NCBI GenBank assembly: GCA_021647785.1 | Contig: JAKIUC010000015.1 | Location: 1-64,000 of the forward strand | DNA from: Melioribacteraceae bacterium | Lineage (GTDB): Bacteria; Bacteroidota; Ignavibacteria; Ignavibacteriales; Melioribacteraceae | Reading direction: 5' to 3' | Length of the DNA: 64,000 bases | In this document: piece after piece, positions 1-64,000 of the stretch | Layout of the letters: each line of letters starts with the position of its first letter | Numbering within the stretch: position 1 is the stretch's first letter | The notes under the pieces: generated by a model | What the model was told of the DNA's origin: nothing | Database searches by the model: none | Seen by the model: the letters and a program-made list of their open reading frames with translations, nothing else | Made by a program: the position numbers and the translations under genes

Positions 1-129
1 CCTACTGATAAAAAAAATATCCATCTTAGAAAACCAGCTAAACCAATGGACGAGGTTAAGAACATTTATGATGCGGCTAAATGCAATAACACACAAAGAG
101 CAGTTAAAAAATATGTAGTGTACCACTAA
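1..129 (+). CDS. 3' end of a gene of unknown function (partial)
   Basis: An open frame runs from the first base of the window to a TAA at 127-129 and gives 42 residues rich in Lys and Asn. The 5' part lies outside the window, so no start or domain can be judged. The tail contains no motif I recognise. The frame could be a chance opening, although it stays open through codons typical of this genome. Treat it as a partial hypothetical gene. Confidence 0.4.
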   Translation, partial: PTDKKNIHLRKPAKPMDEVKNIYDAAKCNNTQRAVKKYVVYH

Positions 130-154
130 TTTTTTAACATGTTGTTTTTGCTTG

Positions 155-293
155 TCTTAACATCCCAAAGTGGCAAGTTGGGTTAAGAAGTTTAGAATTT
201 TGACATTTGTTTATTGTAATTTATTTGTTGTTTAGTTTTTGCTATTTGAAATTTTCTGCCAAATAAAACACGCTGTTAGTCCCGCACTGCGGG
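155..293. repeat. two small hairpins downstream of the partial gene
   Basis: A hairpin with arms CTTAAC-CCCAA and TTGGGTTAAG spans about 155-186. A second, CCCGC-ACT-GCGGG, spans 281-293. The first could end transcription of the partial upstream gene. The second resembles other GC-rich mini-palindromes of this window, such as the one at 59661-59683. Neither has a convincing T-run. Confidence 0.35.
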
Positions 294-312
294 GAATATT
301 ATTAATAAGATA

Positions 313-1143
313 CTAAGGTAATGTACTTTCTTTTCCACGACCTACAAAGTTTTTCATTGTCGCATTTATTCCCATAAAATTTGCAACCCAATCAAAAACT
401 GGAACAGGTAAAAGTCTTAGGGGAAAAAGAGTATAAACCATTGGTGGTGTTATTACTCGCTCTTTTTTCTTTTCAATTGCATTAATAATTTTATTTGCAA
501 CTTTGTTTTCATCCAAAATTGGAAGCAAGAATGAGAAGCGTGATTTTACTCCTTCAAACATTCCGGTATTTATAAAGTATGGAGTTACAATTGTTGTGTT
601 AATGTTCTTCTTCATCTGCTTTAATTCCATTCGTAGAGATTCATCAAAGCCAATGTGGGCAAACTTGCTCGCTGCATAATCAGTCATTTTCGCAACCCCA
701 ACCATTCCTGCCGATGATGCAATGTTCACCAAATGTCCTCTGTTTTTCTCAATCATTTCCGGAAGAAATACTTTTGTTGTCCACATTCCAGCCATAGCAT
801 TTACACGCATTGTTCTTTCAATCTCATCTACTGTTAAGTCTATAAAATATTTGCCGACAACTATACCTGCATTATTTATTAATATTTCAACAAATCCATG
901 CTCTGCCGATATTTGATTTTTGGTCTCTTCAACGGCATCAAAATTTCCGACATCGCAAACATATCCGCTCCCTTTATTTCCATCACTTCTAATTTCATTT
1001 ACTACAGTATCAAGATTTGATTGATTGATGTCAAGAATAATTACATTTGCCCCTTTGTTTGCAAGGCTTCTAACCATTAGGCGACCAATACCGCTCGCAC
1101 CTCCAGTAATAACAATGTTTTTCCCTTCAAATTTCTTAATCAT
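313..1143 (-). CDS. short-chain dehydrogenase/reductase (SDR)
   Basis: A 276-residue classical SDR that should oxidise or reduce an alcohol/carbonyl with NAD(P). The sequence shows the Rossmann motif TGGASGIG at residues 13-20, the NNAG motif at 90-93, Ser at 143-144 and the catalytic YxxxK pair Tyr156/Lys160. A GAGGT ribosome site sits just before the ATG. The C-terminal 60 residues are hydrophobic with several prolines, as in the membrane-associated retinol/17-beta-hydroxysteroid dehydrogenase branch, but the substrate cannot be read from sequence. The next gene (metallo-hydrolase) is on the same strand 40 bp upstream, so the two may be cotranscribed. The family assignment is firm; the physiological role is unknown. 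Confidence 0.9.
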   Translation of the reverse strand: MIKKFEGKNIVITGGASGIGRLMVRSLANKGANVIILDINQSNLDTVVNEIRSDGNKGSGYVCDVGNFDAVEETKNQISAEHGFVEILINNAGIVVGKYFIDLTVDEIERTMRVNAMAGMWTTKVFLPEMIEKNRGHLVNIASSAGMVGVAKMTDYAASKFAHIGFDESLRMELKQMKKNINTTIVTPYFINTGMFEGVKSRFSFLLPILDENKVANKIINAIEKKKERVITPPMVYTLFPLRLLPVPVFDWVANFMGINATMKNFVGRGKESTLP

Positions 1144-1183
1144 ATTTACCTCACATTAATTACAACACTTATATACCGAGATT

Positions 1184-2347
1184 TTAAAATACAGGGTCGT
1201 AGTTTTTCTTCTTTCCATTATCCTTCTGTTCCACTATTCCCCTTTCTCTTGATGGATCCCACCATTTTTCTATTCTATTTTTTGAATTCTTTTTTACAAC
1301 TTCACCAGGCTTGGGAATTGCAATTTTAACATTCTCCTTTGCTGATGCGGTAATTAGATGTTCTGCCGGCTCAATCCAGCCATGCAAAGCGAGATTGAAT
1401 GTTCCCCAATGGATTGGGAATAATAAATTCCCTTTCAAATCTAAATGTGCTTGTACTGCTTCTTCTGCATCCATGTGGATGCTCTTCCACATTTCGCTAT
1501 ATGCTCCTATTGGTAATACTGTGATTTCAAACGGTCCATATTTTTCACCTATCTCTTTGTAGCCTTTGAAGAAACCAGAATCACCTCCAAAATAAACTGA
1601 ATGATTTTTGCTTTTAATTATATAGGAAGCCCACAATGTTTTGTTGCGGTCTAATATAGAACGTCCAGAAAAATGATGTGTTGGAGTTGTGATTATTTTA
1701 ACAGTTTCGTTTAATTGATATATTTCCCACCATTTTTTTTCAACAATTTTTTCGGTCAATATTCCCCACCTTTCCAAAATTGCCCCAACCCCAATAGGGA
1801 CAATGAATATTTTCGTTTTTCCATTTATGCTAAGTACCGATTCCCTATCCAGGTGATCGTAATGATTATGAGAGATTACTACTGCATCCAAAATTGGAAG
1901 TTCCTCAATATCTATGGGTGAATCGAAAAATCGTTTTGGTCCAAACCAATCAACAGGTGAAGCCCATTTTGTTAAAATTGGATCGGTTAATATTATTGTT
2001 CCATCAATATTAATTAATGTTGTTGCGTGCCCAAGCCAAATTACTGAAAGATTATCCAGGCTTTTATTTGCAAAGGAATCGATATCAACTTTAACTGTTG
2101 GAATTTCAAAGCTGGGTTTTCTCTTATTATTGTTTTCAAACATATATTTATATGCAACTGTAAGAAAGGATTCTGTCATTCCTTCGGTTGGATTCGCATT
2201 TATGAATTCACCGTTTTGGAAATTATTTGATTTCTGATTTTCCCCACTTTCTGCATCTGATACAGATTTGTAATGAACTGTGCAGGAAGATATTATCAGC
2301 AAAGTAAAGAAGATAAAAAAAGATATTTCAAAATATTTTTTAATCAT
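1184..2347 (-). CDS. MBL-fold metallo-hydrolase lipoprotein (UlaG/NAPE-PLD-like)
   Basis: A metallo-beta-lactamase-fold hydrolase exported as a lipoprotein. After a hydrophobic signal the lipobox IISSC places the acylated Cys near residue 22. The zinc-binding HNHYDHLD motif is at about 160-167, and further His/Asp ligands follow (TPTHHFSGR, FGGDSGF, FPIHWGTF). This pattern matches the family of UlaG lactonases and N-acyl-phosphatidylethanolamine phospholipase D, so a membrane-lipid or lactone substrate in the periplasm is plausible but not shown. I use the ATG at 2347 rather than the GTG three bases upstream. The length (387 residues) is normal for the NAPE-PLD-like branch. Confidence 0.88.
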   Translation of the reverse strand: MIKKYFEISFFIFFTLLIISSCTVHYKSVSDAESGENQKSNNFQNGEFINANPTEGMTESFLTVAYKYMFENNNKRKPSFEIPTVKVDIDSFANKSLDNLSVIWLGHATTLINIDGTIILTDPILTKWASPVDWFGPKRFFDSPIDIEELPILDAVVISHNHYDHLDRESVLSINGKTKIFIVPIGVGAILERWGILTEKIVEKKWWEIYQLNETVKIITTPTHHFSGRSILDRNKTLWASYIIKSKNHSVYFGGDSGFFKGYKEIGEKYGPFEITVLPIGAYSEMWKSIHMDAEEAVQAHLDLKGNLLFPIHWGTFNLALHGWIEPAEHLITASAKENVKIAIPKPGEVVKKNSKNRIEKWWDPSRERGIVEQKDNGKKKNYDPVF

Positions 2348-2544
2348 CACTTATAAACATTTCATTTCCCAAATCTAAATTTAGAATAGTAAAATAACGA
2401 ACTAAAAGTTAAACTCAAATTAAAAGAAACCCTTTTTGAAAAAGATTTTATGCGATATTACAACATTGACACGACACTATTTCAAAATTTTAAAACCAAA
2501 AAGTGGACTTAATAACAAGTAACATTTACCGAGTTACTTCTTTA

Positions 2545-2562
2545 GTGTGACTTATATCACAC
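2545..2562. promoter_or_regulatory. CRP/FNR-type palindrome
   Basis: The 18-bp sequence GTGTGACTTATATCACAC is a perfect-arm dyad that contains the classical TGTGA-N6-TCACA arrangement recognised by CRP/FNR-family regulators. It lies in the divergent gap between the metallo-hydrolase gene (start 2347) and the unknown gene starting at 2647. The half-sites and spacing are read directly. Binding by a CRP-like protein is inferred, and no such regulator is encoded in this window. Confidence 0.55.
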
Positions 2563-2646
2563 AATGCTTGATATTTCATTGAATTTGATTCCAAAATATT
2601 AGGCATAAAAATTGCGATTGAAATAATACCAAAGAACGAGGAAATA

Positions 2647-3348
2647 ATGATTGTTGGTAATTATAATTTTCATCAAATACTATTTGCATTAGATACATTC
2701 AAAGAAGTTGATGAAAAAATAGAATATTTAATAAAAATTAAACGTGAACTTGTTAGAATTGTGGCTTGTTTTGAAGAACCCAAAACTCTACCATTAAAAA
2801 TGTATGCTTCAAAAAATATTAATATAGAGGGAAGTTGTGAAGAATTGAAGGATTTTATAAAACATCAATTTAAAACAATTTCTTCAAACCCTTATGATAC
2901 AAGATATCCTGGAGAGGGTGAGCTAAGAGGATTGGTGAGGGCTGAATTAGTTAATTACCAAAAAGTACTTACTATTATTAAAGATGAAATAGATTTATTG
3001 GAAAAGAAAAATCCTAAAAGTGAAAAACTAATTGTGGTGAAGAATAAATTTATTACATTAGAAAAATTCTCTCCCCATTTTATTTCAAAATTATTAAAAG
3101 AATTAACCGGACAAAAGATAATTTGGAATAGTTCGATAGGGGAGTTAATTGACTTGGTTAAAATAATGATTATTCTTGAATTGGTTAATGATTTAGAGGA
3201 AGATAATCTTCCAAAATTTGTTACTAAACATTTTGTTAATAGAAGCAAAGAAAAATATACTATTCCACAGATTGAAAAAGTTCATAAAATGTTACAAAAC
3301 ACGTTCTGGCAAAACGGCAGAAATGAAAGCCCTAAATATTTTCAATAA
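2647..3348 (+). CDS. protein of unknown function, 233 aa
   Basis: I do not recognise this family. The protein is soluble, mostly helical by composition (many Lys, Glu, Leu, Ile), and has no signal peptide, membrane segment or obvious catalytic motif. Residues near the middle (YDTRYPGEGELRG) form the only glycine/proline-rich stretch. The gene has its own promoter region with a CRP/FNR-like palindrome about 85 bp upstream. Its stop codon directly abuts the convergent exonuclease gene with no intervening base. Codon use is like that of its neighbours. It could be a regulatory or phage-related protein, but nothing in the sequence decides this. Confidence 0.75.
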   Translation: MIVGNYNFHQILFALDTFKEVDEKIEYLIKIKRELVRIVACFEEPKTLPLKMYASKNINIEGSCEELKDFIKHQFKTISSNPYDTRYPGEGELRGLVRAELVNYQKVLTIIKDEIDLLEKKNPKSEKLIVVKNKFITLEKFSPHFISKLLKELTGQKIIWNSSIGELIDLVKIMIILELVNDLEEDNLPKFVTKHFVNRSKEKYTIPQIEKVHKMLQNTFWQNGRNESPKYFQ

Positions 3349-4035
3349 TTAAATATTTAAATATTCATTCCATATTTTATAAAGTTCGTATGTTGCCTTA
3401 ACATCGTGGCTACAATAAGTTGCAATCTCTTTAATTTTTCCTGCTTCGTAGAGTTCTTTCACATCCATTCCGGAAACTCCGTGCGATTTTGGCGATTCAA
3501 TTCCAAAAGTTTGGCAGTAAAAATCGAGATTAAATTTCTTTGTAATTCCATACTGCGTAAATTTATCTAATAAGTCGATGTGCGATTTGTTGTCGTATCT
3601 TTTTCGGATAAAATTTCTGGTAGGTTTAACTTTCAATATAGCGGAACGCATCATTAAAAAAGGGATATCGAAATTCCGTCCATTAAATGTAATTACTGCA
3701 TCAGCTTTTTTTGCATACTCCCAAAAGCGAGTGAGCATTTCTTTTTCGGAGTAAGCACAATATTTCACATCACCATTTTCTGACTGCCATTCGGACTCTA
3801 CAGAATCCTCATACAAAACCATTGAATGCTCGGTTTCTGTATTTAACATTCCAATTGCAACAACCCTTGCAGTTAATGGATATAGGGATAAATAGCGAAT
3901 TGCTTCATCTTCCTTTTTCTTTTTAAGTTCACTATCAATTTCTTTTTCGGAATAACGAAGTATAAATTCTTGCTGTGATTCCGTGAGTGAATTAAAATCG
4001 AACCCAACTGTTTCAATATCAAAAACTAATTTCAT
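3349..4035 (-). CDS. 3'-5' exonuclease, ribonuclease H-like (DEDD) fold
   Basis: A 228-residue nuclease of the DEDD superfamily, related to the exonuclease domain of family B DNA polymerases. Exo I is FDIET (Asp6, Glu8), Exo II is in FNGRNFDIPFL near residue 120, and Exo III is in YCSHDVKATYELY near 210. These supply the two-metal catalytic acids. It stands alone, without a polymerase domain, so it probably trims DNA or RNA ends in repair or turnover. GAGGG precedes the ATG at the usual distance. It is convergent with the unknown gene and abuts it exactly. Confidence 0.85.
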   Translation of the reverse strand: MKLVFDIETVGFDFNSLTESQQEFILRYSEKEIDSELKKKKEDEAIRYLSLYPLTARVVAIGMLNTETEHSMVLYEDSVESEWQSENGDVKYCAYSEKEMLTRFWEYAKKADAVITFNGRNFDIPFLMMRSAILKVKPTRNFIRKRYDNKSHIDLLDKFTQYGITKKFNLDFYCQTFGIESPKSHGVSGMDVKELYEAGKIKEIATYCSHDVKATYELYKIWNEYLNI

Positions 4036-4074
4036 ACAACCCTCACATTGTGAATTAATAATTAAAAATAGAAA

Positions 4075-4524
4075 TTATTCCCTTTTCTTCAAGACTCCTT
4101 CTTCAAAGTCTTGAATTGCCGAAATAAAAGATTGTGGTAACTTTTGCTTCTCTTTTGTGGATAGTTTTATGTGAACCATAACTCCACCACCAACAGCAAT
4201 GGTCTTATCATTTTTTTTGTTTACAATAATGTGTTTAAAACTGATACTTGTGTTTTTAATCCATTCAATTTTGGTGTAAACAATTAATTCATCATTAAAC
4301 CCGGCGGGTATTAAATAATCAATTTCGTTATGAGCCATAATAAAGAAGTAGCCATCTTCAAGAATTTCTTTAAGTTGATATTTCTCTGTTAAAACTTTAA
4401 AATAATCCATACGTGCATCTTCAAAGTAATTTAGATAGACTGCATTGTTAACAACACCCATCAAATCAACTTCGTGAAATTTTACTGTTTCGTATATTTT
4501 ATGTTTATACTTTTTATAATCCAT
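4075..4524 (-). CDS. acyl-CoA thioesterase (4HBT / YbgC-like hotdog)
   Basis: A 149-residue single hotdog-fold thioesterase that hydrolyses acyl-CoA to free acid and CoA. The N-terminal block HEVDLMGVVNNAVYLNYFED matches the 4-hydroxybenzoyl-CoA thioesterase/YbgC signature, with Asp20 as the catalytic acid followed by the helix of the fold. The length is right for the family. It lies on the same strand as the beta-oxidation genes that follow upstream, so a role in releasing or balancing CoA esters is reasonable. A palindromic repeat separates it from the SDR gene, so it may be a separate transcript. Confidence 0.87.
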   Translation of the reverse strand: MDYKKYKHKIYETVKFHEVDLMGVVNNAVYLNYFEDARMDYFKVLTEKYQLKEILEDGYFFIMAHNEIDYLIPAGFNDELIVYTKIEWIKNTSISFKHIIVNKKNDKTIAVGGGVMVHIKLSTKEKQKLPQSFISAIQDFEEGVLKKRE

Positions 4525-4701
4525 AATTTTTGATTTTTTAAATGGCTTAGGAAATATTAATAAATATCATACTTATGTGTAAACCTAATAATTTTAAATT
4601 TCTTAAGTGAATTAAAATTACTGCATATTTTTGCAAAGAACTGTGGCGAAGATTTATTATTGGAGTAGTAAATAGAAAGCAAGCATAACTTTTTAAGACA
4701 C

Positions 4702-4736
4702 AGATTGACTCCCGATGTATCGGGACTAATCAATCT
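4702..4736. repeat. nested palindromic repeat between genes
   Basis: Two nested inverted repeats: the outer arms AGATTGA (4702-4708) and TCAATCT (4730-4736) enclose TCCCGAT (4710-4716) and ATCGGGA (4719-4725). It lies 3' of the dienoyl-CoA-reductase-like gene and could act as a terminator. It also resembles the TCCCGA...TCGGGA palindrome inside the TonB receptor gene at 37534-37550, so it looks like a dispersed repeat. Confidence 0.6.
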
Positions 4737-4776
4737 ATGTTACATTTTGTGAAATAATATTTTATAATTTGTGTAT

Positions 4777-5655
4777 CTATTTTTTTGCTCTAATACCCTT
4801 TTCAATTTCATCCCACATTTCTATGGGGATACTTTCCAGCATATTAAACTCACCTGCTCCTTTCAACCACTCACCTCCATCAATTGTAACTACTTCTCCA
4901 TTCATAAATGCAGAATAATCGGAGATTAAATAAGCAGCAAGATTTGCTAACTCTTGATGCTCGCCAACTCTGTTAAGCGGAATTTTCTTTTTAATATCTA
5001 ATTTCTCTTTTAGTTCTTTGGGGAATAATCTATCCCAAGCTCCCTTGGTTGGAAATGGTCCGGGAGCTATTGCATTAAAACGTATTCCATACTTTGCCCA
5101 TTCTACAGCAAGTGATCTGGTAAGTGCCAACACTCCCGCTTTTGCAGATGCAGATGGAACAACGAACGCAGAGCCAGTCCAAGCATACGTTGTAACAATA
5201 TTTAATACTGTTGCATTCATCTTCTCTTTAATCCAATATTTACCGAACGCAAGTGTATTATAATAAGTTCCTTTTAAAACAATATCTGTAATTGCATCAA
5301 AGGCTCTGTATGAAAGTCTTTCGGTGGGCGTTATAAAATTTCCCGCAGCATTATTTACAAGAACATTTACTTTCCCAAACTTTTCAATTGAGTTAGATAA
5401 AAGGTTTTCAATTTGCTCGTACTTTCGTATATCACACACTACAGGAAATATTTCTCCTCCAGTCTGTTCGAATAACTCTTTTGCTGTTTTTTCTAAAACA
5501 TCTAACTTTCTACTTGTAATAATCACCTTAGCACCAACTTCAAGAAAGTACTTTGCCATTGATTTTCCAAGCCCTGTACCACCTCCAGTGATTACAACAA
5601 CCTTATCTATTAAGGCGTTCTCTTTAAGCATTGGTTCTTTATATTTTTCATTCAT
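4777..5655 (-). CDS. SDR oxidoreductase, 2,4-dienoyl-CoA reductase-like
   Basis: An SDR of 292 residues with the cofactor motif TGGGTGLGKS near the N-terminus and NNAAGNF. In the active site the usual Tyr-x-x-x-Lys is replaced by SASAKAG, the form found in 2,4-dienoyl-CoA reductases and peroxisomal trans-2-enoyl-CoA reductases. With the neighbouring beta-oxidation genes this points to reduction of 2,4-dienoyl-CoA from unsaturated fatty acids. I start it at the ATG at 5655, which has an AAGG site. The frame is open for 47 more codons upstream, but these overlap the acyl-CoA dehydrogenase gene and its terminator and do not look like SDR sequence. Confidence 0.85.
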   Translation of the reverse strand: MNEKYKEPMLKENALIDKVVVITGGGTGLGKSMAKYFLEVGAKVIITSRKLDVLEKTAKELFEQTGGEIFPVVCDIRKYEQIENLLSNSIEKFGKVNVLVNNAAGNFITPTERLSYRAFDAITDIVLKGTYYNTLAFGKYWIKEKMNATVLNIVTTYAWTGSAFVVPSASAKAGVLALTRSLAVEWAKYGIRFNAIAPGPFPTKGAWDRLFPKELKEKLDIKKKIPLNRVGEHQELANLAAYLISDYSAFMNGEVVTIDGGEWLKGAGEFNMLESIPIEMWDEIEKGIRAKK

Positions 5656-5710
5656 TATTATAGCCTTGGTTATTATTAAGAATTTAACAAGTAGTTTACG
5701 TAATTCAATT

Positions 5711-5735
5711 AAAAAAATCCCCTCAAAAAGAGGGG
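5711..5735 (-). terminator. rho-independent terminator after acyl-CoA dehydrogenase
   Basis: On the minus strand the hairpin CCCCTC-loop-GAGGGG (5735-5719) is followed by a run of seven T (5717-5711). It stands 35 bp after the stop of the acyl-CoA dehydrogenase gene and before the chosen start of the SDR gene, so the two are probably separate transcripts or subject to attenuation. Confidence 0.8.
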
Positions 5736-5770
5736 AAAAGAATTGTACAAAATAATAATTAGTACAATAT

Positions 5771-7564
5771 TTAGAAACAATATTTGTTTGCTTCAATCAA
5801 TTTATCAGCAATACTTCTTCTTAGAACTTTTGTGTTGACTGGCTGATATTTTGTGAAACGCTTTAACCCCATTAGCATTAATTTTAGTTCATCTCCTTCA
5901 GCAAAAGAAGATATAGCTTGTTTTCCGTAGAAGTTTATTCTATCAATAGCATCGTTAAGATAAACTTTCGTCATTTCAATATAGTGTTTTGCTTCACCTT
6001 CCCCTCTATTTGATATTAACTTTTGGGTACGCAGCAGAACTGATTCGCAAGCAAAAACTTCAATCATCATATCAGTAGTGTTCATAATAATTTCTTGTTC
6101 ATCAGCAAGTTTTGCCATAAATTTTTGTGCAGAAGCACCAGCAACCATTAGAACAGCTTTCTTAATATTTTGTACTGCTTTGGTCTCTGCTGATAACACT
6201 CCTTCTTCCTCACTTCCAAAATCTGGAATTGACATAAGCTCCTTAGTAATTGCCATTGCTGGTCCCAGCAAATTAATACGTCCTTTCATTGAACGTTTCA
6301 AAAGCATATCAACAGTTAACAATCTGTTAATTTCATTAGTCCCTTCAAATATTCTATTAATTCTCGAATCACGATAGGCTCTCGCAGCAGGGTATTCTTC
6401 CGAGTATCCATAACCGCCTAAAATTTGAACACCTTCATCAACCACATAATCGAGAACTTCTGACCCAAATACTTTTGCCATTGCACACTCAATAGCATAT
6501 TCCTCAGCAGCTTTTCTTAATGCTTCCTCATAAGTATCCCCAGCAGCATGTAGCTCTTTCTCCTTCTTGTCTATTAAATCACTTATTCTATATGTTAACG
6601 ATTCTGATGCAAATATTTTTATTGCCTGCTCGGCTAATTTATGTTTAATTGCACCAAAGTTAGAAATAAACTGTTTGAATTGTTTTCTTTCATTCGCATA
6701 TTCAATGCTGAATGTGGATACATTTTTTGCACTTCCCGTTGCCATTGCACAGAGTTTAAATCTTCCAATATTTAGTACATTAAATGCAATGTAATGACCC
6801 TTTCCAATTTCGCCCAAAACATTTTCTTTTGGAACTTTAACATTCTCTAAGTATAGTGCTCTGGTGGATGAACCCTTTATTCCAAGTTTATTCTCTTCTT
6901 CCCCTTTTGTGAACCCTTCAGAATTTGTATCAATTATAAATCCGGTAAAATGTTCACCATCAACTTTAGCAAAAGTAATTAATATATCGGCAAAGCCGCC
7001 ATTTGTTATCCACATCTTTTGACCATTCAAAATATAGAACTGACCATCATCAGAAAGTACAGCAGTTGCTTTTGCAGAGAGGGCATCTGAACCAGCACCA
7101 GGCTCTGTTAAACAATACGCCGATTTTAACTCACCCGAAGCTAATTTTGGTAAGTATTTTTCCTTCTGTTCTTTATTACCATAATAGAGAATTGGCAATG
7201 TACCAATTCCAGTATGAGCAGCAAATGTAACCCCAAATGCGTAGGCATTACCCATTGCCATAGCAAGTGCTGTTGCGGTGTTAAAGTCTTCTCCTAAGCC
7301 TCCATATTCTTCAGGAACAGATACCCCAAGAAGCCCAAGTTCACCAGCTTTCTCAAGTATTTTAACTGTTAAGCCAGGTTCCTGCTTATCAATTTTATCC
7401 AGGTTCGGAGTAATCTCTTTTTCAACAAATTCCATAGCTAAATCAGCCATCATGTTTTGTTCTTCCGATAACTCTTCGGGAATAAATATAGTTTTGGGGT
7501 CAGTTTCTTTTATTAGAAACTCACCACCCTTTAGTACTTCAACTTTTAATTTTTCATTTTCCAT
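5771..7564 (-). CDS. acyl-CoA dehydrogenase, 597 aa with C-terminal extension
   Basis: FAD-dependent first step of beta-oxidation: acyl-CoA to trans-2-enoyl-CoA. The substrate/FAD signature YCLTEPGAGSDALS lies near residue 150, and GYGYSEEYPAARAYRDSRI is followed by FEGTNEI, which carries the catalytic Glu loop. The protein is about 200 residues longer than a medium-chain enzyme. The extra C-terminal domain is the arrangement of the very-long-chain type (VLCAD-like, common in Bacteroidota), so long-chain substrates are likely. The electron acceptor would be ETF, which is not encoded here. A strong terminator follows the gene. Confidence 0.93.
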   Translation of the reverse strand: MENEKLKVEVLKGGEFLIKETDPKTIFIPEELSEEQNMMADLAMEFVEKEITPNLDKIDKQEPGLTVKILEKAGELGLLGVSVPEEYGGLGEDFNTATALAMAMGNAYAFGVTFAAHTGIGTLPILYYGNKEQKEKYLPKLASGELKSAYCLTEPGAGSDALSAKATAVLSDDGQFYILNGQKMWITNGGFADILITFAKVDGEHFTGFIIDTNSEGFTKGEEENKLGIKGSSTRALYLENVKVPKENVLGEIGKGHYIAFNVLNIGRFKLCAMATGSAKNVSTFSIEYANERKQFKQFISNFGAIKHKLAEQAIKIFASESLTYRISDLIDKKEKELHAAGDTYEEALRKAAEEYAIECAMAKVFGSEVLDYVVDEGVQILGGYGYSEEYPAARAYRDSRINRIFEGTNEINRLLTVDMLLKRSMKGRINLLGPAMAITKELMSIPDFGSEEEGVLSAETKAVQNIKKAVLMVAGASAQKFMAKLADEQEIIMNTTDMMIEVFACESVLLRTQKLISNRGEGEAKHYIEMTKVYLNDAIDRINFYGKQAISSFAEGDELKLMLMGLKRFTKYQPVNTKVLRRSIADKLIEANKYCF

Positions 7565-7868
7565 GATTTTCTCTCCTTTAATTCTATTTATGATAAAAGA
7601 TTTAGTTTTACAAAATATTTTATAATTATGCGCTATTTATCCAAATAATTTTATGTTTTACAAACCATAAATATTACTATTTAACTCACCTATTTTTTAG
7701 CAGGTTGTCAACTAAAATAACTTTTGAAAAGCTATAACATTAAACCCAAGTAAAAAAAAACAAGCAGTCATAATACCTGTGGTATAGAGGGTCGTTAACG
7801 TTTTTTAATAAAAACAACTAAACCTAATTTTTACTATATTACATTACAAAAACTTATGGGATTGCAAA
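7565..7868. other. divergent intergenic region, no gene seen
   Basis: An AT-rich stretch of 304 bp between the divergent acyl-CoA dehydrogenase gene and the Fic antitoxin gene. It must hold both promoters. The only symmetrical element I see is CGTTAACG just upstream of the antitoxin, a possible autoregulatory site for the toxin-antitoxin pair. I see no RNA gene or ORF in it. Confidence 0.5.
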
Positions 7869-8000
7869 ATGAATAAACCAAAATTTTCAATAAAAAAAGC
7901 AGTAAAAGCAGTAGAAATTTCTTCAAAAATTGAAGGACACAAAACTCTACGAAAAGATTCGAAAAAAACCAAACAAGCAAAACTAAAGTTTAATGTCTAA
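7869..8000 (+). CDS. small Fic-toxin antitoxin (VbhA/FicA-like), 43 aa
   Basis: A very short gene directly before the Fic toxin. Its 43-residue basic product contains SSKIEG at 18-23. That fits the (S/T)xxxE(G/N) inhibitory motif, whose Glu enters the Fic active site and blocks ATP binding. Class I Fic systems carry this motif on a separate small antitoxin such as VbhA. The stop overlaps the toxin start by 8 bp (ATGTCTAA), typical of translationally coupled toxin-antitoxin pairs. The ATG follows a run of A with only a weak ribosome site. The motif and overlap are seen directly; the function is inferred from the class I architecture. Confidence 0.82.
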   Translation: MNKPKFSIKKAVKAVEISSKIEGHKTLRKDSKKTKQAKLKFNV

Positions 8001-8622
8001 ATACTCTCAAGACAAAAACCATATCTACTATAAAAACTCTAATATTCCAATCAACAAACTTAATATTAGAGTAACTAAAACTCTTGAAGAAAAAGAACAA
8101 GAATTGCTTTTTAAGGGTTATGAATTTTTTCACAATAACCTTTCAGAGAATACAAACTTTGACGAAGAATATTTTCAATTTTTACATCAAAAAACATTTG
8201 AAGAACTTTATAATTTTGCTGGTAAGTATCGCACTATAAATATTTCAAAGGGGTTTTCAACATTTTGTCAAGTAAGATTTTTAAAACAAACTTCCAAAAG
8301 TATTTTCCGTGAACTTAAAAATGATAATTTCTTAAAAGATTACACTGATAAACCCAAAGAATTGTTTGCCAAAAAGATTGCATACTATATGTGCGAACTG
8401 ATAGCACTTCATCCGTTTCCTGAATTGAATGGTAGAACAACAAGATTATTTTTTGATATGATTACTACTTTCAATGGATACGAATACATTGATTATCAAA
8501 ACACTTTAGAATTAAATAATGATGATGAAAATGAATTCATTAAAGCATCAATAGATTGTTTATCCGGAGACGGAAACCAAATGTTTCAGATAATTCTCTT
8601 CGGACTCAAAAAGGCTAAATAG
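7993..8622 (+). CDS. Fic-family toxin (AMP transferase)
   Basis: A 209-residue Fic-domain protein. The active-site loop HPFPELNGRTTR starts at His140 and matches HxFx(D/E)xNGRxxR: the catalytic His, acidic Glu144, Asn146 and both Arg residues are present. The usual Gly after the acid is Leu, a variation seen in other Fic loops. Fic enzymes normally transfer AMP from ATP to a hydroxyl of a target protein. No inhibitory helix is fused to this protein, which agrees with the separate antitoxin just upstream. The pair lies on the strand opposite to the surrounding beta-oxidation genes, suggesting insertion into that cluster. Confidence 0.9.
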   Translation: MSKYSQDKNHIYYKNSNIPINKLNIRVTKTLEEKEQELLFKGYEFFHNNLSENTNFDEEYFQFLHQKTFEELYNFAGKYRTINISKGFSTFCQVRFLKQTSKSIFRELKNDNFLKDYTDKPKELFAKKIAYYMCELIALHPFPELNGRTTRLFFDMITTFNGYEYIDYQNTLELNNDDENEFIKASIDCLSGDGNQMFQIILFGLKKAK

Positions 8623-8711
8623 TATTCCTAAAATTTTTGGGTTAATTCAGTTTTTCAAAGAACGATTTTAACATCTCAAATTATATCACATAAATTTTTG
8701 CAATAAGTTAC

Positions 8712-9890
8712 CTAACCAAGCAATTCAAAAATTGAAGCAACCCCTTGTCCTCCGCCAATACATGCTGATACCATTCCATACTTTTTATCTCTTCTTCTTA
8801 ATTCATTTAGCATTGAAATAGTAAGTTTTGCTCCTGTGCAGCCTAAGGGATGCCCCAAAGCAATTGCTCCACCATTTACATTTAAAGTTTCCTGGTTTAA
8901 TCCAACTTCTCTAATAACTGATAAAGCTTGAGAAGCAAATGCTTCGTTCAACTCTATCAAATCTAAATCTTCAAGTTTCATATTTGCTTGCTTCAAGGCT
9001 TTAGGAATGGCAACGGTTGGACCAATGCCCATCACACGTGGGTCAACACCAGCAACAGCATACGAAATCATTCTTGCTTTAGGTTCCAAGTTTAATTCTT
9101 TAACCATCTTTTCAGACATTACCATTACAAATGCTGCACCATCCGATGTTTGCGATGAATTTCCAGCAGTTACAGTTCCACCAACTCTAAATACTGGTCT
9201 TAGTTTTGCAAGAGCTTCACGTGTTGTATCTTTTCTAGGACCCTCATCAACTTCAACTAACTTTGCTCTCGTTTTCTTTTTATCTCCATCTACATATACC
9301 TCGTTAATTTCAATTGGTACAATTTCATCTTTGAAATATCCTTTCTCAATTGCGTTTATTGCTTTCAAGTGGGAGTTAAATGCAAACTCATCTTGGTCTT
9401 CTCGCGATATTCCATAATCGTTAACTATTTCCTCAGCTGTAAGCCCCATTGCTAAATAAAATTCCGGATGCTCTGTTGCTATGTCATAATTAGCCGTAAA
9501 CTTCCAACCAATAGTAGGAACCAACGACATCGATTCTACTCCACCAGCAATAATACAATCGGCAATACCCATTTTTATTTTTGCAACTGCCATCGAAATT
9601 GTCTCTACACCAGATGCACAATACCTATTTATAGTAACACCAGGTACGTTTAAAGGAAGATCACTACGTAGTGAAATCATACGTCCCATTTGCATTCCCT
9701 GTTCTGCTTCGGGTACTGCATTTCCCACAATTATATCATCAACTCTTGAAGGATCTAATTCCGGAACTGATTTAAGAATATGATTAATAACTTTAGCAGC
9801 CAAATCATCTGGTCTGTAAAATTTGAAATTTCCGCGTGGAGCTTTCCCTATTGGGGAACGATAACCTGTTACAATATATGCTTCATTCAT
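8712..9890 (-). CDS. fadA: acetyl-CoA acyltransferase (thiolase)
   Basis: Last step of beta-oxidation: 3-ketoacyl-CoA plus CoA gives acetyl-CoA and a shortened acyl-CoA. The nucleophile Cys91 is in [12 protein letters not shown], the His of [16 protein letters not shown] is near 349, and the second Cys is in SACIGGGQG near 379, so all three catalytic residues are present. The length (392 aa) is standard. It lies 27 bp downstream of the hydroxyacyl-CoA dehydrogenase/hydratase gene on the same strand, so the two make the usual multienzyme pair. A biosynthetic acetoacetyl-CoA thiolase is possible in principle, but the context argues for degradation. Confidence 0.94.
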
Positions 9891-9917
9891 AATTCTTTAC
9901 TCTTAATTTTTTATAAA

Positions 9918-12341
9918 CTAATTTCTTAATGGTTTTCCAGTATTTAAAATACTTTGAATTCTTTCAAGCGTTTTCCTCTCACCGCATAAACTAAGAAAAG
10001 CTTCTCTTTCAAGATTTAGGAGGTATTGTTCAGAAACTAAAGATGGCTGCGATAAGTCTCCTCCGCATATTACACGAGCCAATTTTTCAGCAATTTTTTG
10101 ATCGTGTTGTGAAATATATCCGGCAAGTTTAAATGAATTTACTCCAATCAATAATGACCCTAATGCAGATTTCCCAAATACTTTTATATCCTTCCTCTCT
10201 ATCGGTTGGGTATAACCTTTTTCTGCCAATTCAACTACTGCTCTTTTCGCATCCGAAATTACTCTATTTGGATTGATTGTTATTGTGTCGTATCCTTTTC
10301 TTAAAAGTCCTAAATCATAAGCCTCGTATGCTGAAGTAGCAACGGATGCTTGACCAATTGTCAAAAACCTCTTTTGCAATTCCGGCAATCCAACTTCATC
10401 TTTTTCGTAAGTATCTGATGCACGTAAAGCCATCTCTTTAGTACCTCCGCCTGCTGGAATAACTCCAACCCCAACTTCTACAAGCCCAATGTAAGTCTCA
10501 GCAGAAGCTACAATCTGGTCTGCATGTAAGCATGTTTCGCAACCGCCGCCCAAAGCCATTCCATGCGGAGCAGCAACAACCGGAATACCCGAATAGCGAA
10601 TGCGCATCATAGTATTTTGAAATTGGCGAACCACAAATTCAAGTTCATCCCAATCTTGTTCAACGGAGAGCATTAGAATCATTGCAAGATTTGCACCGGC
10701 AGAAAAATGTTGTCCATCATTACCAAGCACTAATCCTCTAAAATCTTTTTCAGCTATATCGATAGCTTTGTTTATTCCTTCAATCACTTCGCCACCAATG
10801 GCATTCATCTTAGTTTGGAACTCAAGGTTCAAAACTCCATCTCCAATATCGTGAAGTGTAGTACCAGAATTTTTCCAAACTGGTTTGTTTGATCTTATAT
10901 TATCAAGAATTATAAAACTCTCTTTACCTACTATTTTTTTGTATGATTTTGAATTTAGATCATAGAATTTTTTAACTCCATTTTCTCCGTAGGAGTCTGC
11001 GACTATTGTGTAAAAGGATGTTATTCCATTCTCCAACATCTCTTTAACCCAAGCTGCCGGCTTGTGTCCAGCTTCTTCCATTTTGTTTGCAAACTTTTCA
11101 ACTCCGAGAATATCCCAAGTTTCAAATGGTCCTAACTCCCATCCAAAACCGGCACGCATTGCATCATCAACTTTGTAAAGCTCATCGGTTATTTCAGGAA
11201 TTCTATTGGATGAATAAGAAAAAATGTAATAAGATAGTTCTCTTAAAAAGTCTCCGGCTTTATCTTTAGCATAGTGCAGCGATTTTATTCCCTCCCCTAA
11301 ATTATCAATTACCTTTGCTGCACCAACAGAACCAAACTTTGCTTTTTTCTTTTCTCTATATTCAAAATTATCCGTATCTAAAGTTAAGATAACTCGTTCA
11401 CCTTTCTCATTTTTCGACTTTTTATAAAAGCCCTGTCCTGTTTTATCGCCAAGCCAATTCTTTTCAACTAACTTATTTACAAAATCCGGAATTACCATTA
11501 TTTCTCGTTGTTCATCATCCGGGCAGGAGTTATAATTGTTGGTCGCTACTTTTACCAATGTATCAATTCCAACAATATCACTTGTTCTAAAGGTTGCCGA
11601 TTTGGGTTTACCTGTTATTGGTCCTGTAAGGGAATCGACCTCTTCAATTGTTAAGTTCATCTCTTGCATCAACTTAAAAATTGCCATAATGCTGAACACA
11701 CCTATTCTATTGGCAATAAATGATGGAGTGTCTTTACACAAGACTGTGGTCTTTCCTAAAAAGAGGTCGCCATACTGCATTAAGAAATCAATCACGTCTT
11801 CTTTAGTTTTATCAGATGGAACAATTTCCAACAACTGTAAATATCTGGGAGGATTAAAAAAGTGCGTTCCACAAAAGTGTTCAATGAAATCATCACTTCT
11901 TCCTTCCAACATTGATTGAATGGGAATGCCCGAAGTGTTTGATGTGATTAAGGTTCCTGGCTTTCTAAATTTTTCAACAGTGTCAAAAACTAATTTCTTG
12001 ATTTTTAGATTTTCAACAACTACCTCTATTGTCCAATCGGAATCCTTTAGCCAATCCATATTGTCTTCAAAATTTCCAGTTCTTATTCTGGAAGTAAACG
12101 ACTTATGATAAATTGGTGAAGGCTTTGCTTTTAAAGTTGCTGCAAGATTTTCATCTGCAATTCTATTGCGTACTTGCACATCATTTAAAGTAAGCCCTTT
12201 ACTTTTCTCTTTTTCTGTTAGTTCTTTCGGTACAATATCAAGCAAAGATACTTCACAACCAATGTTTGCAAAATGAGATGCAATTCTTGACCCCATAACT
12301 CCGGAACCTAACACTACTACTTTTCTAATTATTCTTTTCAT
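9918..12341 (-). CDS. 3-hydroxyacyl-CoA dehydrogenase / enoyl-CoA hydratase fusion
   Basis: An 807-residue bifunctional enzyme for the middle two steps of beta-oxidation. The dehydrogenase is N-terminal: NAD-binding GSGVMGSRIASHFANIG at 12-28, a helical C-domain with TPSFIANRIG, and a second dehydrogenase C-domain near 390. The hydratase/crotonase domain is C-terminal, with SAGANLAMI near 550 and HGMALGGGCE forming the oxyanion hole. This order is that of FadN of Bacillus and is opposite to E. coli FadB. Residues around 440-450 (ADSYGENG) coincide with a copy of a genomic palindromic repeat (10985-11002), so a short peptide may have been inserted here. Confidence 0.93.
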   Translation of the reverse strand: MKRIIRKVVVLGSGVMGSRIASHFANIGCEVSLLDIVPKELTEKEKSKGLTLNDVQVRNRIADENLAATLKAKPSPIYHKSFTSRIRTGNFEDNMDWLKDSDWTIEVVVENLKIKKLVFDTVEKFRKPGTLITSNTSGIPIQSMLEGRSDDFIEHFCGTHFFNPPRYLQLLEIVPSDKTKEDVIDFLMQYGDLFLGKTTVLCKDTPSFIANRIGVFSIMAIFKLMQEMNLTIEEVDSLTGPITGKPKSATFRTSDIVGIDTLVKVATNNYNSCPDDEQREIMVIPDFVNKLVEKNWLGDKTGQGFYKKSKNEKGERVILTLDTDNFEYREKKKAKFGSVGAAKVIDNLGEGIKSLHYAKDKAGDFLRELSYYIFSYSSNRIPEITDELYKVDDAMRAGFGWELGPFETWDILGVEKFANKMEEAGHKPAAWVKEMLENGITSFYTIVADSYGENGVKKFYDLNSKSYKKIVGKESFIILDNIRSNKPVWKNSGTTLHDIGDGVLNLEFQTKMNAIGGEVIEGINKAIDIAEKDFRGLVLGNDGQHFSAGANLAMILMLSVEQDWDELEFVVRQFQNTMMRIRYSGIPVVAAPHGMALGGGCETCLHADQIVASAETYIGLVEVGVGVIPAGGGTKEMALRASDTYEKDEVGLPELQKRFLTIGQASVATSAYEAYDLGLLRKGYDTITINPNRVISDAKRAVVELAEKGYTQPIERKDIKVFGKSALGSLLIGVNSFKLAGYISQHDQKIAEKLARVICGGDLSQPSLVSEQYLLNLEREAFLSLCGERKTLERIQSILNTGKPLRN

Positions 12342-12562
12342 TGTTTGTTCAATTTAATTAATAAAATATTTTATGAAGTCTTTTAATAACCTACTTTGGC
12401 ATTCTGTTTTGAGTAGTTTCACTCTAATATTTGCTACTCTCGGGGGGCGTAGCGTATAAAATGGAACAAAATGAGTAATAAATACTATTCAAGAAATTAG
12501 AGTTGTTGCCGTTTTTAGGTTATGCAAAGCCTCCTTTATAATTATTCAGTTCAAATAATAAA

Positions 12563-14332
12563 TTAAGTACTTTCTTCAGCATACATTTCTTCAATCAAAT
12601 CTTCATACTTCTTTAATATTACTTTTCTTTTTACTTTTTGCGTAGGTGTTAATTCACCCGAATCTACTGACCATTCATCTACCAACAATCTGATATTTTT
12701 TATTTTCCTTGTTTTACCAAATTCCACATTCATCTCTTCAACCTCTTGCCAGATGCGTTCGTAAACACCTTCACAATTAATTATCTCCTCATTTGTTTCC
12801 ACATTGTGCCCTTTAATTTTGCACCAATTTTTCAAATATGGAAATGCAGGAATTATTAAAGCTGCTGGATATTTTCTGTTTTCACCAATAACCATAACTT
12901 GTTCAATAAAGAAAGACTCCTTCATTTTATTTTCAAGAGGTTGCGGTGCAATATACTTTCCGCCAGATGTTTTGAATATTTGTTTTAGTCTATCTGTAAT
13001 TTTAAGATATTCTCCATCAACAAATTCTCCAACATCACCAGTATGAAACCATCCATCTGCATCTATAGCTACACTATTCAATTCTGGTCTTTTGTAGTAG
13101 CCAATCATAATGTTAGGACCACGAGCAAGAATTTCTCCATTATCAGCAATTTTAATTTCAACATTGGGGATAACTGGTCCAACAGTTCCAAAACAGTATC
13201 CACCTTTTTCAAAGCGGTTATCTGTAAGCACAGGAGAGCATTCCGTCAATCCATAACCTTCTCTAACTGGTAACCCCGCAGCAGTAAAAATTCTACCAAG
13301 GCGTACTTGAAGGGCGGCAGCACCAACAATAATACCCTTAATATTTCCTCCCAAAGCTTCTCGCCACTTGCTAAAAACTAATTTACTGGCTATGCTCAAC
13401 TTAAAGTTATACCAAGAACTATTGTTTCCTTTATCATCAAAATCTAATCCAACATTTACTGCCCAGAAGAATATCATTTTTTTTAACCCGCTTAAACCTC
13501 TTCCTTTAGTAATTATTTTTTCGTAAACTTTTTCTAATAAGCGCGGTACGGTAATAAAGAAATCAGGTTTAACCTCTTTCAAATTGTCAACTATTTTTTC
13601 AAGACTTTCAGCATAATAGACTGATGTACCCACAAAGATGTAGAAGTAGATTGCTGTACGTTCAAAAATGTGACATAGTGGTAAGAAACTTAATGCTTTG
13701 TGAGTATAATTGTGAGGCATAGTTTTTTGAATTGATTGAGCATTACTAACAATATTTTTATGCGAAAGCATTACTCCTTTTTGACCACCAGTGGTACCCG
13801 AAGTATAAATAATTGTTGCAAGGTCAGTCTCTTTTACAGAGTCTTTAAGTTCCTGCAATTTGTTTGATAAAGATTCGTCTGAATCTTTTGTTAATTCACT
13901 CCAATGTTTTACATTCTCAATTTTGTTAAATGAATAAACATCCACTACACTTGGAGAGGTATTGAGAATACTTTTTACTTTTTCATAAATTTCTTCATCC
14001 GATACAAAAACCAATTTTACTTCAGCTTCATTAAATATAAACTCATATTCTTTTTCAGTAATGTTCGGATACATTGGAACACCAATTGCCTTTATTTGCA
14101 ATGCACCAAAATCTACGAAATTCCATTCAGGGCGGTTGTTAGAAATAATTGCAATTTTATCTCCAGGTTCAATTCCCATTTTTAACAGCCCCAAACTAAC
14201 TTTATCAATAATGTTCTGACACTCCTGAGAACTATATTTTTTCCATTCTCCATTTTCTTTACAGCAAATTGCATCTTCTTGCGGAAAGTTGTCAATTTGG
14301 TACGGCAAATAATCTAAAATTGTTTTAATCAT
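12563..14332 (-). CDS. long-chain fatty acid-CoA ligase (AMP-forming)
   Basis: Activates fatty acids to acyl-CoA with ATP. The ANL-superfamily signatures are present: P-loop TIIYTSGTTGGQKGVMLSH near 175-193, GYGLTECSP near 365, and YLKITDRLKQIFKTSGGKYI near 450. At 589 residues it matches the long-chain (FAA1-like) branch. It is the most upstream gene of the minus-strand beta-oxidation group and faces the divergent XRE regulator gene across 214 bp containing a 14-bp palindrome. It is therefore the most likely direct target of that regulator. Confidence 0.93.
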   Translation of the reverse strand: MIKTILDYLPYQIDNFPQEDAICCKENGEWKKYSSQECQNIIDKVSLGLLKMGIEPGDKIAIISNNRPEWNFVDFGALQIKAIGVPMYPNITEKEYEFIFNEAEVKLVFVSDEEIYEKVKSILNTSPSVVDVYSFNKIENVKHWSELTKDSDESLSNKLQELKDSVKETDLATIIYTSGTTGGQKGVMLSHKNIVSNAQSIQKTMPHNYTHKALSFLPLCHIFERTAIYFYIFVGTSVYYAESLEKIVDNLKEVKPDFFITVPRLLEKVYEKIITKGRGLSGLKKMIFFWAVNVGLDFDDKGNNSSWYNFKLSIASKLVFSKWREALGGNIKGIIVGAAALQVRLGRIFTAAGLPVREGYGLTECSPVLTDNRFEKGGYCFGTVGPVIPNVEIKIADNGEILARGPNIMIGYYKRPELNSVAIDADGWFHTGDVGEFVDGEYLKITDRLKQIFKTSGGKYIAPQPLENKMKESFFIEQVMVIGENRKYPAALIIPAFPYLKNWCKIKGHNVETNEEIINCEGVYERIWQEVEEMNVEFGKTRKIKNIRLLVDEWSVDSGELTPTQKVKRKVILKKYEDLIEEMYAEEST

Positions 14333-14447
14333 AAGAACCTCAATAGTAATTTGTACTAAAATTAGTTGGAGAAGTTAAAGCGATAATATTATTTTCACTT
14401 TTATATCAATAATGAAAGCAATATAAACATAGCGAAATGTTTTGTCA

Positions 14448-14461
14448 AGCGAATATTCGCT
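14448..14461. promoter_or_regulatory. 14-bp palindrome, probable operator of the XRE regulator
   Basis: AGCGAATATTCGCT is a perfect palindrome in the divergent gap between the acyl-CoA ligase and XRE regulator genes. A further TAGCGAA half-site begins about 19 bp upstream, at 14430. I found no second copy of the full palindrome in non-coding parts of the window. Its position between a fatty-acid gene and a RamB-type regulator makes it a good operator candidate; binding is inferred. Confidence 0.6.
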
Positions 14462-14546
14462 ATTAAAGAATCTTTGCTCTTTTTCGTTTTTTAATTTAAT
14501 TCTAATTATTTATATTGCTACTGCAAAAATTAAAACGGTTTAACAG

Positions 14547-16049
14547 TTGGAATTAAATAAAAGTAATATAAAATTAATTTTTGGCTTAAAGCTAAAACAA
14601 CTTCGACAATCAAGAAATTTATCCTTGTCAGAATTAGCGAATCATTCTTCACTTTCAGTTTCCTATTTAAATGAAATAGAGAGCGGAAAGAAGTATCCGA
14701 AATCTGAAAAAATATTAGCATTGGCGGAGGCATTGAGTGTTTCATACGATAATATTGTTTCAGTTAAATTAAATAAAAGTTTAGCACCAATTGGTGAGTT
14801 ATTAGACTCTAACATTCTTAAGCAATTACCTATTGACCACTATGGAATTGACATTAATAAACTGATTGCACTTCTCGCTAATGCCCCTATGCAGCTAAAC
14901 GCTATTGTTTCAACTATTATTGAAATTGCAAGAAGCTCTGAACAGAGCAGAAATATTTTCAGTAAAACTGCGTTAAGAATTTATAAAGAATTTAATGATA
15001 ATTATTTTTATGAATTAGAAAAGAGAGTTGAGAGATTTAGAGAAGAGAATAAACTTACTGATATAATTAAGATTGGCTCTAAAAAATTAATTGAATTACT
15101 TACAAACAATTTTAACTATAGTGTGAACACAAAAAACTTAAGTAATTACGATGAACTATTTCTGTTAAGAGGAGTTGTAAAAAGGGGAGCAGCTAACAAA
15201 ATATTTACGAATAAACTTTTATCTCAATCACAATTATCATTTATTCTTGGAAAGGAAATTGCATATAATTACTTAGAGATTACTGACCGAAGTTATCTCT
15301 ACCCTTCTTCTAATTTAGATTCATTCGAGCAATTATTGAACAACCTCAATGCTTCATATTTCTCTACTGCATTACTAATTCCTAAGGTTAACATAGAGGA
15401 AGACTTTGATAACTTTCTTAAATTAAAAAAATGGAACAATAAATTTTTATTGAATTTACTTAAAAAGTATCAGGTTACCTCTGAAATGTTGTTCCAACGA
15501 ATTTCAAATATAGCTCCCAAATATTTTCAAATAAATAAATTTTTCTTTTTACGATTTAATTGTGATGTAAACTCAGATAAATATGAACTCTCCAAAGAAC
15601 TTCATTTGAATACTCATCAAAACCCTGGCGGGTATCATAGTAACGAACATTATTGTAGAAGATGGATTTCAATTTGTGTAATTGAAGAATTAAAAAAGAA
15701 GCAAAAAGATAACCCCAATACTGAACAACATATAATAGGAATTCAGAAATCGAAGTTCATTAACTCGAACGATGAATATTTGAGTATCTCTATTGCAAAA
15801 TCTAGCAGAATTAAAAATGACGCATTCTCAAGCGTTACCATAGGATTTTTAGTTGACTCTGATTTAGAGAAAAAAATCAATTATTTAAATGACCCCAGAA
15901 TAAAAACAAGAGAAGTTAACGATACTTGTGAAAATTGCAATTTAACCAACTGTATGGAAAGGGTGGCAGAACCAATTACTGTGCAAACACAAGCTAAAAA
16001 AGAGAATATTAAATTGGCGATAGAGAAATTAATATCAGAGAGCAGTTAA
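14547..16049 (+). CDS. XRE-family regulator with RamB/ScfR-like C-terminal domains
   Basis: A 500-residue regulator with a helix-turn-helix at about 11-65 (LKLKQLRQSRNLSLSELANH, then SVSYLNEIESGKKYP). A long middle region and a C-terminal Cys cluster (CENCNLTNCMERVAEP) recall the IrrE-like plus DUF2083 architecture of RamB and other short-chain-acyl regulators. The IrrE-type HExxH motif is not intact: the matching position reads GKEIAYNYLE, so protease activity is unlikely and acyl-CoA sensing is more plausible. The start is a TTG with a weak ribosome site; no ATG exists in frame until deep in the protein. The gene is divergent from the beta-oxidation genes, which it probably controls. Confidence 0.82.
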   Translation: MELNKSNIKLIFGLKLKQLRQSRNLSLSELANHSSLSVSYLNEIESGKKYPKSEKILALAEALSVSYDNIVSVKLNKSLAPIGELLDSNILKQLPIDHYGIDINKLIALLANAPMQLNAIVSTIIEIARSSEQSRNIFSKTALRIYKEFNDNYFYELEKRVERFREENKLTDIIKIGSKKLIELLTNNFNYSVNTKNLSNYDELFLLRGVVKRGAANKIFTNKLLSQSQLSFILGKEIAYNYLEITDRSYLYPSSNLDSFEQLLNNLNASYFSTALLIPKVNIEEDFDNFLKLKKWNNKFLLNLLKKYQVTSEMLFQRISNIAPKYFQINKFFFLRFNCDVNSDKYELSKELHLNTHQNPGGYHSNEHYCRRWISICVIEELKKKQKDNPNTEQHIIGIQKSKFINSNDEYLSISIAKSSRIKNDAFSSVTIGFLVDSDLEKKINYLNDPRIKTREVNDTCENCNLTNCMERVAEPITVQTQAKKENIKLAIEKLISESS

Positions 16050-16060
16050 GCTTTCATGAA

Positions 16061-17083
16061 TCAGTTTAAAACTTGAGACAATATTAGCACAGCTTTTTCG
16101 ATATCTTTATCAGTAACATCCATATGAGTAACAGCACGCACAACTCCAACTCCACCGTGTCCTAACAATAAGCCTTTCTCTTTTGATTTTACAATTACCT
16201 CTTCAACACTCATGGTTCGCGGTTTAAACATTAAAATATTTGTCTGTACAAGTAAAGTATCTATCTCCACTGATTCCATTTTTGCAATATTCTCTGCCAA
16301 TTCTTTTGCGTTTTTGTGGTCTTCCGATAATCTGCTGAAATTATTTTCAATTGCGTAAAGTCCAGCAGCAGCAAGTATTCCAATCTGCCGCATACCTCCG
16401 CCCCAGCCTTTACGCACACGAAATGCTTCTTCAATCATTTCTTTTTCACCAAGTATAATTGAACCAACAGGCGAACCAAGTCCTTTAGAGAGACATACTG
16501 AAACTGTATCAAAGTATGCAGAATATTCTGCAACCGATATTCCAGTAGCAACAGAAGCATTCCAAAGTCTTGCTCCGTCTAAGTGCATTTTAAGTCTATG
16601 CTTATCAGCCAATGTTTTCAAGGCTTTTATATTCTCAATTGGATGAACCACACCACCAGCAACATTATGCGTGTTTTCAACTTCAATCACTTTTGTGCGG
16701 GGCATGTAATACGCACTTATTGGACGAATTAAAGTCTCTACTTCTGCTGGAGTAATAACTCCATTTTGTCCATCAATTAAATTCATAGATAATCCACTAA
16801 GCATTGCTGGAGAACCAGATTCATACAGAAATATGTGTGCATTTTTGTCGCAAATAATTTCATCACCAGGTTGTGTTAATACATTCAAGCAAAGTTGATT
16901 TCCCATCACTCCACTTGGTACAAAGAGTGCGTCTTCTTTGCCAAATAACTCCGCACAATATTTTTGTAATCTATTTGCAGTCGGGTCTTCTCTATAAACA
17001 TCATCACCAACTTCTGCATTCACCATTACGTTCCGCATCTCTTTGCTTGGTTTTGTTACTGTGTCACTGCGTAGGTCAATCAT
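16061..17083 (-). CDS. ltaA: low-specificity L-threonine aldolase
   Basis: A PLP enzyme that cleaves L-threonine or allo-threonine to glycine and acetaldehyde. It opens with MIDLRSDTVTKPSKEM, the family hallmark. VGDDVYREDPTANRLQ and HLDGARLWNAS follow, and the Schiff-base Lys is in CLSKGLGSPVGS. I start it at the ATG at 17083, which has an AAAGGAAAG site and gives 340 residues. The frame extends nine codons further, but those would lie inside lnt without helping the fold. The start overlaps the lnt stop by 8 bp, so translation is probably coupled. Confidence 0.92.
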   Translation of the reverse strand: MIDLRSDTVTKPSKEMRNVMVNAEVGDDVYREDPTANRLQKYCAELFGKEDALFVPSGVMGNQLCLNVLTQPGDEIICDKNAHIFLYESGSPAMLSGLSMNLIDGQNGVITPAEVETLIRPISAYYMPRTKVIEVENTHNVAGGVVHPIENIKALKTLADKHRLKMHLDGARLWNASVATGISVAEYSAYFDTVSVCLSKGLGSPVGSIILGEKEMIEEAFRVRKGWGGGMRQIGILAAAGLYAIENNFSRLSEDHKNAKELAENIAKMESVEIDTLLVQTNILMFKPRTMSVEEVIVKSKEKGLLLGHGGVGVVRAVTHMDVTDKDIEKAVLILSQVLN

Positions 17084-18755
17084 TATCTTTCCTTTTAATT
17101 CTCCTAACAACGCTCAATAGAACAATAACAATAGATATTCCTGATGCACCAATTGGTATCAACCAAGGATGCTTTGTATAAAAAGTTAATTTGCTATTTA
17201 AAGGAACATCAACAACGAGATAACCCCTTGTAAACATTGCGGTTTCTGATATTGTTCGTCCAAGCGGATCTATTAAGCAGCTAATACCTCCATTGGCTGC
17301 ACGCACAACCGAGCGTTTGTTTTCCGCTGCTCGTATCACACTTATCTCTTTGTGCTGATAAGGTCCGCTTGTATCACCGTACCAGCTATCGTTAGTAACA
17401 ACAGCAATTAACTCCGCACCCTTCTTAACAAAGATTGATGTAAAGATTGGATAGATTGATTCAATGCAAACAAGTCCAGCTATTTTAATAATCTTTTCCT
17501 CTGCCCCAATCTTCGCCTCTGCCTTTACCTTCACATTTGCCTTGAACACCGTTGTATCCCGCCCGGTATTCCAACCGGATATTCCAACATTCCATTTTAT
17601 CCAATCACCAAGAAATGGAAGTTCATCAACAAGCGGAACTTTTTCACCAAAAGGTACGAGTTTTATTTTCCCGTACTTTTGTACATCTCTACTGTTGGGA
17701 TTAAAAAGTAAAATTGAATTATATGATGTGTACATTGTTTCACCATCGCTAAGTGGTTTTGCATCTTTTGGGGCTTCGGCAACATTGTAATAATAAGTTG
17801 CATCAGGCATTCCAGTTAGAATTGCCACATTAGTTGTATCAACAAATTTGTGAATTCTGTTTGCTTCGTTAGAATATCCGCCAGCAAGTAAATAGACTGG
17901 TAATGCAGTCTCTGGCCAAATAATTATTTCTGAACCTTCATTTATTGCTTTTAGACTTAAGGAAAAGTATGAATCAATTTTTTCATTTAAGTTTCCATCG
18001 CTCCATTTTTCATTTGGGTCAATGTTGGGTTGGATTAACCCGATTTTAACATTTCCATCTTGCGGAGAGAAGCTAACAATTTTATAATTACCATAAATAA
18101 TTGGGGCTATAATAATTACAGCAAATATTGCGAGAGCTGTTTTGTTTATTACTTTGTTAGAAAACAAATCATTTTTAAATTGATAAACAAATACATTTGC
18201 AAATAGAATTAATATTGAAAGTCCATAAACCCCAATGATATCAGCAATTTGAATATAGCTTGTAAAATAGGAAAGTGAATTTCCGAGTGTGAGCCAAGGG
18301 AATTTAAAATCTGTTAAACTATAAACAAATTCAAACGATACCCAAAAGAGCGGGAAAAGAAATAGTGCTAAATTTTTGTTTACATATTTCTTTGTTAAAT
18401 AATAAAGTGTTGATGGAATTAAAAAAACAATTGGATTAAAAAAAAGCAATGTTGTTCCGGCAATCATCAAAAAAGTATCTGAGTTTGGAAGCCATCCCCC
18501 AACCCAATAGAGCGTAATTAAGTTAAAAATAAATGCAGTAAAATATGTGAAACGATTTATCTCTGCCAGCCCTTCTCTTTTTTGGATTACAATAAAATAA
18601 GGAACAAAAGCTACAAAGACCAAGTATGGCAAGGGTATTGGAGGATAAGATAGCCCAACCATAACTCCACTTAATAATCCAAGAAGGAGTTCTTTTCTAA
18701 TTTCTTTTCTTCGTTCAGGTGTTTTAGGAATTCTATATTTATCAAAACAGCTCAA
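17076..18755 (-). CDS. lnt: apolipoprotein N-acyltransferase
   Basis: Adds the third acyl chain to lipoproteins in the inner membrane, consistent with the many lipoproteins here. The N-terminal half has about six to eight membrane segments. The C-terminal half is a nitrilase domain with the catalytic triad visible as Glu in IIWPETALP, Lys in KLVPFGEKVPL and Cys in GLVCIESIYP. A last membrane segment follows near residue 530. At 559 residues it is slightly longer than E. coli Lnt. It overlaps dedA by 4 bp and threonine aldolase by 8 bp, which marks a tight operon. Confidence 0.94.
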   Translation of the reverse strand: MSCFDKYRIPKTPERRKEIRKELLLGLLSGVMVGLSYPPIPLPYLVFVAFVPYFIVIQKREGLAEINRFTYFTAFIFNLITLYWVGGWLPNSDTFLMIAGTTLLFFNPIVFLIPSTLYYLTKKYVNKNLALFLFPLFWVSFEFVYSLTDFKFPWLTLGNSLSYFTSYIQIADIIGVYGLSILILFANVFVYQFKNDLFSNKVINKTALAIFAVIIIAPIIYGNYKIVSFSPQDGNVKIGLIQPNIDPNEKWSDGNLNEKIDSYFSLSLKAINEGSEIIIWPETALPVYLLAGGYSNEANRIHKFVDTTNVAILTGMPDATYYYNVAEAPKDAKPLSDGETMYTSYNSILLFNPNSRDVQKYGKIKLVPFGEKVPLVDELPFLGDWIKWNVGISGWNTGRDTTVFKANVKVKAEAKIGAEEKIIKIAGLVCIESIYPIFTSIFVKKGAELIAVVTNDSWYGDTSGPYQHKEISVIRAAENKRSVVRAANGGISCLIDPLGRTISETAMFTRGYLVVDVPLNSKLTFYTKHPWLIPIGASGISIVIVLLSVVRRIKRKDND

Positions 18756-19357
18756 TTACTTTTCCTTTTAATAAAATATTTTATTAGAAAAAAGAGAACA
18801 ACAGCTATGGAAATTAGAACGCCAACAGTAGAATATGTGGCGAGATAATGGTCAATTACTTCTACATTGTTACCGAGAAGCATTCCAGCATAAACGATTA
18901 AAGCATTCCAAGCAAAAGCTGAAATTGTTGCAAGGATAAAAGTCTTTAGAACTTCAAGTTCGTAAACCCCAGTAAAAAAACTGATTACAGAACGTGTGCC
19001 TGGCATAAATCTATTTACAAGAATTAGTTTGTATCCCCATTTGTTAAACCAAATATCTGTGTTGCTTAAACCTTCTTGTGTTATAAATGATATTCTTCCG
19101 GAACGGATAATTTTTTCACCAAATATTTTTCCTACATAATACATCAGCATATATCCGATAGAACTTCCAAAACTTGTAACAAGCAGTACCGGCATATATC
19201 CCAGCGACGTGGTAGCTATTAGAGACGCACCAACAACAACTACAACATCACTTGGCGAGGGTGGAAATACGTTTTCGATAAATGCAAAAAAGAAAAGAAC
19301 AACGTATATTAAAAGAGGGTCGAGGTTGCTCATATAGAGGAGTGTGCTTTCTAACAT
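18752..19357 (-). CDS. DedA-family membrane protein
   Basis: A 201-residue integral membrane protein of the DedA/VTT family, involved in envelope homeostasis and probably lipid flipping. The family motif region is seen as NRFMPGTRSVISFFTGVYEL, with the conserved Arg and Gly, and several hydrophobic segments flank it. A second in-frame ATG (residue 9) could also be the start. It lies one base after ispF and overlaps lnt by 4 bp, in the same operon. Confidence 0.88.
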   Translation of the reverse strand: MLESTLLYMSNLDPLLIYVVLFFFAFIENVFPPSPSDVVVVVGASLIATTSLGYMPVLLVTSFGSSIGYMLMYYVGKIFGEKIIRSGRISFITQEGLSNTDIWFNKWGYKLILVNRFMPGTRSVISFFTGVYELEVLKTFILATISAFAWNALIVYAGMLLGNNVEVIDHYLATYSTVGVLISIAVVLFFLIKYFIKRKSN

Positions 19358-19358
19358 T

Positions 19359-19844
19359 CTATTTTTTCACCATAATTACTGTTGAAATAACTTTAATTCC
19401 TTTCTCTTCACCTACAAAACCCATCCATTCTGATGTAGTAGCTTTAACAGAAATTTGGTCAACGCGGCAATAGAGAATTGATGCAATCTCTTTTCGCATA
19501 GCCTGAATGTACGGTGCCAACTTTGGACGCTGCAAAACAATTGTTGAATCAAGATTGCCGAGTATGTAACCTTCGTTCTCGACAAGTTTGTTAACCTCAC
19601 TTAACAATAGCTTACTATCAATTCCTTTATACTTAGGGTCAGTATCCGGAAAGTGTTTCCCAATATCACCAAGTGCAAGTGCTCCGAGCATTGCATCACA
19701 AATGGAATGCAGTAAAGCATCAGCATCCGAATGCCCTTTCAATCCACGTTCAAATGGAATTTCAATTCCGCCAAGTATAAGTTTACGGTCATCAGTAAAT
19801 TGATGTACGTCGTAACCAAATCCAATTCTATAATCTAAATTCAT
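19359..19844 (-). CDS. ispF: 2-C-methyl-D-erythritol 2,4-cyclodiphosphate synthase
   Basis: An enzyme of the MEP isoprenoid pathway that forms the cyclic diphosphate and releases CMP. GYDVHQF gives the metal ligands Asp12 and His14. HSDADALLHSICDAMLGALA, GDIGKHFPDTDPKYKG and the C-terminal TSEWMGFVGEEKG complete the family pattern. I use the ATG at 19844 (161 residues, normal length). The frame is open for 27 more codons, but that upstream part encodes the widespread TELVEV peptide of an intergenic repeat and is not part of the enzyme. Confidence 0.94.
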   Translation of the reverse strand: MNLDYRIGFGYDVHQFTDDRKLILGGIEIPFERGLKGHSDADALLHSICDAMLGALALGDIGKHFPDTDPKYKGIDSKLLLSEVNKLVENEGYILGNLDSTIVLQRPKLAPYIQAMRKEIASILYCRVDQISVKATTSEWMGFVGEEKGIKVISTVIMVKK

Positions 19845-19895
19845 ATATGTTTTTTGTTTGTTGTATTTATATTTTCTAACACACCCCTTAATCCC

Positions 19896-20020
19896 CACTT
19901 CGACAAGCTCAGTGCAACGTCTCAAGAGGGGAAACGTCAGCCCCTGCGGAGCATTAAAGTCCCCTCTTGAGAGGGAAACGTCAGCCCCTGCAGAGCATTA
20001 AAAGTCCCCTCTTGAGAGGG
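19896..20020. repeat. composite intergenic repeat with two 44/45-bp direct copies
   Basis: It starts with the palindrome-like CACTTCGACAAGCTCAGTG (19896-19914), a repeat seen between genes in many bacteria of this group. Then come two tandem copies of a 44/45-bp unit (19932-19975 and 19976-20020) that differ by one substitution and one inserted A. Each unit ends in CCCCTCTTGAGAGG, which can pair with CTCAAGAGGGG at 19921-19931. Short ORFs read through this block are artefacts of the repeat. Confidence 0.8.
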
Positions 20021-20045
20021 GGTTGGGGGTGTGTTCTTTTTAGTT

Positions 20046-20330
20046 TTAGTGTTTAATTTCAAATAGTGTAAATTCACTCTTATACTCGAACCAATTAACC
20101 GAATGCGATTTAACATACGAATGACTTGGTCCAATTTTTATATAATCAATTAATTCTTCAACTAAATACCTTTCACCTTCAACTACAGTAACAACTTCAC
20201 CAGTAAATAGATTTTTTGTATATCCATTTAATCCAAGATTTTGAGCTTTGGAATAAACGAAATATCTAAATCCAACTCCTTGAACTAATCCGGAAACTGT
20301 AATTTCTGCTTTTACAAAATTGTTAGGCAT
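20046..20330 (-). CDS. acyP: acylphosphatase
   Basis: A small 94-residue enzyme that hydrolyses acyl phosphates such as carbamoyl- or acetyl-phosphate. VQGVGFRYFVYSKAQNLGLNG contains the phosphate-binding loop with the catalytic Arg, and GYTKNLFTGEVVTVVEGE contains the second motif with the Asn. The length and fold pattern match the family exactly. It is separated from ispF by a repeat block and transcribed in the same direction. Confidence 0.93.
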   Translation of the reverse strand: MPNNFVKAEITVSGLVQGVGFRYFVYSKAQNLGLNGYTKNLFTGEVVTVVEGERYLVEELIDYIKIGPSHSYVKSHSVNWFEYKSEFTLFEIKH

Positions 20331-20389
20331 TAATTAAAACAATTATTATTGATGTGTTTAAAGTTAGTTATTTAAAAGTAACTGAAATA

Positions 20390-21319
20390 TTATTCTTTTT
20401 CAAACAATACTTTTACTATTCCATCATAACTCTCAGAAATTATTAGTCCAACAAATATTAGTGCTGCACCTAATAATCCAAACGAAGTTATTCTTTCACT
20501 TAAAAAGATAAATGCAATAACTGCTGCAAATATTGGCTCAAAGGAATATACAATTCCAGCCTTAGTTGGAGTAACAAATCTTTGATATTTTGTTTGCAGT
20601 GTTGTTGTAATTAGTGTAGCAAAAATTGCTGTGTAAAGAATTCCTAATCCAAGTTGGTTGGTAAAATTAATTCGTAATACTTCATAATTGATAACATCAA
20701 AAAATAGTGCTATAACGAAAGCAAGAAATGCAGAGACTCCAATTTGAATAATTAATAGCATCCAAAAATTATATCTGCTCGAAAGCATATCGAGATAGAC
20801 AACATACATTGCAAAAAAGAGAGCACAAATAAGCGTAAGAAAATCACCAAAGTTAAAGTTTGCTGCAATATCACTAAGCAATGTTAGTATCGAATTTCCA
20901 CCAGATAAGAATAGGATTCCGATTAATACCACAGCAACCCCCATGACAGAGCCAGTTTTAGGTCGTTTCTTTTCAACAAGTAATTGAAGTATAGGAATAA
21001 TTGCAACTGCTGTACCAGTTAAAAATGCAGATTTAGTTGCCGATGTATATTTGAGACCAACAGTCTGTGTGCTGAATCCGATAAAGAGAAGCACACCCAA
21101 AAATATTGGTGGTAATAGATTCGAGTGTTTCCAATCAAGTTTTTTGTGGATAATTATTGGCAATAAAATTATACCAGCAATCAAAAACCGCAAGCCAATA
21201 AAGAGCATTGATGATATATCAGTAAGCGACTCTTTTACAATTACAAATGTTGCACTCCAAAGTACTGTAACCAGAAGTAGAATTACTTCACCTTTGTATT
21301 TGTTATAAAAAATAGTCAT
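20390..21319 (-). CDS. EamA/DMT-family transporter
   Basis: An inner-membrane protein of 309 residues with ten hydrophobic segments arranged as two EamA repeats; the second ends near EPIFAAVIAFIFLSERIT. Such transporters export metabolites, often amino acids or nucleotide-related compounds, but the substrate cannot be inferred. I start at the ATG at 21319, which has an AAGGA site; the frame opens eight codons earlier. A second, distinct EamA protein is encoded at 27607-28530. Confidence 0.88.
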   Translation of the reverse strand: MTIFYNKYKGEVILLLVTVLWSATFVIVKESLTDISSMLFIGLRFLIAGIILLPIIIHKKLDWKHSNLLPPIFLGVLLFIGFSTQTVGLKYTSATKSAFLTGTAVAIIPILQLLVEKKRPKTGSVMGVAVVLIGILFLSGGNSILTLLSDIAANFNFGDFLTLICALFFAMYVVYLDMLSSRYNFWMLLIIQIGVSAFLAFVIALFFDVINYEVLRINFTNQLGLGILYTAIFATLITTTLQTKYQRFVTPTKAGIVYSFEPIFAAVIAFIFLSERITSFGLLGAALIFVGLIISESYDGIVKVLFEKE

Positions 21320-21485
21320 TGAATCCTTTTGAATAAGCAACAAAACTTAAAAATAAAATTACAAATAATGATCAAAATACAAATCGCAAAACTCAAACTT
21401 GTGATTTGATATTTTGACTTTGGTCCTTATTTGTTATTTAAATTTTATTATTTATGATTTTTCTTGAAAGAAAATATTTTCGAAA

Positions 21486-22391
21486 TTAATCAATATCATT
21501 ATAACCAAAGGAGTTTAACAATCTCTCGTCACTTCTCCATTTAGGACGAACTTTAACTCGCAACTCTAAATAGACTGGACGGTCGAGCAAAACCTCTATT
21601 GCTTCGCGTGCATATTTGCCAACTCTTTTTATTGCATCCCCTCGCTTACCTATTATTATTGGCTTTTGTGTCTCTCGTTCAACTATAATGGATGCAGAAA
21701 TAAAATCTTTACGTCCCTCTCTTTCGTGAAATTCTTCAATTAAAACTTCAGTGCTAAATGGAATTTCTTCTTTATAAATTTCAAATATTTTTTCACGAAT
21801 TATTTCGGAAACGAAGAATCGCTCGTGTTCATCTGTTATTTGGTCATCCGGAAAATATTTTGGACCAAGCGGAAGGTGTTCAACTATTGTATCAACAACT
21901 GTTTGTACACTAAAACTAAGCAATGCCGAGACTGGAATAATTTTTTCAAAAATATTAAGTCCTTCAAATTTTTCAATTAGTTTATTAATTATTGCTTCGT
22001 TCGATTTATCTATTTTATTAAGAATTAAAATTTTTGGTTTTTTGTGTTTATCTAAAATCTGTTTAACAATTTTATCCTTCAGAGTTTTTTCGCCAGTAGG
22101 GTCTTCTATTACATCAACAATAACCACTATTACATCAGCATCGCGAACCGAGTTTTGCACATAAGTCATAAACTTTTTTTGAAGAAGATAATTGGGATTT
22201 AAAATACCAGGAGTATCGAGAAAAATAATTTGATATTTTTCATCCGATAAAATTCCAAGAACTCGCTTGCGTGTTGTTTGCGGTTTGTTCGTTACAATAG
22301 ATAACCGCTCACCAAGTATGCTGTTCATCAATGTTGACTTACCAACATTGGGCTTGCCAATTATTGCAGCGTATCCAGATTTTGTTTCCAT
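21486..22391 (-). CDS. era: GTPase Era
   Basis: An essential GTPase that binds 16S rRNA during 30S assembly. The G motifs are clear: GKPNVGKST (G1), DTPG (G3), NKID (G4). The C-terminal KH domain contains IIGKRGDAIKRVGKYAREAI. The length of 301 residues is canonical. It is the first gene of the minus-strand set and is divergent from the phase-variable lipoprotein gene. Confidence 0.96.
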   Translation of the reverse strand: METKSGYAAIIGKPNVGKSTLMNSILGERLSIVTNKPQTTRKRVLGILSDEKYQIIFLDTPGILNPNYLLQKKFMTYVQNSVRDADVIVVIVDVIEDPTGEKTLKDKIVKQILDKHKKPKILILNKIDKSNEAIINKLIEKFEGLNIFEKIIPVSALLSFSVQTVVDTIVEHLPLGPKYFPDDQITDEHERFFVSEIIREKIFEIYKEEIPFSTEVLIEEFHEREGRKDFISASIIVERETQKPIIIGKRGDAIKRVGKYAREAIEVLLDRPVYLELRVKVRPKWRSDERLLNSFGYNDID

Positions 22392-22537
22392 ACTATTTCT
22401 TTTTGTTTTTGCAAAGATAGTAATTTGCTTTAATTATTTACTTGCATTAATAAAATAACTATTACTACTTTTGTAGTAGTTAAATATTTATTTAATAAAT
22501 CTTTAATTAATCTAGGAGGCAACATGAGTACCCACAA

Positions 22538-22584
22538 CCGCAATACCGCAATACCGCAATACCGCAATACCGCAATACCGCAAT
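22538..22584 (+). repeat. octanucleotide tandem repeat (CCGCAATA), 5 full units plus 7 nt
   Basis: Five perfect CCGCAATA units and a partial sixth lie 14 bp after an ATG (22524-22526) that has a strong AGGAGG ribosome site. Because the unit is 8 bp, each gain or loss shifts the reading frame. With the present number, the ATG leads to a TAG 31 codons later. One more unit, or two fewer, would join it to the lipoprotein frame that follows. This is the structure of a slipped-strand phase-variation switch, read here in the OFF state. Confidence 0.88.
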
Positions 22585-22641
22585 TTAATTTATATTTTTC
22601 TAATTGCAATTATTTCTAGCATTATCTTTTCTTGTAACGAA

Positions 22642-23640
22642 ATGGTTACTAATGAGAATCATGAAAAAGTGAGTGGAAAACTTTTAAAAGAAATTGGACC
22701 TAAAGCTCTAAACTGTAGTAAAAGAACAAAGTTTGTTTGGGGGTTAGACCATTATAAACCAAGGAATGGTAAAGAAATAGGGTTTTGGCCCACTGGATTT
22801 GCATCAATGAGTAAAATGAAAGTTAAGTGGGGGTTTTCAAATGTTTTTATTCGCAGCGAAAGTGAATATACTCAAGCAAAGAATGCAGGATTCACAGATG
22901 CCGATATGATGGCAAACGTAACGATAACTAACAATACCACTAGTGCTTATAGTTACCCTTTTAAACCTGCACAGTATTTTGAAAATTATTATATTGATGA
23001 ACCAAGTGAACATGGAAAAACACTTGCAAATGTAGATATTGTTGCTAAAGATTTAGCACCAAATTTACTAAAATTAGGAAGCTATAAAATTGGATTTTGG
23101 TTAGACCCCCAAGACTGGCATGAAGATTTTTACAAAACCATTATTTCTTGGAATAGTAATGTGCGAATTATGAGTGACAATTATTACGGGCTACTATGTG
23201 CGTTTGACCAAAGAAGTTATTGGGATGATTTTAAAGATGCGTATGGAAATAAAAACGAAATGAATTGGACTTCGTTGATTATTGATAGACCAAATTATGA
23301 GTTCTTTGGTCTTTTTCAAAAAGCAAGTAGTCTTGGAATGAATAGCTTGTGGTTATACATTGGGAGAGAAGATACCTATTGTGGTGATGGTACGCATTTA
23401 AAACAATCACTCTTTGATAGTTATTTAAGTGTTTTTCTTAGCTCTGCAAAATCGGCAGGTTGGTTAACACAGTATGATCGTTTATATAGATTTGAATATA
23501 GTTGCCCTACAGCAGACCCATGCAATACTTGTGACCAAAATAACATTTCAGAATCTAGCGGTTGGGTATTGGATAAAGTAATTAATACTGGTTACATTGA
23601 AGAATGGGACGAAAGCCATTGGGAGGAAACAACACAATGA
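22642..23640 (+). CDS. probable phase-variable lipoprotein, TIM-barrel-like, unknown function
   Basis: The first Met in this frame is at 22642, but the frame is open upstream and encodes NLIYIFLIAIISSIIFSC (22582-22635), a lipoprotein signal with an FSC lipobox. The intended start is therefore the ATG at 22524, which is out of frame in this sequence because of the octanucleotide repeat. The 332 residues after the lipobox alternate beta and helical stretches (KFVWGLDHY, YYIDEPSEHG, KIGFWLDPQDW, TSLIIDRPNY, SLWLYIGRE) like a TIM barrel of a glycosidase, but I do not recognise the family. The last codons overlap the next gene by 4 bp. If the repeat count is real, no exported product is made in this cell. 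Confidence 0.75.
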   Translation: MVTNENHEKVSGKLLKEIGPKALNCSKRTKFVWGLDHYKPRNGKEIGFWPTGFASMSKMKVKWGFSNVFIRSESEYTQAKNAGFTDADMMANVTITNNTTSAYSYPFKPAQYFENYYIDEPSEHGKTLANVDIVAKDLAPNLLKLGSYKIGFWLDPQDWHEDFYKTIISWNSNVRIMSDNYYGLLCAFDQRSYWDDFKDAYGNKNEMNWTSLIIDRPNYEFFGLFQKASSLGMNSLWLYIGREDTYCGDGTHLKQSLFDSYLSVFLSSAKSAGWLTQYDRLYRFEYSCPTADPCNTCDQNNISESSGWVLDKVINTGYIEEWDESHWEETTQ

Positions 23641-24287
23641 GAAAAGTACCTTTTGTAATATTTTTTATTTTGTTAAGTAATAACATTTTTGCACAAGGTT
23701 TTGGCTTAACTATTAAATCCACTTTTCATGTTGGAACTAGTTATTCTTCATATACAAATTTGTCTCTTGAAGGACTATTTTCTTTTTATGACAATATGTT
23801 TGAAGTTGGACCAATAATTGGAATTGTTTATTCTGAACCTAAACCAAATTTTGATAATATTACATTATCCGGTTATTATTATACAGATGTTGTAGATATT
23901 GCAAAGATTTTAATTGGTGGTAAGCTCTACTTTTACCCAATTACATTTAACTCCACCTTTGCACCATTTATTGGAGTTAGTGTTGGGAAACTTAGTGATA
24001 GTAAATCCCTTCTTTTTTTTCTTAAAAGTGGAGATAATATGATTATGCAATCTGGACTTTATAATTTTAAGACAATAGATGATTACTCCTACTCATTTTT
24101 AAGTGGACTTAAAATATTCACTACAAAGGGTTTTAATTTTTTTCTTGAATTAGAATTCCAATATCGGAAGTTTACTTTAGAGTACGATGAATATTGGGAA
24201 TACCCTATTGATGAGTGGATAGAACATTCTGAAAAGATGAGCATTAAAGCTTTTAACATAGGTGTTGGTTTGCAGTTTGTGTTTTAA
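23637..24287 (+). CDS. outer-membrane beta-barrel protein, copy 1
   Basis: A 216-residue exported protein with signal peptide MRKVPFVIFFILLSNNIFAQ, alternating beta strands and a terminal QFVF, the signature of proteins inserted into the outer membrane by BamA. Shared phrases with the following gene (YDNMFEVGPIIGI, FYPI, FAPFIGV, LELEFQYRKFTLEYDEY) show the two are paralogues. The start is the ATG at 23637, overlapping the lipoprotein stop (ATGA) with GGGAGG just upstream, so it is translationally coupled to the lipoprotein gene. The function is unknown. Confidence 0.82.
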   Translation: MRKVPFVIFFILLSNNIFAQGFGLTIKSTFHVGTSYSSYTNLSLEGLFSFYDNMFEVGPIIGIVYSEPKPNFDNITLSGYYYTDVVDIAKILIGGKLYFYPITFNSTFAPFIGVSVGKLSDSKSLLFFLKSGDNMIMQSGLYNFKTIDDYSYSFLSGLKIFTTKGFNFFLELEFQYRKFTLEYDEYWEYPIDEWIEHSEKMSIKAFNIGVGLQFVF

Positions 24288-24292
24288 TTATA

Positions 24293-24391
24293 AACATCTC
24301 CGAATCTGGAGGTTGGGTGTTGGATAAAGTAATTAATACTGGTTACATTGAAGAATGGGACGAAAGTCATTGGGAGGAAACAACTCAATGA
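24293..24391 (+). pseudogene. duplicated 3' end of the lipoprotein gene (fragment)
   Basis: Thirty-two codons plus a stop reproduce the C-terminus of the upstream lipoprotein (NISES then GWVLDKVINTGYIEEW...) with few base changes, and it has no start of its own. It still supplies the GGGAGG ribosome site and the ATGA overlap for outer-membrane copy 2. It shows that a unit of about 750 bp (lipoprotein tail plus barrel gene) was duplicated in tandem. Confidence 0.88.
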
Positions 24392-25092
24392 GAAAAATTA
24401 TTTTCATAATACTTTTTCTTTTATTGAATTGTACAATTTCTTCACAAGATTTTGGTCTATCTGCTAAATACTCTATCAATGTAGAAAATAGCTATGATAC
24501 TTATAGAACTCTTTCTTTTGGGGGTTCTTATTTCTTTTATAATAATATGTTCGAAGTTGGACCTTTAATTGGTATTGAATATTCTGAACTAAAGGGAAAT
24601 TATAGTGATATTGATTTTAGTGAGGAAAAATATTATTTCATCGATAAGGTGGAAACTGGTAGTGCATTTGTGGGGGCAAATTTATATTTTTATCCAATTA
24701 AACTTTCTATTGCCCTTTCACCATTTATTGGTATAAGAGGTGGAGTTTATACTGAAAACCGATCCTTAAGCTATCTACTTTATCCAGTAATCTTTCTATT
24801 TTATCCAAATGATTATCTCTATCCTGGAGGTAACCATATTTCTGAACCTGGACTTTATAATTTTCATGCAGATAAAAAATATGAGTTTTCACTATTAACA
24901 GGATTTAAACTTATATCAAAAAAAGGAATTAATGTCATTTTTGAATTAGAGTACCAACATCGCAAATTTACTCTTAAGTATGATGAGTATAGGTATGATT
25001 CAGAAGGTTGGTTAAAAATAGTAGAAAGACACTCTGAAGACCAGATTGTAAATGCTTTTAATTTTGGTATTGGTTTGCAGTTTGTGTTTTAA
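24388..25092 (+). CDS. outer-membrane beta-barrel protein, copy 2
   Basis: A 234-residue paralogue of the preceding barrel protein. It has a signal sequence ending near SSQ, the shared YNNMFEVGPLIGIEYSE and ELEYQHRKFTLKYDEY blocks, and the same terminal GLQFVF. The start is the ATG at 24388, behind the duplicated GGGAGG. Loops between strands differ most from copy 1 (for example FYPNDYLYPGG), as expected for surface-exposed parts. The two copies may have diverged in ligand or antigenic properties; the function is unknown. Confidence 0.82.
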   Translation: MRKIIFIILFLLLNCTISSQDFGLSAKYSINVENSYDTYRTLSFGGSYFFYNNMFEVGPLIGIEYSELKGNYSDIDFSEEKYYFIDKVETGSAFVGANLYFYPIKLSIALSPFIGIRGGVYTENRSLSYLLYPVIFLFYPNDYLYPGGNHISEPGLYNFHADKKYEFSLLTGFKLISKKGINVIFELEYQHRKFTLKYDEYRYDSEGWLKIVERHSEDQIVNAFNFGIGLQFVF

Positions 25093-25100
25093 TCACAAAA

Positions 25101-25133
25101 GAAACCCAACCTCACTATGCGAGGTTGGGTTTC
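25101..25133. terminator. strong hairpin, probably bidirectional terminator
   Basis: Perfect 13-bp arms GAAACCCAACCTC (25101-25113) and GAGGTTGGGTTTC (25121-25133) with a 7-nt loop. The hairpin sits between the convergent barrel gene and the malic enzyme gene. On the minus strand it is followed by TTTTGTG, a better T-rich tail than on the plus strand. Confidence 0.8.
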
Positions 25134-25153
25134 TGATAAAAGTAATTATCAAA

Positions 25154-27409
25154 TTATTTCAACTTTCCAGCATCAACAACAGCAATGGCGGACATATTAA
25201 TAATATCATCCACGCTTGCGTTACGTTGTAAAACGTGAATAGGTTTGTTCATTCCCATCATAATTGGACCAATTGCTGTAGTGGATGTTAGTTTATCCAT
25301 TAATTTATAAGTAATATTAGCAGCCGAAAGATTTGGGAATATGAGAATATTTGCACGACTTTGTAATTTGCTAAATGGATACTCATGTTCTAAAGTATAT
25401 GAATCAACAGCAGTATCTGCCTGCATTTCGCCATCGCAAATTATATCGGGACGTAATTCATTTACAAGCCCGGCTGCCCACCTCATTTTTTTCGATTCCT
25501 CATGCTGTGCACTACCAAAATCGCTAAATGAAAGCATTGCAACTCGTGGTTCAATATCAAATTCTTTTACAGTATCGGCAGCAAGGATAGCAATGAGAGC
25601 TAATTCATCTGCTGTAGGATTTATATTTACAGAAGTATCTGCTAAGAAAAAGACTTTACCACTTCTGATTAAAATGTGCATGCCCGCAACTCTATTAATT
25701 CCATTTTTTACACCAATGCACTCTAATGCTGGCTTTATAGTTTCTGGGTAGAATGCACTAACACCACTTATTAAAGCATCGGCATCTCCTGTTTCAACCA
25801 TCATAGAACCAAAATAGTTTGGACGATGATGCAACAGTTTTTTGGCTATCTCTCTGGTAACACCTTTTCGTTTCCTTTTTTCATAATATTTATCTGCATA
25901 TTCTTCAACTTTTTCACAAGTACTTAAATCGTGAATTTTAAAATTTGCAGAATCAAAACCGAGGTTACTTATTTTTTCCTCTATTAATTCTTTTCTGCCA
26001 ATAAGTATTGGGAACCCTATTCCCTCATCAGCAACAGCATTTGCTGCTTTAATTATGCTTTCATTTTCTCCTTCAGGATAAACAATTCTTTTGGGATTCT
26101 CTTTTGCTTTATGAGCCATTAAACGAATAATTTCTTGAGAGAAGCCAAGACGCTCTTTTAATTCTTCTTCATATTCATGCCAATCTTCAATTGTTGTTCT
26201 CGCAACTCCTCCATCAATAGCTGCTTTAGCAATTGCTGGTGCAACCTTCCAGAGTACGCGTGGGTCAAATGGTTTAGGAATAATGTACTCACGACCAAAT
26301 GAGAATTCTTCTCCACTATAAGCTTTCTTAACAATATCAGGAACTTCCTCTTTTGCCAAATCTGCTAACGCCATTACAGCAGCCATTTTCATCTCTTCGG
26401 TAATAGCTTTTGCTTTTACATCTAAAGCCCCTCTAAAAATGAATGGAAAGCCGAGTACATTGTTTACTTGATTTGGGTAGTCACTACGTCCAGTTGCCAT
26501 AATTACATCGCTCCGTGCTTCTATCGCATCTGTGTATGTAATTTCAGGATCTGGATTTGCCATTGCCATAATTATTGGAGTATCAGCCATTCCTGCAACC
26601 ATTCCTTTACTTAACAATCCGCCTTTGGAAAGTCCAAGAAATGCATCCGCCCCATTTAATGCTGCTTCGAGAGATTCAAAAGCTGTCTCTTGAGCAAATG
26701 CAGCTTTGTATTCATTTAAATCTGTTCTTCCTTTATGGATATGACCTTTGGTATCGAACATTGCAATATTTTCTTGTTTAACACCAGCAGTAACATATAG
26801 ATGACTACACGCAATACCCGCAGCACCAGCACCAACAACAACGAGACGCATATCTTCCATTTTTTTGCCGGCAATTTCAGTTGCATTTATTAGTGCTGCA
26901 CAAGAGATAATTGCAGTGCCATGCTGGTCATCGTGGAATACTGGAATATCCATTGTTTTCTTTAACTCACGTTCAATCTCAAAACATTCGGGGGCTTTAA
27001 TATCTTCCAGGTTTATTCCACCAAATGTAGGTTCTAAAAGTTGTACGGCTCTAATTATTTCCTTCGGGTCTTCTGTATTCAATTCAATATCAAAAACATC
27101 AATATCAGCAAATCTTTTAAAGAGAACACCTTTTCCTTCCATCACTGGTTTACTAGCCGCTGCACCAATATTTCCTAATCCAAGAACAGCAGTACCATTT
27201 GAAATTACTGCAACAAGATTACCCTTTGCAGTATATTCGTAAACATCTTCCGGATTTTTTTCAATTTCCAGGCAAGGGTCTGCTACACCAGGAGTATAAG
27301 CAAGCGATAGCTCACGCGCAGTATAACATGGCTTTGTTGCAACAACTTCTATTTTACCTTTTCTACCTTCACTATGGTATTTTAAAGCTTCTTCTTTTGT
27401 AACACTCAT
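25154..27409 (-). CDS. maeB: NADP-dependent malic enzyme with phosphotransacetylase-like domain
   Basis: A 751-residue MaeB-type enzyme that decarboxylates malate to pyruvate with NADP, supplying NADPH. The N-terminal malic domain has [23 protein letters not shown] and the nucleotide site [15 protein letters not shown]. The C-terminal third (from about 425, [17 protein letters not shown]) is a phosphotransacetylase-like domain that in E. coli MaeB is regulatory. I start at the ATG at 27409, five codons inside the open frame, because GGGAGAG lies at the right distance. Monocistronic, with a strong terminator. Confidence 0.94.
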
Positions 27410-27606
27410 TTTTCTCTCTCCCATAATTTAAAACCTACTCTTTAAAAATTGCAAATATTTGAATAGAAACAAAGGAGAAATAATGGGACTAAAAGATTTT
27501 ATTAGTTGATAAAAAATTTGACAACCATTCAAGTAAGAAGTAACCAAAAATTCACTTATAGATATTCTCAGCAAAATCTTAAATGGCAATTGAATAGAAA
27601 ATGATT

Positions 27607-28530
27607 TTAGATTTTATTTTTTTCTGCTTGATGTTGTGAATTGCTTCTTTTAATTTGAACGAGAAGTGCTCCAATAGCAGCAATTGCTAGCCCAATTCCT
27701 TCTTGAAAAGAAATACTTTCATCAAGAAAAAACCAAGCAAGAATAGCAATTTGAATTAACATAGTATTATTAATAACACTTGATTCCATTGCTGTAAGTG
27801 AGCGAAGTGTTAAGTTCCATAATGTAAATGCAAAGGCAGTATTAACTGCAGCCAACCATATGATAAATATCCAAGTTTTAAAACTGATTTCTGGTAGTCC
27901 ATCCATTGAAAGACCAATAGTAATTAGTATTATTGCACCCACTCCCATACTAATAAATGTAACTACCAACGGACTAATATCTTTGTTTCTGTTAATATCC
28001 CTTCCAATTATTGCAGAGCCAGCATTTGCTAAAATTCCAATAAACATTATTATTAATCCAATGCCTTCATTACCAATTAATGAAATTGGAAAAAAGTATG
28101 TAAAAGCACCAACAATTAGTAGAGCCGACCCAAACCATTGAAGTGTTGATGGTTTTTCGCTAAGTAAAAACATTCCCAGAACTGCTACAATCAGCGGTGT
28201 AAAGTTGAGCATTAAACTTACTGTAACAGAAGGTAGCAAGGATAATCCTAAAAATTGTGCCCCTTGTGTAAAAGTATAAAACACAAAACCGAGAAGAACT
28301 AATTTTTTCCACTGAGATGGTTTTAGTTCTTTAATTTCATTAATGTATTTTCGCTTTGCGATAAATGGAATAAAACATAGAAATGCAATTATGTAACGCA
28401 AGCCAGCAAATGTAATTGGAGGTATTTCAATTAATCCCCATTTAATAATTATGAAAGAGGTTGACCATAAAAATGTAACCAGCAAGGCTTGAAAAATAGA
28501 TATTACGTGTGTGTATTTACTTTTTACCAT
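27607..28530 (-). CDS. EamA/DMT-family transporter
   Basis: A 307-residue inner-membrane protein with ten hydrophobic segments in two EamA repeats. WSTSFIIIKWGL near the N-terminus and the FFLDESISFQEG motif near 280 are typical of the family. Its start directly follows the stop of the RdgB-like gene, so the two form an operon. The substrate is unknown. Confidence 0.88.
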   Translation of the reverse strand: MVKSKYTHVISIFQALLVTFLWSTSFIIIKWGLIEIPPITFAGLRYIIAFLCFIPFIAKRKYINEIKELKPSQWKKLVLLGFVFYTFTQGAQFLGLSLLPSVTVSLMLNFTPLIVAVLGMFLLSEKPSTLQWFGSALLIVGAFTYFFPISLIGNEGIGLIIMFIGILANAGSAIIGRDINRNKDISPLVVTFISMGVGAIILITIGLSMDGLPEISFKTWIFIIWLAAVNTAFAFTLWNLTLRSLTAMESSVINNTMLIQIAILAWFFLDESISFQEGIGLAIAAIGALLVQIKRSNSQHQAEKNKI

Positions 28531-29118
28531 TTAGTTTTTCCTAATCCATTCTTGAATTTTGAGAGCAGCTTTTTTCATTGACTGATCTCTATGGTCGTCT
28601 GACTTTACAAGCGAAGAACCAGATTGGGCAATAGATTTACCATTGGGTAACACAAATATTCTTTGATAACCTTTCCCTTTTTCGCCTAATAATTCTGTTG
28701 AAATTTTTCCGTGTAACTCACCAACAAATGTTTCTTCAGTTCCATCTGGAAAAAGAAGAGCAATTGCACTCTGAAATTTAGCCCCACGTTCTTTATCTGG
28801 AATACCTTTAAGCTTATCTAATAATTTCAAACCTCTATCATCATCTGTACCTTCTGCCCAACGAACAGTTTTTACTCCAGGAAATCCATTAAGAATATCA
28901 ATAGAAAGAATTGAGTCTTCTCCGATTACAATTGAATTCTTTCTTGCTCCCACAGCCCTAACTTTTATGAGAGCATTTTCTATAGATGTGCTTCCATTCT
29001 CTTCAACATCATCAATTTCATTTTTATCAAGTGGATGAATTTTTAATCCTAAGTTGAAAAACCCTTTAGTTAACCATTCAACCTTTGTTTTATTCCACGT
29101 AGCCAATATAATTTCCAT
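28531..29118 (-). CDS. RdgB/HAM1-like non-canonical purine NTP pyrophosphatase
   Basis: A 195-residue Ham1-fold protein expected to hydrolyse ITP, XTP or dITP to monophosphates and keep damaged purines out of nucleic acids. The N-terminal ATWNKTKVEWL stands where classical RdgB has ATxNxxKxxE/R. The central GEDSILSIDILNGFPGVKT corresponds to the SGLxVxALxGxPGVxSAR block, and the C-terminal SHR-like element is KSDDHRDQS. Several signature residues differ from E. coli RdgB, so specificity could be altered. It is cotranscribed with the EamA gene. Confidence 0.8.
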   Translation of the reverse strand: MEIILATWNKTKVEWLTKGFFNLGLKIHPLDKNEIDDVEENGSTSIENALIKVRAVGARKNSIVIGEDSILSIDILNGFPGVKTVRWAEGTDDDRGLKLLDKLKGIPDKERGAKFQSAIALLFPDGTEETFVGELHGKISTELLGEKGKGYQRIFVLPNGKSIAQSGSSLVKSDDHRDQSMKKAALKIQEWIRKN

Positions 29119-29207
29119 TTAAACCTAAAACTGTTTTGAAATTGACTTCTCTGTTTACTCTTTAGATAATTAAATTATATTTTCCATCCACACTTACTTT
29201 TAAAACA

Positions 29208-29230
29208 AAAAAACCGACTCACTTAGTCGG
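29208..29230 (-). terminator. rho-independent terminator after frr
   Basis: On the minus strand CCGACT-loop-AGTCGG is followed by seven T. It starts about 14 bp after the frr stop and ends the frr transcript. Confidence 0.85.
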
Positions 29231-29243
29231 CTTTTCTAATTTC

Positions 29244-29798
29244 TTAAATTTCCATTATCTCTTTCTCTTTATGCGTAACCATTTCATCAATAGTTTTGGA
29301 ATAACTATCCGTAACTTTTTGAACATCGGCTTCTCCATCGTGCCTTAAATCTTCTGAAAGTTCTTTATCCTTTTCCATTTTTTTCAATTTATCAATTGCA
29401 TTGTGTCTAATGCTTCGCAGAGATATTTTTGCATCTTCACCAAATTTTTTTGCTAATTTTCCGAGATCTTTTCTTCTCTCTTCAGTTAATTGAGGAATTG
29501 GGATTTTAATATTGGTTCCATCATTTAAAGGATTAAAACCTAAATCGGCAGTTAGTATTGCTTTATCAATAATTTGAACCATGTTTTTATCCCACGGTGT
29601 AATGGATAAAGTGTGAGCATCTAAAACTGTTACGTTGGCTACTTGGTTAAGTGGTGTTGGATTTCCATAATAATCAACTTTAATTCCATCTAATAAAGCT
29701 GTTGTTGCTTTCCCGGTTCTAACCTTAGCTATTTCTTGTCTAAAAGCTTCAATGGTTTTAGTCATTTTTATTTTAGCTTCTTTTATAACTTCATTCAT
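29244..29798 (-). CDS. frr: ribosome recycling factor
   Basis: A 184-residue protein that splits post-termination ribosomes together with EF-G. The sequence shows the family pattern: VRTGKATTALLDGIKVDYYG, TPLNQVANV, ITPWDKNM, IPIPQLTEERRKDLGKLAKK and the C-terminal helix ending KEKEIMEI. The length is canonical. It lies 28 bp downstream of pyrH, its usual neighbour, and is followed by a clear terminator. Confidence 0.97.
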   Translation of the reverse strand: MNEVIKEAKIKMTKTIEAFRQEIAKVRTGKATTALLDGIKVDYYGNPTPLNQVANVTVLDAHTLSITPWDKNMVQIIDKAILTADLGFNPLNDGTNIKIPIPQLTEERRKDLGKLAKKFGEDAKISLRSIRHNAIDKLKKMEKDKELSEDLRHDGEADVQKVTDSYSKTIDEMVTHKEKEIMEI

Positions 29799-29826
29799 TA
29801 TGGAACCTCACAATTTATCTTAAAAT

Positions 29827-30546
29827 TTAATGCGTTACTTTCGTACCTATTTTTACACCAGAAACAAGTTGAAGAAGATTATTTTCTTTATTCATATTAA
29901 AGACAACAATTGGTAAATTATTTTCCTGGCATAATGATATTGCGGTTAAATCCATAACGCGCAGTCCTTTATTCAAAACATCTTTATAGGTTACAAATTC
30001 ATATTTTACAGCATCCTTATTTTTTTCAGGGTCTGCATCATAAATTCCATCAACTCTTGTTCCTTTAATAACTGCATCTGCCTCAATCTCAACAGCACGT
30101 AAAGCTGCTGCAGTATCGGTACTAAAATAAGGATGACCAGTGCCAGCACCAAAAATAACTATTCGTCCTTTTTCGAGATGACGCATAGCACGACGACGAA
30201 TATATGGTTCGGCTATTGCCTGCATTTCAATTGCTGTCATTAACCGTGTGTACATGCCATGGTTTTCAAATGCATTTTGAAGAGCAATTGCATTAATCAC
30301 AGTAGCCAACATTCCCATCTGGTCACCCGCAACCCTATCAAGTCCTTGTTCAGATGCATTAAGACCACGATAAATATTTCCGCCACCAATAACAATGCAA
30401 ACTTCAACGCCGTAATCAAGAACCTTTTCCACTTCCCGGGCAAAATACTCCAGCATTTTCGGGTCAATACCCTGCCCCTTATCCCCCATTAGCGATTCAC
30501 CGCTAAGTTTCAATAAAATTCTTTTATATTCTAGTTCTTTTTCCAT
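29827..30546 (-). CDS. pyrH: UMP kinase
   Basis: A 239-residue amino-acid-kinase-fold enzyme that phosphorylates UMP to UDP for pyrimidine supply. Motifs: [14 protein letters not shown] at the N-terminus, [23 protein letters not shown], and [17 protein letters not shown] in the phosphate-binding region. The length is normal. It sits in the conserved order rpsB-tsf-pyrH-frr, but a terminator hairpin lies between tsf and pyrH, so pyrH-frr may depend on readthrough or a weak own promoter. Confidence 0.97.
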
Positions 30547-30562
30547 AATATGCCAAATATAA

Positions 30563-30594
30563 TAAAAAAAAAGGTCTTATTAAAAATAAGACCT
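30563..30594 (-). terminator. rho-independent terminator after tsf
   Basis: On the minus strand AGGTCTTATT-TTT-AATAAGACCT is a perfect 10-bp stem followed by nine T. It lies between tsf (stop 30609) and pyrH (start 30546), inside what is otherwise a conserved operon. Confidence 0.85.
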
Positions 30595-30608
30595 AAATGA
30601 AAAACAAT

Positions 30609-31478
30609 TTATTTTTTTTCGTCAAGAGTATGATAACGATAAAATGCAGTCAACTTTACATCAGCAGAATTCTCTTTATTAAAATCTGCAATTACATCTT
30701 TAATCGATTTAGAATTATCCTTAACATAGGCTTGTTCAATTAAACAAACTTCTTTGAAATATTTATTAATTTTTCCTTCAGCAATTTTATCAAGCATTTG
30801 TTCAGGTTTTCCTTCTTTACGAAGTACTTCTTTATAAATATCTTTCTCTTTTTCAATTACTTCTGTAGGAACTTCATCTCTTATTAAAAACAAAGGTTTC
30901 ATTGCAGCAGTTTGCATTGCTATATCTTTAAATACTGAATCTAATTTTTCAGTATCAGAATCCGTAGCATTTTCAACACGTAACAAAACACCAAGTTTTG
31001 CACCAGCGTGGATATAGTCAACATATTTACCATTATCTGTTGTTTCCAGTATAAAACGAGATATCTCTATTTTTTCTCCAATTTTACCAATTATATTAGT
31101 TAATTCTGCCTCAACACTCTTACCATTTAATTCAGATGAAACTAATTCTTCTAAATTCGCAGGTCTATTTTCTGCAACTGCATCAAGTATAAAATTGGAG
31201 AAGTTCACAAAATCGTCACTATTTGCAACAAAATCTGTTTCACAATTAACTTCAAGAATAAGACCTGTTTTACCATCCTCAAGAATTTTGGTTAAAACTA
31301 TACCTTCATTAACATCTCTTTCCGCTCTTTTAGCAGCAACTGAAGCACCTTTTTTTCTTAATATTTCAATTGCTTTCTCTAAATCTCCATCCGATTCAAC
31401 TAAAGCTTTTTTGCAATCCATCATTCCAGAACCAGTTTTATCTCGTAGTTCTTTTACCTGTGATGCTGTAATAGCCAT
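30609..31478 (-). CDS. tsf: translation elongation factor Ts
   Basis: A 289-residue guanine-nucleotide exchange factor for EF-Tu. The N-terminal UBA-like domain has VKELRDKTGSGMMDCKKALVE, then LRKKGASVAAKRAERDVNEG and the TDFVAN motif (CETDFVANSDDF), which inserts into EF-Tu. The length is canonical. It follows rpsB by 20 bp and ends at a terminator. Confidence 0.97.
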   Translation of the reverse strand: MAITASQVKELRDKTGSGMMDCKKALVESDGDLEKAIEILRKKGASVAAKRAERDVNEGIVLTKILEDGKTGLILEVNCETDFVANSDDFVNFSNFILDAVAENRPANLEELVSSELNGKSVEAELTNIIGKIGEKIEISRFILETTDNGKYVDYIHAGAKLGVLLRVENATDSDTEKLDSVFKDIAMQTAAMKPLFLIRDEVPTEVIEKEKDIYKEVLRKEGKPEQMLDKIAEGKINKYFKEVCLIEQAYVKDNSKSIKDVIADFNKENSADVKLTAFYRYHTLDEKK

Positions 31479-31498
31479 AATAATTTATTCCTTATATT

Positions 31499-32512
31499 TT
31501 ATTCTTTCTCTTCTTTTTTATCTTCAACAGGTTTTACATCTTCAGTTTTGTTCTCTGATTGCTTAACCTTTTTAGGTTTCTCTTCAACTGGTTTTGCAGC
31601 CTCATCAACTACTTTTGTTTTTTCATCAACTTTTGGAGCATCCTCAGTTTTTGGGGTTTCCTTTACTGCTTCAGTTTTCTTAACAGTTCTTGCAACTTTT
31701 TTACCCGAAGAATCAAATTTAACCCTTCTTACTTTGGGTTTACCATCAGAACTATCATCTTTTTTCTCTGCTTCAGTCTCTTTTTTAATTCTTTCATTCT
31801 CAGCAGCTTTTTCAGCTCTAAGTTCTTTAGCTTTAACTTGCCCATTCATCACAGCATCTGCCATTGTTCCAACAATAAGCTGAATAGATCTTCCTGCATC
31901 ATCGTTTGCTGGAATAATTGAATCAATTAAATCTGGATCGCAATTTGTATCAACAATTGCAAATACGGGAATTTTTAATCTTTTAGCTTCAGCTACAGCA
32001 ATAGATTCTTTTTTGATATCAACAATAAAAAGAGCACCGGGTAATTTTGTCATTAACTCAACACCACCAAGAACTTTTCTTAATTTATCACGTTCTCGTG
32101 TTCTAAAAAGTCTCTCTTTCTTTGTTATCTGATCGAATGTACCATCTGTTTCCATCTTATCTATGGTTTGCATTCTCTTAATACTTTTACGGATTGTAGA
32201 ATAGTTTGTCAACATTCCACCAAGCCATCTTTCACTAACCCAATTGCTGTCACATCTTTTTGCTTCATCTGCAACAATTGTTTTAGCTTGTTTTTTAGTT
32301 CCAACAAAAAGAACAGATTTCCCTTCCGAAACGATTGCCTGCAATCTGTTAGCAGTTTCATCTACGGCTAATTGTGTTTTTTTAAGGTCAATAATGTGAA
32401 TCCCATTTTTCTCCATAAAAATATATGGTTTCATTTTAGGGTTCCAACGGCGGGTAAGGTGACCAAAGTGTGCACCTGTCTCTAATAGCTGAGTTAATTC
32501 AACTCGTGGCAT
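31499..32512 (-). CDS. rpsB: 30S ribosomal protein S2 with long charged C-terminal tail
   Basis: The core (about residues 1-230) is ordinary S2: [53 protein letters not shown] and [14 protein letters not shown]. The remaining 100 or so residues are an extension rich in Lys, Glu, Val, Pro and Thr with repeating VEEKP/VDEKT-like pieces, probably disordered. Typical S2 is about 230-260 residues. Low-complexity tails on S2 are known in this phylum, but this one is long. The tail also reads as open frames in other phases because of its composition. Confidence 0.96.
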
Positions 32513-32620
32513 AATAATACTCCTGTTTTTCTTCTACCTTTTTCATCTTTGCCTCAAATCCATTTTAGTGAAGGACACAGGGGGCAAATCCAAAGGTATG
32601 ATTGATTAAATAATAATAAA

Positions 32621-32677
32621 TTATACCGACATGAATTAGTTTCAGTAAAATCAGACACAATTATTGTCGGTATATAA
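32621..32677. repeat. inverted-repeat element with TTATACCGACA ends, copy A
   Basis: A 57-bp element in the rpsI-rpsB gap, bounded by TTATACCGACA (32621-32631) and TGTCGGTATATAA (32665-32677). The same ends bound an 81-bp element at 59573-59653, so this is a dispersed, MITE-like or REP-like family. Next to it AACCCA-GTTG-TGGGTT (about 32679-32694) forms a second hairpin just after the rpsI gene. Confidence 0.72.
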
Positions 32678-32707
32678 TAACCCAGTTGTGGGTTGTGTAT
32701 AAATTCT

Positions 32708-33094
32708 TTATCTCTTCGAGAATTGGAATTTTTTTCTTGCTTTCGGTTGTCCATATTTTTTACGTTCAACCATTCTTGGATCTCTCGTCATTAAACCTTC
32801 AGCTTTTAACGGAGGCTTAAATTCTGCATTAATATCAACTAATGCTCTTGCAATTCCGAGACGGATAGCTTCCGATTGCCCTGAAAAACCACCACCTCTT
32901 ACATTTGCCAAAACATCGTAACTACCTAATGTTTCAGTAATATTAAAAGGTAATAGTACATCGTCCCTATTAGTTTTTAGCGGAAAGTAAGTTTCAAATT
33001 CTTTTTTATTTACAATAACTTTACCTGAACCACTTCTTAAAATAACTCTTGCGGTTGCATTTTTTCTTCTTCCAACAAATATTTTATCTGCCAT
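32708..33094 (-). CDS. rpsI: 30S ribosomal protein S9
   Basis: A 128-residue S9 that ends in the basic tail KKFQFSKR, which reaches the P-site t[17 protein letters not shown] at the start, [21 protein letters not shown] in the middle and [20 protein letters not shown] near the end are the family hallmarks. It lies 14 bp after rplM, its standard partner. Confidence 0.97.
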
Positions 33095-33108
33095 TCAAAT
33101 TCCTCTAC

Positions 33109-33549
33109 TTATATACTTAGCGTTTCTGGCTGCTGAGCTGTATGTGGATGCTCGTTGCCTGCATAAACTTTTAATTTGGTAAATAGTTGTCTGCCTAATC
33201 TATTTTTTGGTAACATACCTTTTACAGCTTTTTCTATTACCACTTCTGGTTTCTTCTCCATCATTTCTGCAAAAGTTGTAGTTTTGCCAGCACCTGGATA
33301 TCCGGAATGTCTAAAATATGTTTTTTGTAATTCTCTTTTTCCAGTCATTTTTACTTTATCAGCATTAATAACAATTACAAAATCACCAGTATCCATGTTA
33401 GGTGTAAATATAGCTTTATGCTTGCCACGTATAAGTGTAGCAACTTGTGTAGCTAATCTTCCAAGAACTTTATCTGTAGCATCAACAACGTACCACTTCC
33501 TATCAGCATCTTCTGTTCTTATAAATCTCGTTAATTTTTCCTGTTTCAA
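33109..33549 (-). CDS. rplM: 50S ribosomal protein L13 (TTG start)
   Basis: L13 core motifs are present: [38 protein letters not shown] and [12 protein letters not shown] place the start at a TTG at 33549 because GGAGGA lies seven bases upstream and the resulting protein (146 residues, starting MKQEKLTRF) has the normal L13 length. The frame stays open for 25 codons further, but those codons overlap the promoter boxes at 33594-33624. First gene of the rplM-rpsI operon. Confidence 0.93.
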
Positions 33550-33593
33550 ATCCAATCCTCCAATAGGCACATTTCTAATTTTACAAAAGAGTA

Positions 33594-33624
33594 CAAAAAT
33601 AACCCTATTAATTCTGAATGTCAA
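33594..33624 (-). promoter_or_regulatory. promoter of rplM-rpsI operon
   Basis: On the minus strand TTGACA (33624-33619) is followed after 17 bp by TATTTTTG (33601-33594). The latter fits the TAnnTTTG minus-7 element of Bacteroidota promoters. Transcription would start near 33587, leaving a leader of roughly 40 nt before the TTG start of rplM. Confidence 0.7.
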
Positions 33625-33948
33625 GAATTTAAAACGTAAAGTCTTTTAGTTTATAGAGTTGGTTCAAGGACTCAAGTGATTTTAAAGTGGAAAAATGAGT
33701 AACTCATCTTTAATACTGCTAACATAAAACCGCCAGTATGGTACAGTTTTTAATAAAAATCTCAAATGGGTTGATTAAATGTTTGTAGGAAAATAATCCC
33801 AATAACTATGTAAGAATTTCTTCACTGTTCTTAACAGGAATCTTAAAAGTAATGTTATCTTTCTTCACTCAAAATCGTGTTGGTCAGATTCAGATTTCAA
33901 GTGAAATATATTTGCCGATTAACAGTTTTTTATACTTCAACAGAAAAC
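33625..33948. other. intergenic region between rplM and trehalase, no gene seen
   Basis: 324 bp without a plausible ORF, tRNA or clear terminator. The rplM promoter lies at its left edge. The trehalase gene ends at its right edge and no T-tailed hairpin follows that gene in the part I can read. Confidence 0.5.
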
Positions 33949-35829
33949 TCAAAATATATCTTCTGGTGGAATTAGATTGTTTAATTTTTCTTTTAACTCT
34001 TTGTTCAATATTGTAAGTCCAACTTTAAATGAAGCATTCATCCAGCCAAAACCTTCCCGAGTTATATAATCGAATTCTGTTCCAACATTTCCGTATTCGG
34101 CAAAAACTTTGTGAGTTCGTGTAACAACATCGTATTTTTCTGGAATAGTTCCATTATAATCAACAGCATTTCTTACTATTGTGTACAACCATTTGTATGC
34201 AAGTCTTTTGGCAATATTGTTGTATCCATATTTTTTTAGACCTTCCCAAATTATTATTTGATGCGGAGCCCATCCGTTTGGATAATCCCATTGTTTTTGA
34301 GGTCGTTCATCATTTATAATGCCAACCGATTCTTTGGATGAACCAGCAATTCCGCCGGCATATTCTAAAACCGGCAGAGCATTTTTTATTAGTAAATCTG
34401 CCTGAGCTTGAGAGGCGATTTTTGCCCACAATGGATAAAACGTAGTTGCACTTTCAAAATTTGTCTGTTGGTTTTTGCAAAAATTATAGTCAAAATAAAA
34501 TCCTTTTTCTTCATTCCACATTAACTTATTTACAAGTGATTTGCGTTCTTCTGCTTTTCTTAGCCATGTTTCACTAAACTCAATTTTATCTTCATAGGAA
34601 GTGAAATGATTATCAAATTCATTTTTAATTATTTCTGCTATATCAACCTCATATTTATAGAGCAATGAATTTAAATCAACAGTATTCAAGTGTGCACTTA
34701 TTTTATCAAGTCTATAAGATGTATCATGTCCTGACTCTCTAATACTTCTATCATGCTTAATATATTCTTCTATTTCAGGTTCAATAATTTCTCTATTCAA
34801 ATATTTTCTGTAGTATTCTCTAACAGACATTCCCGCTTTTTCTGAAAACGGTTTTAACAACGAGTCAAAATGAGTAAGTTCAGTTTCAGGTGGTAATCCA
34901 ATTCCACTACCGTAATAACGACTTAATTTTGTATGGGTAAGTCTGTTTCTATTCAACCAAACCGAATTATACTCTTTTATACTAGAATTTAATAATTTTG
35001 TTAACCAATCTTTGCTTTCTTTATTTGATGATAGGTTATTGTATATGGCTAAAGTTAATGACGTTAAAAAGGGTGGTTGAGATCTGGTGAGATAGTACGT
35101 TCTATTTGCATTTAGTATTTGTCCATAGTGTTCAATTTCATAAACAAAGTTATCAGCCATAGCTTTCGCAAGATCAATTCTTCCATCAATTATTAACCCC
35201 AAAGATTCAAAGTAACTATCCCAACCATACATTTCATTAAATCTTCCACCTGGAACAACAAAAGGTACACCCTCCAATTTATTATTTTTGTTTTTTTCTA
35301 ATGCTAAAGAAACAACCCCTGATTTATTATTTAAACTATAAACATATTCGGGGGTTATTTCGAGGGGTAGCTCAATAACTGAAATTTCATTTTCATTAAT
35401 ATCTTCAGCTATCTTTTGGTAAAACTCAAAAGCAGTTTTATCTCCATTGGGAATATACAAGTAATATTTATCTGCCTCTGTTTTTGTATCAGTAAGTGTT
35501 TTTATTATTCCTGAAGCATCAATTCTTCTAGTAAGTCCATCCCAATAATAATCTTTTATCATTCGGTTTAACCGATCTACAGGTTTTTCAAAAATGTAAT
35601 CAAAGTTTATTTCTGCTGTTACGTTCCCTATTTCTTGCGTAAGAACTAATTCTTGCAAAAAATTTGATAAGAAGTATGTACCTTTAATTTCAACAGTGGT
35701 TCCATCAACGGCTGTTGCGATAAATAATTTTGGGCCTTTATCTTCAATAGTAATTTTTTTATCATGATCTGTATCTTCTTGCTTTAGTAGTTTTTCAAGA
35801 TTTTCTTTAATATTTAGAATTAATTTCAT
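33949..35829 (-). CDS. treA: cytoplasmic trehalase (GH37)
   Basis: Splits trehalose into two glucose molecules. Both family signatures are present: PGGRFNEMYGWDSYF at 193-207 and QWDYPNGWAPHQ near 500, with further (alpha/alpha)6-barrel landmarks (SRPPFLTS-like SQPPFLTS, ESGHDTSYRLD with the catalytic Asp region, EYGNVGTEFDYITREGFGWMN). At 626 residues it is about 60-90 longer than E. coli trehalases because of an N-terminal extension. There is no signal peptide, so the sugar must be imported first, which fits the upstream MFS and TonB genes. The ORF ends the locus. Confidence 0.93.
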   Translation of the reverse strand: MKLILNIKENLEKLLKQEDTDHDKKITIEDKGPKLFIATAVDGTTVEIKGTYFLSNFLQELVLTQEIGNVTAEINFDYIFEKPVDRLNRMIKDYYWDGLTRRIDASGIIKTLTDTKTEADKYYLYIPNGDKTAFEFYQKIAEDINENEISVIELPLEITPEYVYSLNNKSGVVSLALEKNKNNKLEGVPFVVPGGRFNEMYGWDSYFESLGLIIDGRIDLAKAMADNFVYEIEHYGQILNANRTYYLTRSQPPFLTSLTLAIYNNLSSNKESKDWLTKLLNSSIKEYNSVWLNRNRLTHTKLSRYYGSGIGLPPETELTHFDSLLKPFSEKAGMSVREYYRKYLNREIIEPEIEEYIKHDRSIRESGHDTSYRLDKISAHLNTVDLNSLLYKYEVDIAEIIKNEFDNHFTSYEDKIEFSETWLRKAEERKSLVNKLMWNEEKGFYFDYNFCKNQQTNFESATTFYPLWAKIASQAQADLLIKNALPVLEYAGGIAGSSKESVGIINDERPQKQWDYPNGWAPHQIIIWEGLKKYGYNNIAKRLAYKWLYTIVRNAVDYNGTIPEKYDVVTRTHKVFAEYGNVGTEFDYITREGFGWMNASFKVGLTILNKELKEKLNNLIPPEDIF

Positions 35830-35853
35830 AATAACATTCCACTAAAATATTTA

Positions 35854-37074
35854 TTACTTATGATGTTCAAGCTCAAATTTATCTGATAATTTTTTATATG
35901 GGATTAGCATAAATGCTAATAATACAATTGGAATTAAAGGAAAATAAAATGCATTATGAACACTGAAATTATGTGAGAAAACTCCTATAATCATTGAACC
36001 TGAAGTTCCACCTATTGCAGAGAAAACAATTATAAGCCCTGTCATTGAACTGTGTCTGCTTGTCTCAAGCTTGCTTAAAACTATTGAACAAATAGTTGGA
36101 TAAATTGGACCAAGGAAAAATCCAACCATTGAAAACACGAAAGCCAATGGTGGAGCATGATACCAGTAACTTTGCTCCGTTGCTGTTAAATCTATTGTTT
36201 GAATTAATACTATTAATGTTAGTAGAAACGCACCAACTAAATAGAATAATTGTATACTTAGCCAAGAAAATCGTCTTGATAAATAACCAGCTATAAATCT
36301 GCTTAATGCAATGGAACCAGCATAAATACTAAGGAAGGAGGCTGATTGAGCTTGAGACAATTTAAATATTTCCCTATTAAATGTAGGTAACCAAGTACCA
36401 AAACTTTGTTCAATCATTACATATAAAAATGCACATAAAATAAAGACCCAAACCATAGGGTACTTTAAAAGAGAAAACATTTTAATAAAACTGGAATCTT
36501 TTGCTTCTTCTTTAACTTGGCTTTCGTCAATTTCAGTAAACAGCATTAAAATAAGTGCTAATGTTGTTAAAATAGAAATTACCCAGTATGTATTATTCCA
36601 ATGACTAATACTTATCATAACTGAAAAAAGTAGTGGTCCAACTAGTGAACCAGTCATGAATACTCCTTCTAGTGTATTCATAAAACCAGTGTGCTCTTGC
36701 TGACTTTTTGTAATTAACCCAACTGTGGAATAAACAGAAATTTTCATAAGAGCAAAACTTGAACCAGTAATCATATATAAAATAGGAACCGCCCAATATT
36801 CTGTAATTGAAGCTATAAGCATACATCCAAAAGTTATAGCAATAAGTCCGTAAATCAATGTTCTGCGATAGCCAAATTTTGGTACAAATGAAGCCAGTGC
36901 AAATGATACAACCATTATAGAAAGATCTTTGAATGCTTCCAAAGTTCCTGCTGTTAACCTGCTTACATTGTAGTCATCTATAACTTGCGCAATTACTATT
37001 CCTACAGTATTTAAAAGAATTGCAAGAACAAAATAACTAAGAAATAATGAAATTTTGATTTTTATCTTTGACAT
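35854..37074 (-). CDS. MFS transporter, probable trehalose/sugar uptake
   Basis: An inner-membrane transporter of about 406 residues with twelve hydrophobic segments and the MFS loop 2-3 pattern (FGYRRTLIYG). A central loop with many charges (TEIDESQVKEEAKDSS) separates the two halves. It lies 24 bp upstream of the trehalase gene and downstream of the TonB receptor. I infer that it carries trehalose from periplasm to cytoplasm. I start at the ATG at 37074; the frame opens six codons earlier at 37092 and neither start has a strong ribosome site. Sequence alone does not prove substrate. Confidence 0.85.
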   Translation of the reverse strand: MSKIKIKISLFLSYFVLAILLNTVGIVIAQVIDDYNVSRLTAGTLEAFKDLSIMVVSFALASFVPKFGYRRTLIYGLIAITFGCMLIASITEYWAVPILYMITGSSFALMKISVYSTVGLITKSQQEHTGFMNTLEGVFMTGSLVGPLLFSVMISISHWNNTYWVISILTTLALILMLFTEIDESQVKEEAKDSSFIKMFSLLKYPMVWVFILCAFLYVMIEQSFGTWLPTFNREIFKLSQAQSASFLSIYAGSIALSRFIAGYLSRRFSWLSIQLFYLVGAFLLTLIVLIQTIDLTATEQSYWYHAPPLAFVFSMVGFFLGPIYPTICSIVLSKLETSRHSSMTGLIIVFSAIGGTSGSMIIGVFSHNFSVHNAFYFPLIPIVLLAFMLIPYKKLSDKFELEHHK

Positions 37075-37107
37075 ATGAGAGGATACCCACATTATGATGT
37101 ATAATAA

Positions 37108-37153
37108 TATAGCACAGACTTCCGCTAAGGTTAAGATATTTGTCTGTGCTATA
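37108..37153. repeat. 12-bp inverted repeat between TonB receptor and MFS genes
   Basis: TATAGCACAGAC (37108-37119) and GTCTGTGCTATA (37142-37153) are exact complements separated by 22 nt. There is no T-run, so this is either an operator, an mRNA processing/stability hairpin that lowers MFS-trehalase expression relative to the receptor, or a dispersed repeat. Confidence 0.6.
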
Positions 37154-37198
37154 CACCTATTTACTTATTACTTACTACAAATTAAGTAATACAACAAA

Positions 37199-39733
37199 TT
37201 AGAAATCTACAGTTATAGAGAACTTAAACGAACGACCAAAAATAGCACGACCGTTTTTAGCAAGAGGATCGCGTGGATCACCTTCCGTTAACCCTTCTGA
37301 ATCAGTTATGTTATCGCCACTAAGATTAAATGTTAGACCACTTAATGTTGATAAATTAACACCTAAGTCTATTTTGGAATATGGATCTAACTGATATGTG
37401 TTACCTCTATCATTCCAGCGTGCACCAACATATCTAATTGCTCCATATACCGAAGCATTTATATTGTTACCTAACTGAAAATTATAACTTGGTGCAAGAC
37501 GCAATTGTAAATCAGGTTGCCGCCAGATTGAGTTCCCGACTGTTTCGGGAGCTTTGGGAGATTCTGTTATTTCTCCATTTTGGAATGTTCCAAGAAGTTT
37601 TACTTTTAATGCTCCTACACTTAATCCGCCATCAACTTCTGCTCCAAATGTTCGTGTTTTTAATGAAGCTGCCTCCCAAGCTGAGCCTACTCCTCCATCA
37701 AAAACATCAACTGTGTTAAAGAAACCGGTAATGAATAAACTAAAGATATCTTGTTCATATTTAATACCCAACTCAAATTGATTGAATATATTTGGCGATA
37801 CAGTTCCTTTTACAGATGTAACGTTCCCACTAGCATCTTTAATTAGTTCTCCACTCTCTAAATTATAAAGATTTTCTCTAATTTGGTCAAAATATGGGAA
37901 TAATGACCCTTTAGAACCACGAATAAAAACTCCAAAATCTTTATTTAACGCATAATTAATGGCAGCAGTTCCAGCCCAATCTTTTCCATCCAAATTGGCG
38001 GTTCTATCAATTATACCATCAGGATATGCACCATGATCTAATGTGAAATTGAGTGTATAAGTATGATAACGTACACCAAGATCTAATCTTAGTTTATCTG
38101 ATAACTGCCATGAATCACCTGCATAAATAGCGAATACAGTTGCATCTCCAGCTTCGTTAAGTCCATAATTCCAACTTCCACCAACACTATCAGATGAAAC
38201 ATCTTTGATAATATCACCATTTGTAACATTTTCAATGACTATTTGATTTCCAAGTGTCCAAAAATCTTTTGAAGACCAATATGCCTGATACGCTCCAACA
38301 GTAATATGATGATTATTTATTTTTTTTGACAAACTTATATCGTTTGTAAAAGACTTAAGTTGTTTCTCTACCACCCAGTGTCCGTAGCTTTGAACGTAAC
38401 CAGAGGTAAGGGTTTTACCTCCAACAGTTTCTACAGGGCGGCCAAGTTTTGTAGTTAGATCTGAAACGCTCATAGCACTTCCATTAGGAACAAAACCATA
38501 TGTATTTGCATCACCAGCAGTGTAAGATAAATTATCCCGAACTGTCCAACCTCCACCCAGATCATAATCAAAGTTCAATCCGCTCACCATTCCTTTCCAA
38601 CCCCGACCTTTTGAAAAGTCAAAGTTGGTACTATCACCTTGTGCATTTATTCTTAAAGTTCTAAAGCGTGTTGCATTCCCAAGTGGGGAAAATGTTCCTG
38701 CGTCGTTTCCTGTTCCTAAAGACATTGGCAAAACCCATTGTCCGTAGTCATCGGTTAATCGAGAAAATCCATTTAGTACACCGTTTTTAAAAACTTTTGT
38801 AAGCTGAATGGTAATTTGTTGCCCGTTTTCAGCATTAAATTCAGTATTCCTAATGCCTGGCGAAGTATTGAAATAACCACCAACCATATAATATAACTTG
38901 TCTGCAATAGGACCGCTTAAAACAGCATCTACTCTTTGCTGGCTATAATCAGAAGTAGTGTACTTTACCCTTCCAAGAGTTTGATCTGTTCCTTTTTTAA
39001 GATTAAAGTTTGTAGTTAAACCAGCCTCACCATTAGAAAATACAGAACTAGGTCCACCTTTCAATGCCTCAGTCATACCAACCGTTTCGTCAATTCTAAA
39101 GATAGTGCTTTGCTCAAAGAATGAAAGTGTTTGAGTACCATAAACTGGAGCACCGTTAATAGACATTGTTACAAAAGGAGCATCTCCACCAGAGGGTAAA
39201 CCTCTTACCATAATATTTGCACCTGCAACCCCACCCGAGCTTTCAGACCAAACGCCTGGAACCAATTCTAATGCAGCAGCCGTACTAGGAGGTGCTAATC
39301 GTTCAATATCTGCAGGAGAAATAGTAGTAATCGCAAAACTTGCATCTTTCTTTTTGATACCAGCACCACCGGCAGTACCAGATATTACAACTCCTTCCAT
39401 TTGTAATACATCTTCAGCAAGTGTAAAGTTTTGCGTTGTAGTTTTCCCTGCAGTTACACTTACCTTAGCATTACTTTCGCGATAACCAATTACGGTAACT
39501 CGAAGAGTATAATTTCCCTCTGGAACATTTTCAACAATAAAACTACCGTTATTATCTGCGGCTGCACCCATTGTTGTCTCTAATAACACAATATTTGCAT
39601 ACAATAGTGGGTTTCCCTTTGAATCAGTAATCTTACCAGTTATACTTCCATTATTCTGAGCAAACATTAATAGTGGTATTAGAAATAGAAGTATAATTAG
39701 TTTTTTAATTTTTTTGTAATTAGTTCGGATCAT
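37199..39733 (-). CDS. TonB-dependent outer-membrane receptor
   Basis: An 844-residue receptor with signal peptide ending at about LLMFAQ. A carboxypeptidase-regulatory-like beta-sandwich follows (GSITGKITDSKGNPLLYANI, about 28-110), then the plug (SPADIERLAPPSTAAALELV, GVAGANIMVRGLPSGG) and a C-terminal barrel ending FKFSITVDF. Such receptors import oligosaccharides or other solutes with TonB energy. No SusD partner follows, so it works alone. The neighbouring trehalase and MFS genes suggest trehalose. A palindrome (37534-37550) lies in frame and encodes PETVG. The gene is preceded by a sigma-54-like promoter. Confidence 0.93.
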   Translation of the reverse strand: MIRTNYKKIKKLIILLFLIPLLMFAQNNGSITGKITDSKGNPLLYANIVLLETTMGAAADNNGSFIVENVPEGNYTLRVTVIGYRESNAKVSVTAGKTTTQNFTLAEDVLQMEGVVISGTAGGAGIKKKDASFAITTISPADIERLAPPSTAAALELVPGVWSESSGGVAGANIMVRGLPSGGDAPFVTMSINGAPVYGTQTLSFFEQSTIFRIDETVGMTEALKGGPSSVFSNGEAGLTTNFNLKKGTDQTLGRVKYTTSDYSQQRVDAVLSGPIADKLYYMVGGYFNTSPGIRNTEFNAENGQQITIQLTKVFKNGVLNGFSRLTDDYGQWVLPMSLGTGNDAGTFSPLGNATRFRTLRINAQGDSTNFDFSKGRGWKGMVSGLNFDYDLGGGWTVRDNLSYTAGDANTYGFVPNGSAMSVSDLTTKLGRPVETVGGKTLTSGYVQSYGHWVVEKQLKSFTNDISLSKKINNHHITVGAYQAYWSSKDFWTLGNQIVIENVTNGDIIKDVSSDSVGGSWNYGLNEAGDATVFAIYAGDSWQLSDKLRLDLGVRYHTYTLNFTLDHGAYPDGIIDRTANLDGKDWAGTAAINYALNKDFGVFIRGSKGSLFPYFDQIRENLYNLESGELIKDASGNVTSVKGTVSPNIFNQFELGIKYEQDIFSLFITGFFNTVDVFDGGVGSAWEAASLKTRTFGAEVDGGLSVGALKVKLLGTFQNGEITESPKAPETVGNSIWRQPDLQLRLAPSYNFQLGNNINASVYGAIRYVGARWNDRGNTYQLDPYSKIDLGVNLSTLSGLTFNLSGDNITDSEGLTEGDPRDPLAKNGRAIFGRSFKFSITVDF

Positions 39734-39811
39734 ATTACTACTCCTTGTTGTTTAATTAAAATAAATGTGTGAAAATTAAAATCATTTAATTTTTCAAATT
39801 CAAAATAGTAA

Positions 39812-39827
39812 ATCAATATATATGCCA
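39812..39827 (-). promoter_or_regulatory. sigma-54-type promoter before the TonB receptor gene
   Basis: On the minus strand TGGCAT-ATATA-TTGAT fits the minus-24/minus-12 consensus TGGCAC-N5-TTGCW: the GG and TTG are present with correct spacing, but GA replaces the minus-12 GC. It lies about 80 bp before the receptor ATG and directly downstream of an NtrC-family activator gene. Confidence 0.6.
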
Positions 39828-39933
39828 AATCATAAATTCTAATGAAGCAACGGAAGGTATCTATTTATTAGGAGTTATTTGTCTATATACATGTGTAAGA
39901 AAGTAAACGTATAGCAGATAGATAAGTCTTTTG

Positions 39934-39963
39934 TTGTTATCAAACGTACAACATTGTTATCAA
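39934..39963. promoter_or_regulatory. pair of 10-bp direct repeats, probable activator sites
   Basis: TTGTTATCAA occurs at 39934-39943 and again at 39954-39963, exactly 20 bp (two helical turns) apart. They lie about 110-150 bp upstream of the sigma-54-like promoter, the usual place for enhancer sites of NtrC-type activators, and next to the gene for such an activator. Confidence 0.6.
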
Positions 39964-39981
39964 TATGATAAAATAGTTTAG

Positions 39982-41448
39982 TTATTTTAAACCAAGTTCT
40001 TTACATAACCGATGAAAATTTGAGCGAGCTATTCCAAGTTTGTTCGCAGCATCTGTATCTGTTCTACTATTGTTGCGTACAAACTGGACAAACCTTTTTC
40101 TAAATTCAAGTTCTGCATCTCTTAAATGAGGAACTTCATCTTTGGAATAAATTGGTAATGTGTAACCTCCAAAAGCACCTTGATTTTTAATGCCAAGTGC
40201 AGCTTCAACTTCATCAATACCTATTGAATTAACATCCATTAACACTAGGCGTTGTACCACATTCTTTAATTGTCTAACATTACCTGGCCAATGGAAATTA
40301 GTTAAGAATTCTAAAGCTTCATCATTTAATACTGGAGTATAAATATGAAACTCGTTGCAAGATTTTTCCATAAAATTTTGTAATAGTGGATATAAATCTT
40401 TTTTACGTTCTCTTAATGGAGGTAATTGAATATTTAATATGTTCAATCTATAAAATAAATCTTCTCTAAACTGACCTTCGCGCATTAACATTTCTATATT
40501 CTTGTTTGTTGCAGCAATTACTCTTACATTAACAATATAACTTTTCTTTCTACCTATTTTGTCTATTTCACCACACTCTAGAACTCTTAGCAACTTAGCC
40601 TGGGCTAATAATGGTAGTTCGCCCACTTCATCGAAAAAAATTGTACCGTTGTTTGCTTGTTCAAACAAACCTGCTTTTTCCTCTTTCGCATCTGTAAACG
40701 CTCCTTTTTCATAACCAAATAGTTCACTTTCAATTAATTCATTTGGAATTGCCGAACAATTAACAGTAATAATATTTTCAAATTTTCTTTGACTACAATA
40801 GTGAATGTTACGAGCTACCAGTTCTTTTCCTGTTCCGGACTCACCAAAAATTAAAACGTTTGCATCTGTTGTAGCATAGGATTTAATTGAGTGTTTAATT
40901 GATTTCATTGAACTTGATTCACCAATTAGGAAGTATCTATTTATCATTTTCTGAATATTGTTTTCTAATTTTGATTGAGATATTCTATGCTCTTTACGTA
41001 ATATTTCTTTTTCTATTTCGAGTTTTCGTTTTTCATAAGCATTTTTAATTGCAAGAATAAAATCTGTTGGTTGATAAATATAATCTAAATCCGTTGGGTT
41101 TTTTGTTCCAAACCAAAAAGCACCGCTTTCAATTAAGTTCGTGGCAAATTCTAAATCAGATTGGTTAATTGTCATTTTAGTTATTACAATTACTTGAAGC
41201 GTTTTATCAATTTTTTTAATTTGTTCAATAAGCTCTTCACCTTGTAAGCCACCAGATATTTGATAATCAAGAATAATTACATCAAAAAGATGTTTGTTAT
41301 TGTTAATTGATTTAAGAGTATCTTTTCCTGAGGAAACAATATCTTTTATACACATTATTTTTTTATATGGGAGTAGGGCAACTTGTATTCGTTGAACATC
41401 AAACTCTTCGTCTTCAACTACTAGGATATTGATTTTTTGTTTATTCAT
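39982..41448 (-). CDS. sigma-54-dependent response regulator (NtrC family)
   Basis: A 488-residue activator with three domains. The receiver (1-125) has acidic VVEDEE, phospho-acceptor Asp in VIILDYQISG, switch Thr in VIVITK and Lys in FGTKNP. The AAA+ domain (about 170-400) has Walker A GESGTGKELVARN, Walker B GTIFFDEVGELP and the sigma-54 contact loop GAFTDA (a variant of GAFTGA). A Fis-type HTH ends the protein (DAANKLGIARSNFHRL). It overlaps no gene but follows the kinase by 11 bp. It is probably phosphorylated by that kinase and activates the adjacent TonB-MFS-trehalase genes through the sites at 39812-39963. Confidence 0.93.
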   Translation of the reverse strand: MNKQKINILVVEDEEFDVQRIQVALLPYKKIMCIKDIVSSGKDTLKSINNNKHLFDVIILDYQISGGLQGEELIEQIKKIDKTLQVIVITKMTINQSDLEFATNLIESGAFWFGTKNPTDLDYIYQPTDFILAIKNAYEKRKLEIEKEILRKEHRISQSKLENNIQKMINRYFLIGESSSMKSIKHSIKSYATTDANVLIFGESGTGKELVARNIHYCSQRKFENIITVNCSAIPNELIESELFGYEKGAFTDAKEEKAGLFEQANNGTIFFDEVGELPLLAQAKLLRVLECGEIDKIGRKKSYIVNVRVIAATNKNIEMLMREGQFREDLFYRLNILNIQLPPLRERKKDLYPLLQNFMEKSCNEFHIYTPVLNDEALEFLTNFHWPGNVRQLKNVVQRLVLMDVNSIGIDEVEAALGIKNQGAFGGYTLPIYSKDEVPHLRDAELEFRKRFVQFVRNNSRTDTDAANKLGIARSNFHRLCKELGLK

Positions 41449-41459
41449 AAGTTATCAAT

Positions 41460-42923
41460 TTAATTATGGGGAATTTGAATAAATATTACTGCACCAGATT
41501 TATTGTTGTAAGCATCAATTTTCATACCGCAGCGGTTACAATTTTCATAAGCAATATAACAACCATAGCCTGAATTTTGGAATTTACTTTTTGTTGTGCT
41601 TTTTTCAGCAAATAATTTTTTCACACCTATTTTATTTACTACTAATATTTCATCGTTAAAACCAATGCCATTATCTTCTATAAATACATTAGAAATATTT
41701 TCTGCCGGTAAATACTTTGTTTTTATTGATATAACTATATCCCTATCTTTATTATGATCTATACAGTTTTGCATTAAGGGTTCAAGTATTTCCCAAATGA
41801 CATATTCATTTATGTGTAAAATAGGCATTGAACCATCAAGATCAAGTTTAAATTGGTATTGCTTGTTCTCTTTATAAACCCTTAGAAAAATATTTTCTAC
41901 TATAAACCTAATTACTGAGTTTAAATCAGTTTTAAAATTATTATTTCTAATTACATTGTTTGGAGGATTGAAATTCTTCATATCATATACAACTCTTCCA
42001 ATAAAATTTGCATATTTTATTACTCTATTTTTTATAACTTCAAAATTATCTGTCGAAAGTGTAATAATATCATTTTTAATAAATCCCATAATCTTTTCTG
42101 CTTTATGCTGGGCATGGTAAATTCTCTTAGTAAATAAAGCTTCTTTTTGCTCTTCAATTTTTTGAGTTAATTGTTTTTCCCTCTGTTTATAAAGTTCGGC
42201 TTGTATTTGGTCACGTTCCCCTACAAGAAAATTTGTTATTAGAAACATTAAAAGAATACTAAATAATATTAATGCTGAAAAAATTGCTCCAGTTTGATCT
42301 GTTGAACTGGTAATAACTTTCATCATACTAGAAAAATTCGGAATTATTTTCATATATACAGAACCTATAACTTCACCTTTTACAGAAAATGGAACAAATA
42401 CATGAAAAACATTGGAATTTTCTTTTAAGTTAAGAACAGTTTCACTTTTAAATAAATTTTCTCTTGATTCTATAAAAAGGTCCTTTGCTTTTTTTCGTTT
42501 TAAATAACTTGTTTTGGCAGGATGTTTTTGCAGTACAATATAATTATACAGAGATTTGCCATCATCAATATCAATTACATTTTTTCCATTATAAAAGAGC
42601 AAACAAATATCCTCAATACTTTTATAAAGTTTTTGTTGTGTTAAAATGAAATCTAAAGCTTCAATTACAGTTGAAAAGTCAGTTTGATTCGTTGATGAAA
42701 AATTACTTCCTTGCATTAAAAGTTCCAGAGAGGTTGTCGTTAAATCGGCAATTCGTTCAGCAGTATCCCATCGATAAATATCCACCGATTTATCAATCAG
42801 ATTTTTTGTTGAGCGGGTGTTGATATAAGAAAGGGTAATTTGAGAAATACTTATAATTACAATTAAAATTATAAAATGATAAAATTCGAATCGGTATTTT
42901 TTCATTCTATTAAAAAAATTCAT
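41460..42923 (-). CDS. membrane sensor histidine kinase, atypical
   Basis: A 487-residue sensor with membrane helices at about 14-33 and 212-233 that enclose a periplasmic domain of about 180 residues. A coiled-coil-like stretch follows, then an ATPase domain: N-box EPLMQNCIDHN, G1 DNGIGF, G2-like NSGYGCYIAYE. A standard H-box is not obvious. The best phospho-acceptor candidate is in YHAQHKAEKIMGF near 270. It lies between the anchored binding protein (17 bp upstream) and the NtrC-type regulator (11 bp downstream). The three together look like one signalling unit. Confidence 0.87.
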   Translation of the reverse strand: MNFFNRMKKYRFEFYHFIILIVIISISQITLSYINTRSTKNLIDKSVDIYRWDTAERIADLTTTSLELLMQGSNFSSTNQTDFSTVIEALDFILTQQKLYKSIEDICLLFYNGKNVIDIDDGKSLYNYIVLQKHPAKTSYLKRKKAKDLFIESRENLFKSETVLNLKENSNVFHVFVPFSVKGEVIGSVYMKIIPNFSSMMKVITSSTDQTGAIFSALILFSILLMFLITNFLVGERDQIQAELYKQREKQLTQKIEEQKEALFTKRIYHAQHKAEKIMGFIKNDIITLSTDNFEVIKNRVIKYANFIGRVVYDMKNFNPPNNVIRNNNFKTDLNSVIRFIVENIFLRVYKENKQYQFKLDLDGSMPILHINEYVIWEILEPLMQNCIDHNKDRDIVISIKTKYLPAENISNVFIEDNGIGFNDEILVVNKIGVKKLFAEKSTTKSKFQNSGYGCYIAYENCNRCGMKIDAYNNKSGAVIFIQIPHN

Positions 42924-42940
42924 ATTTCCACCAAGTTTTA

Positions 42941-44305
42941 TTATTCGTTTTTTAAGGAGAAATCAGAAACATTATCAATTTTAGCCTGGGCTAATTTTAA
43001 AGCTTCATTAACACTCAATTCTTTTTTTAAGGCTTTGTTTATATAAAATGATAATATATCAGAAATTTTTGTGTAGTTATAATCAGAAGGTCTATTCAAA
43101 CCACTTTCAATTATACTTTTAAATTTTAGTAATCGAGGATATTTATTAGTTATTTCTTTCTCTCTATAAAAAGATTTAAGTATTGGTAAATAAGAACCAG
43201 ACTTATAATTCAATTCTTGTATTTCTTGAGAAAGCACAAACTTTATAAATGTAACAGCCTCATTTTTCACTGAAGAATAATGGGATAAGATAAAGTTCCA
43301 ACCACCAATTGCTGAGGTAGATTTACCTAAAGGACTCTTTGGTAAAGGAACTTCCTCTAATAAACTATACTTACTATTAGTTCTAGAGACAAGATTAGAG
43401 TATTTAATAGTTGTAGGCCATCCTCTATAAAATGGGATATTATTTTTCAAAGCATATTCAAAAGACTTACCTTCGTCAAATCTGGTTACATTAACAGGAG
43501 AAATTTTATACTTGTAGATTAAGTCAACTAAATTTTGAACACTTTTAATTGTATTAGAATTATAAACATTAAACTTTTTATTTTTATAGATACTTTCAAC
43601 ATTTCCAAGCACCTCTATGAAATTACAAATTAAACCTTCATAAGCATCACCTTGAAAAACATATAAAAATTCTTTGTTCAAATTTTCGTTTTTCAATTTT
43701 ATTAATTCATCCCACGTAATACCTCTTTTTAATTTTTCTTTTAATACTTCAGCATTTTTAAATTTTTCTATTAAGTCTTTTCTGTAATACAAAACCCCTA
43801 CATCAATAAAAAATGGAATAGCATACAAAGAAGAGTTATAAAAACAAGTGTTAAGGGCTTGAGGTAATAAAGCATCTAATTCCTTCTCTGAAAAGAAAGG
43901 GCGTAATGGTTCTGCCCACTTTGCAAACCTTGAAACCCAGATTTGATCAACTGCAAATATATCGATTCTGCTATTACGACTTCTAAGTGTTCTGGTTATA
44001 AGTTCTTTTCTTTTGTTAGTGCTAAAATTTTCGGTTGGTATATCTATGGGAACTACTTCTATTTTCCCTTTATATTTTTGATTAAAAATTCTTATTAGTT
44101 CTATATGTGCATCGGTAATATTATCCGCAAAATATACCTTCGCTATTTTATCAGTAGTTATAAATTCATTCTGAAAAGGAAATAAATAAAATATTACAGA
44201 AATAATAATTGCAACAAGTATTAAAAAATAAATTAACCATTTAGGAATATTACTTGTTGTTATAATTGATGGAGTAAAATCATGTTTGTTCTTAAATGGA
44301 TTCAT
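42941..44305 (-). CDS. membrane-anchored extracellular solute-binding protein (sugar type)
   Basis: A 454-residue family-1 binding protein. It has no cleavable signal or lipobox. Instead a single helix at about 24-45 (WLIYFLILVAIIISVIFYLF) anchors it in the inner membrane with the binding domain outside. IDIFAVDQIWVSRFAKWAEPL, FYNSSLYAIPFFIDVGVLYY and STSAIGGWNFILS match sugar-binding proteins of ABC importers. No permease or ATPase gene is present. Its genes travel with a histidine kinase and an NtrC-type regulator, so I infer a sensor role: ligand-bound protein signals to the kinase. Confidence 0.88.
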   Translation of the reverse strand: MNPFKNKHDFTPSIITTSNIPKWLIYFLILVAIIISVIFYLFPFQNEFITTDKIAKVYFADNITDAHIELIRIFNQKYKGKIEVVPIDIPTENFSTNKRKELITRTLRSRNSRIDIFAVDQIWVSRFAKWAEPLRPFFSEKELDALLPQALNTCFYNSSLYAIPFFIDVGVLYYRKDLIEKFKNAEVLKEKLKRGITWDELIKLKNENLNKEFLYVFQGDAYEGLICNFIEVLGNVESIYKNKKFNVYNSNTIKSVQNLVDLIYKYKISPVNVTRFDEGKSFEYALKNNIPFYRGWPTTIKYSNLVSRTNSKYSLLEEVPLPKSPLGKSTSAIGGWNFILSHYSSVKNEAVTFIKFVLSQEIQELNYKSGSYLPILKSFYREKEITNKYPRLLKFKSIIESGLNRPSDYNYTKISDILSFYINKALKKELSVNEALKLAQAKIDNVSDFSLKNE

Positions 44306-44437
44306 ATTTTTCCTATTTTTGTATTACCTATTACAAATATTAAGCCAATTGTTGTCGATTAAAACCACTTTATTTTTAAAACATGTTTTCCTTTATCAAG
44401 CTTAAATGATTGTCAGGAGTTACCCCGAAATTATGAG

Positions 44438-45427
44438 TCACTTGTAATAGACTAAAACTGTTTCTGGAAACATATCGGTTATCATTAAGAACCCCTCATT
44501 CAGTTTAACTATCCCTTCCCAATTACTTCCTTTTTTACTTTTTCCTTTCTGAATAACAATTGGAGCTTTTTTTGTTCTAATAATTTTGCCATCCAAAATT
44601 TGAAATTCGAGAATTTGTTCAATTGCATAATCCTTTTCTTCTTCACTTAAATTTGGTTTAAGTTTATCGAACTCTCCCGGAAAGAAATAATTAATTGCAA
44701 AAAACTTTCCAACTGTATCAGCACTTGTGGCATCTGTAATTCTATATTCAATATTTGGGAAAGAAATTTTTTCTTTCTCTTTTAAATTTTCGTTTAGCTT
44801 AGCTGCAGTAGGTAATTCATTAACATTCGCACCATTTGCTTCATGAATTGAAAAAACCGAGGCATTGTAAGTTAGTATTGTCTCCTCGCCCATATTATGA
44901 ATTCCCGTTTGAGATTCCACTTCAATTTTTGAATTAGCATTAAGTGTGATTTTTCTTTCTTCAAAATTAATAACACCACTCACAATATAGCTTGTTGATT
45001 CACCTCCATTTACCGATTCAATAGAGAGATAAACAGAATCATCAATAAATGTTATAGCTTCATAACCAGAGCCTTTCCTTTTTCCAATTTCATCCAAGCC
45101 CTCTGCTGCAAAAAGAATTTTCTCTCCCTTTATTGGGTTTCTATTCTCTCCATTTAAATAACTCTCTATTCTCTCTTTCGGAATAAAATAAATTGCTCCA
45201 TCAAATTGGTCATCCCATTTATGCGGAAACTGAGGCAGGATAATTAAATTATCTTTGTACCAAGTAAGACCAGAGGCTTCTAATCTTCTTTCAGCTAAAT
45301 CTCCCTCCAATTGAATATGGGTCAGGTTAGAAGATTTTTCCCCTATTACTTTTTCATCAGTTCTACAAGAGACGATGAAAATAAAAGAGATGGAAAGAAT
45401 AAAAAAAACAAGAAATTTAAGTTTCAA
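44438..45427 (-). CDS. lipoprotein, phytase-like/SdiA-regulated beta-propeller type
   Basis: A 329-residue lipoprotein. I start at a TTG (45427) preceded by GAGGT, giving a short basic start, a hydrophobic stretch and the lipobox IVSC. The frame extends 26 codons upstream into a repeat and is not likely coding there. Repeated strand pieces (EASGLTWYKDNLIILPQ, GYEAITFIDDSVYLSIE, NWEGIVKLNEGFLMITD) resemble the esterase/phytase-like beta-propeller domain (SdiA-regulated family). I cannot name a substrate. It is upstream of the trehalose sensor genes, separated by 132 bp. Confidence 0.75.
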   Translation of the reverse strand: MKLKFLVFFILSISFIFIVSCRTDEKVIGEKSSNLTHIQLEGDLAERRLEASGLTWYKDNLIILPQFPHKWDDQFDGAIYFIPKERIESYLNGENRNPIKGEKILFAAEGLDEIGKRKGSGYEAITFIDDSVYLSIESVNGGESTSYIVSGVINFEERKITLNANSKIEVESQTGIHNMGEETILTYNASVFSIHEANGANVNELPTAAKLNENLKEKEKISFPNIEYRITDATSADTVGKFFAINYFFPGEFDKLKPNLSEEEKDYAIEQILEFQILDGKIIRTKKAPIVIQKGKSKKGSNWEGIVKLNEGFLMITDMFPETVLVYYK

Positions 45428-45463
45428 TATTACCTCAATTAATATATAATATGTGTAGAACGC

Positions 45464-45480
45464 CTGTGAGTCTCTTACAG
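45464..45480. repeat. copy of the CTGTGAG...CTTACAG repeat
   Basis: CTGTGAGTCTCTTACAG is a near-palindrome that differs at one base from the copy at 59593-59609 and from the inverted copy at 53824-53840. Flanking bases (GTTTT..GAATT) are also similar to the 59.6-kb copy. It lies upstream of the lipoprotein gene start. Confidence 0.7.
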
Positions 45481-45504
45481 TAGTTTTTAGAATTACTTTG
45501 CACA

Positions 45505-45594
45505 AACCTTCAAGGTTTTCGGTATAGATATTTAGGTATTGATTACTTAATAAGCAATATTAATAGTTTTGTTTGCTAAAAAACCTTGAAGGTT
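45505..45594. repeat. two inverted palindromic repeats upstream of trkA
   Basis: AACCTTCAAGGTT (45505-45517) and its inverse AACCTTGAAGGTT (45582-45594) are each palindromes around one central base and are complementary to each other. They frame about 64 bp of AT-rich sequence. They may be a dispersed repeat; a role in trkA expression is not shown. Confidence 0.6.
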
Positions 45595-45705
45595 TTTCTG
45601 AAAAACAATTTCTTCTATAAATTTTTCTACATTCAAATATATTTAATATTGGCATAATTTAATAAACAACTGTAATTTTAAAGTTAAAAGTTTTAAGGAA
45701 ACAAT

Positions 45706-47046
45706 ATGAGAATAATAATTGCTGGTGCTGGTGAAGTAGGATTCCATCTTGCAAAACAATTATCGAGCAAAGAACACGATATTACAATAATAGATTTAGA
45801 TGAAACACAGATTGAAAAATCGAGTTCAGCCAGTGATGTTATGTCTCTGCGTGGTTCTTCAACCTCTATTAAAGTTTTAAAAGAGGCAAGAATTGCTGAG
45901 ACTGATTTGGTGGTTGCTGTTACTTCTAACGAATCTGTTAATGTTACAACAGCTATTTTAGCGAGGAAACTTGGAGCAAAAAAAACTATTGCACGAGTTA
46001 GTAGTGCAGAGTATATTTCAGATGAAAACCGTGATATGATTAAATCTCTTGGGGTTGACTATCTTATCTATCCTGAAGAATTAGCTGCGAAAGAAATTGT
46101 AAAACTTATTGAACATTCAGCCGCTACAGATATTGTTGATATTGAACATGGGAAACTCTCTATAGTTGGAATTAAGATTGATGAAAATGTTCCCGTCTTA
46201 AATATGACCATGCGAGAAATTGCGGAACAATATGACATTTCATCTTTTAGGGTTGCAGCAATTCATAGAGGAACTGAAACCATAATCCCCAGTGGTGAGA
46301 ACAGATTTAAATTAAAGGATCATGTTTTTGTAATTACAACTCAAGATGGAATTGAGGATGTAATGGAAATAGTTGGGAAAAATGAAAAGAACATCCAGGA
46401 TTTAATGATTCTTGGTGGTGGTAAAATTGGAAGAAAAACAGCTAAACTTCTGGAAGATAAATTTAATGTAAAACTGATTGAATCTAATAGTGATAAAGCT
46501 ATTGAGTTAGCTGACTATCTTCGCAAAACATTAATTATTGAAGGTGATGGAAGAGATTTAGATTTACTTGCTCAAGAAGCTATTATTGATATGGATGCTT
46601 TTATTTCTGTTACTGAAGATGCAGAGACAAATATAATAACATCTTTAATGGCAAAACACCTTGGTGTTAAAAAAACAATTGCACAAGTTGATAACAGTGA
46701 CTACGTTCCTCTTACTCAAACAATTGGGCTTGATTCACTAATCAATAAAAAATTAATAGCTGCAAATGTTATTTCAAAATTTATAAAAAAATCAAATATT
46801 ATTTCAACACTTTCGCTGCCTGGGCTTGATGCAGAAGTTCACGAATATGTTGTTAAAGAGGGAACACCAATAACAAAAAAAATGGTTAAAGATTTGAACC
46901 TGCCAAAAAACATTGTGATAGGTGGGTTTATCAGAGAGAATAAAGGATACATAACTGTGGGAACAACTCAGTTTATAACAGATGATAAAGTAGTTGTCTT
47001 TTCACTTCCGGAAGTTGTAAACAAAGCCGATAGTTTTTTTAATTAG
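45706..47046 (+). CDS. trkA: Trk potassium uptake regulatory protein TrkA
   Basis: A 446-residue cytoplasmic subunit that gates the TrkH potassium channel by binding NAD(H)/nucleotides. Two RCK-N Rossmann domains are visible (GAGEVGFHLAKQL near 6-18 and GGGKIGRKTAKLL near 235), each followed by an RCK-C domain. The length is standard. Its stop is immediately followed by the trkH ATG, so the two are cotranslated. Confidence 0.95.
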   Translation: MRIIIAGAGEVGFHLAKQLSSKEHDITIIDLDETQIEKSSSASDVMSLRGSSTSIKVLKEARIAETDLVVAVTSNESVNVTTAILARKLGAKKTIARVSSAEYISDENRDMIKSLGVDYLIYPEELAAKEIVKLIEHSAATDIVDIEHGKLSIVGIKIDENVPVLNMTMREIAEQYDISSFRVAAIHRGTETIIPSGENRFKLKDHVFVITTQDGIEDVMEIVGKNEKNIQDLMILGGGKIGRKTAKLLEDKFNVKLIESNSDKAIELADYLRKTLIIEGDGRDLDLLAQEAIIDMDAFISVTEDAETNIITSLMAKHLGVKKTIAQVDNSDYVPLTQTIGLDSLINKKLIAANVISKFIKKSNIISTLSLPGLDAEVHEYVVKEGTPITKKMVKDLNLPKNIVIGGFIRENKGYITVGTTQFITDDKVVVFSLPEVVNKADSFFN

Positions 47047-48495
47047 ATGATAAATTTTAAAGTCATATTAAATTTTCTCGGCTTCTTGCTAATCCTAAAT
47101 GGAATTGCAATGATGTTTGGAATTCCTTTCTCATTATATCATGGCGATGATGATATTTTCACACTCCTATTCTCCGGGTTGGCTATCTCCACAATTGGAT
47201 TTATAACTTATTATTTTACAAAAGATAGCAACAAAGATATAAGAAAAAGAGAGGGTTACATTGTTGTTACTCTCGGTTGGTTAGTGATGTCACTATTTGG
47301 GTCTATCCCTTTTATTGTTCATGGTTCAATCCCTTCATTTACAGATGCATTTTTTGAAACGATGTCCGGATTTACAACAACTGGTGCTTCAATTCTAAAC
47401 GACATTGAGGCAATGCCTCACGGACTTTTATTTTGGCGCTCGTTCACACAGTGGCTTGGTGGTATGGGATTCATTGTTCTTTCTCTTGCAATACTTCCCA
47501 TTTTGGGAATTGGTGGTATGCAGCTATTTGTTGCTGAAGTACCAGGTCCCACTAAAGATAAAATTCATCCAAGAGTAAGAGAAACAGCTAAAAGACTTTG
47601 GGGAATTTATGTTCTGCTAACATTATTGGAAATACTGCTTTTATTGATTGGCGGAATGAATCTCTTTGATGCAGTTAACCACGCCCTTACAACAATGGCT
47701 ACCGGAGGCTTCTCTACCAAGCAAGATAGTATTGCTCACTTCACTTCCCCCTTTATTCAGTACGTAATTATTGTTTTTATGTTTCTTGCCGGAATGAATT
47801 TTTCACTACACTACTATTGGCTGCATAGAAACTTTAACCCTATCAAAAAAAATGAAGAGTTTAGATTTTATACATTTTTGATTGTTGCATTTTCGATTCT
47901 TATTACAGTTGGAATATTTTTACAAGGTAACATTGGAGTTGAAAAAGCTATTCGTGATTCATTATTCCAGGTTGTCTCTATAATTACAACCACTGGTTTT
48001 GTTACGGCGGATTACGAACTATGGGGTGTCTTCTTCCATACTATATTTTTCTTGATGCTCTTTATTGGTGGGTCTGCTGGCTCTACCGGTGGTGGAGTTA
48101 AAGTTGTACGCCATTTTTTATTAATTAAAAATAGTGCTTTAGAACTGAGGCGTTTAGTTCACCCGCGAGCTGTAATTCCTGTTAGATATAATAATAATAG
48201 TGTTAGTAAAGATATAATTTTTAACATAATGGCTTTTCTTTTATTCTACCTTGCAATTTTTGTTACAGGAACAATTGCTATGACCTTGGTTGGGCTTGAC
48301 TTTCTGACCGCAATGGGAAGTGTGGCTACATGCCTTGGCAATGTTGGACCTGCTATTGAAGGAGTTGGACCTACAGATAATTTTGCTCATATCCCGGATA
48401 TTGGCAAATGGATTTTATCTTTTCTGATGTTACTTGGCAGGTTAGAATTGTTTACTATTTTAATTATCTTTTCATCAGCATTTTGGAAAAAATAA
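47047..48495 (+). CDS. trkH: Trk potassium uptake protein TrkH
   Basis: A 482-residue inner-membrane K+ channel-like transporter with four M1-P-M2 repeats. Pore-loop segments are seen as GFTTTGASIL, TTMATGGFSTK, TTTGFVTADYE and CLGNVGPAIEG. SAGSTGGGVKVVR is the typical cytoplasmic gate loop. It begins at the base after the trkA stop. Confidence 0.95.
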   Translation: MINFKVILNFLGFLLILNGIAMMFGIPFSLYHGDDDIFTLLFSGLAISTIGFITYYFTKDSNKDIRKREGYIVVTLGWLVMSLFGSIPFIVHGSIPSFTDAFFETMSGFTTTGASILNDIEAMPHGLLFWRSFTQWLGGMGFIVLSLAILPILGIGGMQLFVAEVPGPTKDKIHPRVRETAKRLWGIYVLLTLLEILLLLIGGMNLFDAVNHALTTMATGGFSTKQDSIAHFTSPFIQYVIIVFMFLAGMNFSLHYYWLHRNFNPIKKNEEFRFYTFLIVAFSILITVGIFLQGNIGVEKAIRDSLFQVVSIITTTGFVTADYELWGVFFHTIFFLMLFIGGSAGSTGGGVKVVRHFLLIKNSALELRRLVHPRAVIPVRYNNNSVSKDIIFNIMAFLLFYLAIFVTGTIAMTLVGLDFLTAMGSVATCLGNVGPAIEGVGPTDNFAHIPDIGKWILSFLMLLGRLELFTILIIFSSAFWKK

Positions 48496-48514
48496 ATATA
48501 AAAACATAAAAATA

Positions 48515-48587
48515 GCCACTAAGTCTCAAAGGTACAAAGAAAGAAAAAAATATTTAAAATTCTTTTGTGTCTTAGTCTCTTTGTGGC
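48515..48587. repeat. long imperfect inverted repeat after trkH
   Basis: GCCACTAAGTCTCAAAGG at the left end pairs imperfectly with CTTAGTCTCTTTGTGGC at the right end. This type of GCCAC...GTGGC hairpin repeat, with AAAG/CTTT-rich arms, is common between genes in Bacteroidota-like genomes. It may also end the trk transcript. Confidence 0.65.
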
Positions 48588-48605
48588 AAGGAAAACGAAA
48601 CATAC

Positions 48606-49379
48606 ATGAAAAAATTGATTCAAATATTATTTATTCTTATTTCAATTATTACAATTACAAATGGGCAAACTATTTATGTTGCCGAGTCAGTTACTGAACA
48701 AAATGAACCGATAAATGCACACAACTACTGGGAGATTGAACCTTGGGGGAAATCTCTTTTTATAATACTCGATAGTGAAAACCAAGACATTGAAGGAAAT
48801 ATAGTATATCTATTTATTGATAAATATACTGATGGGAAATATCAACCTTATGACAGTAAATCAATAAACATCAAAGAAAAAAATAGAAGAATTAAATACG
48901 ATTATAAATTCACCGAAACTGGGAAATACAAATTATACTACATAAATGTATCTCAAGAAAAACTGGCTTCAACAGTTGTTACAATTTCTGAAAAGATAAG
49001 GAAACAAAATGCTACGGTGAAACGAAGCAACTATTACGATAATATTAAACTCATTTTTTGCGAAAAAGTTCTCGTCGGCGGTACCCCAATAGGGATAACC
49101 AAAAAAGCATCACTCCGAGAAAATGGTGGACAGATTTATGTAAAACTCACAAATTTCTCTCCACTAAAAACAGAAGTTATTTTAGTTGATTTTTGGAGAA
49201 AGGAATATCGATCATTTGAATACGATGAATATATGGAATCGAAAAAATTCAGAATAGACCCGGAATGGTCTGACACTTATTTTAAGTATAAATTTCCAAA
49301 AGCTGGTGAGTATAAAATTGTAATCTATAACCAGGAAGAAGTTTTAATTAAAACTGGTTATATAAATGTTCTAAATTAA
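48606..49379 (+). CDS. exported protein of unknown function, 257 aa
   Basis: Starts with the signal peptide MKKLIQILFILISIITITNG, followed by two beta-rich halves of about 115 residues. Each half ends in a similar strand pattern (GKYKLYYINVSQEKLASTVV and GEYKIVIYNQEEVLIKTGYI), so it looks like two immunoglobulin-like domains. No catalytic motif or membrane anchor is visible. It is 11 bp upstream of rfbA and may be cotranscribed, but a link to rhamnose synthesis is not evident. Confidence 0.75.
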   Translation: MKKLIQILFILISIITITNGQTIYVAESVTEQNEPINAHNYWEIEPWGKSLFIILDSENQDIEGNIVYLFIDKYTDGKYQPYDSKSINIKEKNRRIKYDYKFTETGKYKLYYINVSQEKLASTVVTISEKIRKQNATVKRSNYYDNIKLIFCEKVLVGGTPIGITKKASLRENGGQIYVKLTNFSPLKTEVILVDFWRKEYRSFEYDEYMESKKFRIDPEWSDTYFKYKFPKAGEYKIVIYNQEEVLIKTGYINVLN

Positions 49380-49389
49380 GGAAAGAAAT

Positions 49390-50253
49390 ATGAAAGGAAT
49401 TATTTTAGCTGGTGGTGCTGGCTCACGCCTATACCCAATAACAAAAGTCTATAGCAAGCAATTAGCAGTAATTTATGATAAACCATTAATCTACTATCCA
49501 CTCTCACTACTTATGCTTGGCGGAATTAGAGAGGTACTAATTATTTCAACCGTAGAGACAATTCCACTCTACAAATTGTTGTTTGGAAACGGCTCGCAAA
49601 TTGGGATGAAGATTGAGTACGCTGTACAAGATGCACCAAATGGAATTGCAGAAGCCTTTACAATTGGTGCCGATTTTATTGGTGATGATTCAGTCTCACT
49701 CGTACTTGGCGATAATATTTTTTACGGTAAGTTAAATTTTTTATATAATGCTTACGATAATTTTAAAAGCGGCGGAACCGTTTTTGCCTATAGGGTTACT
49801 GACCCTGAGCGATATGGCGTTGTAGAATTTGATGAAAACAACAAAGTACTATCGTTAGAGGAAAAACCAAAAAATCCCAAATCTAATTTTGCAGTTCCCG
49901 GAATTTACATTTTTGATAATAGTGTAGTTGAGATTGCGAAGAACCTTAAACCATCTGCCCGTGGTGAGCTTGAAATAACGGATGTAAATAATATTTATTT
50001 GCAGAATAAAAATTTAACTGTTCAGCTTATTGGGCGTGGTGTAGCTTGGTTAGATACTGGAACCCCAGCTTCACTTTTGCAGGCATCTAATTTCTTTGGA
50101 GTAATTGAAGAACGTCAAGGATTAAAAGTTGCATGTATTGAAGAGATAGCTTTTAAAAAGAACTTCATTAATAAAGATGAATTGAATTCTCTAATTTCCG
50201 AAATGCCAAATAGTTTTTATCGCGATTATTTAATTAGGATGGTTGGTGAATAG
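49390..50253 (+). CDS. rfbA: glucose-1-phosphate thymidylyltransferase
   Basis: First step of dTDP-L-rhamnose synthesis: glucose-1-phosphate plus dTTP gives dTDP-glucose. MKGIILAGGAGSRLYPITK is the nucleotide-binding signature; KQLAVIYDKPLIYYPLS, LGDNIFYG and GVVEFDENNKVLSLEEKPK are family blocks. The length of 287 is standard. The last 305 bp recur at 51057-51361 beyond a toxin-antitoxin module. rfbD and rfbC lie nearby, but on the opposite strand and not in an operon with it; rfbB is not in the window. Confidence 0.95.
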   Translation: MKGIILAGGAGSRLYPITKVYSKQLAVIYDKPLIYYPLSLLMLGGIREVLIISTVETIPLYKLLFGNGSQIGMKIEYAVQDAPNGIAEAFTIGADFIGDDSVSLVLGDNIFYGKLNFLYNAYDNFKSGGTVFAYRVTDPERYGVVEFDENNKVLSLEEKPKNPKSNFAVPGIYIFDNSVVEIAKNLKPSARGELEITDVNNIYLQNKNLTVQLIGRGVAWLDTGTPASLLQASNFFGVIEERQGLKVACIEEIAFKKNFINKDELNSLISEMPNSFYRDYLIRMVGE

Positions 50254-50433
50254 CTAACTACTAAAATTTTTATAGTAGGATTATTTTTAATTCTAAAATA
50301 GGGAGAATATTTTTAGCAAAAAAAATCAATTGCTAGTATGCACACTATACTTTACTTTGTGAATTCATTATTGGATTTTACAACTATTATTTTTACATTT
50401 AATCACATCAAAATGAATTAAAAGAGATTTATT

Positions 50434-50634
50434 ATGTTATCCAAACCATTGAGCAATATTCAAGAAGAACTATTAAAACTATACTCCGTAAATCTTTCAC
50501 ATGAAGAACTAAAGGAGCTTAAAACTGTCTTAGGTGAATATTTTGCCAAAAAAGCTACAAAAGAGGCTGATAAAATTTGGGATACCCAAAAGTATTCGAA
50601 TGCGAAAATGGATACTTGGCTAAATGATGGATAG
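50434..50634 (+). CDS. probable antitoxin of the PIN module
   Basis: A 66-residue acidic/basic helical protein directly upstream of a PIN-domain toxin gene, which it overlaps by 11 bp. No DNA-binding motif can be named with certainty. The C-terminus (KIWDTQKYSNAKMDTWLNDG) looks like the toxin-binding tail of antitoxins paired with PIN toxins of the COG1569 type. The function is inferred from size, order and overlap. Confidence 0.75.
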   Translation: MLSKPLSNIQEELLKLYSVNLSHEELKELKTVLGEYFAKKATKEADKIWDTQKYSNAKMDTWLNDG

Positions 50635-51058
50635 GTTAAAAGTTGTGCTTGACACAAATGTTTTTCTTGTGTCAATTTCTTCTAAATCAAAACATCATTG
50701 GATATATGAAAAACTGCTATCTGGTGAATATGATATATTCATAACTACAGAAATACTTATGGAATATGAGGAGATAATTTCACAAAAATTCAATTCTTCT
50801 GTTGCTAAGAATATAGTAAAAGCACTCCTTATTCTTCCAAATGTTTTCAAAACTTCAATTTATTATAGTTGGAATCTCATAGAGAAAGATGTTGATGACA
50901 ATAAATTTGTGGATTGTGCAATTAATTCAAATTCTCATCTATTAGTTACAAACGACAAGCATTTTCAAGTGTTAAAAGATATAGATTTTCCAAAAATCAA
51001 AGTCGCGAACATCGATGAATTTGCGAAAGAGCTTGATGCTGTACAATCGCACACATAA
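50624..51058 (+). CDS. PIN-domain toxin (putative RNase, COG1569 type)
   Basis: A 144-residue PIN-fold ribonuclease. The four acidic residues of the active site are present in LDTNVFLV, EILMEYEE, DDNKFVDCAI and VTNDKHF. Such proteins cleave RNA when not held by their antitoxin. The gene overlaps the antitoxin and ends inside the duplicated copy of the rfbA 3' end, sharing its last bases with it. The module therefore appears to have been inserted at the rfbA end together with a duplication. Confidence 0.87.
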   Translation: MMDRLKVVLDTNVFLVSISSKSKHHWIYEKLLSGEYDIFITTEILMEYEEIISQKFNSSVAKNIVKALLILPNVFKTSIYYSWNLIEKDVDDNKFVDCAINSNSHLLVTNDKHFQVLKDIDFPKIKVANIDEFAKELDAVQSHT

Positions 51059-51361
51059 CCATCTGCCCGTGGCGAACTTGAAATTACAGATGTAAATAAT
51101 ATTTATTTGCAGAATAAAAATTTAACTGTTCAGCTTATTGGGCGTGGTGTAGCTTGGTTAGATACTGAAACCCCAGCCTCACTTTTGCAGGCATCTAATT
51201 TTTTTGGAGTAATTGAAGAACGTCAAGGATTAAAAGTTGCATGTATTGAAGAGATAGCTTTTAAAAAGAACTTCATTAATAAAGATGAATTGCATTCTCG
51301 AATTTCCGAAATGCCAAATAGTTTTTATCGCGATTATTTAATTAGGATGGTTGCTGAGTAA
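51057..51361 (+). pseudogene. duplicate 3' end of rfbA (fragment)
   Basis: 305 bp that match rfbA 49949-50253 at a constant offset of 1108 bp, with no insertion or deletion and roughly a dozen substitutions. It encodes only the last 100 or so residues of RfbA and has no start of its own, so it is not an independent enzyme. With rfbA it brackets the PIN toxin-antitoxin module. Confidence 0.9.
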
Positions 51362-51743
51362 AAAAGAACCTCAGTGCTATTTAAAAACATACATCTAAAA
51401 TTAGTGGAAATAATTACTCTCTAAATGATTTTTTTACCGAAATAGTAAAATTAAATATCTATTACTTTATAGAATCTCTTTAACCCAAATGTAGAAGCAG
51501 ATACTCTTTTTGTTTTGATATTAGCAGAAAATATATCAATCAATGCTTACATAATTTTAAATTTGTAGAATAAAACAACCACCAATAATCATGGCACATA
51601 TATTGTTTGTTCTTTCAAAGCAATTATAATGATTAGAACCTATCAATGGGGTTTGTGATAAATAGCACATGCATATGTTTTTACATTGTTTTTTACTTAA
51701 TGTAGTTGTACATTAATAGTCAATAATTAAAATAATAGGGTAT
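51362..51743. other. AT-rich intergenic region with possible sigma-54 box
   Basis: 382 bp, very AT-rich, without a convincing gene. At 51592-51606 the plus strand reads TGGCAC-ATATA-TTGT, a minus-24/minus-12-like sequence (minus-12 C replaced by T) about 140 bp upstream of the small membrane protein gene. No activator site pair was recognised near it. Confidence 0.4.
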
Positions 51744-51947
51744 ATGAGAACCTCAAACTTTGAAAAATTTAGTAGTTTATTACACACAGATTGGCATCCT
51801 GAAAAAGGAGATTTTATAAAAGAAAATTCGCTTAGGGATAGTGCACAATTTAATCAGAGAATTAGAAAGCACACTATTTTAGCTATCTCTCTAACTGCTT
51901 TTATTGCCGTTGTTTTTGTTGCTGCAATAATTTTCGTTTCTTTATAA
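51744..51947 (+). CDS. small single-pass membrane protein, 67 aa
   Basis: Charged N-terminal part (about 45 residues with KFSSLLHTDWHPEKGDF) and one C-terminal membrane helix (ILAISLTAFIAVVFVAAIIF). The composition is clearly protein-like and unlike the surrounding AT-rich DNA. It overlaps the convergent HAD gene by 6 bp. No known family recognised; the orientation suggests a cytoplasmic domain on a tail anchor. Confidence 0.65.
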   Translation: MRTSNFEKFSSLLHTDWHPEKGDFIKENSLRDSAQFNQRIRKHTILAISLTAFIAVVFVAAIIFVSL

Positions 51948-52736
51948 AATATCTTTTATTGATTCAATATTATAAGTAGGTTGGGCAACCGCTCTATTAA
52001 AATCATTTACAATTCCACTTCTAACAAGGGCAGTATCTACACCCATTTTGTTACCCATTAGAATATCCGTTTCCAATCTATCGCCAAGTAGAAGGTAACA
52101 AGATTTTTTATACTGCATCTTTTTTTTAATAACTTCTATCATTGTTCGAGATGGCTTTCCAAAGTGTTTTTTAAGTCTCTTTCCAGTCCTCTTTTCTAAA
52201 TCAGAAATAATTAATCCTGCATCATTAATCTCACCTTCAATTATCGGACATGTGCTATCTATATTTGCGGCAAAAAACTCTGCTCCATTTAATAATGCTT
52301 TTGCTGCAATTTCAAATTTCTTTTCAGTATAATTTCTATCAAGAGTAATAATAATCAGTTCAATTTCTTCCGGGTTATCAGAAAACTCTAATTCAGAGTT
52401 TTGTCCGTAGGACTCTGCGAGAAGTTTTTCAATAAACTTTGTTTCAGCAATTGCAAAAAATTTCTTTCCCATTCTTTCAGCTGTTAAATAATTTACAATA
52501 TTATCTGTAGCTGTTAAAATAGAATTTGATGAAATTTCAACTCCATTTGATATTAAAAAATTGGCATAATCTTTCCGATATTGGGTGGTTTTATTTGTTA
52601 CAAAAAGTAGATGTTTGTTCTGCTTAATTAAAAAATTTAACGTCTCAACTGCACCTTCAATTATTTCTTCTTCAATATAAATAGTACCATCCATATCAAA
52701 AATGAATCCATCATATTTTTCCCACAATCTATTCAC
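51942..52736 (-). CDS. HAD-IIA hydrolase (NagD-like phosphatase)
   Basis: A 264-residue HAD phosphatase. Motif I is FDMDGTIY (Asp14, Asp16), motif II Thr is in FVTNKTT, a capping domain fills the middle, Lys is in HFGKPSR, and motif IV is GDRLETDILMGNKMG. Substrates of this branch include p-nitrophenyl-phosphate-like sugars, nucleotides and phosphoglycolate. Residues near 105-112 (AESYGQNSE) coincide with a genomic palindromic repeat (52404-52420), suggesting a small in-frame insertion. It overlaps rfbD by 8 bp and is probably cotranslated. Confidence 0.88.
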   Translation of the reverse strand: MNRLWEKYDGFIFDMDGTIYIEEEIIEGAVETLNFLIKQNKHLLFVTNKTTQYRKDYANFLISNGVEISSNSILTATDNIVNYLTAERMGKKFFAIAETKFIEKLLAESYGQNSELEFSDNPEEIELIIITLDRNYTEKKFEIAAKALLNGAEFFAANIDSTCPIIEGEINDAGLIISDLEKRTGKRLKKHFGKPSRTMIEVIKKKMQYKKSCYLLLGDRLETDILMGNKMGVDTALVRSGIVNDFNRAVAQPTYNIESIKDIL

Positions 52737-53652
52737 CCTTTAAGAGACTCCGCTTCATAAGGAACAATGTTTTTTCAATAGAGAGCGGATGGTAGTTTAA
52801 CTCTGTTTCTGCTTTAAGATTTATTAGCCCAGAATTTAATGGGCGTGGTGCTGGTTGGTTTAATTCTGATGTAAAAATTGGAGTGATTAATGATTTGTCG
52901 AGTTCAAAGTAATCTGCAATTTTATTTGTAAAATCGAACCGAGAGAGTAACTCGGCTCCTCCAATATTATAAACGCCTTCTTTATCAAATTCAATAATTT
53001 TAGAAATTGCTGATGATAAATCATCAATATATGTTGGGTTATTAATCTGATCCTTTACAATTCTAATATTTTTATTTTCTGATAAAGAATCAAACACCCA
53101 TTTCACAAAATCTGGTCTGCCAAATTGTGTAGTGCCATACAAAACATTTGTTCTAATAATTGTATGTTTAATTCTTCCTGCTGCAATTGCATTTTCACCC
53201 GCAAGTTTCTCACGTCCATAATAACTAATGGGGTTTGGTATTTCATTCTCTGAATAAGGACCATTGCTACCGTCAAAAATATAATCGGATGAAATATGAA
53301 TTAGATGAGCATCACAAGTTCTTCCATATTTTATAATGTTTTCAACACCCGTTACATTTATTGACCACGAAAGTTCTTTCTCACTTTCGCAGCCATCCAC
53401 ATTTGTAAATGCAGCACTATTAATAATTACATCCGGATAAAAATCTTTCATTAATTTTTTAACTTCTTTTGAAGAAGATATATCTACCTTTGTGTAAAGT
53501 AAATCATCATAAAAAGATTTATCCTCGAAGGAGGCACACATTAATTCCACACCTTTACGAAACATAAAGTGTGTTGTTAAACTTTGCCCCAACATTCCAT
53601 TAGAACCAATTATTAATATTCGCTTTTTAATTATATTTTTTTGCAATGTCAT
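52729..53652 (-). CDS. rfbD: dTDP-4-dehydrorhamnose reductase
   Basis: Last step to dTDP-L-rhamnose. A 307-residue extended SDR with cofactor motif IGSNGMLGQSL, the YGREKLAGE block with Tyr-x-x-x-Lys, and DYIFDGSNGPYSE, typical of RmlD. A slightly remote N-terminus (two basic residues runs) is ordinary. The HAD gene starts inside its 3' end. Confidence 0.9.
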   Translation of the reverse strand: MTLQKNIIKKRILIIGSNGMLGQSLTTHFMFRKGVELMCASFEDKSFYDDLLYTKVDISSSKEVKKLMKDFYPDVIINSAAFTNVDGCESEKELSWSINVTGVENIIKYGRTCDAHLIHISSDYIFDGSNGPYSENEIPNPISYYGREKLAGENAIAAGRIKHTIIRTNVLYGTTQFGRPDFVKWVFDSLSENKNIRIVKDQINNPTYIDDLSSAISKIIEFDKEGVYNIGGAELLSRFDFTNKIADYFELDKSLITPIFTSELNQPAPRPLNSGLINLKAETELNYHPLSIEKTLFLMKRSLLKGE

Positions 53653-53800
53653 TTTTCAAATTCTTAAAATTGTTATACTAATTTTCCGTAATTACAAAAA
53701 TATGTTTTTATACTTTTAATAGCTAAATTTGGTACTATAAATTATCTTTAACAAGTGATGTAAACCTTCAATAGGATTATTATAAAAAAAATGAATGTTC

Positions 53801-53872
53801 CTCCGAAGCTCCGTAGGAATCCTCTGTAAGAGTCTCACAGACCTTTGGGAGAGTCTCACAGACATCCGACAA
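53801..53872. repeat. cluster of palindromic repeats upstream of bshA
   Basis: The 354-bp gap before bshA (53653-54006) holds no gene. It contains CTCCGTAGGAATC (53809-53821), the exact inverse of the 59.6-kb repeat, CTGTAAGAGTCTCACAG (53824-53840), and a second partial copy near 53851-53866. The minus-strand short ORF in this area merely translates the repeats. Confidence 0.72.
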
Positions 53873-54006
53873 AAACAAAAGAAAATATCGAATACTGAAT
53901 GCTGAACATTGAATCACGAAGGAAAAACACTTCGTTATTCGATATTCATTGTTCGGTGTTCTAAATTCAAAATTATTCCGCAAAGAGATGCGGAACAGGT
54001 AAACAT

Positions 54007-55134
54007 ATGAAAATAGGTATTACTTGCTATCCCACATACGGAGGTAGCGGAGTTGTTGCAACAGAGTTAGGAAAAGCACTTGCAGAAAAAGGACACAAAG
54101 TGCATTTCATAAGTTATGCTTTTCCACATCGTCTTAATCAGTTTATCAACAATATATTTTATCACGAAGTTGAAATAAGTAAATATCCATTGTTTGAACA
54201 TTCGCTTTATAGCCTATCACTTACAAGCAAAATGTTGGAAGTAATTGAATATGAAAAATTGGATTTACTTCATGTTCACTATGCAATACCACATGCAACA
54301 AGTGCATACCTCGCAAAACAGATGATTAGAAAACAAAATTCTGATATAAAAATTATTACTACTTTACACGGAACCGATATTACACTTGTTGGTTTGGAGC
54401 CATCCTTTTTACCATTAGTTAAATTTAGCATTGAAGAGAGTGATGGTGTTACAGCCGTTTCAAGATTTTTGAAAGAGACAACACTTACAAATTATCAGAT
54501 TGATAAAGAGATAGAAGTAATTCATAATTTTATTGATACATCGCTATATAAAAATGTGAAAAATAAAATTATGAGAGATAAATTAGCACCTAATGGTGAA
54601 AAAGTTTTAATTCACACATCAAATTTTAGAGTTGTTAAAAGGGTAGCAGATACAATTAAAATTTTAGATTTAGTAAAAAAAGAAGTTCCGACAAAACTTA
54701 TTCTTGTTGGCGATGGGCCCGATAGATCCGAGTGTGAGCGACTTAGCAGAGAGTTGAACTTACAAGATGATGTAATATTTCTTGGCAAGCAAGATGGCTT
54801 GGAAGAGATTTTATCTTGTGGTGATATTTTTCTTATGCCTTCTCAATCAGAGAGTTTTGGTCTTGCTGCATTGGAAGCAATGTCGTGTGGGCTTCCTGTT
54901 GTTAGTTCAAGTGTAGGTGGGCTGCCAGAATTAAACATGCACAATAATACTGGATTTATAGCAGAGTTTGGCGATGTGGAGCGAATGGCAAAATATACAC
55001 TTACCTTATTACAGAATGAAAAAAAATATAAAATTTTTGCAGAAAATGCACGGGCACGAGCTGTAAATAATTTTGATATAAAACTAATTATTCCAAAGTA
55101 TGAAGAGTATTACGAAAAAGTTTTGGTTAAATAA
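54007..55134 (+). CDS. bshA: N-acetyl-alpha-D-glucosaminyl L-malate synthase (bacillithiol)
   Basis: A 375-residue GT4 glycosyltransferase that joins GlcNAc and L-malate in the first step of bacillithiol synthesis. MKIGITCYPTYGGSGVVATELG at the start and the middle blocks HVHYAIPHATSAYLA and TLHGTDITLVG are characteristic of BshA. The C-terminal half carries the sugar-nucleotide site ESFGLAALEAMSCGLPVV. No bshB or bshC is in the window. It overlaps the convergent RelE-type toxin gene by 8 bp. Confidence 0.94.
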   Translation: MKIGITCYPTYGGSGVVATELGKALAEKGHKVHFISYAFPHRLNQFINNIFYHEVEISKYPLFEHSLYSLSLTSKMLEVIEYEKLDLLHVHYAIPHATSAYLAKQMIRKQNSDIKIITTLHGTDITLVGLEPSFLPLVKFSIEESDGVTAVSRFLKETTLTNYQIDKEIEVIHNFIDTSLYKNVKNKIMRDKLAPNGEKVLIHTSNFRVVKRVADTIKILDLVKKEVPTKLILVGDGPDRSECERLSRELNLQDDVIFLGKQDGLEEILSCGDIFLMPSQSESFGLAALEAMSCGLPVVSSSVGGLPELNMHNNTGFIAEFGDVERMAKYTLTLLQNEKKYKIFAENARARAVNNFDIKLIIPKYEEYYEKVLVK

Positions 55135-55432
55135 TTTCTATTTCAAAAAGTTGACGAGCATCTAAAATTCGTATCATAAAAATTTCATTTTGGATTGTTT
55201 TATAAATAATTCTAAAATTTTTAAATATAATTTCACGATAGTTGCTTATTCCTTCATCTAAATATTCTGGAACCATTCTTCTAGATTCCAGATATTTTTT
55301 TAATCGATTAATTGCTTTATTAATCCCAGAATAGTATTCCTTGGCAGTCTTCATGTTTTTATGGTAATAATATTCTATCGCTGAATCTAAATCCTCATAA
55401 GCTTTTGAGGATAAGTAAATTTTAGAATTCAT
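55127..55432 (-). CDS. RelE/ParE-family toxin
   Basis: A 101-residue toxin of the RelE/ParE superfamily (SKAYEDLDSAIEYYYHKNM..., YREIIFKNFRIIYKTIQNE, VIRILDARQLFE-like end). RelE members cleave mRNA at the ribosome, ParE members poison gyrase; the sequence does not decide. A possible short antitoxin gene overlaps its start by 11 bp. Confidence 0.83.
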   Translation of the reverse strand: MNSKIYLSSKAYEDLDSAIEYYYHKNMKTAKEYYSGINKAINRLKKYLESRRMVPEYLDEGISNYREIIFKNFRIIYKTIQNEIFMIRILDARQLFEIEII

Positions 55433-55550
55433 ATTTTGAATCTAGTTTTTTTCTAACTGAATCAAATTCAATTGGTTTATTATCTAACAAAGACTTCTCC
55501 CCTTCTGTTACTTGTTTATAAAGAGCTATCTTCCTTTGAAGATATAGCAA
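55422..55550 (-). CDS. possible antitoxin (short, maybe truncated)
   Basis: A frame upstream of the RelE-type toxin ends in TAA at 55422 and overlaps the toxin start. Its C-terminus (ALYKQVTEGEKSLLDNKPIE then FDSVRKKLDSKYEF) looks like the toxin-binding tail of RelE antitoxins. No ATG exists in frame; a TTG at 55550 gives 42 residues, short for this family (usually 70-90). It may be N-terminally truncated or decayed. The sequence further upstream carries a stop in frame. Confidence 0.45.
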   Translation of the reverse strand: MLYLQRKIALYKQVTEGEKSLLDNKPIEFDSVRKKLDSKYEF

Positions 55551-55834
55551 TTCGGGGCAAATATAAAATCATAAAAACAATGATTTATGGAAGAGTAAAA
55601 AAATATTTTTCATGTTATTTGAATACAAATAAACCAGTAAACTGGTTAAATATTAGCTTGTATTTCATTAACCAACCACTGCGGGATTGGTTAACAATAT
55701 GTTAGAGCTGTCTATAACCGGTTCACCGGTTTATTGGTCGAAATTAGTTTGACCCCGAATCGCTGTGAAGATATTCCCAACTTGCAATATCCATTAAAAC
55801 ACCAGTCGATTTTCCATTTTGTGCTGTGTATAGT
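55551..55834. other. AT-rich intergenic region with short inverted repeats
   Basis: 284 bp between the antitoxin frame and rfbC. It has AACCAGTAAACTGGTT-like and AACCGGTTCACCGGTT short inverted repeats but no convincing gene or RNA. Confidence 0.4.
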
Positions 55835-56383
55835 TTAAAATACAAAGTCTTTCCCTATTTCTCCAAACTTTTTTGCCACTAAATCTTTTTCAGATACAAT
55901 TGGAGTTTTCACTTTCCAATCAATTCTTAAATCTGAATCATTATAAATAATTGAGCGTTCACTCTCTTTATTGTAGTTAGCAGTGCATTTATATGTAAAT
56001 ATTACTTCATCACTAAGAACAGAAAACCCATGTGCAAATCCGGGTGGAATCCAAAGTTGTTTTTTGTTTTCTTCCGATAATTCTATTCCAAAATACTTGC
56101 CAAATGTAGGTGAGCCAAAACGAATATCTACAGCAACATCAAAAACTTTTCCAATAATAACAGATACTAATTTACCCTGTGCATATTCACCAATTTGATA
56201 GTGCAAACCTCTGATTGTACCATATTTCGATTTGGAAATATTATCTTGAACAAAAACATAATCATTAGTTATTATTTTATATTTCTCCAAGTTATACGAC
56301 TCATAAAAAAATCCGCGACTATCATTAAAAACACTCGGTTCTATTACGCACAAGCCATTAATATTTACTTTTTCAATCTTCAT
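55835..56383 (-). CDS. rfbC: dTDP-4-dehydrorhamnose 3,5-epimerase
   Basis: A cupin-fold epimerase of 182 residues for the third rhamnose-synthesis step. RGLHYQIGEYAQGKLVSVI and VFDVAVDIRFGSPTFGKY are the family blocks; the catalytic His is in GLHYQ, and WIPPGFAHGFSVLSD is the second signature. The length is normal. Monocistronic, on the minus strand. Confidence 0.94.
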   Translation of the reverse strand: MKIEKVNINGLCVIEPSVFNDSRGFFYESYNLEKYKIITNDYVFVQDNISKSKYGTIRGLHYQIGEYAQGKLVSVIIGKVFDVAVDIRFGSPTFGKYFGIELSEENKKQLWIPPGFAHGFSVLSDEVIFTYKCTANYNKESERSIIYNDSDLRIDWKVKTPIVSEKDLVAKKFGEIGKDFVF

Positions 56384-56518
56384 TATTTTCCTAATTATTA
56401 CTAATTGAAATTTAGTAAGAAAAAGAGAAATTTGTTAATTTTGATGATAAATATTTAAAAATATTGTTTTATCGTTTTATTTATTTTAATTTTGTATATA
56501 AACCATTCTGAGGAAGAT

Positions 56519-56992
56519 ATGAACAGCGAATCTAAAGCAGAAATAAAATCACCAGCCGAAATAATGTCTGAACTAACTTGTGAACTGGGTAGAACGTGTA
56601 CAAATAAGGAGCATTTTTTTGCAGCAAAGTTTGATTTAACTCCCGCCGAGTTTAGATGTTTACGACTCTTTAAAGATTGCTCAAGTATGTCAATTAAAAG
56701 AATTGCAGTACAAATGAATTTAACCCCGGGTAGAATTACACACATTTTAACTTCACTTGAAGCTAAAAACTATATTGTGCGAAAGGTTGACCAAAAAGAT
56801 AAGCGAAATATTATTGTACATTTAACAAAAAGCAGCAAACCTTTCTTGAAAATTGTTAATGAAAACCATATTAAACTTCATGAAAACATTTTAAACAATA
56901 TTTCTGAAAATAAAAGAGTTTTTATGTTAGAATCGATGGAAGAATTAATTAAATCTCTTAAAACTTGGACAGATAACACACGAAGAAGATAA
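56519..56992 (+). CDS. MarR-family transcriptional regulator
   Basis: A 157-residue winged-helix regulator: LTPAEFRCLRLFKDC, then SIKRIAVQMNLTPGRITHILTSLEAKNYIVRKVDQKDKRN, which spans recognition helix and wing. The start is the ATG at 56519 with GAGGAAG directly upstream; the frame begins at a TTG nine codons earlier without a ribosome site. It precedes the multihaem cytochrome genes by 327 bp, and that gap has three copies of an ACAACNNGTTA dyad. I infer that it controls the cytochrome operon. Confidence 0.9.
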   Translation: MNSESKAEIKSPAEIMSELTCELGRTCTNKEHFFAAKFDLTPAEFRCLRLFKDCSSMSIKRIAVQMNLTPGRITHILTSLEAKNYIVRKVDQKDKRNIIVHLTKSSKPFLKIVNENHIKLHENILNNISENKRVFMLESMEELIKSLKTWTDNTRRR

Positions 56993-56997
56993 ATTTT

Positions 56998-57098
56998 AGG
57001 GGGTGGAATAAAATAAGTCATTGATCTTAAATTGTTAACTTGTTGTTTTTATAGAATATACAACTTGTTAATAAGCGAGTTATTCTATTCCACCCCCT
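56998..57098. repeat. 101-bp inverted-repeat element between marR and cytochrome gene
   Basis: Arms of 19 nt with one mismatch (AGGGGGTGGAATA... at 56998 and ...TATTCCACCCCCT ending at 57098) enclose 63 bp. The core contains two ACAAC/GTTA dyads. It starts 6 bp after the MarR stop. It could be a large terminator/attenuator hairpin, or a small mobile-like element; no clear target-site duplication is visible. Confidence 0.7.
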
Positions 57099-57145
57099 TA
57101 ATTGTGCTAATTGTTCTTTCCAATTTTTTACAACTAACATGTTGT
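57036..57145. promoter_or_regulatory. three ACAACNNGTTA dyads, probable MarR operators
   Basis: The sequence ACAACNNGTTA occurs at 57060-57070 on the plus strand, and on the minus strand at 57036-57046 and 57135-57145 (TAACTTGTTGT and TAACATGTTGT). These resemble the symmetrical TTGT/ACAA half-sites of MarR-family operators. They lie in the gap between the MarR gene and the 23-haem cytochrome gene. Confidence 0.55.
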
Positions 57146-57319
57146 ATAAAAATCATTTTTTCTCTTATAAATTAAAATTGTTTCTATAGATTGAGAATTT
57201 AAAGCGATTTTTTATTGAAAACCACTATTTGCTTCTATTATTGAGCTTTTATTAGTTGGCATTTTCTTTGCTATTCTCTTTCTTTTTATAGAATATTTTT
57301 CTCTAAGGATTTCAAAAAT

Positions 57320-59566
57320 ATGCTAAAATTACTTTTAACTCCTTTCCATTTTTTCTTTATTTTTTCACTCCTTTTATTAAATCTAAATTCAATTAAAGCT
57401 CAAAATTCCGAATGCCTTGATTGCCATAGTGATAAGGAATTGGTTACTGAAAAAAACGGAATAGAGCATTCTGTTTATGTCGATTTTCAACTCTTCAAAA
57501 GTTCGGTTCATGAAGATATTGATTGTATTGACTGCCATCAAGATGTTGACCCTGATGATTTACCACATGAAGAATCTTTATTAAAGGTAAGTTGTGCCGA
57601 ATGCCATGATACAGAGGCATTTGATGTAAGTGTTCATGGCAATGGAAAAGTATCTTGCAATGAATGTCATGGAACACATGATATTCAATTTTCAGATACC
57701 CTAAAAACAAACTTTGATAATTTGTGCATCTCCTGCCACAAAAGTACTGCTAACTATTTCAAAAAAAGTATCCATTCAGTTACTACATTAGATGGAAATA
57801 AAAAGATGGGGTGTACTAACTGCCATACCAAATCAATCCATTTACTTGATAGTAAAAAGTTTGCTGAAGAAGATCTTCACAGCATTTGCCAAAATTGTCA
57901 TCAAGAAGAGGTTGAAAAATATGAAGGTAGTCTTCACGGAATAGCATTAACTCACGGAAAATTTTTAGCACCAAACTGTATAACATGCCACAACGCACAT
58001 CAAATAAAAACCTCGAAAGATACTTCATCTAAAACATATAAAATGAACATACCTGAACTTTGTGGTAGTTGTCATAAAGATGGAACACAGATTTCAGAAC
58101 TCAAAACTATAAGTCAAATACATATACTTGAAGATTACGTAGAATCAATTCATGGAGCTGGTTTATTTAAAAGAGGCTTAATTGTTTCTGCCGTATGTAC
58201 CGATTGTCATTTTACGCATGAGATAAAACCCCATGAAGATGCAACATCTTCAATAAATAGGAAAAACATTGCATCAACTTGTACCCAATGCCATGCTGCA
58301 ATTGAAAGGGTACATCAAAAAGTAATAAAGGGTGAATTGTGGGAAAAAGAGCCGCATAAAATTCCTGCATGTATCGACTGTCATCAGCCGCATCAAGTAA
58401 GACGTGTAATTTACGAGCAAGATTTTACTAATAACTTCTGTATGGATTGCCATAACGATAAAGATATTTTTAAGATTGAAAATGGTGAAAAGAAGAGTCT
58501 CTTTGTTGATATTAATGAGCACAATAATTCTGCACACAAAGATAATTCGTGCGTAAAGTGCCATTCAAATGTAAGTACAAGAAATAACCCAATCTGCAAA
58601 GATAGCGGTATTGTTGATTGTACTAGCTGCCATGAGGAACAAGTTAATGACTATGTTTTGAGTCAGCATGGAAAACTTCATGCAAAAGGGGATAAGAAAT
58701 CGGCATACTGTACCGATTGTCATGGAACGCATAACACACTTAAAAAGGATAATCTTAACTCGCCTACATTTTCAAGAAATATTCCTAGTCTGTGTGAGAA
58801 GTGTCATAGCTATGAAGAGAAAGTTGGAGGTAGGGCAGCAGAAAAAGCTCGGGAAGGATTAGCTGAAAAATATGAGATGAGTATTCATGGAAAAGGATTA
58901 ATTGAAAGTGGTTTAACTGTTACAGCTACATGTGCCGATTGTCATACAGCCCACAGTGAACTCCCCGCAACTGATTCTTTATCATCAGTATTTCCCGATA
59001 ATATTCCAGCTACTTGTGCTAAATGTCATTTAGGTATTTATGAAAAATTTAGAAAAAGCATTCATAGTCCCGAAATTACTAAAACGGAAAAGGAACTACC
59101 TCAATGTGCCGATTGTCATAAATCGCACTCTATTGAAAGAGTTGATAAAACTGATTTCCGACAAGGAATTGTTGACCAATGTGGTAAATGTCATAAAAGT
59201 GTTACTGAAACATACTTTGATACTTTCCACGGTAAAGCAACGGCACTTGGCTCAGTAAAAACTGCACATTGTTACGACTGCCACGGTGCGCATGATATTT
59301 TACCTACATTCAATCAAGATTCACGATTAAGCAGAACAAATATTGTTGAGACTTGCAAAACGTGTCATCCAAACTCAAATAAAATGTTTGTTGGGTATTT
59401 AACACATGCAACGCATCACGATAAAGATAAATATCCATATCTCTACTATACATTTTGGAGTATGACAATACTTCTTATAAGCGTTTTTTCGTTCTTTGGT
59501 ATTCATACAATTCTCTGGTTTTTTAGATCACTTAAGGATAAAAAAGATATTAAAAAGAAGCATTAA
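57320..59566 (+). CDS. 23-haem membrane-anchored c-type cytochrome
   Basis: A 748-residue exported protein with a signal sequence, 23 CxxCH haem-binding motifs spread evenly over residues 32-690, and one C-terminal membrane helix (TFWSMTILLISVFSFFGIHT). Many motifs are followed by H-x-H or HG-x-H spacers that could supply distal ligands. The periplasmic haem array should conduct electrons away from the membrane. It precedes a cytochrome b gene by 198 bp. It is probably cotranscribed with it, though a hairpin lies between. The physiological electron acceptor is not identifiable from sequence. Confidence 0.92.
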   Translation: MLKLLLTPFHFFFIFSLLLLNLNSIKAQNSECLDCHSDKELVTEKNGIEHSVYVDFQLFKSSVHEDIDCIDCHQDVDPDDLPHEESLLKVSCAECHDTEAFDVSVHGNGKVSCNECHGTHDIQFSDTLKTNFDNLCISCHKSTANYFKKSIHSVTTLDGNKKMGCTNCHTKSIHLLDSKKFAEEDLHSICQNCHQEEVEKYEGSLHGIALTHGKFLAPNCITCHNAHQIKTSKDTSSKTYKMNIPELCGSCHKDGTQISELKTISQIHILEDYVESIHGAGLFKRGLIVSAVCTDCHFTHEIKPHEDATSSINRKNIASTCTQCHAAIERVHQKVIKGELWEKEPHKIPACIDCHQPHQVRRVIYEQDFTNNFCMDCHNDKDIFKIENGEKKSLFVDINEHNNSAHKDNSCVKCHSNVSTRNNPICKDSGIVDCTSCHEEQVNDYVLSQHGKLHAKGDKKSAYCTDCHGTHNTLKKDNLNSPTFSRNIPSLCEKCHSYEEKVGGRAAEKAREGLAEKYEMSIHGKGLIESGLTVTATCADCHTAHSELPATDSLSSVFPDNIPATCAKCHLGIYEKFRKSIHSPEITKTEKELPQCADCHKSHSIERVDKTDFRQGIVDQCGKCHKSVTETYFDTFHGKATALGSVKTAHCYDCHGAHDILPTFNQDSRLSRTNIVETCKTCHPNSNKMFVGYLTHATHHDKDKYPYLYYTFWSMTILLISVFSFFGIHTILWFFRSLKDKKDIKKKH

Positions 59567-59572
59567 AATTTA

Positions 59573-59653
59573 TTATACCGACAATGAAATGTCTGTGAGA
59601 CTCTTACAGAGGTTTTCGGAATTTCTAAAAAAGTAGATGATGTCGGCATATAA
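59573..59653. repeat. inverted-repeat element with TTATACCGACA ends, copy B
   Basis: An 81-bp element bounded by TTATACCGACA (59573-59583) and TGTCGGCATATAA (59641-59653), the same ends as the element at 32621-32677. Its interior has the repeat CTGTGAGACTCTTACAG (59593-59609), which occurs exactly inverted at 53824-53840. Confidence 0.75.
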
Positions 59654-59660
59654 CATCAAA

Positions 59661-59683
59661 ATTGTCCCGCAGAGCGGGACAAT
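59661..59683 (+). terminator. hairpin between cytochrome genes
   Basis: ATTGTCCCGC-AGA-GCGGGACAAT is a perfect 10-bp stem followed by TTGTGTTGTG. The T-run is poor, so it may reduce rather than stop transcription into the cytochrome b gene, or be another palindromic repeat. Confidence 0.5.
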
Positions 59684-59764
59684 TTGTGTTGTGTATATTT
59701 AACACAGATTAGGACGTAGCAAGAGCTACTATCCTACTAATTAAAAGAAGTTGGAGAGTAAAAC

Positions 59765-60622
59765 ATGATAGAAAGTTCAAAAGAGAAAAAAGAAGATTTA
59801 TATTATCAACGCTTTGACCCGATTGTAAGGTTTATGCATTTGATTGTGATTATAAGTTTCATTTCATTAGCATTTACGGGTATGGTGATAAAGTTTTCGG
59901 GAGTGGGAGTTTTTCAAGTTCTCTCAAAAATTATGGGTGGCTACGAGGTTACTGGTTTTATTCATCGGGTTGCTGCTTTCTTTACATTGTTTTATCTAAT
60001 TGCTCATTTAGGTCTATTAGTCTATAACAAAAAAGTTAAAAAGCGAACTCTTAAGTATATGTTTTCCGGAGAGAATAGTATGGTTCCTTCTAAAAGGGAT
60101 GCTATAGAGCTATGGCAAACGCTTAAATGGTTTTTCAGAGCTGGACCAAGACCCGAATATGGAAGATGGACTTATTGGGAAAAGTTTGATTATTTTGCAG
60201 TTTTTTGGGGTGTAATAATAATTGGATTAAGCGGCTTAATTTTATGGTTTCCCGAATTTTTTACAAGTATTGGAATCCCTGGAGAAGTTATAAATATTGC
60301 AACAATAATTCATAGCGATGAAGCCTTATTAGCTACTGGGTTCATTTTTACTATCCACTTTTTTAATACTCATTTCAGACCAGATAAATTTCCGATGGAT
60401 ATGGTTATCTTCACTGGTCGCGTTCTTCTTGAAGAATTCAAAGAAGATAGACCAAGACAATATAAATATCTTGTAGAAACAGGACAGTTAGAGAGTCGTC
60501 TCGTTGGTCCCCCAAATCCAACATTTGTAAAAGTTGCAAGAATATTTGGATTTACTGCTTTATCTTTTGGTCTGTTTCTAATTGTTCTAATAATTTATGC
60601 TATGGTATTTGTTTATCGATAA
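59765..60622 (+). CDS. cytochrome b (HydC/FdnI-type) membrane subunit
   Basis: A 285-residue inner-membrane protein with four main hydrophobic segments and paired histidines for two b haems (RFMHLIVIISFIS, GFIHRVAAFF, IIHSDEALLATG, HFFNTHFRPDKFP). The ending aligns by eye with that of the fused cytochrome encoded at 60710-63112. The family passes electrons between quinol and a partner in the periplasm, here most likely the upstream 23-haem cytochrome. The start has GGAGAG at good distance. Confidence 0.87.
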   Translation: MIESSKEKKEDLYYQRFDPIVRFMHLIVIISFISLAFTGMVIKFSGVGVFQVLSKIMGGYEVTGFIHRVAAFFTLFYLIAHLGLLVYNKKVKKRTLKYMFSGENSMVPSKRDAIELWQTLKWFFRAGPRPEYGRWTYWEKFDYFAVFWGVIIIGLSGLILWFPEFFTSIGIPGEVINIATIIHSDEALLATGFIFTIHFFNTHFRPDKFPMDMVIFTGRVLLEEFKEDRPRQYKYLVETGQLESRLVGPPNPTFVKVARIFGFTALSFGLFLIVLIIYAMVFVYR

Positions 60623-60631
60623 GCCATTGCT

Positions 60632-60659
60632 GTAGAGACGTGGCGAGCTACGTCTCTAC
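60632..60659. repeat. REP-like hairpin GTAGAGACGT...ACGTCTCTAC
   Basis: Ten-bp perfect arms GTAGAGACGT (60632-60641) and ACGTCTCTAC (60650-60659) around GGCGAGCT. This GTAGAGACG...CGTCTCTAC hairpin is a repeat seen between genes in several phyla. It stands 10 bp after the cytochrome b gene, and GACTTTTAAT follows, so partial termination is possible. Confidence 0.65.
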
Positions 60660-60709
60660 GACTTTTAATAAATAATAATTCACTTATCAAATATTGTTGA
60701 GGCACAACT

Positions 60710-63112
60710 GTGTTACGTATATTATATTTAATGTTATTATCTCTTTTCATTTTTTCAAATTTATATTCGCAAGATTTTGACTGCTCCGATTGCCACGAAG
60801 TTGAAATTAAGGGTATTCACTTAGATGCTCTTGATTGTGCTGATTGTCATTCTGATATTGAGGATGATGAGCATTCTGATATTGGTATTGTAGAAAAGGT
60901 TGAGTGTACTTCCTGTCATGATGAAAGATATTTAACTACTGTTAATTCTGACATTCACCATCGATTAACTAATGTTGTAGAGAACCCTCCAACATGTATT
61001 TCGTGTCATGGAAGCCACAGTGTAGTTAGTCCATCCAATTTTAAGCAACCCTCCAAAAAGATTTGCAGTAGCTGCCATACCAATGGTAAAGTTGCTTTTA
61101 CATCAAAGTACCATGCAATTCAGAAAAATGTAAATGCTTGTTTTGAATGTCATGAAAAAGAAGAATATAAACCAATATTAACTAAATCAGTTCATAACAA
61201 TCTTAATTGTATTGATTGCCACTATTTTGCATCACAAAATATAGAAGAACATCAAGATGGATTGAAGCCAAACCAAACTGCAAATTGTTATAAGTGCCAT
61301 AATAATATTGCAAAAATTCATAGAGAAAGTATTCACGGAATTTCTCTTGCAGGCGGAATGGAAGATGCTGCTATGTGCTGGAACTGTCATGGTTCGCACG
61401 GTATTGTTAAAACAACCAACCCTGAGAGTAAAGTTAACCAACATAATATTGGCAATACTTGCGGTGCCTGCCATGATGACCCAAAATTTGAGGATAGACA
61501 TGACATGAGCATTGTGTTACCTGGTAAAATGTATTCTCATTCTGTTCATGGAAAATTGGTAGAAGCTGGTGATGATGATGCTGCCAGTTGCATATCATGC
61601 CATGGTTCGCACAATATAAAAAATCGTGTTCAGGTCGGTTCACAGATTTCCCCTATAAATCTTCCCAATACATGTAATAAATGTCATAGCGATATTGTTA
61701 AAGAGTATAAAAACTCAACTCATTGGATGAGAGTAAAAAAAGGGATTAATGAAGCACCCGTTTGCAACGATTGCCATAGTGAACACAATATAGATGAAAT
61801 TAATAATAAAGATAAAAAGAAAAACATATTGCAAATGCAGGAAAATACTTGCGTTAGATGCCATTCAAATAAAATTTTGAACAAAAAATTTGGAAATTCT
61901 GGGAAAGAAGTTGAACAGTATTTAAATAGTTATCACGGATTAGCATCTATGCGGGGTGGAAGTAATGCGGCGTTGTGTATCGATTGCCATGGTGTGCATA
62001 GTATATGGCAGAAGAAGAATCCAGCCTCGACCGTAAATGAAAATAACGTAACTAAAACTTGTAGAAAGTGTCACGCTGATGCATCTGAAACTTTTGCGAA
62101 AAGCTATTCACACGAAACAGAATCGCAAGAGGCAAAGTTTGTTGAAGATATAGTTCGCGAAATATATTTCTGGCTTATAATTGTTGTTATTGGTGGGATG
62201 CTTCTTCACAATATAATTATTTTCTGGTACGAATTAAGACACAAACGGCGTAAAGAGAAAAATGTAATCACTATTCCACGCTTTACCCGAAACGAAGTAA
62301 TTCAGCATTTGTTTTTGCTAACATCCTTTATAGCCCTTGCTATTACTGGGTTTGCTTTAAAATATCCGAATAGCTTTTGGTCAGAAGGATTGCTCACACT
62401 TGGTATGAATGAAGCTGTACGTTCAATTGCACACAGAGTTTCAGCAGTTATAATGAGTCTATTAAGTCTCTATCATCTCTTCTATCTTCTCTTTACTGCT
62501 CGTGGTAGAAATGTTTTATATGAGATGCTTCCAACATTCAAGGATTTAAAAGATGTAATAGATAATATGCTTTACTATTTACGAATAAGGAAAAAGCATC
62601 CACATTTTAACCAATACGATTATGCAGAAAAAGCAGAATATTGGGCATTAATTTGGGGTACTTTTGTTATGGCTGTAACTGGATTTATCCTTTGGTTCCC
62701 TACACTTATTGGTAACTGGGCTCCTATCTGGCTAATTAAAGTCTCTGAAATTATTCACTTTTATGAAGCAATTCTCGCAACCCTTGCAATTATTGTGTGG
62801 CATTGGTTCTTTGTACTTATTCATCCAAAAGAGTACCCAATGAGCTTCACATGGATTGACGGAAAAATGTCGATAAAGCATTACCGTGAACATCACGAAA
62901 ACCATTTTAGAAAACTACTCTTAGAATGGAATAAATATAAAACAGAAAACATAGAAAAGAAAAAACTAAGCAACTTTACTCAGCTATTTATTAAGACTGT
63001 TGAAGATAATGGTTTTAATCCTGATGAAGTATTACAGAACGAACTAAATACTGACCCAGAATTATTTGTTTGGTTCGATAATGAAATTAATAAGAAAGTG
63101 AAAAGTGCCTAA
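60710..63112 (+). CDS. CbcL-like 16-haem cytochrome c fused to cytochrome b
   Basis: An 800-residue protein with a signal sequence, 16 CxxCH motifs in the first 470 residues, then a membrane domain with about five helices and histidine pairs of the HydC/FdnI cytochrome b type (IAHRVSAVIMSLLSLYHLF, IIHFYEAILATLAIIVWHWFF). Fusion of a multihaem periplasmic part and a diheme b domain is the architecture of CbcL of Geobacter, which oxidises menaquinol and sends electrons out to extracellular acceptors at low potential. The start is a GTG with GAGG upstream. The soluble C-terminal 100 residues are highly charged and cytoplasmic. Confidence 0.9.
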   Translation: MLRILYLMLLSLFIFSNLYSQDFDCSDCHEVEIKGIHLDALDCADCHSDIEDDEHSDIGIVEKVECTSCHDERYLTTVNSDIHHRLTNVVENPPTCISCHGSHSVVSPSNFKQPSKKICSSCHTNGKVAFTSKYHAIQKNVNACFECHEKEEYKPILTKSVHNNLNCIDCHYFASQNIEEHQDGLKPNQTANCYKCHNNIAKIHRESIHGISLAGGMEDAAMCWNCHGSHGIVKTTNPESKVNQHNIGNTCGACHDDPKFEDRHDMSIVLPGKMYSHSVHGKLVEAGDDDAASCISCHGSHNIKNRVQVGSQISPINLPNTCNKCHSDIVKEYKNSTHWMRVKKGINEAPVCNDCHSEHNIDEINNKDKKKNILQMQENTCVRCHSNKILNKKFGNSGKEVEQYLNSYHGLASMRGGSNAALCIDCHGVHSIWQKKNPASTVNENNVTKTCRKCHADASETFAKSYSHETESQEAKFVEDIVREIYFWLIIVVIGGMLLHNIIIFWYELRHKRRKEKNVITIPRFTRNEVIQHLFLLTSFIALAITGFALKYPNSFWSEGLLTLGMNEAVRSIAHRVSAVIMSLLSLYHLFYLLFTARGRNVLYEMLPTFKDLKDVIDNMLYYLRIRKKHPHFNQYDYAEKAEYWALIWGTFVMAVTGFILWFPTLIGNWAPIWLIKVSEIIHFYEAILATLAIIVWHWFFVLIHPKEYPMSFTWIDGKMSIKHYREHHENHFRKLLLEWNKYKTENIEKKKLSNFTQLFIKTVEDNGFNPDEVLQNELNTDPELFVWFDNEINKKVKSA

Positions 63113-63166
63113 AGTTGTTTTAACTTTAAACACTTAAACTTAACTTATTTTTATAGGAGAAATAAT

Positions 63167-63469
63167 ATGTATGCCAGAGTAACAACTTTTCATCTAAAAA
63201 TTGATAAGCGGGATGAAGCCATTGCTATTTATAGGGATAGTGTTATCCCAGAAGCTAAAAAACAAAAGGGGTTTAGAGGGGCATCCTTTTTTGTAAATAA
63301 AAATGCTGGTAAATTTGTTTCTATCACTATTTGGGAAGATATGAATGCAGCTGTTGAAAATCAAAAAACTGGTTACTTCCAAAAACAAATAGATAAGTTT
63401 GAGGAACTACTGGTTGTTGTTCCTGAATTTGAAGGTTTTGATGTTCCGGTTATTGATTTTGGAAGATGA
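63167..63469 (+). CDS. ABM-domain protein (antibiotic biosynthesis monooxygenase fold)
   Basis: A 100-residue dimeric alpha+beta barrel protein: MYARVTTFHLKIDKRDEA, VIPEAKKQKGFRGASFFVN and SITIWEDMNAAVENQKTGYF match the ABM fold, which includes heme-degrading and quinol-monooxygenase types. No Asn-His haem-degradation motif can be confirmed. It follows the multihaem cytochrome gene by 54 bp with a strong AGGAGA site, so it may be the last gene of the operon. The substrate is unknown. Confidence 0.83.
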   Translation: MYARVTTFHLKIDKRDEAIAIYRDSVIPEAKKQKGFRGASFFVNKNAGKFVSITIWEDMNAAVENQKTGYFQKQIDKFEELLVVVPEFEGFDVPVIDFGR

Positions 63470-63654
63470 AATTCTTCCTCTGCTAAGTATCGGTAATAGT
63501 TTTACACAATCCCTATTTAAAATTTTGCCAATTACTCTTTTGATATATATACATATTATTCACAACTTTATTTACGGTAAATATAGCAAACTTTCACCGC
63601 AATTTGTGCAGTGAATGGTGTATCATTTTCCTGCATATTTGGGAATAAAATCAA

Positions 63655-64000
63655 TTAAACCGTATTTATTCTTATTAAATTGTTTCCGACCAACCGCAAA
63701 AAATCTTTTGAATTTAGAGTGATAATTTCATCAACTTTTGAATTCAAAGCACATTCCATAATAATTGCATCATATACAATACCACCCTTTAGGTTCAAAC
63801 TACTCATCATTTTAATTATCTTAAAATAATCCTTATCAGTTAAGGAAATAATTTTTGCAATTTTTTTTATATTATTTTCTATCAACATTTCAGCAGTTTC
63901 TGTAGTTATTGGAGGTTTAAAAGGGGCACTTGTTAAAACACTATAAACTTCTAAAATTGTATGTGCCGAAACAAAAAGTCTAAACTCCTTCTCCTTTGCC
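63655..64000 (-). CDS. PIN-domain (VapC-like) toxin, 5' end outside the window
   Basis: The minus-strand frame is open from the right window edge to a TAA at 63655. The edge part reads FVSAHTILEVYSVLTSAP, the typical second motif of VapC-type PIN domains, then DAIIMECAL and TLNSKDFLRL supply further acidic residues. The N-terminal LDTN motif is outside. An ATG at 63888 lies inside the domain and is not the real start. Any antitoxin gene should lie just beyond the window. Confidence 0.78.
   Translation of the reverse strand, partial: AKEKEFRLFVSAHTILEVYSVLTSAPFKPPITTETAEMLIENNIKKIAKIISLTDKDYFKIIKMMSSLNLKGGIVYDAIIMECALNSKVDEIITLNSKDFLRLVGNNLIRINTV

Follow-up and report, generated by a model that had tools for sequence, protein, structure and literature searches.

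In the 64,000-nucleotide stretch of DNA analysed here (the window), part of contig JAKIUC010000015.1 of a Melioribacteraceae bacterium, a lipoprotein gene is followed by two outer-membrane protein genes on the forward strand, and the neighbouring genes, encoding an EamA-type transporter, era and maeB, assign the window to the uncultured Ignavibacteriales. Direct reading places a ribosome-binding site, AGGAGG (22514-22519), 4 nt upstream of an ATG at 22524, and about 11-13 nt past this ATG begins an octanucleotide tandem array (22537-22584, ACCGCAAT x 6.0, 100% matches in TRF), our proposed slipped-strand switch. Every letter of this perfect 48-bp array was checked; it consists of five CCGCAATA units (22538-22577) and a terminal CCGCAAT (22578-22584), i.e., the five units plus 7 nt behind a well-placed ATG that the initial annotation had described. 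The frame of the ATG (22524-22619) also ends where it had been said to end, after 31 codons (MSTHNRNTAIPQYRNTAIPQFNLYFSNCNYF) at a TAG (22617-22619), and constitutes the OFF state. A different frame, open from 22528 to 23640 and start-less in its present state, encodes the signal peptide core and lipobox (LIYIFLIAIISSIIFSC, 22585-22635, Cys codon 22633-22635), which align with the lipoboxes of relatives, and the lipoprotein body (22642-23637). Past the array this frame retains 332 intact codons, and the body is matched by the family profile through its C-terminal end with zero extra stops. The earlier claim of an FSC lipobox and 332 residues with no prior start codon thus stands, as no ATG, GTG or TTG precedes the lipobox in this frame and the first one, at 22642, lies past the lipobox Cys.

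The assembly, with five full units, has the lipoprotein out of frame. Computed products for zero to nine units bear out the annotated arithmetic, by which one unit more or two fewer would reopen the frame: 0, 3, 6 and 9 full units yield 358, 366, 374 and 382 residues, and 1, 2, 4, 5, 7 and 8 units yield peptides of 10 to 39 residues. The locus therefore has what a contingency locus is expected to have, i.e., six perfect copies, within the reading frame, of an 8-bp unit that is not a multiple of three, some unit numbers predicted to give a full-length product and others an early stop, and a coding frame that is otherwise intact. In the in-frame state the predicted product would have the n-region, hydrophobic core and Cys-ending lipobox (LIYIFLIAIISSIIFSC) of a bacterial lipoprotein, and the lipobox Cys is nearly invariant in the family alignment. 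Given that the zero-unit product (MSTHNRNLIYIFLIAIISSIIFSC...) resembles a normal lipoprotein signal, the array probably grew from a single CCGCAAT. All three frames are open across the array, since eight codons recur every 24 bp, and this would be compatible with a body frame that is always translated, through a non-standard start codon or programmed frameshifting, the repeats varying the n-region only. We regard such constant translation as extremely improbable: the body frame lacks the three common start codons before its lipobox, the strong AGGAGG serves the other frame, and out-of-frame states recur with unrelated units in the relatives described below, where no common slippery signal would explain them.

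The first outer-membrane gene (OMP1, 23637-24287) encodes a signal peptide and a predicted small beta-barrel ending in F; its ATG overlaps the TGA of the lipoprotein gene, and a GGGAGGA site of its own lies 10 nt upstream, within the tail of the lipoprotein gene. It is followed by a 96-bp copy of the lipoprotein C-terminal tail (24293-24391, 93% DNA identity, no ATG start) and by OMP2 (24388-25092), an OMP1 paralogue (49% amino acid identity) whose ATG shares bases with the TGA that ends this copy. The ATG-TGA overlaps at 23637 and 24388 agree with the annotated arrangement of two outer-membrane paralogues starting at the lipoprotein gene and at its duplicated tail. The two OMP genes share about 70% DNA identity with each other, as against 93% for the tail copy. 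In most lipoprotein family members from the taxonomic family (Melioribacteraceae), the lipoprotein stop is likewise followed, within about 50 bp, by a protein of 180-220 amino acids with a signal peptide and a terminal aromatic residue; these proteins were joined as one family by an iterated profile search, in which, the set being small, drift is possible. Four other genomes of the same genus all lack the lipoprotein in both whole-genome and profile searches; three carry barrel genes of this family, which again occupy the era-maeB slot in at least two cases. As congeners keep the OMP genes in this slot without it, the OMPs, judging from gene content, can do without the lipoprotein gene. The switch might also alter OMP1 or OMP2 expression, as the initial annotation proposed.

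Lipoprotein tails also recur upstream of OMP genes at other loci, where they are often diverged, mostly 62-81% identical to the parent and in several cases interrupted by stops. We considered that these repeated tails could be active recombination cassettes, but this idea is weakened by their identity levels and stops, which suit remnants of decayed cassettes better. Since the tails are diverged and carry stops, and a lipoprotein-OMP tandem is still intact in genome G060, we read them as such remnants, and the tail copy at 24293-24391 would probably be what is left of a second lipoprotein-OMP cassette. At another locus (L053, G055:C345), a transposase gene (6178-7398) lies within an array of OMP paralogues behind a family lipoprotein, and past this array there are a further lipoprotein tail and more OMP genes.

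The window belongs to a draft assembly of 99 contigs. A pattern search of this 4.25-Mb assembly found the 16-mer ACCGCAATACCGCAAT in a single place, and no other 8-bp array of three or more copies exists in the window and a 400-kb sample of the same genome, which together argue that the array is not a product of chance. Four loci with poly-C tracts of C8 or longer elsewhere in the genome were inspected, and the tracts showed no tendency to lie at gene starts. A 99-contig draft, probably derived from a metagenome, is open to error in tandem repeats, and the real unit number could then be constant and in frame, the present count being an assembly or base-calling artefact. However, a perfect array of 48 bp is shorter than an ordinary short read, and a miscount would leave untouched both the presence of an octamer array in the signal-peptide region and the family pattern, and we thus hold an artefact to be highly improbable. 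The same genome contains other repetitive sites: a C10 tract inside an ABC-transporter reading frame (L193, G000:C52, 1501-1510), possibly a further hypermutable site; short unrelated tandem arrays of AATATC, GTGAGAT, CTTTTCACCCAC and GTGAAAGTA crowded into 20 kb (L169, G000:C18, at 438-475, 2366-2386, 2963-3013 and 13969-13995); and, within the window (19926-20050), a REP-like interspersed element with a 'CCCCTCTTGAGAGGGG' palindrome and a 44-bp tandem unit, for which a DNA search gave 23 matching genomic places.

Nothing in Pfam, NCBIfam or the PDB sequences matches the lipoprotein body significantly, and a single-sequence AlphaFold2 model gave no usable fold (mean pLDDT 36.6). A contig scan with the window lipoprotein as the only query returned zero relatives; whole-genome searches of 196 related genomes were positive in 33, and a search with a profile built from 20 members of the lipoprotein family found relatives, some fragmentary, in 32 of the 79 genomes of the taxonomic family and 53 of the 164 of the order. 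About a third of Ignavibacteriales genomes thus carry relatives, and in an even sample of the phylum 3 of the 17 positive genomes lie outside this order. The motifs DEP and GIW are conserved. Distant relatives are parts of larger proteins, of which one has fibronectin type III domains and another matches a secretion-system sorting domain weakly, below threshold; such a setting suits an extracellular domain.

In eleven family members, that of the window and ten from six other genera, a repeat that changes the frame lies close to the coding start; in the ten it consists of poly-C (7-9 residues) or of CACT or ATTC tetramers. In most of them the repeat lies between the ATG and the signal core or lipobox. 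Three paralogues of G014 have poly-C tracts of eight (G014:C1, OFF), nine (G014:C17, ON) and seven residues (G014:C19, OFF) at this position, where tetramers are found in G016:C7 (CACT x3.75, OFF), G054:C213 (CACT x8.75, OFF, plus further stops), G074:C118 (TTCA x5.5, OFF), G060:C9a (ATTC x8.5, ON) and G060:C9b (ATTC x6.5, OFF). In G100 (seven C, OFF) and G130:C208 (eight C, ON) the tract lies directly past the lipobox. Three of the eleven repeat-bearing genes are in frame and eight out of frame, close to the third expected under random phase. Outside coding sequences, two genes of G101 have C13 and C8 tracts some 106-109 bp upstream, and putative promoters carry poly-T, i.e., T8 to T11 in four near-identical promoter-like stretches of G055 and T11 in G040. 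A second octamer array (TTTACGTC x10, L052, G055:C99, 1119-1200) precedes a broken family member by ~350 bp, and the same cassette has a C9 tract in the leader of an OMP gene (3440-3448).

This placement is far from what length alone would give. We defined strict frame-changing repeats as poly-C/G of 8 or more or a unit of 2, 4, 5, 7, 8, 10 or 11 bp present in at least 3 to 6 tandem copies, and found 15 in 765 kb made up of the window, the 400-kb genome sample and the family loci, the last chosen non-randomly around family members. Nine of the 15 fall in the first ~120 bp of family coding sequences, zones that make up <1% of the 765 kb and for which about 0.1 would be expected by chance; two others precede the G101 genes, in their 5' leaders. 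Without the window, 8 of 14 strict repeats are at family gene starts. The family-centred choice of control DNA does not by itself create a preference for gene starts over the rest of these loci. In the 4.2 Mb of G014 there are only five tracts of C8 or longer, and two of the five are within lipoprotein family genes. A maximum-likelihood tree of 43 members places the carriers of octamer, poly-C and tetramers in separate lineages, and coding-sequence poly-C requires three label changes on this tree, of which well-supported branches force two or more. As the repeat units are unrelated, at least three origins of frame-changing repeats in the family are likely on sequence grounds, and the two tetramers might share one common origin.

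A direct comparison comes from two species of one genus. Aligned with their flanks over 2090 bases, the alleles G060:C9b and G065:C1 show 96% identity, yet G060:C9b has exactly four ATTC units more (6.5 vs 2.5 in G065:C1), a gap that changes the frame. The in-frame allele, G065:C1, starts with TTG, not ATG, and the OFF allele, G060:C9b, is otherwise undamaged, with dN 0.0098 and dS 0.030 relative to its ON counterpart over 376 codons (only 15 differences). G060:C9a, a paralogue of G060:C9b with almost the same 5' end, is in frame at 8.5 units. At this locus (L107, G060:C9) two lipoprotein-OMP cassettes stand in tandem; their 5' ends, ATTC array included, are nearly identical, but the amino acid identity of their bodies is just 40%, which looks like an exchange of 5' ends by recombination.

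The initial annotation had suggested a phase-variation switch, and this reading gains from the orthologous pair with its four-unit difference, from the concentration of repeats at family gene starts, and from relatives in other genera, in which hypermutable repeats of unrelated sequence occur close to this position, both in frame and out of frame. The window gene could instead be a fixed pseudogene, in which one chance octamer expansion cost the frame and decay followed: the sole window allele examined is out of frame, the congeners are without the gene, and ordinary mutations clearly break some relatives (in-frame stops or frameshifts in G054:C213, G055:C99 and G101:C23a), dead copies being not unusual in this family. 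The present array, at five full units, is also short, and slippage may be slow. However, the other 332 codons are intact with the profile matched to their end, independent repeats occupy nearly the same site in other genera and in both states, and an array changed between otherwise near-identical orthologous alleles, which leaves a fixed pseudogene improbable, if less so than an artefact or constant translation. We consider it very probable that the window locus is a translational contingency locus, at present out of frame, and phase variation of the lipoprotein gene is, as far as comparison of alleles and relatives goes, well supported.

The switch would work as follows. With the array placed past the start codon and ahead of the signal peptide of a surface lipoprotein, slippage of DNA polymerase would gain or lose 8-bp units and move the frame by 8 bp per step; with 0, 3, 6 or 9 full units before the terminal CCGCAAT a complete lipoprotein would be made, its repeat-encoded residues confined to the n-region of the signal peptide and cleaved off, and with other counts, such as the present five, the cell would make a peptide of 10-39 residues and be without the lipoprotein (OFF). 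Within Ignavibacteriales the family would repeatedly bear such switches, with differing units at a similar position, usually upstream of small beta-barrel genes. We infer that slippage is the cause, that switching is reversible in populations and that the window's own allele takes part in it; the lipoprotein would be located on the surface and may have a role in surface variation, e.g., against phages or predators.

The mechanism is classical. In the opa genes of Neisseria, repeats of a non-triplet unit lie in the signal-peptide coding region, and multiple paralogues switch singly. The lipoprotein family is like opa in these respects, i.e., in signal-peptide repeats with a unit not divisible by three and in several paralogues per genome that would switch independently. 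Phase variation of Opa is listed in PMC11868660, which counts 11 phase-variable opa genes for one strain of the gonococcus. The two differ in that opa has a single unit, CTCTT, and encodes the beta-barrel itself, whereas here an unrelated lipoprotein would be switched, the unit varies by lineage (in the window it is CCGCAATA) and the host is environmental. The tetra- to octanucleotide contingency loci of Haemophilus, Moraxella and Neisseria follow the same translational frame-switch logic, but have no sequence relationship to the window gene and are mostly from host-associated bacteria. Variation of the Mycoplasma Vlp, Vsa and Vpma proteins mostly involves promoter tracts or DNA inversion. These are, like the window family, lipoprotein families with independent on/off variation, with no homology to it, and the poly-T tracts (T8-T11) of the G055 and G040 relatives are the nearest parallel to the Mycoplasma promoter tracts. 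Mycoplasma variable surface lipoproteins are mentioned in PMC11868660, and among the papers searched an octanucleotide repeat and phase variation come together only in PMC3309571. A literature search covering few subscription journals found no earlier report linking phase variation with Ignavibacteri-, and neither the gene family nor its host group appears to have been described in this context. The novelty lies in the lipoprotein family, in its hosts, and in the independent acquisition, more than once, of different repeats close to a single site.

Contingency loci are known chiefly from host-adapted pathogens and commensals. The present ones form a concrete set whose states are countable in existing metagenome reads. 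We lean towards an order-wide reading, in which lipoprotein and barrel cassettes are kept phase-variable across Ignavibacteriales by hypermutable repeats of several independent origins at or near one site, namely the octamer, poly-C, tetramers and, possibly, promoter poly-T. Unrelated repeats at the starts of one kind of surface-protein gene point to selection for random surface variation in environmental Ignavibacteriales. If the order-wide reading is true, such selection would be long-standing and act outside animal hosts, and it could be directed, e.g., against phages or predators.
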